DNA of 56,469 nt from an uncultured Alphaproteobacteria bacterium (lineage in GTDB: Bacteria; Pseudomonadota; Alphaproteobacteria; Rhodobacterales; Rhodobacteraceae): positions 1-56,469 of the forward strand of contig CACBRT010000005.1 of NCBI GenBank assembly GCA_902541695.1, in the 5' to 3' direction. A program made the position numbers and the translations under genes. This document shows positions 1 to 56,469 of the stretch, one piece after another. Position 1 is the stretch's first letter, and each line of letters opens with the position of its first letter. Below the pieces are notes generated by a model, which was not told where the DNA came from, did not search any database, and was given only the letters and a program-made list of their open reading frames with translations.

Positions 1-348
1 GATTTATTTTTAGATACATTTGATTATAATTCACATTCTACAGCAGTTGATTCTTTGTGGTCAGGACTACCTCTAGTGACTAAAATGGGTAAAGGATTTC
101 AAGCAAGAATAGCATCTAGTTTATTGACATCCCTAGAAATGAGTGAATTAATTACAAAAAGTAATCAGGAATATAAAAATTTGATACTTAAATTAGCTTA
201 TAATCCAGAAAAAATAGTGAAATTAAAAGAAAAAATAAAAGAAAAGAAGACTAAATGTTCTCTATTTGATTCATATAGTTATACAAAGAATTTTGAAAAG
301 GCCCTAACTAAAGTTTATTTAAATAATAAAAATCAAAATGATAATTGA
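1..348 (+). CDS. C-terminal end of a SPINDLY/OGT-like O-linked glycosyltransferase (5' end outside window)
   Basis: The reading frame is open from base 1 and stops at 346-348, so only about the last 115 residues are present. It opens with DLFLDTFDYNSHSTAVDSLW followed by SGLPLVTKMGKGFQARIASS. This pattern is characteristic of the catalytic C-terminal half of the O-GlcNAc-transferase (GT41) family, where the glycine- and arginine-containing stretch lies in the nucleotide-sugar site. Bacterial members are usually TPR-containing proteins of 500-800 residues encoded near surface-glycan or flagellin-modification genes. The next genes (rmlB, DegT aminotransferase, rmlA) make activated sugars, which fits. 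The donor and the acceptor protein cannot be read from the fragment. The internal ATG-like starts are not real starts because the family match continues upstream of them. Confidence 0.8.
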   Translation, partial: DLFLDTFDYNSHSTAVDSLWSGLPLVTKMGKGFQARIASSLLTSLEMSELITKSNQEYKNLILKLAYNPEKIVKLKEKIKEKKTKCSLFDSYSYTKNFEKALTKVYLNNKNQNDN

Positions 349-599
349 AGTTTTTTTTCACCACTCATTTGGCATTTTCAATTCTTGATTATAATATATT
401 TGGTTTAAAACAAACTATAAACAAAATTATAAATTATTTGTAAGAAACCATTACCGAAATTCTGTAACAGAGACAGTGCTTTACCGAAAAACCTGTTAAA
501 TTTGAATAAATAAAGCAATTTACTTTTATTGAAATATTTACTTTTTAAATCAAATCAATAATATGATCTCAGAGTTAAAATCATTTTCGGCTATAGAAT

Positions 600-1634
600 T
601 TGTCTTTCAAAAAATTTTTAATTACAGGTGGATGTGGATTTATTGGATCTGCAGTCATTAGAAATATTATAGAAAACTCTAACCATAAAGTCTGTAATAT
701 TGATAGTTTAACTTATGCCTCTAGTCTTAAATCTTTAAAATCAGTAATTGATAATAAAAATTATTTTTTTATAAAAACGGACATTTGCGATTATGAAGCA
801 ATAAAAAAAATTATTTTTGAATTCAAACCCCATATAATTATGAATTTAGCTGCAGAAACCCACGTTGATCGATCAATTACTGACCCAAAAAAATTTCTTG
901 ATACAAATATAATGGGTACTTATAATCTTCTTCAAATTTCTCTTGATTATTTTAAATCACTTAAAAAAAATCAAAAAATAGGTTTTAGATTTCATCATGT
1001 TTCAACAGACGAAGTTTTTGGTGATTTAAAAAATAAAAGAAATTCAGCAAAAGAAAATGACCGTTATGATCCTAGCTCTCCATATTCAGCATCTAAAGCA
1101 TCTTCAAATCACTTGGTAAATGCATGGCATAAAACTTATAATTTTCCTATAATTATTAGTAATTCTACTAATAATTATGGTCCTTTCCAATTTCCAGAAA
1201 AATTAATTCCATGTATAATTATAAATGCTCTAAATGAAAAAAAAATACCAATATATGGCAATGGCCTTCAGACAAGAGATTGGTTATTTGTTGATGACCA
1301 TGTCAGGGCACTGTTAAAAGTTGCGCTATTTGGAAATATTGGAGAAACATATAATATAGCTGGTAAAAATGAATATCAAAATATAAAAGTAGCAGAAATT
1401 ATTTGTAATTTATTGGATAATATTGCGAAAAAAAAATCAAATAATCTTCACTTTTATAAGGAATTAATAACATATGTAAAAGATAGACCAGCACATGATA
1501 GAAAATATTCTTTAAATACTTATAAAATAAAGCACCAATTGAATTGGAGACCACTAGAAAGTTTTGAAACAGGAATTGAAAAAACAGTCAAATGGTATAT
1601 TGAAAATCAAAATTGGTGGAAAGGTCTTACATAA
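600..1634 (+). CDS. rfbB: dTDP-glucose 4,6-dehydratase (RmlB)
   Basis: This 344-residue protein is a short-chain (extended SDR) enzyme that converts dTDP-D-glucose to dTDP-4-keto-6-deoxy-D-glucose, using bound NAD. Visible are the nucleotide-binding motif GGCGFIG near residue 10, the conserved AAETHVDRS segment near 85, the STDEVFG motif near 135 that carries the catalytic acid pair, and the YSASK catalytic Tyr/Lys near 160. Its length is normal for RmlB. The start is TTG at 600. A TAG lies two codons upstream and the next in-frame ATG would delete the whole Rossmann motif, so TTG is the only workable start. No clear Shine-Dalgarno is visible. The partner rmlA lies in the same 4-kb block on the opposite strand. 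Confidence 0.93.
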   Translation: MSFKKFLITGGCGFIGSAVIRNIIENSNHKVCNIDSLTYASSLKSLKSVIDNKNYFFIKTDICDYEAIKKIIFEFKPHIIMNLAAETHVDRSITDPKKFLDTNIMGTYNLLQISLDYFKSLKKNQKIGFRFHHVSTDEVFGDLKNKRNSAKENDRYDPSSPYSASKASSNHLVNAWHKTYNFPIIISNSTNNYGPFQFPEKLIPCIIINALNEKKIPIYGNGLQTRDWLFVDDHVRALLKVALFGNIGETYNIAGKNEYQNIKVAEIICNLLDNIAKKKSNNLHFYKELITYVKDRPAHDRKYSLNTYKIKHQLNWRPLESFETGIEKTVKWYIENQNWWKGLT

Positions 1635-1952
1635 AAATTTAAACTTTTTAATTAAAGTATGTTATTTGATTTATTTACTCATATACTAAAATTAAATTTT
1701 TATTGTTAGAAATATATTTTCATTTGCTTGTTAATAACTTCCCATATTACACAAATTCTAATTTACAGTACCAAAATTTTTGAAATCTATTCGTATTTTT
1801 AATAGCTTAAATTAAAAATCTAATTTTATATTTAAAGATTATAAATCTGTATTTTCTATACAGTAGAAAATTATTTATTAACACTGATCGGTATGTTGAA
1901 CATTATGTCAACAATATTGTTTGAAGTAACAACTGAGAATTGATATGGCCAG
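1635..1952. other. Intergenic region between convergent rfbB and the DegT aminotransferase gene
   Basis: This is 318 bases of very AT-rich sequence with no credible reading frame. Near 1892-1911 there is a small inverted repeat (TGTTGA ... TCAACA with an 8-base loop) followed by a T-containing stretch. It could be a weak bidirectional terminator for the two converging genes. Nothing else is visible. Confidence 0.5.
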
Positions 1953-3086
1953 TTAAACATCAAAATTCTTCAAAATTTCACAAACTTTATTTATGTTATC
2001 AAATGAAATTTCTTGAAAAAAAGGAATATTTATTAACTTATTTGAATACTTATCAGTATTTACTAAATTAGAACTCATATACTGCTTAGACCATGGGAAC
2101 CTATGCACCCCGGGCCCCCACCAATTCCTCATCTCAATACCATGAAGCTTTGCGGTTTTTATTAATTTAGAAAGTTCTTTACTGTTATTCAATATAATTG
2201 GTAAAGCACCCCAAACCCATTTATTGTTAAAACCAGCTAGAACATGAATATTTGAAAAAGCGTTAATTTTTTTTAAATAATATGATTGTTTATTTAAAAT
2301 TTCTTGTTTATTTTTTTCCCAAATATCTAGAGAAGCTAACGCTACTGCAGCACTATATTCACTCATTTTTCCATTAGTTCCGACAAATTCAGAATTTTTA
2401 TTCTGGTCAAAACCAAAATTTATAAATCTTCTAAATTTATTACCTTCTTCCTTTGAATTTGAAATTATTACCCCACCTTCGCCACATCCTAAAGATTTAG
2501 TAGCATGAAGACTTATTACAGAGTTACCAAATTTACTCTTTTTAAAAGAATCAAAACACCAAGCTTCATCATATACAATATCTATTTTATGTTTAAGTTT
2601 AAAAATGTCCCAATTTTCTTTATTTATCTCAGCACCAAAAGGAGATACAGGCATTACCGCGATTATTTTATTTTGATTTACTTTTTTTTCAGAAAGAAAT
2701 CTTTCCACAATTTTAGGGGTCAATTGACCTGTTTCAAATTCAATATCTAAAAAAATAGGGGTTAAACCAGCATTAATAATTGCCATTGCTGAAGCAACAA
2801 AAGTAAAGGATGGTAATAAACAATAATATTCATCAATTTGATTTTGTTTTTGTCGTATCAAATTTTTTAAAATTATTTCTAAACCAATTGTCCCGCTACT
2901 AGTAATCACAATATTTTCATAATTTACAAAAAATTTTTCAGATAACAATTTTTGTAGGCTTTTTACCAAGGGACCATTATTTGAATAAATAAGGTTTTGA
3001 TCAATTTGGTTTATATATTTCTTTAGATTATCAAGAATTGGAAGTTTTACTTTTCTTAAAGGCAGAGAATAGTTTATGGTTTTCAT
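1953..3086 (-). CDS. DegT/DnrJ/EryC1/StrS-family PLP sugar aminotransferase
   Basis: This 377-residue protein has the fold-type-I pattern of sugar aminotransferases, which transfer an amino group from glutamate to a keto group on a nucleotide-linked sugar. The phosphate-binding TSSGTIGLE motif sits near residue 64. The PLP-ring aspartate is in DEAWCFDS near 175, and the Schiff-base lysine is in LHATKSLGCGEGG near 200, all of which the family requires. The length is typical. Standing between rmlB and rmlA, which supply dTDP-4-keto-6-deoxyglucose, it probably makes a dTDP-amino-deoxyhexose for a surface glycan. The exact position aminated (C3 or C4) cannot be told from sequence alone. DEAW replaces the more common DAAQ/DAAH form. 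Confidence 0.88.
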   Translation of the reverse strand: MKTINYSLPLRKVKLPILDNLKKYINQIDQNLIYSNNGPLVKSLQKLLSEKFFVNYENIVITSSGTIGLEIILKNLIRQKQNQIDEYYCLLPSFTFVASAMAIINAGLTPIFLDIEFETGQLTPKIVERFLSEKKVNQNKIIAVMPVSPFGAEINKENWDIFKLKHKIDIVYDEAWCFDSFKKSKFGNSVISLHATKSLGCGEGGVIISNSKEEGNKFRRFINFGFDQNKNSEFVGTNGKMSEYSAAVALASLDIWEKNKQEILNKQSYYLKKINAFSNIHVLAGFNNKWVWGALPIILNNSKELSKLIKTAKLHGIEMRNWWGPGVHRFPWSKQYMSSNLVNTDKYSNKLINIPFFQEISFDNINKVCEILKNFDV

Positions 3087-3249
3087 GAGCTATTTGATAA
3101 TTATAAAAATTGTAAAATATTAATTAGAAAATAGAATGTACTTCTTAAGGTAAATTAAAATTAACATATCTTTTTGGATATATAATTACTTACTGTTAAT
3201 AAAAATGAAACACTCTTTTAAATAAAGAGTAATATAAATATAAAATTAA

Positions 3250-4122
3250 TCAATTTTCATTAAGTAAATTTGACAAATATTTTCCATAGATGGAATTTTT
3301 AAATTTTTGTATATTTTTTTCAAATAAACTTTTAGGTATCCAACCTTTGTTAAGTGCAACTTCTTCCGGTGATCCTACTATACAACCCTGTCTGGTTTGT
3401 AAACTTTCGATAAGATTACTTGCTTTTATAAGAGAATTCGGAGTACCAGCGTCAAACCAAATAAACCCTCTTCCTAATAAGGTATGGTTCATAAGATTTT
3501 TATTATTATACTTTTTCAATAAATCTATAATTTCCAATTCACCCCGAGAGGACAATTTTAAATTTTCACATAAAAATGGGGCATCTTTATCAAAAAAATA
3601 TAACCCCGTAATTGCCAAGTTTCCAGATAATTTGGAAGGCTTTTCTTTCATGCTAACAATTTTATTGCTAGAATTAACTTCCACAATTCCGAAATTACTT
3701 GAATTTAGTACTTTATATAAAAAAATACTACAACTTTCCAATTTTTTACTAGCATTTTCTAATAAATTAATAAATCCTGAACCATAAAAAATGTTGTCAC
3801 CTAATATTAAAGCGCAAGGTTTTTCTTCGAGAAAAGATCTTCCTATAATTAATGCTTCTGGAATTCCGTATGGATACTTTTGCAAAAGATATTGTATGGA
3901 AATACCAAAAGATTGGCCATTTCCGAGCAATCTTTTATAAATCTCAACATTTTTACTGTCACATATTATCCCTATTTCCCGTATGCCTGCTAACATTAAT
4001 GTGCTTAACGGATAATATATCATAGGCTTATCAAAAATTGGAAATAAGTGTTTTGAAACTCCAAGCGTACTTGGATAAAATCTTGTTCCTAGACCCCCAG
4101 CTAAAATTAAACCTTTTCTCAT
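3250..4122 (-). CDS. rfbA: Glucose-1-phosphate thymidylyltransferase (RmlA)
   Basis: This 290-residue enzyme makes dTDP-glucose and pyrophosphate from dTTP and glucose-1-phosphate, the first step of the pathway continued by RmlB. The nucleotide-binding loop near residue 8 reads LAGGLGTRFYPST, followed by SKHLFPIFDKPMIYYPLS, which matches RmlA apart from a His where Gln is usual. GDNIFYG near 108 holds the metal-binding aspartate, and FGIVEV and GLYFFD are further family motifs. The length agrees with the 290-odd residues of RmlA. It is transcribed leftward toward the aminotransferase gene with a 163-base gap. rmlC and rmlD, needed for dTDP-L-rhamnose, are not in the window. Confidence 0.93.
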   Translation of the reverse strand: MRKGLILAGGLGTRFYPSTLGVSKHLFPIFDKPMIYYPLSTLMLAGIREIGIICDSKNVEIYKRLLGNGQSFGISIQYLLQKYPYGIPEALIIGRSFLEEKPCALILGDNIFYGSGFINLLENASKKLESCSIFLYKVLNSSNFGIVEVNSSNKIVSMKEKPSKLSGNLAITGLYFFDKDAPFLCENLKLSSRGELEIIDLLKKYNNKNLMNHTLLGRGFIWFDAGTPNSLIKASNLIESLQTRQGCIVGSPEEVALNKGWIPKSLFEKNIQKFKNSIYGKYLSNLLNEN

Positions 4123-4456
4123 TAAATTTACCGATTATGATTTAAATCTCAAAAATTACGAATTAATTAAATGTATTAACTTTATCAAATTAAAAAAAAT
4201 ATCCAATATTGTTTAAGTATTATATCACCTCTATTAAATTCTCTCTGGACATAATTATTTATTAAATGTCTTTAATATTAAATTTAAAATAAAAATAGAA
4301 AACAAAATATAATTGGGGCAGATTCTATTATATTCAAAATAATTTACCAAAATCATTTTTTTCTCAAATAGGTACTGAGGTATAATATGTCTCAATTGCT
4401 AGTTTTCAAACTATAAAAATAGAACATTTTATTAAGTTGAAATTTATAATTTTGTA
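4123..4456. other. Intergenic region separating the glycan genes from the sugar-catabolism island
   Basis: These 334 bases lie upstream of rfbA and downstream of the leftward kinase operon. The sequence is A+T homopolymer-rich and carries no reading frame above about 30 codons and no strong hairpin. It must contain the rfbA promoter, but I see no unambiguous -35/-10 pair. Confidence 0.4.
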
Positions 4457-5941
4457 TTAACCCATAAGATTGTAAGTTTGATTATAAATAGATTTGTATA
4501 AATCATACATTTCTGAATATTTTTTGTTTGGGGTTGAAAAAATAGTCTTGCCTTTGGAATTCCAAAGATCAATATCGGATCTTTGAACATCTCCAACAGC
4601 CAAAGCTGAGAGAAATGAATTACCGTAAGCTGCACCTAATGTATTTGTTTTTACTATTTGATCTAAACCTGAAATATCAGAAACTGCAGTAAGCCAGATG
4701 TTATTTTTCACGCCTCCACCCACTGCAAATAGTTTTTTAGGTATAAACCCAGAATCTACAAAAGTTTCAATAATATGATTAGCACCAAAACTTATCCCCT
4801 CAATGATTGATCTATAAATATCACCTCTAGTATGAGTAAGATTCAATCCAAAAATAATTCCACAAGCATTAGGGTTCTGAATAGGAGTTCTTTCTCCTGA
4901 AAAATAAGGTAAAGTTATAAGATTATTTGATCCAATCGGGCTTTTTTCAGCTATCTTAGTCAACTCTTCAAATACAGAATCTGAATTCAAATCCTTAGCA
5001 AATTCTTTTTTAAACCACTGAGTAATGGTACCACTTGTAGAAGTACCTGCCATTAGTGCATATTCATCTTCAAAAAGCCAGGGCGCTGACCATAAAGTCT
5101 TATTTGATTTATTTCTACTAGTAAGACCTATAAAAAACATAGTTGACCCATACATTATCATAATATCACCAATTTCTTTTACACCAACACTTATTGCCTC
5201 AGCTGCAGCATCTATGGTTCCTACTGTAACAGGTAATCCTTTTGGCAAATCAGTTTCTTGGGAAGCCTTTTCCGTAATATATCCAGCAATTTCAGTTGAC
5301 CACTTAATTTCTGGTAGTTTTTTAATATCAATGATATCTTCTGAAAGTTCATTACTCCAGTTAAGAGTTGATTTATTATAAAGAGGCGAAAAATTTGCAG
5401 CAGTGTAGTGATCTATAACACATTGATCAGTAAGTTTTTGAACAATAAATGTAGTAGAAGTAACTATTTTTGAGGCTTTATTATAAATTTCAAAGTGATT
5501 GTTTTTAAGCCATAAAATTTTTGGTCCTATTGATTGTGAGGTAAGAGCGTTACCACCAAACTTAAATATTTTATCTGCTCCAATTTTTCTATTCAAATAA
5601 TTAATTTCTTCATTTGCTCTGGTATCAACACCATAAAGAACTCCTGAATATAGAGGAGAAACGTCTTTATCTATTGGCAACATACAAGGACCTATAGCGC
5701 TAACTGCAACGCTAGATATTTGATTAGGAGAAATATCTTTATCATTTAAAAGTTGCCTAGCTATATTTACAAAATCACCCCACCAAATATCTTCAGGTGA
5801 GTGCTCTGCCCAACCTGGTTTTGGTATTGTCATTTCATGCTTTAAAGATTTTTGACTGTAAACAACGCCTTTAGCATCAACTAATACTCCCTTTGTTTCA
5901 TATGTACCAACGTCTACTCCCAAATATAATTTTTTATTCAT
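4457..5941 (-). CDS. FGGY-family carbohydrate kinase, xylulokinase-like
   Basis: The 494-residue product phosphorylates a ketose or polyol with ATP. The N-terminal phosphate-1 loop is LGVDVGTYETKGVLVD. YGVDTRANEEI near residue 100 corresponds to the substrate-binding region, and TIDAAAEAISVG near 245 contains the catalytic aspartate. YGSTMFF near 265 and GGGVKNNIWL near 415 complete the ATP site. Length and domain pattern are those of xylulokinase-like members, unlike the shorter RhaK-like kinases in the same island. A strong ribosome site (AGGGAG about 6 bases ahead of ATG) supports the start. It is the last gene of the operon kinase (6871-8256), rhaD (5960-6817), this kinase. The natural substrate is unknown. 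L-xylulose, L-rhamnulose and a related ketose are all possible. Confidence 0.85.
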   Translation of the reverse strand: MNKKLYLGVDVGTYETKGVLVDAKGVVYSQKSLKHEMTIPKPGWAEHSPEDIWWGDFVNIARQLLNDKDISPNQISSVAVSAIGPCMLPIDKDVSPLYSGVLYGVDTRANEEINYLNRKIGADKIFKFGGNALTSQSIGPKILWLKNNHFEIYNKASKIVTSTTFIVQKLTDQCVIDHYTAANFSPLYNKSTLNWSNELSEDIIDIKKLPEIKWSTEIAGYITEKASQETDLPKGLPVTVGTIDAAAEAISVGVKEIGDIMIMYGSTMFFIGLTSRNKSNKTLWSAPWLFEDEYALMAGTSTSGTITQWFKKEFAKDLNSDSVFEELTKIAEKSPIGSNNLITLPYFSGERTPIQNPNACGIIFGLNLTHTRGDIYRSIIEGISFGANHIIETFVDSGFIPKKLFAVGGGVKNNIWLTAVSDISGLDQIVKTNTLGAAYGNSFLSALAVGDVQRSDIDLWNSKGKTIFSTPNKKYSEMYDLYKSIYNQTYNLMG

Positions 5942-5959
5942 TTTATATCTCCCTAGAAG

Positions 5960-6817
5960 TCATGGTTTTGAATTTTTTTCTTCCATGATCAAAAAATCTG
6001 GATCGCACACTCTAATGTTTTCAGTTGCATCTGTTAATTCTCTTAATAATTGTAAACTTATCGTCTGCTTGGCACCACCAGCAGCAATAATTTTTCTTTG
6101 CATAGCTGATGCCTTTTCAATAGTTTCTACTAATGAAAACACTGCATCTGGACTTTCCTCAGAAACAAAAATTCCATGATGGCTCCAAGAAATAATTCTA
6201 CTTTTCTCAAGTTCAATAGCAGATGCATCTGCTATTTTATTAGTTCCAGGTAAAATAGGAGGAACTACCCTTATACCATCAGGAAAAAAAACAATGCATT
6301 CAGGCATTGTCTTCCATAACGCTAAACTTACAAGAGAAGAGTCAAGTGGCATTAAAAAACTTAAAATTATAAATTCAGGTGGGTGACAATGTAAGAAAAC
6401 TTCTTCTCTTCCCTTAGATTGTCTTTTTCTTATCGAATGCCCTGTTAGATGAGTTGCAAATTCAGAGGTGGGTTTACCACCCCCTTTAAATCCCCATATT
6501 TTTTGATAACTGTTACCACCGTCTTTAATTTGAACAATTCCAAAAACTTCATCAGTCTTTTCAATTGCGTGACGGAAATATTTACCTGAACCAGTAACTA
6601 AAAAATATTCTCCATCTAAAGTTGGTTGTGGTTTTGAAAGTTTTATAAAATCTTCATCAATTTTGACAATTTGCTTTAGAACATTGTCAATATGTTCATT
6701 TGATAATCGCCAACTAATATTCCCACCATTAATTTCGTTCCAACCCATTTCCCAACATAACCGAGTAATAGGAGCGAGGCTTTCCACACACTTTAAAGGA
6801 TGTTTAAATCCGATCAT
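5960..6817 (-). CDS. rhaD: Rhamnulose-1-phosphate aldolase, E. coli type (RhaD)
   Basis: This class II aldolase splits L-rhamnulose-1-phosphate into dihydroxyacetone phosphate and L-lactaldehyde. The 285-residue protein follows E. coli RhaD closely along its length: GWNEINGGNIS near residue 25, LVTGSGKYFRH near 75 and KIWGF near 105. The acid in PTSEFATHLTGH is near 115, the zinc pair in FLHCHPPE near 142, and the third zinc histidine in WSHHGIF near 210. GGAKQTIS near 250 is another shared block. All residues of the zinc site and the catalytic glutamate appear present. It sits between two FGGY kinase genes, 18 bases ahead of the downstream one and 53 after the upstream one. A second, unrelated-architecture rhamnulose-phosphate aldolase lies at 15844-17946. 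Confidence 0.92.
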   Translation of the reverse strand: MIGFKHPLKCVESLAPITRLCWEMGWNEINGGNISWRLSNEHIDNVLKQIVKIDEDFIKLSKPQPTLDGEYFLVTGSGKYFRHAIEKTDEVFGIVQIKDGGNSYQKIWGFKGGGKPTSEFATHLTGHSIRKRQSKGREEVFLHCHPPEFIILSFLMPLDSSLVSLALWKTMPECIVFFPDGIRVVPPILPGTNKIADASAIELEKSRIISWSHHGIFVSEESPDAVFSLVETIEKASAMQRKIIAAGGAKQTISLQLLRELTDATENIRVCDPDFLIMEEKNSKP

Positions 6818-6870
6818 TTTATATTACCTTTTTTTAAGTCTTTATTAACCAAAGCTCTTAAAATATTAAG

Positions 6871-8256
6871 TTATTTATCAACTAATTGCTTCCATTTTTT
6901 TGAGTAATTTATCAAATTTTGTTTATATTCACCTTCTGGATTATCATATTTTGTAATTTTAGATAAATTACTGGTATTATTGTTTATTAAAAGTGTGGAA
7001 CCAATTGATGTTCCAGTTAAAGATTCCTCGGATAAATATAAATCAGCTTCCGAAACTATTGCCATTAAATCCAGATAAAATTTATTTCTTGTAAATGGAC
7101 CTTCAATTATTATTGAACCTTTAGCACCTAAAGCCCCTAACGAAACCAAAGTCACCATTGCTAAATAATAAGAAACAGCAACTACTTTTTCTCCTGCATT
7201 AATCTTATTTTCAGAAATTGACCAATGCGATTCTCGACCTTTAAAAGGTCCGTACTGGGAGACCAAAGCAGGAAAAAGAAAAATAGATTTATTAAATACT
7301 GACTTAATGTCCACTGCTGTTGGTTTTATAGAAATATTTTTAGTTACTATTTCAAATTCTCTTCCTCCCATAAACCTAGCAGAAGGAACTGGATTACCAA
7401 ATGCATCTACATTAATTAGAATGTCTTTATTTGGGTTAAAAGTTTTCTTTTCTCCTCCAACTGACATAATTATTACCCAAGTTCCTGTAGTCACAAGCGA
7501 AAAGGGTTTATCTTGTTCAATTAAATGCCGAAAAAGTGACGCATTACTGTCGTGTATTCCACAGTAAACAGGGATAAATTTTTTTATACCTAATTCTTCA
7601 TTTATGGTAGGCAAAGTTGAACCAATTATATCATTAGCTTTTCTAATTGAACCAATTCTTTTATTTATCCCAAGATGAGTAACTAAGCTTGAAAATCTAT
7701 TTCTAAAAGGAAGCCACAAATCACTATGACAACCCAAGTAAGAGACTTCCGTACACCACTTACCTGTTAAAAGACCAACCCAGTATTGCGGATAAGTAAC
7801 AATTGATTTTAAACTTTTAAAACTATGAGGAAAAAAATTTTTTTGCCAAAAAATTTGTGCTCCAATCACAACTCCCAATGGTGCTTTAGGAGTTCCAGTT
7901 TCCTTAAATTTTGGTCTTATTTTTTCATAATCTTTATATAAAGTATCTGGTCCATCAAATTCATAATCAATAATTGGTAAAATTAATCTTCCGTTTTTAT
8001 CAATAAGTGCTACAGCGGCTCCATGAGTAGTAACTGTTATAGCCTCAAAAGAATATCTTCTATATAGTGTTCCTAATGATGACTTTATAAATTTCCATAA
8101 TTTATCCGTATCATAATGAGGGTATAATCCTTTGTTTACCACTACGTTTGGCTCACTTAATACAATTAGTTCAGTAAAAGAATTTATATTCACTAATACT
8201 ATTTTAATATTAGTTTTCCCTATATCAATTATGGCTATGTTTTGGGTTTTATTCAT
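6871..8256 (-). CDS. rhaK: FGGY-family kinase, rhamnulokinase-like (Rhizobium RhaK type)
   Basis: The 461-residue product begins with AIIDIGKTNIKIVLV, the altered phosphate loop (DIGKT in place of DxGT) typical of the rhamnulokinase/fuculokinase-like FGGY branch found in rhizobia. VTTHGAAVAL near residue 80, YPQYWVGLLTG near 165, the catalytic aspartate in GIHDSNASLF near 245, TTGTWVI near 265 and SARFMGGREFE near 295 are all present. It is clearly paralogous to the kinase at 14437-15792, with long shared blocks. It is the first gene of a leftward operon with the E. coli-type RhaD, so phosphorylation of L-rhamnulose is the likely job. Which of the two paralogues is the true rhamnulokinase cannot be settled here. 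Confidence 0.8.
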   Translation of the reverse strand: MNKTQNIAIIDIGKTNIKIVLVNINSFTELIVLSEPNVVVNKGLYPHYDTDKLWKFIKSSLGTLYRRYSFEAITVTTHGAAVALIDKNGRLILPIIDYEFDGPDTLYKDYEKIRPKFKETGTPKAPLGVVIGAQIFWQKNFFPHSFKSLKSIVTYPQYWVGLLTGKWCTEVSYLGCHSDLWLPFRNRFSSLVTHLGINKRIGSIRKANDIIGSTLPTINEELGIKKFIPVYCGIHDSNASLFRHLIEQDKPFSLVTTGTWVIIMSVGGEKKTFNPNKDILINVDAFGNPVPSARFMGGREFEIVTKNISIKPTAVDIKSVFNKSIFLFPALVSQYGPFKGRESHWSISENKINAGEKVVAVSYYLAMVTLVSLGALGAKGSIIIEGPFTRNKFYLDLMAIVSEADLYLSEESLTGTSIGSTLLINNNTSNLSKITKYDNPEGEYKQNLINYSKKWKQLVDK

Positions 8257-8277
8257 AAAAATTTCAATTTATAAACC

Positions 8278-8306
8278 TTGATAAGAAAAAATATGAAAAA
8301 TATAAT
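8278..8306 (+). promoter_or_regulatory. Sigma-70-type promoter for rhaM
   Basis: TTGATA at 8278-8283 and TATAAT at 8301-8306 are separated by exactly 17 bases, a near-ideal housekeeping promoter, 44 bases before the rhaM ATG. It lies in the 93-base gap shared with the divergent kinase operon, so a regulator acting here could control both directions. No obvious operator palindrome is visible. Confidence 0.65.
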
Positions 8307-8349
8307 TTATAATAAAACAAAAAAAAATATATAAATCAAAAGGTTTAAA

Positions 8350-8688
8350 ATGAATGATAAAAAAAATGAAAATCTAGAGAAAATTGCTTTCACAATGAAT
8401 TTGAAACCAGGATTTAAGTCAGATTATAAAAAGAGGCACGATCAAATTTGGCCAGAGCTCGTTTCTCTTTTAAGAGAAACAGGAATCAGGGATTACTCAA
8501 TATTTTTGGATGAAGAAAAAAATGTTTTATTTGCTGTTTTGTATAGATTGAAAAATAACAAAATGAATGAATTACCAAAGAATAATATTATGCAAAAATG
8601 GTGGCGTTTTATGGGAGATATCATGATTACTAATAAGGACAATTCACCAAAAGTAAGAGATCTTAAACTCATTTTTCATATGAATTAA
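8350..8688 (+). CDS. rhaM: L-rhamnose mutarotase (RhaM/RhaU)
   Basis: This 112-residue protein interconverts the alpha and beta anomers of L-rhamnose so that imported sugar meets the anomer preference of the isomerase. It matches the small RhaM fold over its full length: FTMNLKPGFKSDYKKRHDQI near residue 14 with the catalytic-site His, WPEL directly after it, YSIFLDEEKNVLFAVL near 50, QKWWRFMGDIM near 80 and DNSPKVRDL near 98. An AAAAGG ribosome site lies about 7 bases before the ATG. It is a single gene between divergent and convergent neighbours, ending 10 bases from the end of the epimerase gene on the other strand. Confidence 0.93.
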   Translation: MNDKKNENLEKIAFTMNLKPGFKSDYKKRHDQIWPELVSLLRETGIRDYSIFLDEEKNVLFAVLYRLKNNKMNELPKNNIMQKWWRFMGDIMITNKDNSPKVRDLKLIFHMN

Positions 8689-8698
8689 TTATAGTAAT

Positions 8699-9547
8699 TC
8701 AAATTAAGCCATATTGTTGTGATTTATTTTTTAAAAAGGGAAGGCCTTTATCCATTACCTCTTTAAAATTTTTAGCAACTGGCCTCCATATAGATAATCC
8801 ATAAGAAATTTCTGGAGGCATATTTATAAAGCTTTCCATTGCAAGTCCTCCTTTAAAATTTACTGCTGCTAAAGTTGCAAAAATTTCATCCCAATCACAA
8901 CATCCTTCTCCTGGAGTACCTCTATCACTTTCAGAAAGATGAATGTACTTGAGATATTCTCGTGCAGCTAAAATTCCGTTTGCAGCACCTTTTTCCTCTA
9001 TATTCATATGGTAAGTATCTAAATGGATGAAAATATTATCAGAACCAATCCTCTCAATTAATTCTCTAGCCTGCCAAGCGGTATTAATAATATGTGTTTC
9101 ATATCTATTAACTGGTTCGATACCAAAAAGAATGCCCTTTGATTTGGCATAATTTGCGGAAATTTCAAGGCAACGAGCAACATTTGAAATCTCTGTGTCT
9201 GTTGGCGGGAAACCAGACCTTTCTCCTATCCCACCATAAGTTACACCAGAAACTGCTTCTGCTCCCATTTCTTTAGTTGTATCTATCACTACTTTTAAAA
9301 ATTCAATTGCATCATCTGGATTTTTTGAAGGCCAAACAGGTTTAGGTAATCCCAGAGAACACACAGCTTTAATTTCGTTTTTTTCTAAAAGATTTCTAGT
9401 ATGAATAGGATCAACTGACGGGGCATCTAATAATGCAATTTCTAAGAAATCCATACTATAATCAATAGCACCCTGAATGGCACTTTCAGCGCCATTTCTG
9501 TCCCAATTCATGGTCCACATACTGGTATGAACACCAAAACCTTGCAT
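8699..9547 (-). CDS. Sugar isomerase/epimerase, D-tagatose/D-psicose 3-epimerase-like TIM barrel
   Basis: The 282-residue protein has the layout of the xylose-isomerase-like (AP endonuclease 2) TIM-barrel family. The four metal ligands expected for ketose 3-epimerases can be recognised: Glu in GIEPVNRYE near residue 145, Asp in FIHLDTYHMNIEE near 180, His in YIHLSESDRG near 205 and Glu in GGLAMESF near 240. The family exchanges the configuration at C3 of free ketoses; some members act as 2-keto-myo-inositol or hydroxypyruvate isomerases. It is the last gene of the leftward importer operon, after the binding-protein gene and a hairpin. That context suggests it feeds another ketose into the rhamnose kinases, but the substrate is an inference. 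Confidence 0.8.
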   Translation of the reverse strand: MQGFGVHTSMWTMNWDRNGAESAIQGAIDYSMDFLEIALLDAPSVDPIHTRNLLEKNEIKAVCSLGLPKPVWPSKNPDDAIEFLKVVIDTTKEMGAEAVSGVTYGGIGERSGFPPTDTEISNVARCLEISANYAKSKGILFGIEPVNRYETHIINTAWQARELIERIGSDNIFIHLDTYHMNIEEKGAANGILAAREYLKYIHLSESDRGTPGEGCCDWDEIFATLAAVNFKGGLAMESFINMPPEISYGLSIWRPVAKNFKEVMDKGLPFLKNKSQQYGLI

Positions 9548-9584
9548 TAAAAATCCTCAAAAAACAGGAAAAATTTCATTCTTA

Positions 9585-9611
9585 TGTGCCGGCAATTTAT
9601 TTGCCGACACA
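9585..9611 (-). promoter_or_regulatory. Intergenic hairpin after the binding-protein gene
   Basis: TGTGCCGGCAA and TTGCCGACACA form an 11-position stem with one mismatch around a 5-base loop. It lies between the binding-protein gene and the downstream epimerase gene. It is GC-richer than its surroundings and lacks a long U-run on the operon strand, so it is more likely an mRNA-stabilising or partial attenuation structure than a full terminator. Confidence 0.6.
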
Positions 9612-9631
9612 AATTGAAAAAGAATTATACT

Positions 9632-10732
9632 TTAGAAATCAAAGTCGTTTATATTGCCCTTATTAAAAGTATAAGGTGCTCCAAGAAGTATTTCACTTCC
9701 ATTTATGACTTGTAATTCTCCTAGTTTTCCAGCATTAACAGAGGTTGCACCAGGCTTTAAATCACCGTCTGCAACAGCTCTCAACACATAGGCAGCCGCA
9801 TAACCTAAGTCTACAGGGTTCCATAAAACGACTGATTCTACACAACCACTATTGACATAGGGTTTCATAGCATTAGGAGTTGCAAGTCCTACAACAGCAA
9901 TATTACCACATTGATTGGCTTGGGTAACAGCGTCTGCAGAAGCTGGAGTCGCAACACTTGTCATACCATAGATCCCTTTTAGATCACTTCCATATTTATT
10001 GATAAGGGTATTAGCTTGATTAAAGGAAAGGATATTATCTTCCTGCGCCTCTACAGTCTCTAACCATTCAAGCTTAGGATGGCACTTGTTGCTGTAAGCT
10101 TCCATTTCAGCAATCCACCTCGCTTGGTTTGGAGTAGTAAATGTAGAAGTCACAATCGCTACTCCACCAGAGCCACCAATCTCTCTAGCCATATTATCAA
10201 CCAATGATTTTGCAATACCATTAAATTCAGCCTGATTTACAAACCATTGTCTTGCATCAGGATCTGAGTTAGCATCATAACCGACAACGTTAATTCCTTT
10301 GCTTAATGCTTTCTTAAGAACTGGTGCAATTGCTCCAGGGTCATTAGCTGCAAATAGAACTCCGTCAACACCTTGAGTAATGTAGTTATCTATTAGAGTA
10401 ATTTGATCGTCTATATTAGCCTCTGAAGGTCCATCTGTTTTAGCATTCATACTACCCATTTCTGCGGCAGCATCCAAGATACCCTTTGTAGTGGCAGAAA
10501 AATATCCAATACCAACTAGTTTTGGTACATCGACAACTGTTATTGTTTTACCTTTTCTGTTAGGTGCCCCAGTTGGTGATCCACCATCATATGGCTTGGC
10601 TTCACCTGCCGGTGCAGGTCCACTACATGGTAACGGATTTGTAGGTAAATCATCTCCACCTGTCCAATCTCCTGCTAAAGCTAATGAGCTACTAAATAAT
10701 AACCCTGATATTAATAATAAGTATTTTTTCAT
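9632..10732 (-). CDS. rhaS: Periplasmic sugar-binding protein of the rhamnose-type ABC importer
   Basis: This 366-residue protein carries a classic signal peptide cleaved after ...SSLALA and then a periplasmic-binding-protein type I domain. GYFSATTKGILDAAAEMG near residue 80, IDNYITQGVDGVLFAANDP near 115 and NVVGYDANSD near 150 are typical of RbsB/RhaS/AI-2-binding proteins. Between the signal peptide and the domain lies an unusual Gly/Pro-rich stretch of about 40 residues. Four cysteines are spread through the mature protein. A strong GGGAG ribosome site precedes the ATG. It follows the two permease genes and the ATPase gene on the same strand. L-rhamnose as ligand is inferred from the surrounding catabolic genes. 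Confidence 0.88.
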   Translation of the reverse strand: MKKYLLLISGLLFSSSLALAGDWTGGDDLPTNPLPCSGPAPAGEAKPYDGGSPTGAPNRKGKTITVVDVPKLVGIGYFSATTKGILDAAAEMGSMNAKTDGPSEANIDDQITLIDNYITQGVDGVLFAANDPGAIAPVLKKALSKGINVVGYDANSDPDARQWFVNQAEFNGIAKSLVDNMAREIGGSGGVAIVTSTFTTPNQARWIAEMEAYSNKCHPKLEWLETVEAQEDNILSFNQANTLINKYGSDLKGIYGMTSVATPASADAVTQANQCGNIAVVGLATPNAMKPYVNSGCVESVVLWNPVDLGYAAAYVLRAVADGDLKPGATSVNAGKLGELQVINGSEILLGAPYTFNKGNINDFDF

Positions 10733-10803
10733 ATCATTCTCCCATTTTTTAAATAGTTAATAATTACTATACTTAATTTTATAGCGATTTATTTTTCCCA
10801 TAT

Positions 10804-11748
10804 TTAACCCTCGCTATTTCGATTAAATAGGTTACTGATTAATAGAGTTAATATTAAAACCAACCCTATTGCAATGTAAGTACCATCTGATTTAACCCCA
10901 GCTAAGGATAATCCATTCTTAAGTATCTGTATAAGTATTAAACCAAAAAAAGTACCCACTATTGTCCCCTTACCCCCAAAAATACTAGTCCCCCCTAGAA
11001 CTACTGCAGTTATAGCGTCAAGTTCTAATCCCATTCCCATATCAGAACGAGTTGTTGAAACTCTAGAAACAAAAATAATAGCTGCTAATGACGCAGCAAA
11101 CCCTGAGGCTGCATAAATGAATAATTTGGTTTTATCCACAGCTATGCCAGAAAATCGTGCAGCGGTTTCGTTTGCACCAATTGCATAAGTTGCCCTACCC
11201 CAAGTTGTATAGGTAAGAATAAATCCCGTAAGAAGAGTAAAAAAAGCTACAATCCATAATTGTGTAGGTATACCAAAAAACTCTCCTTGTCCCAATACAA
11301 AAAACCACTCTGGATAACCTCTAATTGACCTAGCCTGACTAATCCCTTCAGCTAGCCCTCTGTAAAGTGCTAATGTTGCAAGTGTTGCAATCAAAGGAGG
11401 AACTTTAAAACGAGTAATAATAATACCATTAAATAAACCAGCCAAAGTTCCGACACTCAAAGCTACTAATATAGCTAATGGTAATGGTAAACCTAGCTTT
11501 TTCCAGGCAACACCTAAAACTATAGCTGACAGTCCCAATATAGAACCAACAGATAGGTCAATTCCACCTGTCACAATAACAAATGTCATTATTAAGGCTA
11601 CAAGACTGACCTCCGTTAAAAAACGGCCTTGATTGAGCAAATTATCAATAGTTGCGAATTGTTCAGCCTGTATTGAAAGAATTACCAAAGCAGCAATAAC
11701 TACTAAAAATAAAATTGTTTCATGTCTAAATATGGATTTCATCCTCAT
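10804..11748 (-). CDS. ABC sugar importer permease (rhamnose-type, RhaQ/RhaP)
   Basis: The 314-residue membrane protein belongs to the RbsC/BPD_transp_2 branch. MTFVIVTGGIDLSVGS near residue 55 and the cytoplasmic loop ITAVVLGGTSIFGGKGT near 250 are the hallmark segments; the second couples to the ATPase. About eight to ten hydrophobic helices are visible. The gene overlaps the upstream permease gene by four bases (ATGA), so the two are translationally coupled and probably form a heterodimeric channel. A 71-base gap separates it from the binding-protein gene. Confidence 0.88.
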   Translation of the reverse strand: MRMKSIFRHETILFLVVIAALVILSIQAEQFATIDNLLNQGRFLTEVSLVALIMTFVIVTGGIDLSVGSILGLSAIVLGVAWKKLGLPLPLAILVALSVGTLAGLFNGIIITRFKVPPLIATLATLALYRGLAEGISQARSIRGYPEWFFVLGQGEFFGIPTQLWIVAFFTLLTGFILTYTTWGRATYAIGANETAARFSGIAVDKTKLFIYAASGFAASLAAIIFVSRVSTTRSDMGMGLELDAITAVVLGGTSIFGGKGTIVGTFFGLILIQILKNGLSLAGVKSDGTYIAIGLVLILTLLISNLFNRNSEG

Positions 11749-12719
11749 GTTACCACTCTTCTTCTTCTAGCCATATCAGCCAAGACTGTACATAGTATCA
11801 AAATCCCCATTATAGCTCTAAGCCAATAAGCAGAAACTCCTATAAATATTAAAGATGACCCAATAGCAGCAAATAAAATTGTGGCTAATGATGAACCAAT
11901 AACCGTACCGGTACCTCCCATGATCGAAACTCCCCCAATTACAGAGGCCGTGATAACCGTAAGTTCAAGATTTGGTGGAACTGTCGATTGAATAATATTG
12001 AGTTGAGTTGCGAATAAAATAGTTGATAACCCTACAAACATACCATGCACAGCAAAAGCTATTACCACACCTTTTTTTAGATCTATACCTGAAGTTCTAG
12101 CTGCTTCAGGATTACCACCAATAGCGTAAAGTGATCTTCCCCATGTCGTATTACTCATTATATAAAACATAAGAATCGTAAAGAATATTAATGCTAATAA
12201 TGGGACTCTTATTCCCATAAAATCTTGTTGAGCTAAAAAGAAGCCTTCTGGCATATCAGTGATCCAATCACCCCCTGTAACACTTATTAAACCACCCCTT
12301 AAGATAGACATCATACCAAGGGTAACTACAATAGAAGGTATTCCTGCATATGCTACAATTATTCCAACAAGAGAATTTACAGCAATACCAACCAAAATGG
12401 GTGCTGTCCATGCAACCCAAATAGGGTAACCTGAAACAGCTAGAGTTCCGCAAATTGTGGCTAAAACGCCAATAAGAGCACCAACTGAAACATCAATATT
12501 ACCAGTGATTATAAGTATAGACATCCCAATAGCAGCAACTCCGATATAAGCATTACCTGCAAAAATTGTATTAAGATTATTTCCACCTAAAAATCTATGA
12601 TTAACCTGTGATACAACGACAAATAAAATTATAATGGAGGCAAGTAAAACAAGCTCCTGTCCATAGTTAATTAAAAACCTCGAAAAAAATTTATTATTAT
12701 TTTCATATTGATTATTCAT
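11745..12719 (-). CDS. ABC sugar importer permease (rhamnose-type, RhaP/RhaQ)
   Basis: This 324-residue RbsC-like membrane protein is the second channel subunit. MSILIITGNIDVSVGALIG near residue 65, STTWGRSLYAIGGNPEAAR-like text near 190 and ITASVIGGVSIMGGTGT near 255 identify the family, and about nine hydrophobic helices are visible. Its ATG overlaps the TGA of the ATPase gene and its own TGA overlaps the next permease, so ATPase, permease and permease form one coupled unit. The two permeases are about as different from each other as in rhizobial rhaP/rhaQ pairs. Which is P and which is Q cannot be assigned. Confidence 0.88.
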   Translation of the reverse strand: MNNQYENNNKFFSRFLINYGQELVLLASIIILFVVVSQVNHRFLGGNNLNTIFAGNAYIGVAAIGMSILIITGNIDVSVGALIGVLATICGTLAVSGYPIWVAWTAPILVGIAVNSLVGIIVAYAGIPSIVVTLGMMSILRGGLISVTGGDWITDMPEGFFLAQQDFMGIRVPLLALIFFTILMFYIMSNTTWGRSLYAIGGNPEAARTSGIDLKKGVVIAFAVHGMFVGLSTILFATQLNIIQSTVPPNLELTVITASVIGGVSIMGGTGTVIGSSLATILFAAIGSSLIFIGVSAYWLRAIMGILILCTVLADMARRRRVVT

Positions 12720-14248
12720 GCGGTTTCTTTAACTTTCTGGGTCATAATTGAACCTACATTTTCAGGAGTAGCGTGTTCTTTCGAAAATTCTTTAGTTATT
12801 GTACCATTGTTCATAACTAATACACGATCGCTCATGCCTAAAACTTCAGGTAACTCGCTTGAAATCATTAAAATAGCCAGACCTTCATCTGCCAAATTCC
12901 TCATTAACTGATGAATTTCTGATTTTGCACCAACATCAATACCCCTGGTAGGTTCATCCATAATTAATATTCTAGGTTCGGTTTGTAACCATTTTGCTAT
13001 TACTACTTTTTGCTGATTACCTCCCGACAATTGACGAACTAATTGTAATGCGTTTCTTGCTCGAATACCTAATTTCTTGATTGCATTTATAGCATTTTGC
13101 ATTTCTTTTTTAAAAATTATTAAAATGCCATTTGCTTCACGATCTAAATTAGCCATCGATACATTATGACTTATTTTCATTTCTTTTACCAAACCTTGAG
13201 TGCCTCTATCTTCGGGAATATAAGCAATACCTAAATTTCTAGCATCTTTTGGTTTTTTTATAGATACCTCTTTTTCATCAATTTTAATTGATCCACCTTT
13301 GGACGGTTTTATACCAAATATTGATTGAGCAAGTTCTGATCGTCCAGAACCAACAACTCCAGCAATACCCAAAATTTCACCTCTCTTAAGTTTAAAGGAA
13401 ACTTGCTTAAATCTTAACCCATCAGTGAAATTATTAACTTCAAGAATTGGTTTTCCAAATTTACCTTTAGAAATAGGATAGAGTTTATCAACTGGCCGGC
13501 CGACCATTTTTGATACTAACAAATCCTCAGAGACATCCTTGATATTAAAAGTACCTACATGATTTCCATCTCTTAAGACTGAAACTTTATCAGAAAGTTC
13601 AAAAATTTCCGGCATTTTATGGCTTACATATAATATACTTACACCCTGTTCTCTTAACCTTTTAACCACGGTTATAAGTTTTTTAACATCAGTATCAGCA
13701 AGAGCTGCTGTTGGTTCATCCATTATTAAGACTTTTGTTTTCTGACTTAGAGCTTTAGCAATCTCTACTCTTTGCCTATTTGCAACTGATAGGCTACCTA
13801 CTCTGGCATTAACGTCTAAATCATGACTGTCTAAGCTATCCAAGATTTTTCGAGAATCAGCTTTTATTTTTTTCCAATCAATTAATCCAATTTTTGTTTT
13901 TGGGGTGTGACCAAGAAATATATTTTCCGCAACTGTTAATTCTGGAAAAACGAGTAGTTCTTGATAAACTGTTGCAATACCATTTTTAAATGCTTCTTTT
14001 GGAGAATTAAATACAAATTCTTTATTTTCTAAAATAACCTTACCCTGATCTGGTTTATGAACACCAGATAATATTTTGATTAGCGTCGATTTTCCTGCTC
14101 CGTTTTCACCTAACAGAGAATGAACTTCTCCTCTGTATAAATCAAAACTGACATTATTAAGAACTGTGACACCTGCAAATGATTTAGTAGCATTTTTTAT
14201 TTTTAAAGTGACATCTCGATTTATTTTTTCCATTAAAAATTTTGCCAT
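12716..14248 (-). CDS. rhaT: ABC sugar importer ATPase with two nucleotide-binding domains (RhaT/MglA-like)
   Basis: This is a tandem ATPase of about 510 residues energising sugar uptake. The first domain has Walker A GENGAGKST and Walker B VLIMDEPTAAL. Its signature is reduced to LSVANRQRVEIAKALS, as usual in RbsA/MglA proteins. The second domain has a degenerate Walker A (GVVGSGRSEL), a good signature LSGGNQQKVVIAKWL and ILIMDEPTRGIDVGAKSE. This is the expected asymmetry of the family. The frame is open to a TTG at 14266, but ATG at 14248 (or 14233) is more plausible because family members start only a few residues before the KIKNATKSF strand. It is the first gene of the leftward importer operon, opposite the kinase operon at 14437. 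Confidence 0.9.
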   Translation of the reverse strand: MAKFLMEKINRDVTLKIKNATKSFAGVTVLNNVSFDLYRGEVHSLLGENGAGKSTLIKILSGVHKPDQGKVILENKEFVFNSPKEAFKNGIATVYQELLVFPELTVAENIFLGHTPKTKIGLIDWKKIKADSRKILDSLDSHDLDVNARVGSLSVANRQRVEIAKALSQKTKVLIMDEPTAALADTDVKKLITVVKRLREQGVSILYVSHKMPEIFELSDKVSVLRDGNHVGTFNIKDVSEDLLVSKMVGRPVDKLYPISKGKFGKPILEVNNFTDGLRFKQVSFKLKRGEILGIAGVVGSGRSELAQSIFGIKPSKGGSIKIDEKEVSIKKPKDARNLGIAYIPEDRGTQGLVKEMKISHNVSMANLDREANGILIIFKKEMQNAINAIKKLGIRARNALQLVRQLSGGNQQKVVIAKWLQTEPRILIMDEPTRGIDVGAKSEIHQLMRNLADEGLAILMISSELPEVLGMSDRVLVMNNGTITKEFSKEHATPENVGSIMTQKVKETA

Positions 14249-14370
14249 TAAAAAATTATTACTCAAAAATGGAATTAATGATTAATTTATAAAGTTAAAT
14301 TAAGTGAATCATCAAAACATCTTAATCGTGCCATCAGAATCAAAAAATAGGCAAGTTTTTTTTTGAAAAT

Positions 14371-14399
14371 TTGTATTAATAATTATAAATTGTTATGAT
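14371..14399 (+). promoter_or_regulatory. Sigma-70-type promoter for the kinase-rhaEW-rhaI operon
   Basis: TTGTAT at 14371-14376 and TATGAT at 14394-14399 are 17 bases apart and end 37 bases before the kinase ATG. The surrounding 188-base divergent gap also has to serve the leftward importer operon. An imperfect inverted repeat at 14278-14312 lies in the same gap. Confidence 0.55.
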
Positions 14400-14436
14400 T
14401 TTTTTTAAAGGTTTTTAAAATTTGGAAATGTAATTT

Positions 14437-15792
14437 ATGCAATCAGTTGAAGACAATCTTGCCGTAATAGATATTGGAAAAACAAGTGCAAAAATTTTAT
14501 GTTTTGATAGAGGTGGTAACTTAATTAATGATACTCGCTTGAAACCCAACTGGATAGTAAATAACGGAATATCAGAGTTGGACGTGGATCATTATTGGAA
14601 CTGGATTGTGGAATCGTTAGAAGTCTTTTATGATGAAGCAGGAGTTAGGCATACAATAGTAACTACCCATGGATGTACTTTTGCATTAACAAGAAATGAA
14701 AAATTGGCTTTACCAATATTAGATTATGAAAATGAACCACCTACAGAAATAAATAAGGAATTCGATAATATAAAGCCTTCTTTCTCAGAAACATATACCC
14801 CTAGACTACCAATGGGTTTAAATTATGCAGTGCATATATTTTGGAGACAAAAAAAATTTCCTGAAATATTTGAAGAGTGTGATAGCATTTTAAGTCTACC
14901 TCAATATTGGGGCTGGAAATTTACTGGAAAAAAAGTTTCAGAAATTTCTTATATAGGGTGTCATTCTTATTTATGGTCACCAAAGCTAAACGAGCCAAGC
15001 TCTCTTACCAAAAAAAAGGGTTGGGATAAAAAATTTCCAAAATTTAAGCGAGCAGGTGAATTTTTAGGTTCTTTTGAACTAAAAACTGATAAAAAAATAA
15101 AAATCTATAATGGATTGCATGACAGCAATTCAAGTTTATATTTTTACCGATCACTTGGATTTAAAAGTTTTACATTAATATCTACAGGTACTTGGGTAGT
15201 AATTTTTAATACTGATACTTCCCTTAAAAAATTAGATCCTGAACGAGATATGCTTTATAATATTACTGTCGATAATATGCCAATTGCGACAGCGAGATTT
15301 ATGGGAGGGCGAGATTTTGATCTCATATCACATTCATTCAGATCACCAATAAGCAGAGAAAGCATAGACCATATCTTAGGATCAAATATTTTTGCACTGC
15401 CAAGCTTTACAAGTGGAGGACCATTCCCTAAAAAAGTTGGTGAAGTAGTAGGTAAAAATATTTCAAACAGGGAAAGCTTAGCAGCCTTAGCAACTATTTA
15501 TTTAGTTTGTATGACTAAAGAGATCTTAGACCTTTTAGATTCTAAAAATACAATAGTTATTGACGGAGGTTTTGCTAATAATATTTACTATCTGGAGTTG
15601 TTGAAAGAGTTATGTAGCACTCAAAAAATTTATTGCAATAAAAGAGCTGAGGGCACATCCTTAGGTGCAGCTACTATCGCATTTGAAAATATTAATGGAT
15701 GTACATTTGATAATCCATGTAAAGAAATCATTGGCACAAAATCAAATAAAATGAAACAATACTATGCGAGATGGAAAAGTTTAGTCTATTAA
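14437..15792 (+). CDS. rhaK: FGGY-family kinase, rhamnulokinase-like (second RhaK paralogue)
   Basis: The 451-residue protein opens with AVIDIGKTSAKILCFD. It shares the same blocks as the kinase at 6871-8256: VTTHGCTFAL near residue 78, LPILDYENE near 95, LPQYWGWKFTG near 155, the catalytic aspartate in GLHDSNSSLYF near 230, STGTWVVIF near 248 and TARFMGGRDFD near 285. It is the first gene of the rightward operon with the bifunctional aldolase/dehydrogenase and RhaI, the order seen in rhizobial-type rhamnose operons, so rhamnulokinase is the best guess. The presence of a paralogue 6 kb away leaves room for one of them acting on L-fuculose or another ketose. Confidence 0.8.
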   Translation: MQSVEDNLAVIDIGKTSAKILCFDRGGNLINDTRLKPNWIVNNGISELDVDHYWNWIVESLEVFYDEAGVRHTIVTTHGCTFALTRNEKLALPILDYENEPPTEINKEFDNIKPSFSETYTPRLPMGLNYAVHIFWRQKKFPEIFEECDSILSLPQYWGWKFTGKKVSEISYIGCHSYLWSPKLNEPSSLTKKKGWDKKFPKFKRAGEFLGSFELKTDKKIKIYNGLHDSNSSLYFYRSLGFKSFTLISTGTWVVIFNTDTSLKKLDPERDMLYNITVDNMPIATARFMGGRDFDLISHSFRSPISRESIDHILGSNIFALPSFTSGGPFPKKVGEVVGKNISNRESLAALATIYLVCMTKEILDLLDSKNTIVIDGGFANNIYYLELLKELCSTQKIYCNKRAEGTSLGAATIAFENINGCTFDNPCKEIIGTKSNKMKQYYARWKSLVY

Positions 15793-15843
15793 TAAACCAA
15801 TAAATACACTTCAATAAATGTAATGAAATATATAGGTAAAAAA

Positions 15844-17946
15844 ATGGAAATTGATTATAAAAATCCTGAAATCCCAAATCTGTGGAACAAAACAAAAGCT
15901 AAAGAAATGTCAGAAGTTGAAAAATTGATTTACCGTTCAAACATTTTAGGTGCTGACAAAAGAGTAACAAATTATGGTGGAGGAAATACATCTGCTAAAG
16001 TAATAGCAAAAGATCCATTAACCAATGATCAAGTAGAGGTTTTATGGGTAAAGGGATCAGGAGGAGATCTAGGTTCTATCGATAAATCTGGATTGGCTTC
16101 TCTTTATATGGAAAAGCTGAATGAATTAAAATCAATTTATAGAGGTGTTGAATTTGAAGATGAAATGGTTGGTTATTTACCTCATTGTACATACAATCTA
16201 AATAGCAGAGCTGCATCAATTGATACTCCTTTGCATGCTTATGTTCAAAGAAAACATGTTGACCATGTACATGCAGATTCTATCATTGCTATAGCAGCTT
16301 CAAAAAATTCAAAAGAATTAACTAAGCAAATATTTGGTGATGAAATTGGTTGGTTGCCGTGGAAAAGACCTGGCTTTGAACTTGGACTATGGATTGGAAA
16401 ATATAGTGAAAATAACCCATCCTCAAAGGGTGTTGTTCTGGAAAGTCATGGATTATTTACATGGGATGATGATGCTGAAAGATGTTATGAGATAACGATA
16501 GAAATTATTAATAAGTCTATAAGATGGTTTTCAGAAAAAATAGATAAGTCAAAAAATTTTGGTGGTAAAATATATAATCCTCTAGGTAAAACCTCACGAC
16601 AAAAAATAGTTCGTGAACTAATGCCCCGTATAAGAGGTTTGATTTCAAAAGATGAATTTAAAATAGGCCATTTTAATGATAGTGATGAAGTGTTAGAATT
16701 TGTTAATTCATCAAGATTAAAAGAACTTGGACCACTTGGTACTAGTTGTCCTGATCATTTTTTAAGAACCAAAATAAGGCCCCTTATTTTAGATGCAATT
16801 GACGAAGGCAATTTAGATAATGTAATTAAGAAACTTCCAAACCAATTAGAGGATTATAAAAAATATTACATTTCTTATTATGAAAGATGCAAATATTCAG
16901 ATAGCCCAAAAGTTAGAGATCCTTATCCCGTTGTTTATCTAATACCAGGAATAGGGATGATAACTTTTGCAAAAGATAAACCAACAGCAAGAATTTCAAG
17001 TGAGTTTTATGTCAATGCAATAAATGTGATGCGTGGAGCATCTTCTGTTTCTGAATATATGGGTTTACCAGAACAAGAAGCTTTTGATATTGAGTACTGG
17101 TTGTTAGAAGACTTAAAATTGCAGAGAATGCCAAAGGCAAAACCTATGGCTGGAAAAATTGCTTTAATTACGGGTGCAGCTGGAGGAATTGGTTCTGCTA
17201 TTGCAAATAAAGTTTTATCGGAAGGTGCGTGTGTAATCTTAACGGATAATGACGAAAATAATCTGAATAGAATAACAAATAATTTTCAGTCCAAATTTGG
17301 TGAGGATGTTGTTCATTCCATAATTATGGATGTCACAAATGAAGAATCAGTAACTAATGCATATAAAGTATCAGCTGAAATTTTTGGAGGTGTTGATTTA
17401 TTGTTTTCTAATGCTGGGATTTCTTCGTCTGCAAAAATAGAAGAAACCTCTTTAGAACTTTGGAACCAAAATATGTCAATATTATCCACTGGTTATTTCC
17501 TAGTTTCTAGAGAAGCAATAAAAATAATGTATTCCCAAAATTTGGGAGGATCCATAGTTTTTATTGCTTCTAAAAATGGCCTAACTGCTTCACCTCTAGC
17601 TTCAGCTTATTGCACTGCAAAAGCTAGTGAAATTCATTTGGCCAGGTGTTTGGCACTAGAAACTGCCCCATCAGATATAAGAGTAAACGTAATTAATCCT
17701 GATGCTGTACTTCAAGGATCAAAAATTTGGTCTGGAAAATGGCTTGATGAAAGGATGTCTGCTTATAACAAAAAAAATAAAGAGGAGTTGGAAGAACATT
17801 ATAAACAACGTTCTTTACTTAAGAAATCTGTTTTACCTGTAGATATCGCAGAGGCAGCCTACTTTATGGCATCAGATCTTTCTTCAAAATCAACAGGTAA
17901 TATTATCAACGTAGATTCTGGAAATATTCAATCGTTTACCAGGTAG
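15844..17946 (+). CDS. rhaEW: Bifunctional rhamnulose-1-phosphate aldolase / L-lactaldehyde dehydrogenase
   Basis: This roughly 700-residue fusion has a class II aldolase half followed by a short-chain dehydrogenase half. In the first 430 residues, TNYGGGNTSAKV, VKGSGGDLGS, the zinc histidines in DHVHADS and the ESHGLFTW segment mark the aldolase. TSCPDHFLRTK near 300 is typical of this fusion family. From about residue 440 the SDR half shows ITGAAGGIGSAIA, the SNAGIS strand and the YCTAK catalytic pair. It cleaves L-rhamnulose-1-phosphate and oxidises the resulting L-lactaldehyde to L-lactate, as in rhizobia and Bacillus. The frame is open from 15823, but ATG 15844 has an AGG-type ribosome site and matches the usual N-terminus. 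rhaI starts 7 bases after its stop. Confidence 0.92.
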   Translation: MEIDYKNPEIPNLWNKTKAKEMSEVEKLIYRSNILGADKRVTNYGGGNTSAKVIAKDPLTNDQVEVLWVKGSGGDLGSIDKSGLASLYMEKLNELKSIYRGVEFEDEMVGYLPHCTYNLNSRAASIDTPLHAYVQRKHVDHVHADSIIAIAASKNSKELTKQIFGDEIGWLPWKRPGFELGLWIGKYSENNPSSKGVVLESHGLFTWDDDAERCYEITIEIINKSIRWFSEKIDKSKNFGGKIYNPLGKTSRQKIVRELMPRIRGLISKDEFKIGHFNDSDEVLEFVNSSRLKELGPLGTSCPDHFLRTKIRPLILDAIDEGNLDNVIKKLPNQLEDYKKYYISYYERCKYSDSPKVRDPYPVVYLIPGIGMITFAKDKPTARISSEFYVNAINVMRGASSVSEYMGLPEQEAFDIEYWLLEDLKLQRMPKAKPMAGKIALITGAAGGIGSAIANKVLSEGACVILTDNDENNLNRITNNFQSKFGEDVVHSIIMDVTNEESVTNAYKVSAEIFGGVDLLFSNAGISSSAKIEETSLELWNQNMSILSTGYFLVSREAIKIMYSQNLGGSIVFIASKNGLTASPLASAYCTAKASEIHLARCLALETAPSDIRVNVINPDAVLQGSKIWSGKWLDERMSAYNKKNKEELEEHYKQRSLLKKSVLPVDIAEAAYFMASDLSSKSTGNIINVDSGNIQSFTR

Positions 17947-17952
17947 GAAAAA

Positions 17953-19245
17953 ATGTCTGAATTACTTATATCCAATGATTTAATTTCTCAGTGCAATGAA
18001 ATTAGTGCCAAATCACATAAAGAAGACTTTGAAAAATTAGCTTCTTTACTAGATAGAAATTGTTTATCCATTTCAGATTTGGTATCCAAAGCTTCAAATT
18101 ATAATGTTGCTATCCCATCCTGGGGTACTGGTACAGGCGGAACTAGATTTGCAAGATATCCTGGAAGAGGAGAACCACGAGATATATTTGATAAAGTAGA
18201 TGATTGTTCGGTAATTAACCAATTAAGTGCGTGTACTCCATCGATATCAATACATATTCCATGGGACAGACCAAAGGACCCCAATAAACTCAAAGACTAT
18301 GCCCAAAATAGAGGCATGAGTTTTGATGCTATGAATTCAAATACTTTTCAAGATCAATTAGGTCAAAAGCATTCTTATAAATATGGAAGTCTTTCCAATA
18401 CCGATCTAGATATTAGGAATCAGGCAATTGAACTCAATATTGAATGTATTGAATTAGGTAAAATATTAGGATCCAAAGCATTAACTGTTTGGATCGGTGA
18501 TGGCTCTAACTTTCCAGGACAAAGTAACTTTCAGAAATCATTTGAAAGATATTTAGATTCTACCTCAAAAATATATGCAAATTTACCAGATGATTGGCTG
18601 ATGTTCTTAGAACACAAAATTTATGAACCTGCTTTTTATTCAACAGTCATTCAAGATTGGGGTTCAAATTATTTAGCAGCCACAGAATTAGGTAATAAAG
18701 CACAATGTTTGGTAGATTTAGGGCATCATGCACCTACTGTAAATATTGAAATGATTGTTTCAAGACTTATACAATTTAAAAAATTAGGTGGTTTTCATTT
18801 TAATGATTCCAAATATGGGGATGATGATTTAGATAGCGGATCAATTAATCCTTATCAATTATTTTTAGTTTTTAATGAATTGGTTCAAGCTAATTTGGAA
18901 GATCCAAATTTTAAACCTGCTTTTATGTTAGATCAATCTCATAATGTAACTGACCCAATTGAAAGTTTGATAATTAGCGCAATTGAAACTCAACGGGCAT
19001 TCATTCAAGCTCTAATAGTTGATAGAGAAGCCCTTAAAGTTGCTCAAGAAGAAAACGATGCCTTGATGGCCTCAGAAATTTTAAAAAATGCTTTTAGAAC
19101 AGATGTAACTCCAATCTTAGAGAAAGCTAGATTAAATTCAAATGGACCAATCGACCCCTTAAATTGCTACAGAAAATCAAAATATCGTTCAAATGTTTCA
19201 GAAGTTCGTCCAATTATAGCGTCCGGTTCATCTGGGATAGTTTAG
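17953..19245 (+). CDS. rhaI: L-rhamnose isomerase, RhaI type
   Basis: This 430-residue TIM-barrel isomerase converts L-rhamnose to L-rhamnulose and belongs to the rhizobial/Pseudomonas stutzeri-type family, which is distinct from E. coli RhaA. Seen are SWGTGTGGTRFARYPG near residue 55, HIPWDRP near 98, FDAMNSNTFQDQ near 125 and metal-site residues in FLEHKIYEPAF near 215. LVDLGHHAP is near 255 and the HFNDSKYGDDDLDSGS block near 280. The length is typical. It has a TAGGAAA ribosome site next to the stop of the upstream fusion gene. It is the only rhamnose isomerase in the window, so both aldolases and all kinases would depend on it for rhamnulose. Confidence 0.93.
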   Translation: MSELLISNDLISQCNEISAKSHKEDFEKLASLLDRNCLSISDLVSKASNYNVAIPSWGTGTGGTRFARYPGRGEPRDIFDKVDDCSVINQLSACTPSISIHIPWDRPKDPNKLKDYAQNRGMSFDAMNSNTFQDQLGQKHSYKYGSLSNTDLDIRNQAIELNIECIELGKILGSKALTVWIGDGSNFPGQSNFQKSFERYLDSTSKIYANLPDDWLMFLEHKIYEPAFYSTVIQDWGSNYLAATELGNKAQCLVDLGHHAPTVNIEMIVSRLIQFKKLGGFHFNDSKYGDDDLDSGSINPYQLFLVFNELVQANLEDPNFKPAFMLDQSHNVTDPIESLIISAIETQRAFIQALIVDREALKVAQEENDALMASEILKNAFRTDVTPILEKARLNSNGPIDPLNCYRKSKYRSNVSEVRPIIASGSSGIV

Positions 19246-19258
19246 ACATTTAAAAATT

Positions 19259-20221
19259 ATGTCTAACTCCAAACTTTATAACCGAGAATTCCTTGATTTT
19301 TCTTACAGATTAGGAAATGACCCTTTACAAGTTCAAGGGGCAGGAGGAAATACATCAATTAAAAATGAAAATTCTATGTGGGTAAAAGCCTCTGGAAAAG
19401 AGCTATCGAATTCACTTTCAGAAAATATATTTGTACCAGTTAACATTAATTTGATTAGGAATAATGTTTCTTCCGATAACGATCAAGATATAATGAAAGC
19501 TGTTATGGATAAAAATATAAAGTTGAGGCCGTCTATTGAAACAACTTTCCATGCCTGCCTAAATTGGTCAGTTGTAGCTCATACTCACTCTGTATCAACA
19601 TTAGTGCATGCAATAAGTGAAAAAGGTATAAAAATAGCAAAAAAAAAATTAAATGATATTCCTTTTTCTGTTATTAAATATATAAAGCCCGGTATAGATC
19701 TGACAAAAGAAATTATGGGTAACTTAAATCCTAAAACTCAGGTTTTGATTTTAAAAAATCATGGGTTAATATGTTGTGGAAATAGTGTCAAGGAAGTTTC
19801 CTACTTAATTCGTACAGTAGAACATAGACTTAAAATGCCCATTATAAGAAAAATAGATCAATTATTTAAATCAGAAAATATTCCAAACTATAAATTATCT
19901 CCAGAAAGCTGGATTGCTTATGATGATCATACTATTGATATAGTTTCTTCTGGCTCCTATTATCCTGATCATGTTGTTTTTTTAGGCCCAAAAATATCTT
20001 TTGAGCCCACGAAAACGAGTCCCATTTTTTTAAAAAAAAGAATTGGGATTTTTATAAAATCAAAAGCATCTAGAACACAAAAATCTATGCTTCAATGTTT
20101 ATCTAATATTCTTTTAAGACTTCCACTCGATTGGCTTCCTGAACCTATTGGTGAAAAGGCCGAAGCCGAACTTTTGGATTGGGATGCTGAAAAATATAGA
20201 AAAGCCTTAAGTACTGATTAA
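19259..20221 (+). CDS. Class II aldolase/adducin-domain protein, relative of the RhaEW aldolase half
   Basis: The 320-residue protein has QGAGGNTSIKN near residue 25, WVKASGKEL near 45, a zinc HTH pair in WSVVAHTHSVST near 115 and ILKNHGLICCG near 170. All of these are active-site features of class II aldolases. After the catalytic domain it continues with a segment containing YYPDHVVFLGPK near 240. This resembles the region after the aldolase core in the 700-residue fusion, so it is probably derived from the same branch without the dehydrogenase half. It follows rhaI by 13 bases and its stop directly abuts the ATG of the next kinase gene. The substrate, probably a ketose-1-phosphate, is unknown. 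Confidence 0.82.
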   Translation: MSNSKLYNREFLDFSYRLGNDPLQVQGAGGNTSIKNENSMWVKASGKELSNSLSENIFVPVNINLIRNNVSSDNDQDIMKAVMDKNIKLRPSIETTFHACLNWSVVAHTHSVSTLVHAISEKGIKIAKKKLNDIPFSVIKYIKPGIDLTKEIMGNLNPKTQVLILKNHGLICCGNSVKEVSYLIRTVEHRLKMPIIRKIDQLFKSENIPNYKLSPESWIAYDDHTIDIVSSGSYYPDHVVFLGPKISFEPTKTSPIFLKKRIGIFIKSKASRTQKSMLQCLSNILLRLPLDWLPEPIGEKAEAELLDWDAEKYRKALSTD

Positions 20222-21502
20222 ATGACTCTCTCCTTAGGTATAGACATTGGTACTTCTGGTGTGAAAACTGCAACCCTAAATGCTAAAGGTGAAATATTTA
20301 GTACTTCAAATATTACACATGTAAACCAAAATACTGATAAAATTAATCCTTCTATCTGGTGGGAAACAGTAAAACACGCTATTAAATTGAATCTTGTTAA
20401 TCTCAAAAATAAAGGGATACATTCATCTGAAATAAAAAAGTTAGCAGTAGATGGGACTTCTGGAACAATATTACTGGCAAATGAAAGGTTAAAACCTGTT
20501 ACTAGAGCACTTATGTACAATAGTTCTGGTTTTATCAAAGAAGCAAAAGTTATTGAAAAATATTCACCTGAACAACATATCGCTAAGGGTCAAAACTCAA
20601 CTTTAGCTAGAGCACTCAAATTAATACAAGAAGATAAAAAAGGGGAGGCTAAGTTTTTAATGCACCAAGCTGATTTTATCGTAGCTAATTTTTTAAAAAA
20701 AGGTGGTTTCTCAGATCATAACAATACTCTTAAGTTAGGATATGACATTGAAAATAACTATTGGCCTAAATGGATATTTAAAACAGGTATGAAAAAAATC
20801 TTGTTGCCCAAAGTATTTCCTGTCGGAACTAAACTTGGAATATTAAATGAAACTGTAGCCGTAGAACTTGGTTTAGATAAAAATATCTCTATCTACGCCG
20901 GAACCACTGATAGCAATGCTGGATTTTTGTCTTGTGCAAATTTTGAAGAGGGGTCAGCAGTAACTTCTTTAGGAAGTACTTTAGCTATAAAAGTATTATC
21001 CAAAAATAAAATTGAGAATCCAAAAATTGGTCTTTATTCTCATAAATTAGGAAATTATTGGCTCGCTGGGGGCGCGTCAAATACTGGTGGTGATGTTTTA
21101 AAAAAATTTTTTAATGAAAATCAATTAATAAATTTAAGTAAAAAAATAAATGCAAGTTGTTCAAGTGGACTAGAATATTATCCATTATTAAAAATGGGGG
21201 AGAGATTTCCAATTAATGATCCAAATCTAAAGCCTTGTATAACACCTAGACCCCAAAGTGATATTTTGTTTCTTCATGGATTATTTGAATCTATGGCTAG
21301 AATAGAAAAAAAATCATATGAAGCTATTTTGAAATTGGGTGGTATTTTTCCAAACCACATTTTAACTGTTGGTGGCGGTGCTAATAACAAAGTATGGGAG
21401 AAAATTAGGACAAATATTATTAAAACAAAAATCTCATCTGGAAAAAATATAGAGGCAGCTATTGGAACTGCCAAAATTCCTTTTTTATTTGATATAAAAT
21501 GA
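20222..21502 (+). CDS. FGGY-family kinase, D-ribulokinase-like short form
   Basis: This 426-residue sugar kinase has the N-terminal loop LGIDIGTSGVKTATL, the block DGTSGTILL near residue 78, the catalytic aspartate in YAGTTDSNAGFL near 225, SLGSTLAIK near 247 and GGGANNKVWEKI near 385. The DGTSGT block and the short length resemble the plant/cyanobacterial D-ribulose (SHB17/XK-1-like) kinases more than RhaK or xylulokinase. Its ATG follows the aldolase stop without a gap, a strong sign of coupled translation and a joint pathway. It is the last gene of the rightward operon. Substrate choice between ribulose and another ketose is open. Confidence 0.8.
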   Translation: MTLSLGIDIGTSGVKTATLNAKGEIFSTSNITHVNQNTDKINPSIWWETVKHAIKLNLVNLKNKGIHSSEIKKLAVDGTSGTILLANERLKPVTRALMYNSSGFIKEAKVIEKYSPEQHIAKGQNSTLARALKLIQEDKKGEAKFLMHQADFIVANFLKKGGFSDHNNTLKLGYDIENNYWPKWIFKTGMKKILLPKVFPVGTKLGILNETVAVELGLDKNISIYAGTTDSNAGFLSCANFEEGSAVTSLGSTLAIKVLSKNKIENPKIGLYSHKLGNYWLAGGASNTGGDVLKKFFNENQLINLSKKINASCSSGLEYYPLLKMGERFPINDPNLKPCITPRPQSDILFLHGLFESMARIEKKSYEAILKLGGIFPNHILTVGGGANNKVWEKIRTNIIKTKISSGKNIEAAIGTAKIPFLFDIK

Positions 21503-22018
21503 CATCTTTTTTATATTTAAAATTTTTATCAAACTTATTTGAATATCCTATGCCTCTATAAAATAAATTTTGAGATAAAACTTTTTAAGTAAAAATTAAA
21601 ACAAGCTATTAAATTATTAAAATTTTTTTATAGGTCATAATACAATTCATAATGAAGAAACTGTTCTATATTGTTCTCGATAATACCAACACCATACTCT
21701 TAAATTTTAAATGGCATAAATATATAAAATGTAATGATTGACACTAATCTAAATTTTAATTTTATTTTAACACAGCAGAAAATTATAATTACCCTGTAAT
21801 TTAAGGTCTTAGATTAGTTTATTTTTTAAAATATATCATAAAAATAAATATCTAAAAAATTAATCAAATAATATTTTAGATCTATAAAGGCATAATTAGT
21901 AATTTATTAAAGATTTCTAATTGTATTAAGAATTAATAATAAATTTATATATTATTTAACCAGGTCATTAAATCATAATGTATAAAAAGAGAAAATTGAA
22001 TAATTTTATTATAAATTT
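21503..22018. other. 516-base intergenic region between sugar island and glycosyltransferase cassette
   Basis: No reading frame with coding character is visible. ACTAATCTAA at 21743-21752 and its exact reverse complement TTAGATTAGT at 21809-21818 form a 10-bp inverted repeat with a 56-base interior, followed by a T-rich stretch. This could be the stem of a transcript structure. The rest is A/T homopolymer-rich. The two flanking operons converge here, so terminators are expected, but no compact GC-rich hairpin is visible. Confidence 0.45.
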
Positions 22019-24139
22019 TTACAAGCTTTTAGTTTCAAACCAATTAAATTTTTCTACTAAGGTGCTTATAGCATAGCTATCTAAGTCAATATTAAATCCA
22101 TTATAGTTTAGTTGGTAAGGGCATTTTATATTTATATTAAGTACTTCTTTACTTAAAACATTAAATCCAGTTTTATCAATTACTTCTTCAATAAATTTTG
22201 AATTGTAATAAATACTCCTATAGTTTTCATATCCTTTTATTTTAAGAAAATTAATTAATTCATTTTCAAAATTTTCTAAATTAAATTCTTTTTTATCAAA
22301 TGCTTTAAATGTCATTTCCAGATGCAACCATGGTTTGGAAGATTTTTTTTCTTTATTCTCCATAAAAGAAAAACTATTAGTCCATCCATAAGGACCTAAA
22401 AAAAATAGCGCAGAATGAAATAATAATTTAGCACCTATTTTCATAAAAGAATAAATTATCTTAAGTTTTTTAAATAGTGCTTCAATATCATTACTGTAAT
22501 CAAAAAAAATAATTAAATCATAAGTTTGTTCTGATTTTGAAAAAAATCTAAGATCCTCCAAATCTTTATTAATATAAAAAGTACAATTTTTATATTTATC
22601 CTTTAGCAATCTTATTCCTTGAGTGGTTCCTCCAATAATTAATATCTTCATATTTTTGAATGTAGAATTAAATGAAATTTGGGCAGTTATAAAATCTAAT
22701 TCATAATTAACAGTAGTATTAGGTTTAATGGGTTTAAGAAGTTTCAATTTGAAATTTAAATTTTTAAATTGAAGACAATTTTTTTTATGTAAACTAAAAT
22801 TGTGGTTAATTTTGATTAATTTATATCCAGGAATTTTTATGTCTTTATCTTTAATTTTATGTAATATTAAGTCATAATTACCATTTTGACGTTTAATTTG
22901 GTTATTTGTTATTAAAATCGTAGTATTAAAAATTCCTTCTTTTTTCTTTATTGTTTCTGATTGATTAGTACCTAGATATTCTACAGAAATATTTTCAAAA
23001 TTATTTAAATAAGTAAAACTATTTGTATTCCAACCTTCAATTTCAATTTTGACATTTGAACTAATTCGAATACATTCCTGAATTGTTTGATATACAATAA
23101 GATTATCCCAATTTAAATTTTTATCCTTTAATTTAATTTTAGATAATTTATTAAAAGAGGTGGTAAGAAAAAGAGGATCAATTTTTTTTGAATTAATTAA
23201 ATTCCAGAATTCCTCTAAAACAATTGCTCTACTTAAAGTATTATTATATTTATTATGAGCCTTTAAAGCTGTTTCGTAACGAAGATCAGAATTATTTATA
23301 AATTTCTTTAGAATTGAAATAGCTTCTGTAGGAGACGAAAAGGTTGGTACTTCATCTTCTGAAAAAATCTTATTATATCCAGTATTCTCACAAAGTTTGT
23401 TCGCAACTAAAACACCTCCAGCACCAGGGACTTGAAACCACCTCCCATTCATGTCTCCATTTAAGCTTATATTTAATGTTAAAGCATTTTGATTATAAAC
23501 ATCAAAAACTCTATTTTTGGATATGGAGATATATTTTAGAGGTAATAAACTATCTTCAATGATACTTAAGTACATATTACGATTAATATGAAATTTTGAA
23601 GTCTGTCCAATGTGTACAATTTTTTTTTCTGGGTTTAATAATGGTTTGATTAATTTTTCCTGAGATTTTAAGCCAGGAAACCAATAATTTTTTCTGGGGT
23701 TTACATCTTCAAAAATATTTACCAACCTTCGATCTCCAGAAATAACAAAATCAAAATTTTCTTGCAATGCATAATGAACATTTTTTTCTATTGATCTGTG
23801 TAAATGATGACAATCACCTACTAACATCACCTTAATACCATCAAAGCATTTGATATTTGTTAACTTATTACCAAAATTATCAAACCAACATATCAATATA
23901 TCTGGATAAAAAATGTCTGAAACTTTTTCTAGTATTGGTTCTAAATTTGTTGTTCCACTTTTTACTAATATTTTTTTTTTTATAAACTTGTTAGTTGAGT
24001 TATTTTCAATTTCTTGAACATTTTGCAAATCAGGACTAATAACTATCATTTGTTCAGAAAAATAAGGAATTGGCCAATAACTTTCTGGTGCAAAATGGTA
24101 GTATAGTATTTTTGCATTGGTATTGTTAAAACTGTTCAT
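22019..24139 (-). CDS. CgeB-like glycosyltransferase with C-terminal Rossmann/methyltransferase-like region
   Basis: This is a 706-residue protein. The first roughly 320 residues follow the CgeB/DUF3880 glycosyltransferase layout: PDILICWFDNFG near 80, VMLVGDCHHLHRS near 105, FDFVISGDRR near 130 and KIVHIGQTSKFHINR near 170. The conserved GDMNGRWFQVPGAGGVLVAN sits near 230. After a poorly recognisable middle part, a segment from about residue 490 looks like a nucleotide-binding fold (MKILIIGGTTQGIRLL, then TYDLIIFFDYSNDI). It resembles a degenerate SAM-dependent methyltransferase. The gene stands alone, divergent from the cupin-sulfotransferase operon across 287 bases. Donor and acceptor are unknown; decoration of a surface glycan is the natural guess. 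Confidence 0.7.
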   Translation of the reverse strand: MNSFNNTNAKILYYHFAPESYWPIPYFSEQMIVISPDLQNVQEIENNSTNKFIKKKILVKSGTTNLEPILEKVSDIFYPDILICWFDNFGNKLTNIKCFDGIKVMLVGDCHHLHRSIEKNVHYALQENFDFVISGDRRLVNIFEDVNPRKNYWFPGLKSQEKLIKPLLNPEKKIVHIGQTSKFHINRNMYLSIIEDSLLPLKYISISKNRVFDVYNQNALTLNISLNGDMNGRWFQVPGAGGVLVANKLCENTGYNKIFSEDEVPTFSSPTEAISILKKFINNSDLRYETALKAHNKYNNTLSRAIVLEEFWNLINSKKIDPLFLTTSFNKLSKIKLKDKNLNWDNLIVYQTIQECIRISSNVKIEIEGWNTNSFTYLNNFENISVEYLGTNQSETIKKKEGIFNTTILITNNQIKRQNGNYDLILHKIKDKDIKIPGYKLIKINHNFSLHKKNCLQFKNLNFKLKLLKPIKPNTTVNYELDFITAQISFNSTFKNMKILIIGGTTQGIRLLKDKYKNCTFYINKDLEDLRFFSKSEQTYDLIIFFDYSNDIEALFKKLKIIYSFMKIGAKLLFHSALFFLGPYGWTNSFSFMENKEKKSSKPWLHLEMTFKAFDKKEFNLENFENELINFLKIKGYENYRSIYYNSKFIEEVIDKTGFNVLSKEVLNINIKCPYQLNYNGFNIDLDSYAISTLVEKFNWFETKSL

Positions 24140-24426
24140 TAACCCAAACTTAAATTTTATAAAATTAATATATTTTCAATTATTAATAAAGAAAAAAACT
24201 TATTTTACTTAAATTTTTACCAGTTTGAAAAAATAGATAAGAGTATGATTTAATGGTAAAAATATTTATTTTTTATTGAAATAACTCATTAAATTATATA
24301 TATTGAATTAATTTAACGTTCTTAATAATATTATAAACATTATTAAAAAAATCTTGGATTTCTACTATATGCTCAAATTCTGGCCACTTTTTTGCATTAA
24401 ACAATCATAATCAAATTGAAAGTATA

Positions 24427-25086
24427 ATGTTAAACAATCTAAATAATAAATCAGATATTTCTAAAATTTATGGTGCAAATTATTTTGAACCTGATGTAAA
24501 ATTTATTAAATGCTCATTGTCTAACGATTTATATTATTATAAATGTTTTATTGGAGACCATACAGTTGAAGTAGAAGCAGGAGATTGTGTTTATTGGATT
24601 TCAGATAATGGTGAAATAGCGTATCTAGAAAGAGGTCCATCTGTCATTAAATCAAAAAATTGTGCAACTGTTATTAGAGGTTATATGCCTGAAAATAAGA
24701 GTTGTGAAATTAAGACTATGACTACTTTACCTTATATAAATGGTTGTTCCACTAAACAAATTTTTCCGGCAGAGCGTTTAGGTGATCCCACATTGCAAAT
24801 GTTATATATGCCTCCTTTCACATCAGAACAAGCCCATCATATTCATTCCACTGTTAGAGTTGTTTATGTGAAATCTGGACAAGGTTATAGCATAGTAGGA
24901 ATGGAGGATAAGTCAGTTAAAGAAGAACTTTACAGGGGTAAAGTTATTGTCCTGGAAAAGATGTGCCCACATCATTTTGTAACTGAAAATCAACCATTAA
25001 CAGTTGTTCCTTTGCATGTTTGGAGTTCAGTGCAAGGTATGGAACACGATCATCCAATGTTTAATGGAACCCATCAAATAGGCTAA
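24427..25086 (+). CDS. Cupin-fold protein of unknown function
   Basis: This is a 219-residue protein with two beta-rich halves. The second holds a cupin motif: QAHHIHSTVRVVYVKSGQG near residue 137 supplies closely spaced histidines plus a following acidic/basic sheet, and CPHHFVTENQPLTVVPLHVW near 178 supplies the second histidine cluster, so a metal site is likely. MLYMPPFTSEQ just before is typical of sugar- or small-molecule-binding cupins. It is the first gene of a tight operon; the sulfotransferase gene starts 4 bases after its stop. It could be an isomerase/epimerase or an oxygenase acting on the same metabolite as the sulfotransferase and ATP-grasp enzyme. I do not recognise a specific family. 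Confidence 0.65.
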   Translation: MLNNLNNKSDISKIYGANYFEPDVKFIKCSLSNDLYYYKCFIGDHTVEVEAGDCVYWISDNGEIAYLERGPSVIKSKNCATVIRGYMPENKSCEIKTMTTLPYINGCSTKQIFPAERLGDPTLQMLYMPPFTSEQAHHIHSTVRVVYVKSGQGYSIVGMEDKSVKEELYRGKVIVLEKMCPHHFVTENQPLTVVPLHVWSSVQGMEHDHPMFNGTHQIG

Positions 25087-25090
25087 AATT

Positions 25091-26008
25091 TTGTCTAAAA
25101 AATTTAAATGGCCAAACTTCTTGGTTGTTGGGGCACCTAAATGTGCTACAACTAGTATTTATAATTATTTTTTTGATCATCCAGATGTATTTCTATCAAA
25201 GGTACGGAAAGAGGGAAGGTTTTTTTCTCAAATAGGTAGTAGATCAATATTTTGGCCTAAAAATTATCCTTATGAAGTATCTTGCAGTATAAATTCATAC
25301 AAGAAACTTTTTTATGGTTTTAATGAAGAAAAATTAGTTGGAGATATATCACCAGATTATTTATCATATTCAAGTATCTCTGCACACAATATTATGAATT
25401 TTTGTGGACCAGAAACAAAAATCATAATTATTGTAAGAGATCCAATTGAACGCACTTTTTCTCATTATATTCAAAATGTTCGTAGAGGTGCAGAACATTT
25501 TTCATTTAAAAAGTCAATTGAGATTGAGAAAATAAGAAAATTGAATAATTGGGGATTTCAATGGCTCTACAGTGATACAAGTTTTTATTCAAAAAGAATT
25601 AGTAAATTTAAAAAATTATTTAAAAATGTACTTATACTTACAAAATATGAGCTAGAAAAAAAAACTAAAAAGACTTTAATTAGGTTACACAATTTTCTCT
25701 CTATTGATTTTGACTCAAAAAAACCTTTCCCAAGATCTAATCTAGGCGGAATACAAAAATCAAAAATTGATACAGTCTTAAGTGGTTATTTTGATCACAA
25801 GGAAAAAATATTTCTTGATAAATCGAGTTACTTTGGTGAAAAAATAGAAAAAAAACCTAGTGCCGATACTTCATTTGATATTGGAGGAGAATTAATTCCC
25901 ATTAATTTAGATTATATTGATAAATTAACACTTAAAATCCTTAAAGATAACTTTTCCGAAGAAATTAAGTTAATGTATGACAACTATAAGATAAAGTTAA
26001 AATTATAA
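25091..26008 (+). CDS. PAPS-dependent sulfotransferase
   Basis: The 305-residue protein has both cofactor motifs of the sulfotransferase family. The 5'-phosphosulfate loop GAPKCATTSIYNYFFDHP lies near residue 15, and the 3'-phosphate motif IIVRDPIERTFSHYIQNVRRG-like segment near 115. GDISPDYL near 90 is also typical of heparan-sulfate-type (Sulfotransfer_1/3) enzymes. It transfers sulfate from PAPS to a hydroxyl or amine, most often of a carbohydrate. The start is TTG, 4 bases after the cupin stop; no ATG start preserves the loop. The operon with cupin and ATP-grasp genes suggests synthesis of a sulfated small molecule or surface sugar. Confidence 0.85.
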   Translation: MSKKFKWPNFLVVGAPKCATTSIYNYFFDHPDVFLSKVRKEGRFFSQIGSRSIFWPKNYPYEVSCSINSYKKLFYGFNEEKLVGDISPDYLSYSSISAHNIMNFCGPETKIIIIVRDPIERTFSHYIQNVRRGAEHFSFKKSIEIEKIRKLNNWGFQWLYSDTSFYSKRISKFKKLFKNVLILTKYELEKKTKKTLIRLHNFLSIDFDSKKPFPRSNLGGIQKSKIDTVLSGYFDHKEKIFLDKSSYFGEKIEKKPSADTSFDIGGELIPINLDYIDKLTLKILKDNFSEEIKLMYDNYKIKLKL

Positions 26009-26016
26009 GTAATTAT

Positions 26017-27060
26017 ATGAAAAAAAATAAACCTATTAATATTTTATGTACTGGTGCTGGAGGTGCTTCAGGACACTCAATGTTAAGATCTTTGCAAGGG
26101 AGCAATCTTAACATTAAACTTTTTGGTGGAGATATGTATGAGTATCCCTCTTTTTTATCTTTAAACGGTATTAGATTTTTTAATTTACCGTCAGCCTTTA
26201 GTAATCCTTATATTTTTAAAAAAAAATTGTTGAATTTATGTATCATGAATAAAATTGATGTAGTGATATGCTCTCCTGAACCTGAAGTACTTATTATGTC
26301 TAAACTTATTAAAAAATGGAAAAGAGAATTTAGTATTGAAGTTATTACAACATATCCAGAAACGGCAAAAATTGGAGTAAATAAATATGAGTTATACAAA
26401 AAACTAAATCAAAAAAAAGGATTAAATATAATGCCAATGATGCCAGTTTTTTCAAAGGAAGATTTAAATTCTTGGTCATTTGGATTTCCATGTGTTTTAA
26501 AACCATTTGATGGTGTAAGTGCAAGGGGAGTTCATTACATCAATAACAAAAAAGAACTCGAATTAGTTTATAAATATTTAAAAAAATATCTTGGATACAA
26601 TAAAGTCTTGATACAAAAAATGATTGTTGGTCCTATAAAAAATATTTTCACAGTTGGCGCTCTTTTTTGGAAAGGTAAACTAATAAATGCTGGTATTCAT
26701 CATAAATTGAGAACTTCACCTACAACTGGCGGATCTTCGGTTGTTGCAGTGACCTATAAACCAGACCATTTATTTCAATATGGTCTTGATATTTTAAATG
26801 CTAGTGGCAAATGGCATGGTTTTGTTGCTGCTGAATTTAAAGTTTCCGAAATTGATAGAAAACCTTATCTACTTGAAATTAACCCTAGATTATGGGGTTT
26901 TTCGTATCTTATGACTATGGCTGGAGTAAATTATCCTGAATTACTAATTCGTTTGATAATGGGTGAAAAAATTTTAAATTATAATGAAAGGGGGAAAAAA
27001 ATTTTAAATTACAAAATTGGAAAGAAAATGATTAGAAGTCTAGATTTAATGGATATATGA
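26017..27060 (+). CDS. ATP-grasp ligase, CarB-like
   Basis: This 347-residue protein has an N-terminal Rossmann-like domain (ILCTGAGGASGHSMLRSL near residue 10) and a central ATP-grasp fold. FPCVLKPFDGVSARGVHYI near 155 holds the ATP lysine and glycine-rich loop, KVLIQKMIVG near 195 the adenine-linker region, and YLLEINPRLWGFS near 290 the metal-binding Glu/Asn pair. Such CarB-like ligases join an acyl phosphate to an amine or other nucleophile, and occur often in glycan and peptide-tailoring clusters. It lies 8 bases after the sulfotransferase gene and ends the operon. The substrates are unknown. Confidence 0.8.
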   Translation: MKKNKPINILCTGAGGASGHSMLRSLQGSNLNIKLFGGDMYEYPSFLSLNGIRFFNLPSAFSNPYIFKKKLLNLCIMNKIDVVICSPEPEVLIMSKLIKKWKREFSIEVITTYPETAKIGVNKYELYKKLNQKKGLNIMPMMPVFSKEDLNSWSFGFPCVLKPFDGVSARGVHYINNKKELELVYKYLKKYLGYNKVLIQKMIVGPIKNIFTVGALFWKGKLINAGIHHKLRTSPTTGGSSVVAVTYKPDHLFQYGLDILNASGKWHGFVAAEFKVSEIDRKPYLLEINPRLWGFSYLMTMAGVNYPELLIRLIMGEKILNYNERGKKILNYKIGKKMIRSLDLMDI

Positions 27061-27465
27061 TTAAAAAATTTTTTATGGACTTTGTTACTAAAGATTAATT
27101 TTCTAAAATTATTCAATATTAAAAAGTTAGCTTTAGTCTTAAGCCAGAAAAAATTTTTTTATAAGTATATTTAAATGTTTTTAAATTAGAAACCAAAGGT
27201 TGTGTGACTATTGCAGTATAGAGTAATTTATTTAAAAATGGTATTTTTTATTATTTAGGAAAGTTCAAAAAAATTGTACAATAAAAATTAAAAAATGATC
27301 CTTTAAGATATAATTACAACTATTAAAATTAGCAAAATAGAGTTGATTTTTTATGATATATTATTAAAAAAATTTCAGTTTTAATTTTTTAAAATTTTTT
27401 ATAATTTGAATTCTTGAACTAGCTAAGATAGATTAGAAATTATTATTAAAAAACCTTAAACTACT
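27061..27465. other. 405-base intergenic region upstream of the polyamine-type importer
   Basis: The sequence is very AT-rich with many A or T runs, and there is no coding-like frame. TTGAAC near 27415 could be a -35 element for the importer operon but lacks a good -10 partner. No strong hairpin or repeat is visible. Confidence 0.35.
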
Positions 27466-28548
27466 ATGGCTAATAATTCATTCGTAAAATTTGAAAATGT
27501 TCAAAAAAGTTATGATGGTGAAACTCTAGTTGTTAAGGATTTAAATTTAGAAATTCCTAAAGGAGAATTTCTCACCATGTTGGGTCCTTCAGGTTCAGGA
27601 AAAACAACATGCCTCATGATGTTAGCTGGATTTGAAACTGCAACTCAGGGAATAATTTCATTAGGTGGGAATCCAATAAACAATATACCTCCTCATAAAA
27701 GAGGAATAGGAATGGTTTTTCAAAATTATGCTCTTTTTCCTCATATGACAGTTTATGAGAACCTTTCTTTTCCTTTAGAGGTAAGAAAATTAACAAAAAG
27801 CTTAAGAGAAGAAAAAATTAAAAGAGCTCTAGATATGGTTCAAATGACAGAATTTGGAAACAGAAGACCATCTCAATTATCAGGAGGCCAGCAACAAAGA
27901 ATAGCACTTGCTAGATCTTTGGTATTTGAGCCTGAATTGGTATTGATGGATGAACCTTTAGGGGCACTAGATAAGCAGTTAAGGGAACATATGCAATACG
28001 AAATAAAACATCTTCATGAAAAGCTAGGTGTTACTGTAGTTTATGTTACACATGATCAAACTGAAGCTTTAACAATGTCTGACAGAGTAGCAGTATTTAA
28101 TGATGGTGTAATTCAACAATTAGCTTCCCCACCAAATTTGTATGAAAAACCAGAAAATGCATTTGTAGCTCAATTCATTGGTGAAAATAACAAAATTATT
28201 GCACAAGTAATCGATGTAAAAGGTTCAATAGTCACTGCAAAAACATCAAAAGGTAATTTATTAAAAAGTAAGAAAGTAAATAACGACACTATTGGTTCTA
28301 AAACAACTTTATCTATTAGACCTGAACGTATCAATGTTGGAGTCAAAGGAGAAAACACATCTGAAGCTAAAGTTTTAGAATTAATTTATATTGGAGATCA
28401 TATCAGATGTAGAATGAATGTAGAAGGTGATGAAAATTTCATAGTAAAAATACCAAATGCAAAAAAAGTTTCAAATTTAAAAATAGGACTGAAAACTAAG
28501 GTTAGTTGGGCTACAGATGATTGTCGTGCTCTTGATAGATTGGCTTAA
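27466..28548 (+). CDS. potA: ABC importer ATPase, polyamine (PotA) type
   Basis: This 360-residue ATPase has Walker A GPSGSGKTT near residue 38, signature LSGGQQQRIALARSL near 140, Walker B LVLMDEPLGALD near 160 and the switch histidine in VTHDQTEAL near 195. From about residue 240 a C-terminal TOBE domain follows (LSIRPERINVG), as in PotA and FbpC proteins. It is the first gene of a four-gene rightward operon: ATPase, binding protein, permease, permease. The transported compound is probably a polyamine or similar cationic amine, by family. A related solute such as an opine or amino-acid derivative is not excluded. Confidence 0.85.
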   Translation: MANNSFVKFENVQKSYDGETLVVKDLNLEIPKGEFLTMLGPSGSGKTTCLMMLAGFETATQGIISLGGNPINNIPPHKRGIGMVFQNYALFPHMTVYENLSFPLEVRKLTKSLREEKIKRALDMVQMTEFGNRRPSQLSGGQQQRIALARSLVFEPELVLMDEPLGALDKQLREHMQYEIKHLHEKLGVTVVYVTHDQTEALTMSDRVAVFNDGVIQQLASPPNLYEKPENAFVAQFIGENNKIIAQVIDVKGSIVTAKTSKGNLLKSKKVNNDTIGSKTTLSIRPERINVGVKGENTSEAKVLELIYIGDHIRCRMNVEGDENFIVKIPNAKKVSNLKIGLKTKVSWATDDCRALDRLA

Positions 28549-28610
28549 TAATATATTATCTACTTTTAGTTCGTTTTTTTTTACGAATCGTTAAATAATG
28601 GGAGATAAAA

Positions 28611-29690
28611 ATGAAATTATTTAAATTAACATTTGCAACTCTGGGCGCATTTTTTGTTGCTTTTGGGGCAAATGCAGAATCTATAACTGTAGTATCTTGG
28701 GGTGGTGCCTACACAAAATCACAAGTTGAAGCTTATCATAAACCGTGGTCTCAAAAAACTGGAAATCAAGTTGTTTCCGAAGATTATAGTGGTGGATTAG
28801 CTGAAGTAAAAGCACAGGTTGAATCTGGAAATGTTACTTGGGATGTTGTAGATGTTGAACTTTCTGATGCTCTTCAAGGATGTGATGAAGGGATATTAGA
28901 AGAAATTGACCATTCAACATTACCAGCAGCTCCAGATGGTTCACCAGCTACACAAGATTTTCTACCAGGTGCGTTACAAGATTGTGCAGTAGGAAATATT
29001 GTTTGGTCTACTTTATATGCATACGATAAAACTAAATTTGATACACCGCCAACAACTATGGCTGATTTTTTTGATATTGAAAAATTCCCAGGTAAGCGAG
29101 GAATGAGAAAATTAGGAAAAGCAATGCTAGAAATGGCATTAATGGGCGATGGTGTTCCAGCTGCAGAAGTCTATGATCTTTTAGGAACAGAAGAGGGTGT
29201 TCAAAGAGCATTTGCCAAACTTGATACTATTAAAGATCATGTTGTATGGTGGGAAGCAGGAGCTCAACCTCCACAACTTCTTGCAGATGGCGAAGTATCT
29301 ATGACAATTACTTGGAATGGAAGAATATTTAATGCTATTGCTCAAGAAAAACAGCCCTTTGGATTAGTATGGGACGGCCAAATATACGATCTTGACCTTT
29401 TTGTGATTCCAAAAGGAAGCAAAAATAAAGAAGCTGCTCTTGATTTTATCCGTTTCTCAACTGATACAAAGAGATTGGCTGATCAGGCTAGTTGGATACC
29501 TTATGGACCACTTAGAAACTCATCAATTCCTTTAATTGGAACCTTCCACAGTGATCCTTCCATTAAAATGATTGATCATATGCCAACTACCGAAGTAGCA
29601 CTTAAAAATGCTCTTCAAAATGATTTTGAGTTCTGGGCAGATAACGGTGAAGAACTTAATGAAAGGTTTAATGCTTGGTTAGCTAACTAG
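28611..29690 (+). CDS. Periplasmic binding protein, polyamine/PotD-like family
   Basis: The 359-residue protein has a signal peptide ending at about GANA, then ESITVVSWGGAYTKSQVEAY, the opening of spermidine/putrescine-type extracellular solute-binding proteins. TWDVVDVELSDALQGCDEG near residue 85, WSTLYAYDKTKF near 130 and EVSMTITWNGRIFNA near 235 line the ligand cleft in this family. The two cysteines near 90 and 120 (in the mature half) may form a disulphide. A strong GGGAG ribosome site precedes the ATG. It follows the ATPase gene by 62 bases and is followed by a strong hairpin, suggesting elevated expression relative to the permeases. Confidence 0.85.
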   Translation: MKLFKLTFATLGAFFVAFGANAESITVVSWGGAYTKSQVEAYHKPWSQKTGNQVVSEDYSGGLAEVKAQVESGNVTWDVVDVELSDALQGCDEGILEEIDHSTLPAAPDGSPATQDFLPGALQDCAVGNIVWSTLYAYDKTKFDTPPTTMADFFDIEKFPGKRGMRKLGKAMLEMALMGDGVPAAEVYDLLGTEEGVQRAFAKLDTIKDHVVWWEAGAQPPQLLADGEVSMTITWNGRIFNAIAQEKQPFGLVWDGQIYDLDLFVIPKGSKNKEAALDFIRFSTDTKRLADQASWIPYGPLRNSSIPLIGTFHSDPSIKMIDHMPTTEVALKNALQNDFEFWADNGEELNERFNAWLAN

Positions 29691-29706
29691 TTATTAAACT
29701 TAGATG

Positions 29707-29736
29707 ATGCACATAGGGATTAATCTCTATGTGCAT
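29707..29736 (+). promoter_or_regulatory. Hairpin between binding-protein and permease genes
   Basis: ATGCACATAG and CTATGTGCAT form a perfect 10-bp stem, extendable by one G-T and one G-C pair, directly after the binding-protein stop at 29690 and before the permease start at 29759. Only TTTCTTAG follows, so it looks like a leaky terminator or 3'-end stabiliser. Confidence 0.65.
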
Positions 29737-29758
29737 TTCTTAGATAAATTGTGAATCT

Positions 29759-31032
29759 GTGAGAAATATGCAGGCATCCCAAAATAAAAAAAATGAACAG
29801 ATGCTTATAAGTGATGGGATACCGCTTAAAAAAAAGTTATCAAAAGCTTTATTTAGAAGTAGGCTTAGAGCCTTTGGGTTGGTAACACCTCTACTTTTAT
29901 TAATTTCAATTGGTTTTGTTTTTCCAATATTGGTATTTTTAACACGCGGGGTTTACAATGATACTTTTGAAAAATACATGGTTAACCTTACTCCAATTCT
30001 CGCTGAATGGAATGGCATATCCGAACCAACTGAAGAAATGTATAAAGCCTTAGTATTAGATTTAGTATGGTTAAAAGAAACAAAAAATATTGGGAAAGTA
30101 GCGAGTCGTATGAATCGGGAAATGTCTGGTTCACGTTCCTTATTTACAAGTTCAGCTAGGAAAGCAAAAAAAACTAGAAGCACCATATAAAGAATCCTTA
30201 ATTAAAGTAAAAAAGAAATGGGGAGACCTGGAAACTTGGAAAGCAATGAAAGTTACATCTCTTTCTCTAACACCTGTTTTTTTGGCGTCTGCACTAGATA
30301 TGAAATATACTGCTGAGGGTTCTTTTATTCAAAAATCTGAAGATAGGCGTATACATATAAAGTTATTTATTAGAACTTTAGAAATATCTCTTGTTGTCGT
30401 AATTGCAGGGTTGATTTTAGGATATCCAGTCGCATTTTTATTGGCTAATCTCCCAATAAGGATATCCAATTTACTTCTTATTTTGGTCTTATTACCATTT
30501 TGGACGTCATTATTAGTTAGAACAACTGCATGGATTGCAATGCTTCAAGGCCAAGGTGTGTTGAACGATCTTTTTGTTGTTTTTGGGATAGCAACCGATG
30601 AAGATAGATTTACTTTGATTTATAATAAAGCCGGTACATTGATATCCATGACACATATTTTACTACCTTTTATGATACTTCCAATATATTCTGTGATGAA
30701 AACAATAGCTCCATCTTATGTAAGAGCAGCAAAATCAATGGGCGCCACTAATTGGACAGCTTTTTGGCGTATATATTTCCCTCAGACAATACCAGGTATA
30801 GGTGCTGGAGCTATATTGGTATTTATTTTGGCTATAAGTTTTTACATTACTCCAGCACTAGTTGGCGGTCAGGATGGCACTATGATTTCTAACTTTATAG
30901 ATTATCATATGAGAAAATCTCTAAATTGGTCTCTTGCAGCTGCAATGGGTGGAGTACTCCTTGTTATAGTATTATTTTTTGTACTGGATTTATGACCGTA
31001 TAGTTGGCATAGATAATATGAAATTAGGATAA
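29759..31032 (+). pseudogene. potB: ABC importer permease, PotB-like, with two +1 frameshifts
   Basis: Two frames together give one PotB-like permease of about 423 residues. The first part ends in RKAKKTRSTI at a TAA near 30190. The A-run after GC near 30165 has 8 A; with 7 A the text continues as KLEAPYKESLIKVKKKWGDL into the frame that carries the membrane domain. That domain has VRAAKSMGATNWTAFWRIYFPQ, the EAA-type loop. It stops early at 30995. Removing one T from the 6-T run near 30973 continues it as YWIYDRIVGIDNMKLG to a TAA at 31030-31032, just 5 bases before the next gene. Both repairs restore family-typical text, so these are recent indels or consensus errors. The start is GTG 29759 or ATG 29768. 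Confidence 0.8.
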
Positions 31033-31037
31033 AAAAA

Positions 31038-32276
31038 TTGCAAAAACCTTATCAATATATACCCCCCAAACCACCAATGTGGTTCAATCTTTTGTGGCCA
31101 GGAATTTTTGGAGGATTTTTAGGATTTTTAACCGCAACCGGTCAAAAAAATTTAATGTTTACTTATTCTATTATAGGTACTTTAGTTTTTATTTTATTAA
31201 CCTATATCTCTATAAAAATAATAAAAGTTAAATCATATTCTTCATTTTTTTGCGCTCTAGTTTTATTGGTAAATTCTTTATTTTTTTTTGGACTTACCTA
31301 CTCTGTAATGTTGGCATTAATTGGTTGGTATATTGGTAGAATAAGTCTTTGGCTTTCCTCTGGTAATTATCGTACATCCCTTCCTCCTTATGCTACTTCA
31401 ATAGAAGTTTTTTGGTTTTATGCTTTTAGATTTATTTGTGGCCTAATTTTTCTTTTCTTAATAGCTCCTATCCTTATTGTATTTCCATTGAGTTTTAATG
31501 TTGAGCCCTATTTTAGTTTCACGGAGGGAATGCTTAAATTTAGTAATGAAGCCTACTCTTTAAGGTGGTATAAAGATATTTTATATAATGGAATGGTTGC
31601 ACCTCAAGCAATAGAAGGCTGGTGGTCGGATCTATGGGCAAATGCTCAATGGATAAGATCTATTAGAAATAGTTTTATTATTGGTATTTTTTCTACTTTA
31701 ATTGCAACTTCAATTGGTACATTAGCTGCAATTGGTCTTTCAAGAAGTGAAATGCCTTATAGACGACCTATAATGGCACTTTTAATTTCTCCAATGGTAG
31801 TGCCTTTAGTAATTATTGCCTCTGGATTATTTTTCTTTTTTTCAGATGTTGGTATTGCCAAAACATATATTGGTGTAATTATAGCGCATGCCGTGCTTGG
31901 GACACCTTATGTAATAATAACTGTAACAGCTACATTGGTTGGCTTTGATAAAAGTTTAACCAGGGCTGCAGGAAGCTTAGGGTCAGGACCAGTTAATACT
32001 TTTTTTAAAATACAAATGCCATTGATATTACCTGGTGTAATTTCTGGAGCTTTATTCGCATTCATTACATCTTTTGACGAAGTTGTTGTTGTATTACAAC
32101 TAGCAGACGTTAGACAAAGAACCATACCTAGGCAAATGTTTTCTGGAATAAGAGAGCAGATTAGTCCAACAATTTTAGCAGTTGCAACAATTCTAGTGAT
32201 AATTTCAATTATACTTCTAACAGTTGTGGAGTTATTGAGAAGAAGATCTGAAAGACTTAGGGGAATAACAAATTAA
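31038..32276 (+). CDS. potC: ABC importer permease, PotC-like, with extended N-terminus
   Basis: This 412-residue inner-membrane permease starts at TTG 31038, five bases after the repaired end of the first permease gene. The C-terminal 260 residues are a normal PotC domain: RNSFIIGIFSTLIATSIGT near 212, the coupling loop TRAAGSLGSGPVNTFFKIQMP near 310 and SFDEVVVVLQLA near 350. Before it lie about 130 extra residues with three or four hydrophobic helices (for example FLGFLTATG, then LVFILLTYISIKI), not found in short PotC proteins. This gene is intact although it lies between two frameshifted ones. Confidence 0.82.
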   Translation: MQKPYQYIPPKPPMWFNLLWPGIFGGFLGFLTATGQKNLMFTYSIIGTLVFILLTYISIKIIKVKSYSSFFCALVLLVNSLFFFGLTYSVMLALIGWYIGRISLWLSSGNYRTSLPPYATSIEVFWFYAFRFICGLIFLFLIAPILIVFPLSFNVEPYFSFTEGMLKFSNEAYSLRWYKDILYNGMVAPQAIEGWWSDLWANAQWIRSIRNSFIIGIFSTLIATSIGTLAAIGLSRSEMPYRRPIMALLISPMVVPLVIIASGLFFFFSDVGIAKTYIGVIIAHAVLGTPYVIITVTATLVGFDKSLTRAAGSLGSGPVNTFFKIQMPLILPGVISGALFAFITSFDEVVVVLQLADVRQRTIPRQMFSGIREQISPTILAVATILVIISIILLTVVELLRRRSERLRGITN

Positions 32277-33475
32277 TTATTTTATAAGAGAAACAAATTC
32301 ATTAATTCTTTTGCAAGCAATTTGAAGATCTGTCTCTGATTTAGCATAACATAATCTGAAAAAAACCACTACACCCAAAAGCAGTACCAGGAACAACTGA
32401 AATACCAAAATATTCTATAAGATATTTACAAAAATCCACGTCGTTATGAATTATTTTATTTTTAAAAATTTTTCCTAAATAACATTCACAATTTATAAAA
32501 TGATAAAAAGCGCCCATTGGTTTAATATTGAAATCTGGAAAGCTTTTTTTTAAAATATTGAAAGTCAAATCTCTTCTTTGACGATATTTTTCATTCCAAT
32601 CATCTAAAAATTTCATGTCACCAGTTAATGCAGCTAAAGCAGCAGCTTGACTTACAGATGATGCATTAGTCGTTGATTGACTTTGCAATTTTATCATTGC
32701 TTTAATTAGCGAAAGATTACCAGCTGCATAACCTAAACGCCAACCTGTCATAGCATAGGCCTTTGACAAACCATTTATGATCAAAATTCTATCAATTAAA
32801 TCTGGCGCGACTTCAGCTAAAGTAAAAAAATTTTTCATTACCATATATAATTTTACTATAAATATCATCACAAATGATGTTTACATTAGTGTGTTTACGG
32901 AGAATAAATGCCAGGTCATGTAATTCTTTTTTCGAATACACTGATCCAGTAGGATTTCCTGGAGAATTTAAAACTAACCATAAGGTTTTTTTATTAATAT
33001 GTTTTTCTAATAATTTTGAACTTATTTTAAAATCATTTGATTTAGTACAATTTACTAATATTGGTTTACCACCAGCAAAATTAACAATCTGCGGGTAGCT
33101 CACCCAATATGGAGTTGGAATAATAACTTCATCCTCAGGATCAATTGAAGACATGAGTGCATTAAATATTAATTGTTTACCTCCATTACCCACCACAATT
33201 TGATCTTCATGATAAATAAGTTGATGCTCATTTTTTAAATATTTTTTAATTACACTTCTGAGTTCTTGGGTCCCTGCAACATTGGTATACTTAGTTTCTC
33301 CTCTTTTCATAGCTTTATAAGAGGCTTCAATAATATGATCAGGTGTATTAAAATAAGGTTCACCTTCTCCAAGTTGAATTACATCTTTTCCAGAAGAAAT
33401 TAATTCTCTGGCTTTTTGTCCCAAAATCACGGTACTTGATGGTTCAATATCAATTATTTTTTTACTTAATTTCAT
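32277..33475 (-). pseudogene. Class I PLP aminotransferase (aspartate aminotransferase-like) with two +1 frameshifts
   Basis: Combined, the frames encode about 398 residues of a fold-type-I aminotransferase. LGEGEPYFNTPDHI lies near residue 35, PTPYWVSYPQIV near 120, SPGNPTGSVYS near 170, the PLP lysine in LSKAYAMTGWRLGYAAG near 240, and SVVPGTAFGCSG near the end. The first break is a run of 7 T (on the coding strand, near 32825), which turns KFFTLAEVAPD into a stop. The second is another 7-T run near 32362, after which the true end FFRLCYAKSETD...EFVSLIK is out of frame. With 6 T at each, the gene reads through to a TAA at 32277-32279. It follows the ThDP enzyme gene by 16 bases. The substrate is unknown. 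Confidence 0.8.
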
Positions 33476-33491
33476 TATACCTAAACAAAAT

Positions 33492-35156
33492 TTATTTTTT
33501 CATTTTTGACAGCAGCAGTCTTGTTGATATATTTTCAATATCAGTGATTAATTCAATTACAGAAACTTTTTTTGAATTAAGACACTTTTTAAAAAAAAGA
33601 AAAAAATCTTCAACATTTTTTACTCTTTTTGCGTTAGCTCCCATCCCATTACAAATACTTACAAAATCTGGGTTTTTTAAATTTGTTCCTATTACTCTTT
33701 TTGGATAGTATTTTTCTTGATGCATGCGAATTGTGCCATAAGAAGAATTATTGATTATAATAAAAATTATATTTAATTCATTTTCAACTGCAGTTGATAT
33801 TTCAAGACCTGACATTAAAAATCCACCATCTCCAACAAATGAGATAATCTTTTTTTTTGGATATACAAACGAAGAAGAAATAGCAGCTGGAATTGAATAC
33901 CCCATACTTCCACAAGTTGATCCAATTTGAATACACTTTGAATTATACTGAATAAATCTTTGTGGCCAACCTGTATGATTACCTGCATCTAATGTGATTA
34001 CAGCATCTTGATTAATATAATTATAAATTTTTTTACAAATAATAGCTAACTTATGATGATTACAATTTTGTTTAAGCGTTATGTCATCAATATACTCTTT
34101 TCTTAACTTTTTGAGCCAATCGCCACACCTTTTTTTATTAGATTCATCAAAATTCAAAATATTATTTGAAAAATTATTGACACTGGTTTCTATAAAAAGT
34201 GTAGCTTTAAATACTTTTTTTATTTCTTTCTTACTTGGATAAATGTGGACTAATTTAGTTTGTTTTTCTGATTTGCTAAATAAGTCAAACCCATTTGTGG
34301 AAATATCGTTTAGCCTAGTCCCTATAGCTAAGATTAAATCTGATTCATTAAAAAAATTTAATAATTTGGGAGAAACAGATGTACCTAAAGTTCCAACAAA
34401 ATTTTTACTTTTATTATTAATCAAGTCCTGACGGCGAAAGCTTGTTACTACAGGTAATTGATAACTTTTAGCAAATTTCTCAATATTTTTTTTTGAATTT
34501 TCAGACCAATTTGTTCCACCAAGAATTATTATAGGTTTTTTTGAATTTTCAATGAAAGATTTCATTTTAAGAATTTTATTATCATTTATTTTTTTTTCTT
34601 TAATTTTATGAACTTTGAGTTTTTTCTGAAAAGTAGTTTTTATTAAAATATCTTCAGGAAGAGAAATAACTACTGGTCCTTTTCGACCAGTATTAGCAAT
34701 CTGAAAAGCTTTATGAGTTACTTTTTCAATATCTTTAACATTAGAGATATGAAAGCTCTTTTTAGCAACATTAGAAAACATACTTACATAATCAATTTCC
34801 TGGAAGGCCTCTTTACCAAACATTGAGGTGCTTACTTGTCCTACAAATAATATCATAGGTGAGCTGTCTTGCTTAGAAATATGAACCCCAATAGAAGCAT
34901 GACATGCTCCAGGTCCTCTTGTTACAAAAACAATTCCAGGTTTACCAGTCAACTTACCATATGCTTCTGCCATATTTGATGCACAAGCTTCATGTTTAGC
35001 GTTTGTTAATTTTATTTTTTTTCGAAAATTATAAAAAGCATCTAATGCTCCCAAATAGCTTTCACCTGGAACACAGAAAACTCTATCTATTGAATGTTTA
35101 ATAAGACATTCAATTAGTATCTGACCACCTGTCTTTTTATTTGTTTTTATGCTCAA
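33492..35156 (-). CDS. Thiamine-diphosphate enzyme, acetolactate-synthase-like
   Basis: This 554-residue protein has the three-domain layout of acetolactate synthase and oxalyl-CoA/benzoylformate decarboxylase relatives. The catalytic glutamate is in KHEACASNMAEAYGKLTG near residue 55. The middle domain has KPIIILGGTNWS near 205. The ThDP-binding motif starts at FVGDGGFLMSGLE near 435 and ends at NNSSYGTIRMHQ near 465. No regulatory partner subunit lies next to it, which argues against a biosynthetic AHAS. With the aminotransferase downstream, a route that transaminates an amino acid to a 2-keto acid and then decarboxylates or carboligates it is plausible. Sulfopyruvate-type and simple 2-keto-acid decarboxylases are candidates, but this is inference. 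Confidence 0.75.
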   Translation of the reverse strand: MSIKTNKKTGGQILIECLIKHSIDRVFCVPGESYLGALDAFYNFRKKIKLTNAKHEACASNMAEAYGKLTGKPGIVFVTRGPGACHASIGVHISKQDSSPMILFVGQVSTSMFGKEAFQEIDYVSMFSNVAKKSFHISNVKDIEKVTHKAFQIANTGRKGPVVISLPEDILIKTTFQKKLKVHKIKEKKINDNKILKMKSFIENSKKPIIILGGTNWSENSKKNIEKFAKSYQLPVVTSFRRQDLINNKSKNFVGTLGTSVSPKLLNFFNESDLILAIGTRLNDISTNGFDLFSKSEKQTKLVHIYPSKKEIKKVFKATLFIETSVNNFSNNILNFDESNKKRCGDWLKKLRKEYIDDITLKQNCNHHKLAIICKKIYNYINQDAVITLDAGNHTGWPQRFIQYNSKCIQIGSTCGSMGYSIPAAISSSFVYPKKKIISFVGDGGFLMSGLEISTAVENELNIIFIIINNSSYGTIRMHQEKYYPKRVIGTNLKNPDFVSICNGMGANAKRVKNVEDFFLFFKKCLNSKKVSVIELITDIENISTRLLLSKMKK

Positions 35157-35361
35157 ATATTTATCCCAAATAAGAATTATTATCGCAGAAAATTTTATTC
35201 TAATACAACATAATTTACCTTTTTCTTGAAAATTTTGCTTTTTTTTTAGGCAAAAATATTTTTTCTTTTGAATTTTAGATTTTATTTTTGAAAATATATT
35301 TCAAAAAATACTTTATTTATGTCAATGGATTTCATTTACGTGCATAACTCAAATCTAATTG

Positions 35362-36060
35362 ATGAAATATGAATCCGATACACCTCTGGACTCGTACTCC
35401 TTAGCAGCAATGGCAAGAACTGAAGACATTCTTAGTTTTTTGGTAGAAGATCTTAATATTATTGGTTCTAAAGAAACGTACAAAAATATTCTTTATGGAG
35501 TTAGGTTAATAGTAGAAGGAAAAAATAGAAGGCTATCTGACTTTTCAGAAATTATTGATGAAGATGAGGAAGATCAAAGTATTAATAAAAAAAATAAATC
35601 TGATGATTATTTTATAATAAATATTTTCCGCGAAAATTTAATTAATAATATAATTATTATAATTAAACAGCATGGTTTTAAACAAATAAAAAGGATAGAA
35701 AATTCTACTCAAATCCTTATAAAAATACCTGCGCCAACACAAAATCAATTAAATGAATTCGCTGGAGAGACTAAAAGAATTGAAAGATCTGCAATATCAA
35801 GGATAGCAAGAATTAAAAGTGATGCTATACAAAGAATTAAAGCAGCTTTGGAAAGAGAATATATTGAACCTCACGTAGCAGTACCAGCTAAAGCTCACTT
35901 AGAAAATATTCAGCAATCTGCTGTGTCTGAAATCAGGTTGATTGGACTTAAAAAGAGAAAAACTTTACTTGGAAAATTTTTTAGTTATACAGATGAAGAA
36001 GAAAAAAAATTAGGGAAAAAGCTTGAAAAATCTCCCCATAATAATTTATTCTCAAATTAG
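35362..36060 (+). CDS. Unassigned protein with a ribosome-recycling-factor-like C-terminal region
   Basis: The 232-residue protein has no family I can name outright. From about residue 82 its text tracks ribosome recycling factor (RRF). IINIFRENLINNIIIIIKQ corresponds to the RRF strand-helix LxINVFDxxxxxxxExAI, QILIKIPAPTQNQ to the RRF IRxPLPPLTEER, and RSAISRIARIKSDAIQRIKA to the RRF long-helix pattern with its regularly spaced arginines. The following LENIQQSAVSEIRLIGLKKR fits RRF helix 3. The first 80 residues do not show the RRF helix 1 with RTGRA, and include an acidic stretch (DEDEEDQ). I chose ATG 35362 over TTG 35359. It is followed by an FMN-protein gene on the same strand. A role at the ribosome is inference only. 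Confidence 0.55.
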   Translation: MKYESDTPLDSYSLAAMARTEDILSFLVEDLNIIGSKETYKNILYGVRLIVEGKNRRLSDFSEIIDEDEEDQSINKKNKSDDYFIINIFRENLINNIIIIIKQHGFKQIKRIENSTQILIKIPAPTQNQLNEFAGETKRIERSAISRIARIKSDAIQRIKAALEREYIEPHVAVPAKAHLENIQQSAVSEIRLIGLKKRKTLLGKFFSYTDEEEKKLGKKLEKSPHNNLFSN

Positions 36061-36103
36061 TAAGGTCTAAATCTTTTAAACCATTTCTTTTTTATTGTGT
36101 AAC

Positions 36104-36586
36104 ATGGAAAAAAAAATCTCGCTAACACATAAAATAACCGATGAAATTGCTGTTAAAATAAAAGAAATTATAAATGGTAATTATCAACAGGCTGCTTTGG
36201 GAACTATAGACGATACAGGGTTCCCTATGGTTACTAAAGTTATACCAATGAATTATAAAGAAATAGTCTATCTTCTCATTAGTGATTTGAGTGAACATAC
36301 AAAAAATTTAAATGTAAATCCGAATGCATCTTTATACTTTGCCCAAGAGGAGAAACACAAAATAAAATCAAATAATCCAAGATTAACAATCCAAGGTCTT
36401 TTTAAAAAGCTAGAATTAAATAAGGATGACCCCAAATTTCAAATGTTATTACAAAATTACAACAAAATAGAACCTGGCGCTAAAATGTGGGGAATGTTTA
36501 CTGATTTTAATTTCTACGAATTTACAGAAAAGAAAAAAATTTTTGTTGAAGGTTTTGGAAAAGCATATCTAGACGTACATGAGTAA
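36104..36586 (+). CDS. Pyridoxamine-5'-phosphate-oxidase-like FMN-binding protein (HugZ-like)
   Basis: This 160-residue protein has a split-barrel FMN-binding pattern: QAALGTIDDTGFPMVTKVIP near residue 30, VYLLISDLSEHTKNL near 55 and NPNASLYFA near 72. These are the usual strands around the flavin in the PNPOx/HugZ-like family. Function in this family ranges from haem degradation to F420/FMN reductions; with no haem-uptake genes nearby I leave it open. ATG 36104 is preferred over the TTG three codons upstream. It lies 43 bases after the RRF-like gene. Confidence 0.7.
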   Translation: MEKKISLTHKITDEIAVKIKEIINGNYQQAALGTIDDTGFPMVTKVIPMNYKEIVYLLISDLSEHTKNLNVNPNASLYFAQEEKHKIKSNNPRLTIQGLFKKLELNKDDPKFQMLLQNYNKIEPGAKMWGMFTDFNFYEFTEKKKIFVEGFGKAYLDVHE

Positions 36587-36610
36587 TTTGACCCCATAGG
36601 CTGAACTAAA

Positions 36611-36850
36611 ATGAAAATGATTTTTTTACTATATCTGTATATAAATGTTTTTTTTATAACTTCAGTTATAACTGCATTTTCCAGTGAAGATTACTACGAA
36701 GGAAAAGAGGCAGACAAATTAATCAAATCAGGAATAATTCAAGAAACCATAAAGGAAGAAGACCATAAACATGTTGTTGTTGAATTCGACAATGATTTTT
36801 TTTGGTGTACTATAGAGAATAATGGAAAAAAAACATGTGTTTTATATTAG
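36611..36850 (+). CDS. Small secreted or periplasmic protein of unknown function
   Basis: The 79-residue product begins with a basic residue and a long hydrophobic segment (MIFLLYLYINVFFITSVITA) that looks like a signal peptide. A charged mature part of about 55 residues follows, containing EEDHKHVVVEFDNDFFWCTI and ending in CVLY. Two cysteines near the end (CTIENNGKKTC) could pair. It overlaps the start of mepA by up to 29 bases, or 14 if mepA begins at GTG 36837. That close linkage suggests cotranslation with the murein endopeptidase. No family is recognised. Confidence 0.6.
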   Translation: MKMIFLLYLYINVFFITSVITAFSSEDYYEGKEADKLIKSGIIQETIKEEDHKHVVVEFDNDFFWCTIENNGKKTCVLY

Positions 36851-37742
36851 TAAAATAACAATAACATTTCTCTTTCTACTATTAATAAAACCGAGCTTTG
36901 GACACGATCCCAATCAAAATTTACCTTCTCATAAAATTTTTGAAAAATTCAATTTACCAACTAAAGGTGAAAGCAAACCAATTGGTTTTTATGCAAAAGG
37001 GTGTTTAAGTGGAGGTGTACAATTAGACGATACAGGGCCTAATTGGCAAATCATGAGACCAAGTAGGAATAGAAATTGGGGCCATCCTTCTGTTATTAGC
37101 TACATTAAAGATTTAAGTAAATCAGCAACTCAAGTAGGATGGAAAGGGCTTTATATAGGCGATATTGCAGCTCCTAGAGGGGGTCCAATGCCATACGGTC
37201 ATCAATCCCATCAAACGGGTCTAGATGTAGATATTTGGCTAACACCGCCAAAAAACCTTACACTTACAAAGAAAAAGAGAGACAGAATAAAAGCAATATC
37301 TGTTAGAAAAAAAAATTTAAAAGAGGTCAATAATAATTGGACTTTAGATCATGCAAAAATATTAAAGGTAGCAGCATCAGACAATCGTGTAGATAGAATA
37401 TTTATCAATGCTCCTGCAAAAATTTGGATGTGTGAACATATGGAAGGATCAAAAAAATGGCTTCAAAAGATAAGACCTATATGGGGCCATCATTCTCATT
37501 TTCATGTAAGACTAAAATGTCCGAAAGACTCTCAGGAGTGCGTAAGACAAGAACCTACAGTTTCCCAAATTTCAAAAAGTCCCACTGGATGTGACGAAAC
37601 ATTGTATTGGTGGGTTACAAAAGCTTTAGAACCACCAGACCCAAAAAAAAAGAAACAAAAATTAAAAAAGAAAAAAGGAGCTAGGGATTATACAATGAAT
37701 GATCTGCCAAAAATGTGTTTAGATATAATTCATATGAAATAA
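36822..37742 (+). CDS. mepA: Penicillin-insensitive murein endopeptidase (MepA)
   Basis: This 306-residue periplasmic LAS-type zinc peptidase cleaves D-alanyl-meso-DAP cross-links in peptidoglycan. A signal peptide (ITITFLFLLLIKPSFG) is followed by GCLSGGVQL near residue 60, then RNRNWGHPSVISYI, DIAAPRGGPMPYGHQSHQTG near 120 running into LDVDIWL with metal-ligand His and Asp, and WGHHSHFHVRLKCP near 220 with the remaining zinc histidines. The C-terminal 40 residues are lysine-rich (KKKKQKLKKKKG), then end in MCLDII. The length is slightly above the E. coli enzyme. The start could be ATG 36822 or GTG 36837. Confidence 0.92.
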   Translation: MEKKHVFYISKITITFLFLLLIKPSFGHDPNQNLPSHKIFEKFNLPTKGESKPIGFYAKGCLSGGVQLDDTGPNWQIMRPSRNRNWGHPSVISYIKDLSKSATQVGWKGLYIGDIAAPRGGPMPYGHQSHQTGLDVDIWLTPPKNLTLTKKKRDRIKAISVRKKNLKEVNNNWTLDHAKILKVAASDNRVDRIFINAPAKIWMCEHMEGSKKWLQKIRPIWGHHSHFHVRLKCPKDSQECVRQEPTVSQISKSPTGCDETLYWWVTKALEPPDPKKKKQKLKKKKGARDYTMNDLPKMCLDIIHMK

Positions 37743-37779
37743 TTACCCATAAATTTTTAGTTTATAATTAAATAATAAT

Positions 37780-38379
37780 TTATTTTTTTAAAATCTGGGA
37801 ATTAAAAGCTATTGTTATTCTGTCAGTATCTGAATTGTTTGGATATACGCTATGAAGCAAATATGAAGGAAAAATTACAAGTTGTCCTGATTTTGGTCTA
37901 ATCCTCATTATTGGGTCAAAACCTCTTTGTGGAATTAAATTTGCCAAATCTCGACCCTCCTGATTAGGGTTTATGAATTCAATCATTCCAGAATAACCTT
38001 CTACTTCTGTGGGTTGTTGAACATAAAGAACTCCAGACCAATGAGAATTAGGATGTGTATGAAGATTATTTGAGCCTCCCTTAGGATTAACATTTATCCA
38101 ACCTACAAATCTTGCATCAAAATTTTCTGCATTAAATTCGGGGTTATAATTTTTCATTATAGAACCAATTGAGGACGCACAAATTTTACAAACTTCTTTA
38201 ATACTTGCCTCATTTCTAAGAAAAAGGTCTGGGGTAGAATGCCAACCTAAATTGTTTGATAGATTAAAACCAGTATCATTATCACGAATAGTGTAAATAT
38301 CTTTGATAACATTTTTTAATAAATTTTCTTCAATTTCACTATTTATGATATGAATTGGAGAAGTAAAACCTATTTGCAT
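37780..38379 (-). CDS. Putative 2-oxoglutarate/Fe(II)-dependent oxygenase (TIGR02466-like)
   Basis: This 199-residue protein has the layout of a small oxygenase family common in marine bacteria and phages. WINVNPKGGSNNLHTHPNSH near residue 93 carries the first metal ligands, SGVLYVQQP follows, and SGQLVIFPSYLLHSVYPN near 165 holds the second histidine. RITIAFN near 190 has the 2-oxoglutarate-binding arginine. These enzymes hydroxylate unknown substrates. It stands alone, converging with mepA and followed upstream by tRNA-Lys. Confidence 0.75.
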   Translation of the reverse strand: MQIGFTSPIHIINSEIEENLLKNVIKDIYTIRDNDTGFNLSNNLGWHSTPDLFLRNEASIKEVCKICASSIGSIMKNYNPEFNAENFDARFVGWINVNPKGGSNNLHTHPNSHWSGVLYVQQPTEVEGYSGMIEFINPNQEGRDLANLIPQRGFDPIMRIRPKSGQLVIFPSYLLHSVYPNNSDTDRITIAFNSQILKK

Positions 38380-38409
38380 CCTAAAACTTTAATTTTCTAT
38401 GTTTGTATC

Positions 38410-38485
38410 TGGTGAGCCCGACAGGATTCGAACCTGTGACCCACTGATTAAAAGTCAGTTGCTCTACCAACTGAGCTACGGGCCC
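38410..38485 (-). tRNA. tRNA-Lys (anticodon TTT), CCA encoded
   Basis: Read on the minus strand, the acceptor stem is GGGCCCG with CGGGCTC, followed by discriminator A and an encoded CCA. The D-arm AGCTCAGTTGGTAGAGC is standard, the anticodon arm is ACTGA-CTTTTAA-TCAGT, and the T-arm contains GGTTCGAATCC. The anticodon TTT is at plus-strand 38450-38452. The total length is 76 including CCA. Confidence 0.97.
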
Positions 38486-38600
38486 ACATATTTTTGTGTA
38501 TTATTTCAATTAAAATTGGTCAAGTTTATTTTGAGAATTATTATCAAATTGCACAAAAAAAATGACTAGAAGAATAAATTACACTGCGTTATAAATCTAT

Positions 38601-39449
38601 ATGTCTGATTTTAATCATAAATTTACATTACCATTCATTAAAATGCATGGATTAGGAAATGATTTTTTAATAATCGATTGTCGCCAAAATGATTATAAAT
38701 TTTCCAATAGCCAAATTAAATTATTAGGTAACAGAAACTTAGGTGTTGGTTTTGATCAGTTCGTTTTGATGTATAATTCCGATAAAGAAAATATACACAC
38801 TTTTTTAAAGTTTTGGAATTCTGACGGATCTAGTTCATCAACTTGTGGGAATGCGACTCGTTGTGTAGCAGATATCATAATGAAAGAAACTGGCTTGGAT
38901 AAAATAAACATTGCTACAAGTGTAGAAATAATAAAATGTATAAAATTAAATAATGGCCAAATTTTAACAAATTTGGGTATCCCAAAAACATTTTGGAGAG
39001 ATATCCCATTATCAGAAAAATGTGATACTAGCAAATTACCTATTGATGGAAATCCAATCGCTACTTCTTTAGGTAACCCTCATTGTACTTTTTTTGTGGA
39101 AAATTTAAATCAAATTTCAGTTTCCAAAATTGGTCAAGAAACAGAGATAAATCCACTTTTTCCCCAAAAAACTAATGTCCAAATTGCTGAAGTTATCGAT
39201 GATAATAAAATTAAAGTTAAAGTTTGGGAAAGAGGAAGTGGAATTACTATGGCATCTGGATCATCTGCATGCGCTGTTGCTTATTCTGCAAAAAGACTAA
39301 ATTTAACAAAAGATACAGTTCAGATTATTTTGGATGGTGGAATAGTAAATGTTTATTGTAAAGAAGATGGGGTTTGGATATCAGGTGATATAAAGTATGT
39401 ATTTTCTGGAAAGATTTCTTCTCTTTTTTTTGATAATTGGAATAATTAA
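38601..39449 (+). CDS. dapF: Diaminopimelate epimerase (DapF), with Ser at one catalytic Cys position
   Basis: This 282-residue enzyme converts LL- to meso-diaminopimelate for lysine and peptidoglycan. KMHGLGNDFLIID near residue 14 is the DapF opening motif, and the first catalytic cysteine is in STCGNATRC near 80. At the second active-site motif the family has ACGxGACA or ACGSAACA; here it reads MASGSSACA near 222, so serine stands where the second catalytic cysteine is expected. The distal Cys of the motif is kept. WERGSG before it is normal. The stop codon shares a base with the ATG of mtaB, so the two are translationally coupled. Confidence 0.9.
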   Translation: MSDFNHKFTLPFIKMHGLGNDFLIIDCRQNDYKFSNSQIKLLGNRNLGVGFDQFVLMYNSDKENIHTFLKFWNSDGSSSSTCGNATRCVADIIMKETGLDKINIATSVEIIKCIKLNNGQILTNLGIPKTFWRDIPLSEKCDTSKLPIDGNPIATSLGNPHCTFFVENLNQISVSKIGQETEINPLFPQKTNVQIAEVIDDNKIKVKVWERGSGITMASGSSACAVAYSAKRLNLTKDTVQIILDGGIVNVYCKEDGVWISGDIKYVFSGKISSLFFDNWNN

Positions 39450-40720
39450 TGAGTAATTTTATTAAAACTTTTGGTTGTAGGTTAAACATTTTTGAAACAG
39501 AAATTATTAAAAGTTTTATAAAAACTAATAGCATCAAAAATATTTCTGTCATTAATACTTGTGCAGTGACACAAGAGGCTGAAAAAAAGGCAATTCGTGA
39601 AATAAAAAAAATTAAAAATAAAAATAAAGATACTTTTTTAGTTGTAACAGGTTGTGCTTCGCAACTTAAATCTAAATCATTTCAAAATATGGATGAAGTA
39701 GATTTGGTTTTAGGTAATCAAGAAAAGCTAATTAGTGGGAATTGGTCAAAAATTAATAGTTTAATGAAAAAAAACAAAAAAAATTTTAAGTCCAATTTAG
39801 TTTCTAATATTATGGAAGAAAATACTCTTCCTTCCAATAAATTAATCCCATCAAAATCTAATACTCGAGCATTTATAGGGATACAAAATGGTTGTGATCA
39901 TAGATGCACTTTTTGCATTATCCCATATGCTCGAGGAAATTCTAGATCAATTCCAAAGTCTGAGATAAAAAACCAAATTGAATCCTTGGTATTAAGTGGT
40001 ATAAAAGAAGTAGTTTTAACAGGTGTTGATATAACATCCTGGGGCTTGGATTTTGAAAAAAAAGAGAGATTAGGAGATCTTATATACTTTATTTTAAATT
40101 CGGTTCCTTCACTTGAGAGACTAAGAATTTCCTCTATAGATAGTATTGAAATTGATCCAAAATTAATGGATTTGTTGTGTTACGAAACTAGGTTAATGCC
40201 TCATTTACATCTGTCTCTTCAATCAGGTGATAATATGATTTTGAAAAGAATGAAAAGGAGACACAGTAGAGAAGATACTATAAAATTTTGTTCAATATTG
40301 AAGAAAATCAGACCTCAAATGACATTTAGCGCTGATATCATAGCTGGTTTTCCTACTGAAAATGAAGAAATGTTTCAAAATACGATTTCTATTATTGAAC
40401 AATGCGAGATCGATTGGATCCACGTTTTTCCTTACTCATCTCGCATTGGTACCCCAGCAAGTAGGATGCCCCAAGTCTCAAAAATAGAAATTGACAAAAG
40501 GGCATTTATACTAAGAAAAATCAGTAATGAAAGATTAAATAAACATCTAAAAAATAAAATTGGAAGTATTCAAAAGGTTTTAGTTGAAGGAAACGCCAAG
40601 GGTTACACAGAAGACTACTGTCGGGTTTCTTTTGAAGAAGGACCAGTAATAGGTGAGATAACAACTATGAAAATTCAAAAAAAGCACAATAATGAGCTTT
40701 TTGGAAGCCCTATTAACTAA
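39449..40720 (+). CDS. mtaB: tRNA N6-threonylcarbamoyladenosine (t6A37) methylthiotransferase MtaB
   Basis: This 423-residue radical-SAM methylthiotransferase has three regions. The N-terminal UPF0004 domain (FIKTFGCRLNIFETEI, INTCAVTQEAEKKA) binds one iron-sulfur cluster. The radical SAM motif CDHRCTFCIIPYARG near residue 150 binds the other. A C-terminal TRAM-like region follows. It adds a methylthio group to t6A at position 37 of tRNAs reading ANN codons, which include the lysine tRNA encoded upstream. Linkage to dapF is common in alphaproteobacteria. It ends 7 bases from the stop of gabD on the other strand. Confidence 0.9.
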   Translation: MSNFIKTFGCRLNIFETEIIKSFIKTNSIKNISVINTCAVTQEAEKKAIREIKKIKNKNKDTFLVVTGCASQLKSKSFQNMDEVDLVLGNQEKLISGNWSKINSLMKKNKKNFKSNLVSNIMEENTLPSNKLIPSKSNTRAFIGIQNGCDHRCTFCIIPYARGNSRSIPKSEIKNQIESLVLSGIKEVVLTGVDITSWGLDFEKKERLGDLIYFILNSVPSLERLRISSIDSIEIDPKLMDLLCYETRLMPHLHLSLQSGDNMILKRMKRRHSREDTIKFCSILKKIRPQMTFSADIIAGFPTENEEMFQNTISIIEQCEIDWIHVFPYSSRIGTPASRMPQVSKIEIDKRAFILRKISNERLNKHLKNKIGSIQKVLVEGNAKGYTEDYCRVSFEEGPVIGEITTMKIQKKHNNELFGSPIN

Positions 40721-40727
40721 TCTGTTT

Positions 40728-42212
40728 TTATACTGACATACAAATGTATTTCATTTCTAAAAACTCCTCTATGCCATGCTTAGAACCTTCCCTGCCCAAA
40801 CCTGATTGTTTAACACCACCAAATGGAGCTAACTCAGTAGAAATGACACCAGCATTAACTCCAACCATTCCATATTCAAGTGCTTCTGAAACTCTCCAAA
40901 CTCTGGATAAATCTTTTGCGTAGAAATATGCTGCCAAACCAAAAATAGTATCATTAGCTTGTTTTATAACATCATCTTCATCTTTAAATCTATAAAGTGG
41001 TGCAACAGGACCAAATGTTTCATTTGTAGATACTATCATATTTTTTTTAACTTCTGTAAGCAGAGTAGGTTCAAAAAAGTTACCACCTAATTCATGACGT
41101 TTTCCTCCAAAAATCAGTTTAGCTCCTTTTGAAACAGCGTCATTAATATGACTTTCGACCTTTAAAACTGCATCCTCAGAAATTAATGGGCCTAATGTGA
41201 CACTTGTATTAAAACCATCACCAACCTCAAATTTACTAATAGCGCGAGATAACTTTTGTGCAAATTTATCATAAACATTCTCTTGGACATACAATCTGTT
41301 TGCACATACACATGTTTGGCCATTGTTTCTATATTTAGATAGGATTGCTCCTTCAACAGCAGCATCTAAATCAGCATCATCAAAGACAATGAAAGGTGCA
41401 TTTCCACCTAATTCCATTGACATCTTTAAAACTTGGGAAGATCCTTGTTTAAGAAGTATTTTTCCGACTTCAGTTGATCCTGTAAAAGTTAGCTTTCTAA
41501 CTTTGGAATTAGAACAGAATTCTTCACCAATAATTTGTGACTTATTGGACGTAACAATTGACAAAACACCTTTTGGTATACCAGCCCTTTCTGCAAGAAC
41601 TGCAATGGCTAAGGCTGATAAAGGTGTGTCTTCTGCGGGTTTGGCTACAAAAGAACAGCCCGCTGCTAGAGCAGGTCCTAATTTTCTGGTAATCATAGCA
41701 TTAGGAAAATTCCAAGGGGTAATTGAAGTAACAACCCCAATTGGCTGTTTAATTACTAATATTTTCTTATCAGCTTGGTGACCTGGTATAGTTTCACCAT
41801 AAATTCTTTTTGCTTCTTCAGCGAAAAATTCAATAAAACTAGCTCCATAAGCAATTTCACCAGTTGCTTCTGATATTGGTTTCCCCATTTCTGCCGTAAT
41901 TATTTTAGCTAAATCTTCATTATTAGCCATCATTAATTCGTAAAATTTTTTTAAAACAGATGATCTTTCTTTACCTGTTTTTGAAGACCACAACTTTTGG
42001 GCATCATAAGCTGCATCGAGTGCTTGTCTAGTTTCTGCTAGTCCTAAATCAGGAACTTTACATATTACTTCCAAAGAGGCCGGATTTCTTACTTCGAAAG
42101 TTTCGTTGTTTTTGGAACTAACCCATTCACCAGCAATATAAGCTTGATCTCTCAATAAAGATGGATCTGCAAGGATTGAGGAAAGTTTTCTATTTTCTAC
42201 AATTTTGTCCAT
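40728..42212 (-). CDS. gabD: Succinate-semialdehyde dehydrogenase, NAD(P)+ (GabD)
   Basis: The 494-residue aldehyde dehydrogenase has PWNFPNAMITRKLGPALAAG near residue 168, FTGSTEVGKIL near 243, the general base in MELGGNAPFIV near 267 and the catalytic cysteine in NNGQTCVCANR near 300. The adjacent second Cys (TCVC) is typical of GabD-type enzymes, and the C-terminal GGVKQSGLGREGSKHGIEEF is the family signature. It oxidises succinate semialdehyde to succinate at the end of GABA and putrescine degradation. That could connect with the polyamine-type importer, although the genes are 8 kb apart. It is a single gene in its orientation. Confidence 0.9.
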   Translation of the reverse strand: MDKIVENRKLSSILADPSLLRDQAYIAGEWVSSKNNETFEVRNPASLEVICKVPDLGLAETRQALDAAYDAQKLWSSKTGKERSSVLKKFYELMMANNEDLAKIITAEMGKPISEATGEIAYGASFIEFFAEEAKRIYGETIPGHQADKKILVIKQPIGVVTSITPWNFPNAMITRKLGPALAAGCSFVAKPAEDTPLSALAIAVLAERAGIPKGVLSIVTSNKSQIIGEEFCSNSKVRKLTFTGSTEVGKILLKQGSSQVLKMSMELGGNAPFIVFDDADLDAAVEGAILSKYRNNGQTCVCANRLYVQENVYDKFAQKLSRAISKFEVGDGFNTSVTLGPLISEDAVLKVESHINDAVSKGAKLIFGGKRHELGGNFFEPTLLTEVKKNMIVSTNETFGPVAPLYRFKDEDDVIKQANDTIFGLAAYFYAKDLSRVWRVSEALEYGMVGVNAGVISTELAPFGGVKQSGLGREGSKHGIEEFLEMKYICMSV

Positions 42213-42296
42213 TTCAGCCTCAATTATAAGTGAAATCTGTTAAATATAAGATATAAAAGAGGAAACGAAATGGCAAGTTTTTAAGATTCATCTTGA

Positions 42297-42764
42297 TTAA
42301 TATTTTTTTATATTTTGTCTAATAGCTTCGGATATAGCAATAGAAGCTGCGGTAGTTACGTTTAAACATCTTGCAGGAGTTAAAATTGGAATCTTTACAT
42401 TTAAAGATAGTGAATTTCTTACATCTGCAGAAACTCCCGAACTTTCACTCCCTACCATTAATATATCATCTGATTTGAATTTAAAATCGTATATATTGGT
42501 TGGTGATTTTACTGTAAGAAGAATTATTCTTCTTTGCTTTTCATAATTTATTTTAAAAGAATCAAAATCATTGTGGTTCTTAATTTTTACTAAATTTGTA
42601 TAGTCCATAGCTGTTCTTCGCAAAGACTTTATTGAAAAAGGAAATCCACAAGGTTCGATTAAATCTATTTCAACACCGAAACAAGCACATACTCTTATCA
42701 TGGCACCTAGATTTTGGGGTATATCAGGCTGATATATTGCTAATCTTATATTTTGTTGAGACAT
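42297..42764 (-). CDS. trmL: tRNA (cytidine/uridine-34-2'-O)-methyltransferase TrmL
   Basis: This 155-residue SPOUT methyltransferase methylates the ribose at the wobble base of leucine tRNAs. IYQPDIPQNLGAMIRVC near residue 10, DLIEPCGFPFSIKSLRRTAMDY near 33, VGSESSGVS near 100 and LTPARCLNVTTAASIAISEA near 128 form the knotted SAM site. Most homologues have GRESAG and RSLNV, so the text is slightly divergent but complete. It is divergent from petA, the usual alphaproteobacterial arrangement. Confidence 0.88.
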   Translation of the reverse strand: MSQQNIRLAIYQPDIPQNLGAMIRVCACFGVEIDLIEPCGFPFSIKSLRRTAMDYTNLVKIKNHNDFDSFKINYEKQRRIILLTVKSPTNIYDFKFKSDDILMVGSESSGVSADVRNSLSLNVKIPILTPARCLNVTTAASIAISEAIRQNIKKY

Positions 42765-42877
42765 TTTAAATACCTGCGTCCGAAAGTCTGCTAGACTAAT
42801 TAGTCTTAAACATATATATGATCCACTAATGGTTGAAGATATTTTTTTTATTATTAATTGATAGTCAGGAGATTACT

Positions 42878-43435
42878 GTGTCTGATACTAAAACTAAAGA
42901 GCCATCAAGAAGAGACTTCATTTATGTAGCCACTGCTGCAGCAGGAGCTGTTACCACTGCAGCTGCCGTTTGGCCGTTAATTGATCAAATGAATCCTTCA
43001 GCCGATGTACAGGCTTTATCATCAATAGAAGTTGATGTAGCGGATGTAGAACCAGGTTCTCAAATAACTGTAAAATGGCTTGGAAAGCCTGTTTTTATTA
43101 GAAGACGGACACAAGACGAGATAGATGAGGCTAGAAGTGTAGATATCGCATCATTACCTGATCCTTTGTCTTTCAATGAAAACAAGCCTGATACAGATGC
43201 GAGCGATGTTAATAGGACTTTAGATGAAGATGGTGAATGGCTTGTTATGGTTGGAGTATGCACCCATTTAGGTTGTGTACCACTAGCAGAGGCAGGAGAT
43301 TACAATGGCTGGTTTTGTCCATGTCATGGATCACATTATGATACTGCTGGAAGAATCAGAAAGGGACCTGCACCAAAAAATTTACCGGTTCCTACTGCAA
43401 AATTTGTTGAAGATTTGATTATTAAACTCGGTTAA
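42878..43435 (+). CDS. petA: Ubiquinol-cytochrome c reductase Rieske iron-sulfur subunit
   Basis: The 185-residue subunit carries the [2Fe-2S] cluster of cytochrome bc1. The cluster ligands lie in CTHLGCVP near residue 128 and CPCHGSHYD near 148. A twin-arginine motif ([16 protein letters not shown]) near residue 10 marks Tat-dependent membrane insertion. GTG 42878 is taken as start because AGGAG lies 6 bases ahead and it gives the normal short N-terminus. The open frame extends to 42833 but would add 15 hydrophobic residues not found in homologues. petB begins 14 bases after the stop. Confidence 0.93.
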
Positions 43436-43449
43436 AAAGGAAAAAAGTT

Positions 43450-44805
43450 ATGGGTGGAATTCCTCACGATCATTATAAACCTAAACCTGGATTTCAGACA
43501 TGGATGCACAAAAGGCTTCCAATTTTTGGATTGATGTATGATACATTAATGATCCCTACTCCAAAAAATTTGAATTGGATGTGGATTTGGGGTGTTGTGT
43601 TAACATTTTGCCTTTTTTTACAAATAATTACCGGAATTGTTTTGGTAATGCATTATACACCACATATTGATAATGCTTTTGATAGTGTTGAACATATAAT
43701 GAGAAACGTTAATGCTGGTTGGGCAATCAGGTATATACATGCGAATGGTGCATCTTTATTTTTTATAGCCGTTTACATGCACATTTTTAGAGGTTTGTAC
43801 TATGGTTCATATAAAGAACCTCGCGAAATAACCTGGATACTAGGAATGCTAATTTATGTTGCAATGATGGCTACAGTATTCTTAGGCTATGTTTTACCTT
43901 GGGGACAAATGTCATTTTGGGGAGCAACTGTTATAACAAGTTTATTTGGAGCTATTCCAGTTGTAGGTGAACCTTTTCAAACATGGCTGTTAGGAGGTCC
44001 AGCAGTAGATAATGCAACATTAAATAGGTTTTTCAGTCTTCATTATTTGTTGCCTTTTGTCATATTGGGCTTGGTAATATTACATATATGGGCATTTCAT
44101 ACAACAGGTAATAATAATCCAACAGGCGTTGAAGTTAGGAGAACTTCAAAAGAAGACGCACAAAAAGATACTGTGCCTTTTTGGCCTTACTACGTAATTA
44201 AAGATATGTTTGCACTAGTTTTAATATTAATTGCATTTGTTTCAGTTGTAGCTTTTATGCCTAACTATTTAGGTCATCCTGATAATTATATTGAAGCTAA
44301 TGCTTTAGTTACACCTGCTCACATTGTTCCTGAATGGTATTTGCTTCCTTTTTACGCTATTTTGAGGGCATTTACCGCAGACGTATGGGTTGTACAATTC
44401 GCTACTTTTATTACTGGCGGGGTGGTAACTGCTAAACTTTTTGGTGTAATAGCAATGTTTGGAGCAATAGTTGTAATGGCACTTGCGCCTTGGTTAGATA
44501 CATCATCTGTTAGATCAGGTAGATATAGACCACAATTTAAATGGTGGTTTGCCATATTAGTGTTTGATTTTATTGTACTTATGTGGTGTGGTGCAATGCC
44601 TGCAGAAGAACCATATGCAACAATAGCTTTAATTGGATCAGCGTACTGGTTTGCATATTTTCTGCTTATATTACCTATATTAGGTATAATAGAAACTCCA
44701 GATAAACAACCAGAAACAATTGAAGAAGCTGTAAAGATAGCAAGCAAAAAGAAAAAGTCTTCACAATCTGATAGTTTGGATGGCAACACGGTACCTGCAG
44801 AATAA
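43450..44805 (+). CDS. petB: Cytochrome b subunit of the bc1 complex
   Basis: This 451-residue membrane protein has the two quinone sites and four haem-ligating histidines of cytochrome b. The first His pair partners lie in [12 protein letters not shown] near residue 95 and [11 protein letters not shown] near 197, with the second members in [13 protein letters not shown] and [28 protein letters not shown] (the PEWY quinol-site motif) is near 295. About eight to nine transmembrane helices are visible. A lysine/serine-rich tail ends the protein. An AAAGGA ribosome site precedes the ATG, and the stop overlaps a possible petC start. Confidence 0.95.
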
Positions 44806-44834
44806 TGTATATTTTTTTAAAGAAGAAACGTATT

Positions 44835-45623
44835 ATGAATAGATTTTCTTTAATCTTTTTAATTTTAGTGAGTTTTACCTTATTTGTAAATAAGTCCCAC
44901 TCTGCAGGTGAGGCAGAAAAAATTAATGATGTTGACTTTTCTTTTGAAGGCCCCTTCGGAACTTTTGATAGAAATCAATTACAAAGAGGCCTTCAAGTTT
45001 ATACTGAGGTTTGTGCTGGGTGTCATGGAATGAAACAGGTAGCTTTTAGAACATTAGGTGATCCAGGAGGACCAGAGCTAGAACCTAAACAAGTGAAAGC
45101 TTACGCAGCTCAGTATGAGATATATGATGCTGAACTTGACGATTTCAGAGATGGAAAACCGTCAGATAAATTTCCTGTATCAGGTGTTGAAAACGCTCCT
45201 GATTTGAGTCTTATCGCTAAAGCCCGTGCCGGTTTTCATGGTCCATATGGAACTGGTATCAATCAATTAATAAAAGGAATGGGAGGACCAGAATATATAG
45301 TTAACTTATTAGCTGGCTTTACTGGTGAAGAAAAGGAACAGGCCGGAGTTACCTTATATGAGAATAAATATTATCCAGGAAAATGGATTGGTATGGCTCA
45401 ACCTTTATGGGGAGATGATGTTGAATATATAGACGGGACGGAAGCTACAATTGATCAACAAGCAAGAGATGTTGCTGCATTTTTGATGTGGGCTGCTGAA
45501 CCAAAACTTAACGCTAGAAAAGAGTTTGGATTTACAGCAGCGGCTTACTTAGTTGTGTTAGCTGTACTTTTATATTTTACAAATAAGAAAATTTGGGCAA
45601 ATGTAAAAAGAAAGCAAGTTTAG
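44835..45623 (+). CDS. petC: Cytochrome c1 subunit of the bc1 complex
   Basis: This is a 262-residue cytochrome c1. A signal peptide ([22 protein letters not shown]) leads into the haem-binding motif CAGCH near residue 48. The axial methionine is in [11 protein letters not shown] near 190, and a C-terminal membrane anchor ([14 protein letters not shown]) ends in a basic tail. An earlier in-frame ATG at 44805 overlaps the petB stop and would add KKK before the signal peptide. I prefer 44835, which gives a conventional signal sequence, but the upstream start is possible. It completes a petABC operon. Confidence 0.92.
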
Positions 45624-45706
45624 TTTTTATTTTTTTAATTTTCTGTAATAATCTAATTGTAAAATTAAAGTTTTTTATAACTCTAATGTGATTTAAGAGT
45701 AAAACT

Positions 45707-46789
45707 ATGTCTATGAATAGCTTTGGTCATCTATACCGGTTTACTACATGGGGCGAAAGTCATGGAAAAGCAATAGGAGTTACTATTGATGGCTGTCCTC
45801 CAAGGATTGATTTAACTGAAAAAGAAATACAAAATTTTTTAGATAAAAGAAAACCAGGTCAAAATAAATTTACTACTCAAAGAAAAGAACCGGATAATGT
45901 TGAAATTTTATCAGGTGTTTTTGAAGGTAAGACTACTGGTACTCCAATACAATTAATGATTAAAAATGTAGACCAAAGGTCAAAAGATTACTCAAAAATT
46001 TCTTCTTCATTTAGACCCGGTCATGCAGATATTACATACTTTCAAAAATATGGAATTCGGGATTATAGAGGTGGAGGCAGATCATCCGCAAGAGAAACTG
46101 CAGCAAGGGTAGCTGCAGGTGCTGTAGCAAGTCTTGCTTTAAAAAATATAATTCCCAAACTAGAAATATTTGGTTATTTGGTCCAAATTGGTAGTAAAAA
46201 AATTAACAGAAATAATTTTGATCAAAAACAAATATTAAAAAATCCATTTTGGTGTCCAGATAAAGAAGAGGTTGATAATTGGTCTCTTTATTTGAGTAAA
46301 ATTCGTAAAGATGGAAATTCTGTTGGGGCAATAATTGAAGTAATTGCAAAAAACCTTCCGGCAGGTATTGGAGCACCGATTTACAATAAATTAGATACTC
46401 AAATTGCTGCTGCTATGATGTCTATTAATGCTGTAAAAGGTGTTGAGATTGGAGAAGGAATGAATTCAGCCACTCTCACTGGAGATGAAAATGCTGATGA
46501 AATTAGGTCAAATAAAACAAATTTACCTATTTATGAATCTAACAATTCTGGAGGAATTTTAGGAGGAATTTCTACGGGGCAGGATTTGATCACTAGATTT
46601 GCAGTAAAACCAACTTCATCAATTCTTAAAACAAAAAACACAGTAAATGAAAATTACGATAATGTTCAAATTCAAACAACTGGGAGGCATGACCCATGTG
46701 TTGGAATAAGAGCAGTACCTGTAGGTGAAGCCATGATGGCATGTGTTCTGTTAGATCAATATTTAATAAATAGAGGGCAAATTGGTTAA
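45707..46789 (+). CDS. aroC: Chorismate synthase
   Basis: This 360-residue enzyme converts EPSP to chorismate with reduced FMN, the last common step of aromatic amino-acid synthesis. Family motifs are complete: [14 protein letters not shown] near residue 10, [20 protein letters not shown] near 108, [18 protein letters not shown] near 128 and [20 protein letters not shown] near 325. Either ATG 45707 or 45713 can be the start. It ends four bases from the end of tlyA on the opposite strand. Confidence 0.95.
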
Positions 46790-46793
46790 ATCT

Positions 46794-47552
46794 TCATTGC
46801 TTCTTTGCGTACAGTAGAAATTCTTTATTTCCTGATCTACCAACTATCGGGCTCTCTTTTATATCAATAAAGGACCATTTAAGTTCAGTAACAAACTGTT
46901 TTATCTTTAATATTACATCTTTAATATACTCTTCATTCTTTACTATGCCATTTTTATTCAAATGTTTTTTTGATAGTTCAAATTGAGGTTTTATTAAACA
47001 TATCATTTTTGTATCCTTTTGTACTTTAGACATTACAAATGGTAATGCTTTAGTTACGGATATGAAGGACAAGTCAATAACCATTAGTTGTGGGTAAGAT
47101 AAATTTAGTTCTCTAATTGACCTAATGTCAGTAGACGAAATATTTATTACTCTTTTATCATTTTTCAATTTTTCATGTAATTGATTTGTACCAACATCAA
47201 CCGAATAAACTAGTTTAGCACCCTTTTCTATACAAACTTCTGTAAAGCCTCCTGTTGAGGCTCCTATATCATAAACAATTTTTCCAGTTACATCTAAATC
47301 AAATTTTTCTAGAGCGTATAGCAATTTTATTGCACCTCGGCTTACCCACTGTTTATGATCTTTTTTTACATAAATTTTATCCTCTTTGTTTACCAAATAA
47401 GAATTTTTTTTGACAATTTTTGAATTAACAAATACTTTTCCTTGCTTTATAAGATCTATCGCTTTGGCTCTACTTTCAGTGAAGCCTAGATTATATAGTG
47501 TTAAATCTAACCTTAAATTTTTTTTATGTGGTCTGTAATTTACTTTAGACAT
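46794..47552 (-). CDS. tlyA: TlyA-family rRNA 2'-O-methyltransferase
   Basis: The 252-residue protein combines an N-terminal S4 RNA-binding domain (RLDLTLYNLGFTESRAKAID near residue 14) with an FtsJ-like methyltransferase domain. YDIGASTGGFTEVCIEKGAK near 92 is the SAM loop, VIDLSFISVTKALP near 158 supplies the aspartate, and CLIKPQFE near 185 the lysine of the catalytic set. TlyA enzymes methylate cytidines in 23S and sometimes 16S rRNA. It is a single leftward gene, divergent from hemF. Confidence 0.9.
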   Translation of the reverse strand: MSKVNYRPHKKNLRLDLTLYNLGFTESRAKAIDLIKQGKVFVNSKIVKKNSYLVNKEDKIYVKKDHKQWVSRGAIKLLYALEKFDLDVTGKIVYDIGASTGGFTEVCIEKGAKLVYSVDVGTNQLHEKLKNDKRVINISSTDIRSIRELNLSYPQLMVIDLSFISVTKALPFVMSKVQKDTKMICLIKPQFELSKKHLNKNGIVKNEEYIKDVILKIKQFVTELKWSFIDIKESPIVGRSGNKEFLLYAKKQ

Positions 47553-47642
47553 TAAATTAAGTTATTTCTTTTGAATAAATAAAAGATTAAGTACTATCAT
47601 AAAAAAAGAATTAAAAAAAAAAAAAATTCAAAGGATACCAGC

Positions 47643-48545
47643 ATGGAAACAAGAGAAATTGTCGGGGATAGCGAAAAGCAAATTGCAAAAGAATGGTTCG
47701 AAGAATTGAGAGATATGATATGCGAAGATTTTGAAAAAATTGAAATATTAAAAGATTCAGGAGAATTATCTTCAAGACCACCTGGAAAATTTGAAAAAAA
47801 GCAAACTTTTAGAAAAAGTAAAAATGGGGAAGATGGAGGTGGTGGCATTATGTCTGTAATGAGAGATGGAAGGGTTTTTGAAAAGGTTGGTGTAAATGTT
47901 TCAACTGTTTATGGAAATCTAGAACCTTTAGCTCAAAAAAGTTTATCATCTAGGCATAATATACCAGGTTTAAAAGAAGATCCTCAGTTTTGGGCTTCTG
48001 GAATAAGCCTAGTTGCACATATGCAGTCTCCAAAGACACCTGCAGTTCACATGAATACAAGAATGTTTTGGACTAAGGGTATGAGCTGGTTTGGAGGGGG
48101 ATCAGATTTAAATCCTATGGTAGAAAATGAAGAGGACACTAGATACTTTCACAATGAACTAAAAAAAGTATGCGATAAAGCTAATAAAGAATATTATACA
48201 AAATTCAAAAATTGGGCAGATGAATACTTTATGATAAAACATTGGAATGAACCCAGAGGAGTTGGTGGAATTTTTTTTGATGATCTAAATACAGAGAATT
48301 GGCAAAAAGATTTTACTTTTGTCAAAAGTGTAGGAAGAGCATTTCTTGATTCTTTTTCTGCAATCACAAAACATCACATGAAAAAACCTTGGACTTCAGA
48401 AGAAAGAGAAAGGCAACTTATAAAAAGGGGAAGATACGCTGAGTTCAATCTTGTTTATGATAGAGGAACACAATTTGGTCTTCAAACTGGCCATAATCCT
48501 GAGGCAGTATTAATGAGTTTACCACCTATTGCAAAATGGCCCTAG
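47643..48545 (+). CDS. hemF: Oxygen-dependent coproporphyrinogen III oxidase
   Basis: This 300-residue enzyme performs the aerobic decarboxylation of coproporphyrinogen III to protoporphyrinogen IX in haem synthesis. GGGGIMSVMRDGRVFEKVGV near residue 68, HMQSPKTPAVHMNTRMF near 127, WFGGGSDLNP near 150, RGVGGIFFDDLNTENW near 203 and KRGRYAEFNLVYDRGTQFGL near 262 are the family blocks. An AAAGGA ribosome site lies ahead of the ATG. Its presence implies aerobic growth, and it supplies haem for the bc1 complex encoded just upstream. It ends one base from the cca gene stop. Confidence 0.95.
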   Translation: METREIVGDSEKQIAKEWFEELRDMICEDFEKIEILKDSGELSSRPPGKFEKKQTFRKSKNGEDGGGGIMSVMRDGRVFEKVGVNVSTVYGNLEPLAQKSLSSRHNIPGLKEDPQFWASGISLVAHMQSPKTPAVHMNTRMFWTKGMSWFGGGSDLNPMVENEEDTRYFHNELKKVCDKANKEYYTKFKNWADEYFMIKHWNEPRGVGGIFFDDLNTENWQKDFTFVKSVGRAFLDSFSAITKHHMKKPWTSEERERQLIKRGRYAEFNLVYDRGTQFGLQTGHNPEAVLMSLPPIAKWP

Positions 48546-48546
48546 T

Positions 48547-49821
48547 TTATAATTTTAAAAATAATTGTTTTTTGTTAAGCTTAAAACCAGAATCTATCCA
48601 AGTTTTTTTTAATTTTTCTAAAATTGATCCTATTGCTTTACCGGAATAACCCATTTTGCATAGATCATTCCCATTTACTGGAAAATTCTTCATAGCTTTA
48701 GCACCATCTGTTATTTCTTCGAAATAAAGTAATAATTTTTGCTCAAACTTTTTTGATTTTATATAAACATCAAAATTTTTCTTGTTAGCTATATATAGTA
48801 ATAGAAGACCCAATCCATTTTTTTGACCGTAATTAAAACCTAAAGATTTGAAGTTTTTAGAATATTTTTCAAATTTATTATAAAAGTTAAACATCTTAAT
48901 TTCATTTCTATTAAGACTAAGTACTTCTTGTATAGATTTATGTTGACTTTTTAACAATATGCTTAATCTCAAAATTGGGTTTTTAAATTCAAAATTATTG
49001 CAACTAACATCTTTAAATATTTTTTTTATTAATATTTCTTCTAGTACAATAAGATTTATGGTTCTTTTTAAAGAAAAACTTGGAAACAAAACTTTTAATA
49101 CCCCAGTTTTATTCATAAAGCTTAAGGCTAAACTAGCACCATCGCTAGAAAGTATCATTTTAAACTCTCTCCATATTCTCTCTTTACTAAGTTTTTTTAC
49201 TAAGTCTTTAGTTTCATTAATTGTTTTTAAAGTTCTAAAATTGACACGTTTATTTTGTAAAGGGTATTTACTTAGAAAGCGAAAAAATCTTAAAATTCGA
49301 AGATGATCTTCTAATATTCTTTTTTTGGGATCTCCTATAAATTTTACTTTTCCATTAGTTAAATCTGAGAAATTATCAAGGGGATCTACTATTTCACCTT
49401 TCATATTTAGATATATAGCATTAAATGTAAAATCTCTTCTCTTAGCATCTTGTCTTATACAATTTGTATATTTAACAATCACTTTTCGTCCAAATGTTTC
49501 GATATCTTTTCTAAAACTAGTAATTTCAAATAGTTTTTTATTTATTATCACCGATAATGTACCATATTCAATCCCAGTCTGTATTATAGTACATTTGATA
49601 TTCTTTAATAATTCTTTAACTTCATGAGGAGTTATATTTATAGCAAAATCTATATTATCAAACTCTTCTTTCCAATACGAGGCTCTCACGCTGCCTCCTA
49701 CAACATAAAGATTTGCACCCCTTGAAGTTAAAATTTTTGAAATTCTTAAAATATCTTTTTCTAATAACCAAGAAATATCAAATGGTACTTTGATAAGATT
49801 ATTCTGTTGTAGAGACTTCAT
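48547..49821 (-). CDS. cca: CCA tRNA nucleotidyltransferase / poly(A) polymerase family, altered catalytic motif
   Basis: This 424-residue class II nucleotidyltransferase has the expected order of motifs. The head is VVGGSVRAS near residue 38, then FDNIDFAINITP, RRDFTFNAIYLNMKGEIVDP near 130 and DPKKRILEDHLRILRFFRF near 165; a helical body follows. In homologues the head reads GGxVRD...DxD; here the VRD aspartate is alanine and the first Asp of the DxD metal pair is Asn (NID). The remaining Asp is kept. ATG 49821 is preferred because the frame's TTG at 49848 overlaps the upstream Nudix gene; the ATG start leaves a four-base gap. CCA addition or poly(A) synthesis is the family role. Confidence 0.85.
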   Translation of the reverse strand: MKSLQQNNLIKVPFDISWLLEKDILRISKILTSRGANLYVVGGSVRASYWKEEFDNIDFAINITPHEVKELLKNIKCTIIQTGIEYGTLSVIINKKLFEITSFRKDIETFGRKVIVKYTNCIRQDAKRRDFTFNAIYLNMKGEIVDPLDNFSDLTNGKVKFIGDPKKRILEDHLRILRFFRFLSKYPLQNKRVNFRTLKTINETKDLVKKLSKERIWREFKMILSSDGASLALSFMNKTGVLKVLFPSFSLKRTINLIVLEEILIKKIFKDVSCNNFEFKNPILRLSILLKSQHKSIQEVLSLNRNEIKMFNFYNKFEKYSKNFKSLGFNYGQKNGLGLLLLYIANKKNFDVYIKSKKFEQKLLLYFEEITDGAKAMKNFPVNGNDLCKMGYSGKAIGSILEKLKKTWIDSGFKLNKKQLFLKL

Positions 49822-49825
49822 ATTT

Positions 49826-50461
49826 TTAACTTTGATATTTTTCAACAAAACTTTTTATAATTCTAGCAGTTGCTCCCCAAATATAATATGGACCATAGGG
49901 TACTGCAAAATAACCCCCACGTTGTTTATTTTGATAGAATTCATGATATCGCATATTTTCATCGTTAAGAAGAAAAACAAGTGGAACAAGAAATAATTCT
50001 TCGACTTCATTTTTGTTTATGATAAATGAAATTGGTTTTTTTATAAATCCAACAAATGGATATATTATAAATTGACTTACTGTTTCGTGCGGTGGAAGTA
50101 ACCCAAGAGTTTCAATGTTTTCTTTTTTAATACCAATTTCTTCCTCTACCTCTCTAAATCCAGCATCCACAATAGTAGGATCATCTTTGTCAATTCTTCC
50201 ACCAGGGAAAGATATTTGACCCGGATGAGAAGATAGATTTTTTGATCTCCTAGTGAAAACTACATACAAAGTTTCTTCTACCTCTCTTAAAAGAAAAAAA
50301 ACTGTAGCTTTTCGATAACTCCTTCGTTCATATTTGAATTTTTCACTATAAACAAAATGAAAATCTGAAGTAAATTTTACTGGCGGAAAATTTAATTGTT
50401 TATACTGATTAAATTCTTTTAAACTTAACTGAATTTTCTTTAAAATTGAAATGTTTTTCAA
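49826..50461 (-). CDS. Nudix hydrolase, CoA pyrophosphatase-like
   Basis: The 211-residue protein has the Nudix box as GGRIDKDDPTIVDAGFREVEEEIG near residue 95, with the REVEEE core that binds metal. It is preceded by SSHPGQISFPGG, the extended motif typical of CoA- and related-pyrophosphatases (NudL/YeaB type). The length is normal. It is upstream of cca with four bases between, and downstream of hslO by 18 bases, so the three are probably one operon. It likely hydrolyses CoA or its thioesters, but the substrate is inferred from the motif. Confidence 0.8.
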   Translation of the reverse strand: MKNISILKKIQLSLKEFNQYKQLNFPPVKFTSDFHFVYSEKFKYERRSYRKATVFFLLREVEETLYVVFTRRSKNLSSHPGQISFPGGRIDKDDPTIVDAGFREVEEEIGIKKENIETLGLLPPHETVSQFIIYPFVGFIKKPISFIINKNEVEELFLVPLVFLLNDENMRYHEFYQNKQRGGYFAVPYGPYYIWGATARIIKSFVEKYQS

Positions 50462-50479
50462 GTGTGTCCTATAACTAAT

Positions 50480-51457
50480 TTAGTTTCTATATCCTAATTC
50501 AGATGGACTAAGTATATATTTAGCTCCACAAAATTGACAATCTGCTGTTACTTTACCTAAATCATTGGTCATTAATTCAATTTCTTTCACTGAATATATC
50601 GACATAGTTTGTTTAACTTTATCAACACTACAGCTGCATCCAAAATCAAATTCCTTCTCTTCAAATACTCTAATGTTATTCTCTTCGAAACTTTGTAATA
50701 ACAAATCAGAAATAATATCCTTAAAATTATTTTTTTTAGAAAAAATATGATTTTCAAAAAGACAGGAAATTTTATTCCAACAATCCTTATTATCAAAAAT
50801 TTTATTTTTAACAACTTCGGATAATTCCTTATAACTTTTCACACTTTTATTAAAGTGATTCAATTTTTCTTCCTGAGGCAAAAGTTGCAACATTATTCCA
50901 ATACCTTTAAATTTAACTTTTTCTTTTTTATTAGAAATTTTTTGTACAAGAATATTAAATTTAGTATCTAATTGTTCAGAATTTTTGAAAAATTCTTCTG
51001 CTGATTTTTTTAAGCTATTTCCATTTAAATTAGAAATACCTTTATATGGTAAATTACCATCACCTTGATCAAGGATAGTAGCAAAGTATCCATCACCAAG
51101 AAGATCCCTAACTTTATTAGAATAAAAATTTAACTCCTTATTAAATTTAGCATAACCTCTTACAAATGATATAGTTTGGGGAGGTCTTCGAATAATAAAA
51201 TCAGAAGCTATTAATTTTAAATCTTTATTTCCATGTACCTGTAAAGATAACTTATGTTTTAGTTTAATAGAATCGGCCATTAAGATATTTAAAACGATAG
51301 TTTCTCCTAACAATTTTGAAATCTCTGGAGGGTAATTATGTTGAGAAATAATTTTATTTAGTGATCTTGAAGTTTGACAAATTCTTCCCCTAATAGGTAA
51401 ATCATCAAATTGAAAAGACATTACTTTATCGTATTCTATTTTTTTGTTATTACTCAT
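50480..51457 (-). CDS. hslO: Redox-regulated molecular chaperone Hsp33
   Basis: The 325-residue cytosolic holdase is activated by oxidation. The C-terminal zinc switch is clear: FGCSCSVDKV near residue 270 and ADCQFCGAKYILSP near 308 give the CxC and CxxC pairs that bind zinc when reduced. The N-terminal domain has RGRICQTSRSLNKIISQHNYP near 19 and ISFVRGYAKFN near 95, typical of alphaproteobacterial Hsp33, though the protein is lysine-rich. It heads the leftward hslO-Nudix-cca unit. Confidence 0.9.
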   Translation of the reverse strand: MSNNKKIEYDKVMSFQFDDLPIRGRICQTSRSLNKIISQHNYPPEISKLLGETIVLNILMADSIKLKHKLSLQVHGNKDLKLIASDFIIRRPPQTISFVRGYAKFNKELNFYSNKVRDLLGDGYFATILDQGDGNLPYKGISNLNGNSLKKSAEEFFKNSEQLDTKFNILVQKISNKKEKVKFKGIGIMLQLLPQEEKLNHFNKSVKSYKELSEVVKNKIFDNKDCWNKISCLFENHIFSKKNNFKDIISDLLLQSFEENNIRVFEEKEFDFGCSCSVDKVKQTMSIYSVKEIELMTNDLGKVTADCQFCGAKYILSPSELGYRN

Positions 51458-51532
51458 TACTATTTATAATTTTGGTAAGACTAAACACTGATATTTGTTA
51501 ATTATTATGTTAAAATAAAACAAGTGAAATAT

Positions 51533-51970
51533 ATGATTAGAATAGGCGAACCAGTAAAAAAAAATGTAAAATATCACTATAGACCAGGAATATACGGTAT
51601 AATTAAAGTAAATGATAATATCTTACTTACTGAACAAAATGAAAAAGAAATCCAACTTCCAGGAGGTGGGATAGATAAAGGAGAGCATTATATTACAGCA
51701 CTTGTAAGAGAAGTATATGAAGAAACTGGATGGAAAATACAACCAATTATTCGTTTAGGTTTCTTTCATAGATTTGTTTACATGCCAGAATATAGTAAAT
51801 GGGCACAAAAGGTTTGCCATATCTACCTTTGTAAAGGTTTGTATAATTTAACATCACCTTTAGAAAAAGGGCATAAAGCAATATTTATGAAGCCCAGAGA
51901 TGCAATTCTTTTTCTTGAAAGTCCTGGTGATCGTATTTTTGTAAAAAATTATTTTGGCTTAAAGTCCTAA
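51533..51970 (+). CDS. Nudix hydrolase, MutT-like
   Basis: This protein of about 145 residues contains the Nudix box GGGIDKGEHYITALVREVYEETGW near residue 40, starting GGGIDKGEHYI and ending REVYEETGW. YRPGIYGIIKVNDNILLTEQ lies before it and FFHRFVYMPEYSKWAQKVCH after. Either GTG 51524 or ATG 51533 could be the start; the latter has a weak AAGTGA-type ribosome site. Its TAA shares bases with the TAG of the transglycosylase gene on the other strand (51967-51970). The substrate is unknown. Confidence 0.75.
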   Translation: MIRIGEPVKKNVKYHYRPGIYGIIKVNDNILLTEQNEKEIQLPGGGIDKGEHYITALVREVYEETGWKIQPIIRLGFFHRFVYMPEYSKWAQKVCHIYLCKGLYNLTSPLEKGHKAIFMKPRDAILFLESPGDRIFVKNYFGLKS

Positions 51971-53181
51971 TTTAAAATATTAAGTAGATCATCTGTTGGC
52001 CAACTATCTGCAGGAAGACCTAATTTAATTTGAATAGATCTAACACTTTGCCTAGTTTGACGACCTAGTATTCCATCAACTTTTCCGACATTATAACCAT
52101 TAGATTGTAATATATTTTGTAATTTTATCATTTTTTCAAGAGAAAGAATTTTTTCAGGTTTATTACTAAGAAATTTATCTTGTCCTGAAAACCTTGATGC
52201 TAGGTGTGCGGCTGTTACGGTATATATAAAACTATCATTCCACTTTAAATAGATATTATAATTTGAATAAGCTAAAAATTTTGGTCCTTTTAAACCTTGA
52301 GGTAATAAAAGAGTTGCTTTTGTATTATCACTAGCCATAAATTTTTTATTTCTTGAAATAATACCAAGTTTTTTCCAAGAACTAATTTTCCGATCACGCC
52401 CAAAACCAGCTTCTTTCCAAGGAAAGTTTTTATCATCTATTATTACTTCTTCTATCCATGGTTGATTTGGTTCCCATCCCAATTCTGAAATCAGAGATGC
52501 TGCTGTTAATATAGCATCTTCAGGACTTTTCTTTAAATCTATAAAACCGTCATTATCACCATCTTTGCCAAATTTCAAAATGTCAGATGGAAGCATTTGA
52601 ACTTGACCTACTTCTCCAGCCCATGCTCCAGTTGTCTTTAAGTCTATGATACCTTTGGAAAATAAATTAATTGCTGCTATATACTCTGGTTGAAACATTT
52701 CAGGCCTTCTACAATCATGCGCCAAAGTCGCAAGTGCACTAAATGTATGAATATCACCTTGTACTGCACCAAAATCTGTTTCCATAGCCCAGAAGGCTGT
52801 AATTACTTCTGGAGGAACTCCATATTTCGATTTTGCTTTTTGAAATAATTCTTTATATTTCTCAATATTTTTTTTACCATTTTTTAACCTATAAGTATTG
52901 ATAGCTTTTTTTGAAAAATCGGTAAAACTTAATCTAAAAGTACTTTGCTTTCTATCTAAAGAGATTACTTTTTTGGATCTTTGACTGTTTTTTAAAACGA
53001 GGAGTACATCATTTTTATTAATACCTTTATCAATTGCAACATCACCTATATTTCTTAAAAATGATTTAAATTCTCCCCCACAATTTACGTACAAATTCTT
53101 GGCAAATAATAATCTGCTTTGAGGAAACACAACTAATAGAAGAATAGTTACAATTATTAAGATAAAATTTAATTTAAACAT
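51967..53181 (-). CDS. Lytic murein transglycosylase (MltB/Slt-like) with C-terminal peptidoglycan-binding domain
   Basis: The 404-residue periplasmic enzyme has an N-terminal hydrophobic segment (ILIIVTILLLVVFP) and a lytic transglycosylase domain. The catalytic glutamate is in AFWAMETDFGAVQG near residue 130, GAWAGEVGQVQMLPSDIL is near 190, and DGDNDGFIDLKKSPEDAI near 207. A C-terminal PG_binding_1 domain (LQNILQSNGYNVGKVDGILG near 350) completes it. It cleaves the glycan strand, forming anhydromuramic ends. It overlaps the Nudix gene by its stop codon and is followed upstream by dapB with a 12-base gap. Confidence 0.9.
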   Translation of the reverse strand: MFKLNFILIIVTILLLVVFPQSRLLFAKNLYVNCGGEFKSFLRNIGDVAIDKGINKNDVLLVLKNSQRSKKVISLDRKQSTFRLSFTDFSKKAINTYRLKNGKKNIEKYKELFQKAKSKYGVPPEVITAFWAMETDFGAVQGDIHTFSALATLAHDCRRPEMFQPEYIAAINLFSKGIIDLKTTGAWAGEVGQVQMLPSDILKFGKDGDNDGFIDLKKSPEDAILTAASLISELGWEPNQPWIEEVIIDDKNFPWKEAGFGRDRKISSWKKLGIISRNKKFMASDNTKATLLLPQGLKGPKFLAYSNYNIYLKWNDSFIYTVTAAHLASRFSGQDKFLSNKPEKILSLEKMIKLQNILQSNGYNVGKVDGILGRQTRQSVRSIQIKLGLPADSWPTDDLLNILN

Positions 53182-53193
53182 ATAAAATTTTAT

Positions 53194-54009
53194 TCAATTT
53201 AACTTAAGAACATCTTTCATTGAATATTCGCCATTTGGCGCAGTCATACCCCATATTGCTGCTTTTATAGCACCACGAGCAAATATCATCCTATCAGTAG
53301 CATTATGTGTAATGGTAATTTGTTCACCTTGTCCAGCAAAAATAACAGAATGGTTACCTACAATATCACCACCTCGAATTACAGAAAAACCTACTTTTCC
53401 TTTTTTTCTGGGTCCGATTATACCTTCACGTTGACCATCTTTTAAACTATCTAAAGTTTGTCTTTTAGCATTAGCAACTGCATCGCCTAACATTAGCGCA
53501 GTGCCAGAAGGAGCATCTATTTTTTTATTATGGTGCATTTCAACTATTTCTATATCAAAATCATCATCTAAAGCATCAGCTATTTTTTCGGTTACGCCTG
53601 TTAAAATATTAACTCCTAAACTCATATTACCAGCTCTGATTAAGGTAGTATTTTTTGATGCTTTTTCAATTTGTTTAAGCTGTGATTTTGAAAAACCAGT
53701 AGTTCCAATTACATCAACAACTTTAAATTTAGCTGCTTTTACTGCAACATCAACTGAATTTTTTGGATTAGTAAAATCTATTATTACATCAGAAATTTCT
53801 AAAATTTCCTCTAAAGAGTCTGAAAAAACCAAATCTTTCTTTAAGTCTGGAAACAACTCATTACCTTTTGCACCTATTAGATTATGACCGTCTACCTCTA
53901 ATAATCCAACTAAATCAAAATCATTTTTTTCCATGGCAGCACGAACCAACATTTGTCCCATCCTCCCAGTGGCACCAATAATGCTTAATTTGTATTTCTT
54001 AAAATTCAA
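53194..54009 (-). CDS. dapB: 4-hydroxy-tetrahydrodipicolinate reductase
   Basis: This 271-residue NAD(P)H-dependent enzyme acts in diaminopimelate/lysine synthesis. The nucleotide motif IIGATGRMGQMLVRA is near residue 10, DVIGTTGFSKSQL near 98, RAGNMSLGVNIL near 122, and EMHHNKKIDAPSGTALMLG near 155 contains the catalytic His pair, the Lys and the PSGTA substrate site. Together with dapF at 38601 it shows that meso-DAP is made in this organism. It is upstream of the transglycosylase gene and divergent from rbfA. Confidence 0.95.
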   Translation of the reverse strand: MNFKKYKLSIIGATGRMGQMLVRAAMEKNDFDLVGLLEVDGHNLIGAKGNELFPDLKKDLVFSDSLEEILEISDVIIDFTNPKNSVDVAVKAAKFKVVDVIGTTGFSKSQLKQIEKASKNTTLIRAGNMSLGVNILTGVTEKIADALDDDFDIEIVEMHHNKKIDAPSGTALMLGDAVANAKRQTLDSLKDGQREGIIGPRKKGKVGFSVIRGGDIVGNHSVIFAGQGEQITITHNATDRMIFARGAIKAAIWGMTAPNGEYSMKDVLKLN

Positions 54010-54118
54010 TTTTCTATCTCATAAAAAATAATTTTAGCGTATCGACAAAACATTTTGTCTTGGTTATGTATGCACTAAATGTATAAGTCAATAAATTTAA
54101 AAATAATTTATTAATATT

Positions 54119-54502
54119 ATGATGCGTAAAACCTTTAATAATAACTCTCATAGAATACTTAGAGTAAATGAATTAATAAAACGAGAAATCTCAATATTTT
54201 TACAAGGAATGGAATGGACAGATTATGGGTTAGAAGGTCTAAATCTAACATTAACAGATGTTGAGTGTAGCAAAGATATAAGGATTGCTAAAATTTTTTA
54301 TATTCCTGAAGGAATAAAAAATTCAGATTTGATAGAAAAAGCAATTAATAGTAGAAAAAAAGAAATCCGAAAACATCTTGGAAATAACTTAAACTTAAAA
54401 TACACCCCAGAGTTAAGGTTTATTGAGGACAATAGTTTTGATGCTTTCAAAAAAACTTCTGAAATACTTGCAAAATTAACAAAAAATAAAAATGGGATTT
54501 AA
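54119..54502 (+). CDS. rbfA: 30S ribosome-binding factor A
   Basis: This 127-residue KH-fold factor is needed for 16S rRNA processing and cold growth. RVNELIKREISIFLQ near residue 14, LTLTDVECSKDIRIAKIFYI near 42 and LNLKYTPELRFIEDNSFDAF near 90 are typical. The start is ATG 54119 or the adjacent ATG 54122. It begins the rbfA-truB-DUF1643-rpsO-pnp run, the usual proteobacterial translation block lacking infB immediately upstream, because dapB stands there on the opposite strand. Confidence 0.92.
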   Translation: MMRKTFNNNSHRILRVNELIKREISIFLQGMEWTDYGLEGLNLTLTDVECSKDIRIAKIFYIPEGIKNSDLIEKAINSRKKEIRKHLGNNLNLKYTPELRFIEDNSFDAFKKTSEILAKLTKNKNGI

Positions 54503-54513
54503 TTATTTCTTAA

Positions 54514-55434
54514 ATGGATCAAAAACTAAAATCTCCGTATATAAACGGATGGCTGGTAGTAGATAAACCTAGCGGTTTAGGTTCTACTGATATTGTAAAT
54601 ATTATTAAAAAAAAATTAGGGGTTAAAAAAGTAGGGCATGGAGGAACTTTAGATCCAGATGCTACCGGCTTACTACCAATTGCTATTGGTGAAGCTACAA
54701 AAACCATAAGGTTTACTGAAAATTTATTAAAAACATACGAATTTACTGTTTCATTTGGTTTTGCCACAGATACAGATGATGCATCTGGTAAAATAATTAG
54801 AAAATCAAAAAAAAGGCCAAACACCAAAGAGATAAGAGACACACTACAAAACTTTAAAGGCTTAATTCAGCAATTACCTCCTAAATTATCAGCTATAAAG
54901 GTGAATGGAAAAAGAGCATACAATTTATTTCATAAGGGTCAAGAATTTCAACTATCAGCAAGAAAAATTTTTATTAGTGATTTTGAAATAATTAATAGAA
55001 AAAATAATGATACTATTGACCTTAAAGTTATTTGTGGAAAAGGTTGTTATGTAAGGTCATTAGCAAGAGACCTAGGAATTACGCTTGGCTGCTATGCACA
55101 TGCAAAAAACATCAGACGAACTGAATATGGTCCCTTTTATATAGATAATACTATTACTCTAGATAAATTAAAATTTTTTGAAAAAGGACAATTAGTAAAA
55201 AATATAATTTCTACAAATATATTGCTAAAACAATATCCTGACTTTGCGTGTACTAAAGAAAATTTGAATGTTTTGTTAAATGGTAATCCAATTAAACTTA
55301 CAAATTTAAATTATAAAGACCATAAATTTGCTTGGACACATTATAATGGCGTTCCTTTAGCAATAGGAAAAATAAAAAACTTTATTTTCTATCCATTTAG
55401 AGTCCTAAACATTTTGAAAAATGAAAATAATTAA
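54514..55434 (+). CDS. truB: tRNA pseudouridine-55 synthase
   Basis: The 306-residue enzyme makes pseudouridine 55 in the T-arm of nearly all tRNAs. GWLVVDKPSGLGSTDIVNII near residue 11 and VGHGGTLDPDATGLLPIAIG near 40 contain the catalytic aspartate (GTLDP). KLSAIKVNGKRAYNL near 127 and KGCYVRSLARDLG near 180 complete the site. The length is typical. It starts 12 bases after rbfA. Confidence 0.95.
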   Translation: MDQKLKSPYINGWLVVDKPSGLGSTDIVNIIKKKLGVKKVGHGGTLDPDATGLLPIAIGEATKTIRFTENLLKTYEFTVSFGFATDTDDASGKIIRKSKKRPNTKEIRDTLQNFKGLIQQLPPKLSAIKVNGKRAYNLFHKGQEFQLSARKIFISDFEIINRKNNDTIDLKVICGKGCYVRSLARDLGITLGCYAHAKNIRRTEYGPFYIDNTITLDKLKFFEKGQLVKNIISTNILLKQYPDFACTKENLNVLLNGNPIKLTNLNYKDHKFAWTHYNGVPLAIGKIKNFIFYPFRVLNILKNENN

Positions 55435-55446
55435 TGAAAATAATAT

Positions 55447-55962
55447 ATGCCAGAATTTATTACGAAAACATTAAATGAAAATCAAACCCTTTCAACTGCT
55501 ACATTTTCTAAATGCTTTAAATATAGATATTCACTTACAAAAAAATTTACTACTGGAAAAGGACAACTGTTATTTATTCTTTTAAACCCTTCAACTGCTA
55601 CTGAAAATACCTATGATGCAACAATAAAACGATGTGAAAAAAGATCAAAACTCTTATCCTTTGAACAATTTAGGGTTTGTAATTTGTTTGCTTTTCGATC
55701 TACCCAACCAGCAGAATTGCAAAAAGTATCAGATCCAAAAGGACCATTAAACGACATTTTTTTAAAAAAAAGTATCAAATTGTCTGACAAAATAATTTGT
55801 TCTTGGGGAAGATTTGGAACTTTAAATAATAGAGATTTAGAAGTTATTCAAATTATTAAGAAGTACAAAACTCCTGTTTTTCACTTAGGTTTAACCAAAA
55901 ATAATCAACCCAGACACCTGCTTTATATTAGTTATAATAAAATTCTAACAAAATGGCTTTAA
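55447..55962 (+). CDS. DUF1643-family protein
   Basis: This 171-residue protein matches the DUF1643 pattern: LLFILLNPSTATENTYDATI near residue 40, followed by RCEKRSKLLSFEQFRVCNLF and AFRSTQPAEL with the conserved Arg, then a strand IICSWGRFG near 115. The biochemical function of the family is unknown. It lies between truB (12 bases) and rpsO (96 bases), where most relatives have nothing, and is expected to be cotranscribed with translation genes. Confidence 0.8.
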   Translation: MPEFITKTLNENQTLSTATFSKCFKYRYSLTKKFTTGKGQLLFILLNPSTATENTYDATIKRCEKRSKLLSFEQFRVCNLFAFRSTQPAELQKVSDPKGPLNDIFLKKSIKLSDKIICSWGRFGTLNNRDLEVIQIIKKYKTPVFHLGLTKNNQPRHLLYISYNKILTKWL

Positions 55963-56058
55963 AAAGTCTTTTCAAAATTTTAAAAAAGGGATATATCCTG
56001 AGTTATTATTCTGACTGGACGACATCCTGGCAGTTTTTGAAAATAGAAGGAGATAATG

Positions 56059-56328
56059 ATGTCGATAGATACAAAGACCAAACAAGATCTAATAAAAAAA
56101 TTTGCAAGAAAAGAAAACGATACTGGATCACCAGAGGTTCAAGTAGCGATCTTAACTACAAGGATTACTAATCTTTCTGAACATTTTAAAACTCACAAAA
56201 AAGATAACCACTCAAGACGAGGGCTTTTAAAACTAGTTTCACAAAGAAGAAAGATATTGGACTATGTCAAATCTAAGGACGAAAATCGATATAAAACTTT
56301 AATTGAGCAGCTTGGAATTAGAAGATAA
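56059..56328 (+). CDS. rpsO: 30S ribosomal protein S15
   Basis: This is the 89-residue central-domain 16S rRNA-binding protein. [20 protein letters not shown] near residue 20, [20 protein letters not shown] near 46 and LIEQLGIRR at the end match S15 throughout. Two adjacent ATGs are present. AAGGAG at about 56047 is 8 bases from the second (56059) but too close to the first, so 56059 is chosen. The 5' leader of rpsO is often an autoregulatory target of S15, but I cannot point to a defined structure here. Confidence 0.95.
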
Positions 56329-56431
56329 TTGGAATTTTTGTGTAATTAATCTTAACTTATTTCAAAAAAAAGATACATGTACATATAGAATGTAAAAGTG
56401 ATATTTTATTAAAAATTTCAAAAGGATAGAT

Positions 56432-56469
56432 ATGTTAAAGGCAATAAAAAAAACAATAACTTGGGGTCA
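56432..56469 (+). CDS. pnp: Start of polynucleotide phosphorylase (cut by window end)
   Basis: Only 12 codons are present: MLKAIKKTITWG. They fit the N-terminus of PNPase (KKTISWGG in many alphaproteobacteria). AAAGGA lies about 6 bases ahead of the ATG. The position directly after rpsO is the conserved location of pnp. Confidence 0.8.
   Translation, partial: MLKAIKKTITWG

Follow-up and report, generated by a model that had tools for sequence, protein, structure and literature searches.

Does the ribosome recycling factor (RRF)-like protein encoded in the window, i.e., in the whole stretch of 56,469 nucleotides analysed here, descend from RRF, over how much of its length, and is the ribosome still its target? 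The gene in question (35362..36060, forward strand, ATG start, stop codon included) encodes a protein of 232 amino acids, hereafter protein A, with orthologues of 64–87% identity in eight public genome contigs. Few proteins of bacterial translation are as constrained as RRF. A relative of RRF that works away from the ribosome is not known to us, and the literature searched did not yield one.

The likeness to RRF that had been noticed from about residue 80 of A holds. The Pfam RRF family (PF01765) matches residues 79–203 of A at profile positions 41–164 with an E-value of 3.8e-7 and 30.5 bits, just above the curated cut-off of 29.7 bits, compared with 0.064 for the next-best Pfam family; a relative fused to a BLUF domain scores 32.8 bits (above the cut-off), and a paralogue, protein B, 28.6 bits (just below it). 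According to TIGR00496, the equivalog model of true RRFs, A reaches 14.5 bits, far below the cut-off of 149.1 bits, and this low score is what speaks for a chance similarity of helices between unrelated proteins, a caveat already attached to the earlier note. A search with A as a single sequence among solved structures gave no match, and hence the relation to RRF is one that becomes detectable via profiles.

A profile–profile comparison had been proposed in the earlier note. A family profile constructed from 13 divergent members, with zero canonical RRFs included, was compared with all PDB chains; the first 20 matches were RRFs, the best being 1is1 (E-value 1e-14), with profile positions 15–193 aligned to 1is1 residues 8–183, a range that takes in helix 1 and the first part of domain II. 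The hhalign comparison of the family with 40-odd canonical RRFs yielded a probability of 98.9 and an E-value of 2.4e-16 over 189 columns. In the Pfam scan, RRF was matched by all 13 members (best E-value 6.3e-12), and any other Pfam family by at most two of them; B matches the Pfam RRF profile from its position 1, and the BLUF-fused relative, from position 6, while the N-terminal 65 residues of A taken alone yield a non-significant RRF match (E-value 0.11). Applied to a phylum-wide sample, the 13-member profile picks frr-sized genes, with RTGR or RSGR in those that were re-examined; family members score at least 98 bits and lack RTGR, whereas canonical RRFs score at most 72 bits and have RTGR or RSGR. 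Taking together the profile alignments, the Pfam matches of all 13 members, and the phylum-wide result, A belongs to the RRF family and has both RRF domains, and its homology to RRF over these domains and nearly the full length is, as judged from these comparisons, near certain. Chance similarity is thus extremely improbable, the PDB and hhalign results in particular ruling against it, and the view of A as a second, divergent RRF-family protein stands. The structure model of A, predicted from an alignment whose rows were A orthologues only, is poor (pLDDT 50), its top Foldseek matches being RRFs at non-significant E-values of 0.07 or worse.

The layout of A can be followed from these alignments. 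Helix 1 of the RRF three-helix domain is assigned to amino acids 11–30 (35392..35451, forward strand, as all features below), where the family profile aligns to RRF from residue 8 onward, the poor model has a helix, and the columns are conserved in the family; it opens with the family motif D/N-S-Y-S (S11, Y12, S13 in A). The position of the RRF motif RTGRA is occupied by GSKET (amino acids 35–39, 35464..35478), and in the column comparison, the family does not retain R28, G30, or R31. An acidic and polar insert at approximately amino acids 65–80 (35554..35601) falls, according to the alignments, in a domain II loop around residue 60 of Escherichia coli RRF; its length varies among A orthologues, and most other family members lack it. 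Both the poor model and the profile alignments place a long helix at amino acids 127–165 (35740..35856), corresponding to the helix after the P-x-P-T turn of RRF, and the last long helix at amino acids 170–206 (35869..35979), corresponding to the final RRF helix. Lys152 (35815..35817) lies at the column of RRF Arg132. Canonical RRFs stop at about position 194 of the 220 profile positions, and amino acids 207–232 of A (35980..36057) form a C-terminal extension past the RRF end. Of the first 80 residues, it had been said that they lack the RRF helix and RTGRA and carry an acidic stretch instead: the absence of RTGRA is correct and the acidic stretch is real, but the latter is a loop insert, and helix 1 is not missing. 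Hence the N-terminus has diverged and is not a replacement, and the suggested different make-up of domains I and II is not supported by the alignment of profile positions 15–193 to RRF residues 8–183.

While the fold is shared, the RRF signature is not. Out of 48 near-invariant residues of canonical RRFs, only five persist in half or more of the 31 family members; the family has no RTGR and does not retain R28, R31, R129, or R133. At the columns of RRF Arg129, Arg132, and Arg133, A carries A, K, and S, respectively. The Arg132 column is occupied by Lys in 29 out of 31 family members and by Arg in every canonical RRF aligned; R132 is the residue mutated in the PDB entry 1ise, according to the entry title. 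The family has conserved positions of its own, namely, S11, Y12, S13, R56, D60, P123, K152, E166, I168, and G204 in the window numbering (the conserved-column output numbers A one higher, since the ORF there begins at an upstream TTG). At the level of aligned residues, the family has lost nearly all ribosome-binding residues of RRF. The pN/pS ratios are 0.11–0.26 for A orthologues and 0.05–0.10 for B orthologues; by this measure the RRF-like family is under purifying selection, and its members are evidently functional, the selection acting on features other than the known RRF contacts. The maximum-likelihood tree separates the family from frr with support 100/100, and in this phylogeny the family is monophyletic and distinct from frr.

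The second member of the family comes from the genome of the window itself (G000; 70% complete, 95 contigs), in which another weak RRF match identifies B, a protein of 212 amino acids on contig 17 (L002), approximately 33% identical to A. Within the genus, at least one of A and B is present in ten out of 12 genomes. In a congener that is 97% complete (G090), A and B coexist with a canonical frr of 186 amino acids adjacent to pyrH and tsf (L096), so the search for a normal frr in this neighborhood, also advised in the earlier note, was successful there. G000 has no frr, and its pyrH is missing as well, with only a weak partial match elsewhere; therefore, the absence of frr looks like an assembly gap. 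Loss of the canonical frr in this organism was considered and rejected, since pyrH is missing from G000 too and G090 has the normal cluster. The A gene of G090 (L097 4744-5459, C4) has a frameshift and stop codons in the assembly, and is intact in the other relatives sampled with full coverage.

A adjoins unrelated genes and is not next to pyrH/tsf. Its neighbors are acetolactate-synthase-like, PNPOx/CREG-like, and endopeptidase-like genes, an arrangement kept in G090. Two overlapping ORFs of the window, 32341-32871 and 32813-33475 (region 32341-33475, reverse strand), together make up an aminotransferase gene whose counterpart in G090 is a single ORF of 411 amino acids (L097 1471-2706), indicating a frameshift or an assembly error. 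No flagellar gene was found near A anywhere in the 56-kb window, and A orthologues likewise have no flagellar neighbors.

The family is found in marine Alphaproteobacteria, in few families, and often as two copies. The RRF model gave an frr-type match in 97 out of 98 other Rhodobacteraceae genera sampled, and a second RRF-type protein of the size of A or B in none of the 98; the more sensitive A/B profile added one further genus of the host family with the RRF-like family (G033). A weak RRF match of 27.4 bits inside an 855-aa frame of another Rhodobacteraceae genus (G046:C57:143654-143995) may be due to chance or represent a distant RRF-like domain. In the class sample of 385 genomes, the family is present in nine, that is, in G000 and in members of host families f9, f19, and f109. 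Two copies each are found in G390, which we take to be the SAR116 isolate Puniceispirillum marinum IMCC1322, in which case f109 would be that SAR116 family, and in three genomes of the f9 genus g176. Phage or plasmid origin was rejected, as no relative was found in IMG/VR viral contigs or in phage or plasmid records. Searches for RRF paralogues or RRF-like proteins in connection with flagella or Alphaproteobacteria, and for flagella of SAR116 and HIMB59, retrieved no description of the family; coverage of this literature was partial, and hence this absence is weak evidence of novelty.

Several members of the family reside in flagellar loci. In three f9 genomes, the gene order is motA–motB–(one unknown gene)–RRF-like–PDZ-like protein–TM coiled-coil protein–...–flhB–fliR–fliQ–fliP, and in two genomes of the f109 genus g445, the RRF-like gene occupies the same motA–motB/flhB position with the same neighbors. 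Pfam supports MotA and MotB in the f9 locus, and FlhB and MotB in the g445 locus. Seven other carriers have the same conserved locus but keep their RRF-like genes elsewhere; no remnant of the family was found in their motB–PDZ gap. In the motA–motB/flhB locus of this flagellar type (L087, L126, L146-L152), the PDZ-like membrane protein and the TM coiled-coil protein are conserved and have no clear Pfam assignment. One of the two copies in G390 is a fusion, in which the RRF-like part is followed by a complete BLUF domain (E-values 7.5e-8 for RRF and 2.9e-24 for BLUF), and the fusion gene lies downstream of flhA–flhF–fleN–fliA–flgF. In G591, a family copy is found near fliE, a sigma-54 activator, and a fliS-like gene. 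G000 carries the flagellar cluster of the carriers on contig 34; B and most f109 copies have no flagellar neighbor. Genes for proteins with cyclic-nucleotide-binding domains occur near family members in four lineages. Examples are L145 2567-3922 (G328), which is directly downstream of the RRF-like gene on the same strand, L128 4028-4360, and L140 2980-3423; in G000, such a gene lies 5.3 kb from B. Their recurrence hints at a possible part in the same pathway.

Co-occurrence with FlhA points in the same direction. FlhA is present in 16 out of 19 carriers and in all eight carriers that are at least 90% complete; in the class sample, it is present in nine out of nine carriers and in 221 out of 385 genomes overall, counts that ignore shared ancestry. 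The 28 well-assembled f109 genomes comprise 15 with both the family and FlhA, two with the family only, five with FlhA only, and six with neither, i.e., FlhA is present in 15 out of 17 carriers and five out of 11 non-carriers (one-sided Fisher test, p = 0.022, relatedness ignored). Given the five FlhA genomes without the family and the two family genomes without FlhA, the link is not strict. The FlhA tree covers 13 carriers from four host families, three f109 non-carriers, and 20 other alphaproteobacterial FlhA, and leaves aside further low-scoring FlhA in the class; in it, the carriers and the f109 non-carriers form one clade (SH-aLRT 100), separated from the 20 others by a stem 1.66 changes per site long. 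On this phylogenetic evidence, the family is likely tied to one distinct flagellar type of several alphaproteobacterial families.

We put at about even the chance that A and B are cytoplasmic, RRF-shaped regulators of the carriers' flagellum, belonging to a family that descended from RRF and is devoid of its ribosome-contact signature. Under this mechanism, the RRF-descended family to which the divergent paralogues A and B belong would serve as an accessory of one distinct flagellar system, acting perhaps at the stator (MotA/MotB) or at the FlhB export gate. Some members could be gated by blue light, as the BLUF fusion suggests, and perhaps by cyclic nucleotides; A itself may serve the flagellum as well, and the ribosome would no longer be the target. 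More generally, the conservation and context data indicate that the RRF fold has probably been re-used for motility control rather than translation. In the full scenario, a duplicated RRF lost its ribosomal function and became, as a pair, a sensory or regulatory part of a distinct flagellar motor that ocean bacteria share horizontally, in one case wired directly to a blue-light receptor; this scenario is more tentative, falling slightly short of an even chance.

The flagellar link might also be hitch-hiking, the family having a general signaling role in marine Alphaproteobacteria and merely sharing hosts and some loci with the flagellum. Most copies, A included, lie away from flagellar genes, and the presence of the family among flagellated f109 genomes is patchy; still, the position relative to motAB and flhB is nearly identical in two host families, the BLUF fusion lies beside another flagellar cluster, and the family is restricted to one FlhA clade, which makes this explanation fairly unlikely. 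We consider it unlikely, and slightly more so, that A still acts on ribosomes, binding them in an altered way as an additional factor for recycling, rescue, or hibernation. Such action would fit the full-length homology to RRF and the basic residue retained at the Arg132 column, but 43 out of 48 signature residues are lost, the arginines R28, R31, R129, and R133 among those not kept, the well-assembled G090 has a canonical frr, and both distribution and synteny track the flagellar type, not the ribosome. For the role on stalled or hibernating ribosomes envisaged in the earlier note, in particular, we found nothing in favor; the neighborhoods, the BLUF fusion, and the distribution point to flagella.

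RRF descent and the flagellar link would be united if A were a flagellum-specific translation regulator that binds ribosomes or flagellar mRNAs and tunes the synthesis of flagellin or motor proteins. Flagellin is under translational control in Alphaproteobacteria, FlbT and FlaF of Caulobacter providing a precedent. Against this, the ribosome-binding residues of RRF are lost and the neighbors of the family are motor, export-gate, and signaling genes, not flagellin genes, so that we regard such regulation as quite improbable.

The proposed control of the flagellum by RRF-shaped proteins can be compared with known systems. With bacterial RRF (frr; PF01765, TIGR00496; structures 1is1, 1ek8), the family of A shares helix 1, the order of strands and helices in domain II, the P-x-P-T/S turn, and the two long helices; it differs in having no RTGRA and few signature residues, in the replacement of Arg132 by Lys, in its own conserved set and C-terminal extension, and in being often present in two copies per genome besides frr. 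The likeness to BLUF photoreceptors (PF04940) is limited to one member, the G390 fusion, and A has no BLUF domain; to our knowledge, an RRF-like partner domain has not been described in any BLUF protein, and the literature on BLUF and Puniceispirillum contained no report of such a pairing. The role proposed for A, a cytoplasmic, signal-dependent modulator of the motor, would be analogous to that of flagellar regulators acting on the stator or rotor, such as the PilZ protein YcgR, to which A has no sequence or fold relation, the likeness being one of proposed function only. If the proposal is true, the family, being monophyletic, stripped of the ribosome signature, and associated with a particular flagellum, would clearly exemplify the re-use of a translation factor fold. 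It would also offer a handle on the control of swimming in abundant, hard-to-grow marine bacteria, and thanks to the BLUF fusion, the idea that light is relayed to the motor can be tested directly in a cultured relative.

Two further observations concern gene neighborhoods. In G613, an ion-channel-like gene (L150 4747-6132), followed by a degenerate cyclic-nucleotide-binding-like protein, lies near rpoN and motAB. A family of small secreted proteins with no Pfam match is encoded beside RRF-like genes in three f109 genera (L084 6683-7144, L131 6051-6500, L136 1957-2370, and L137 6193-6630).
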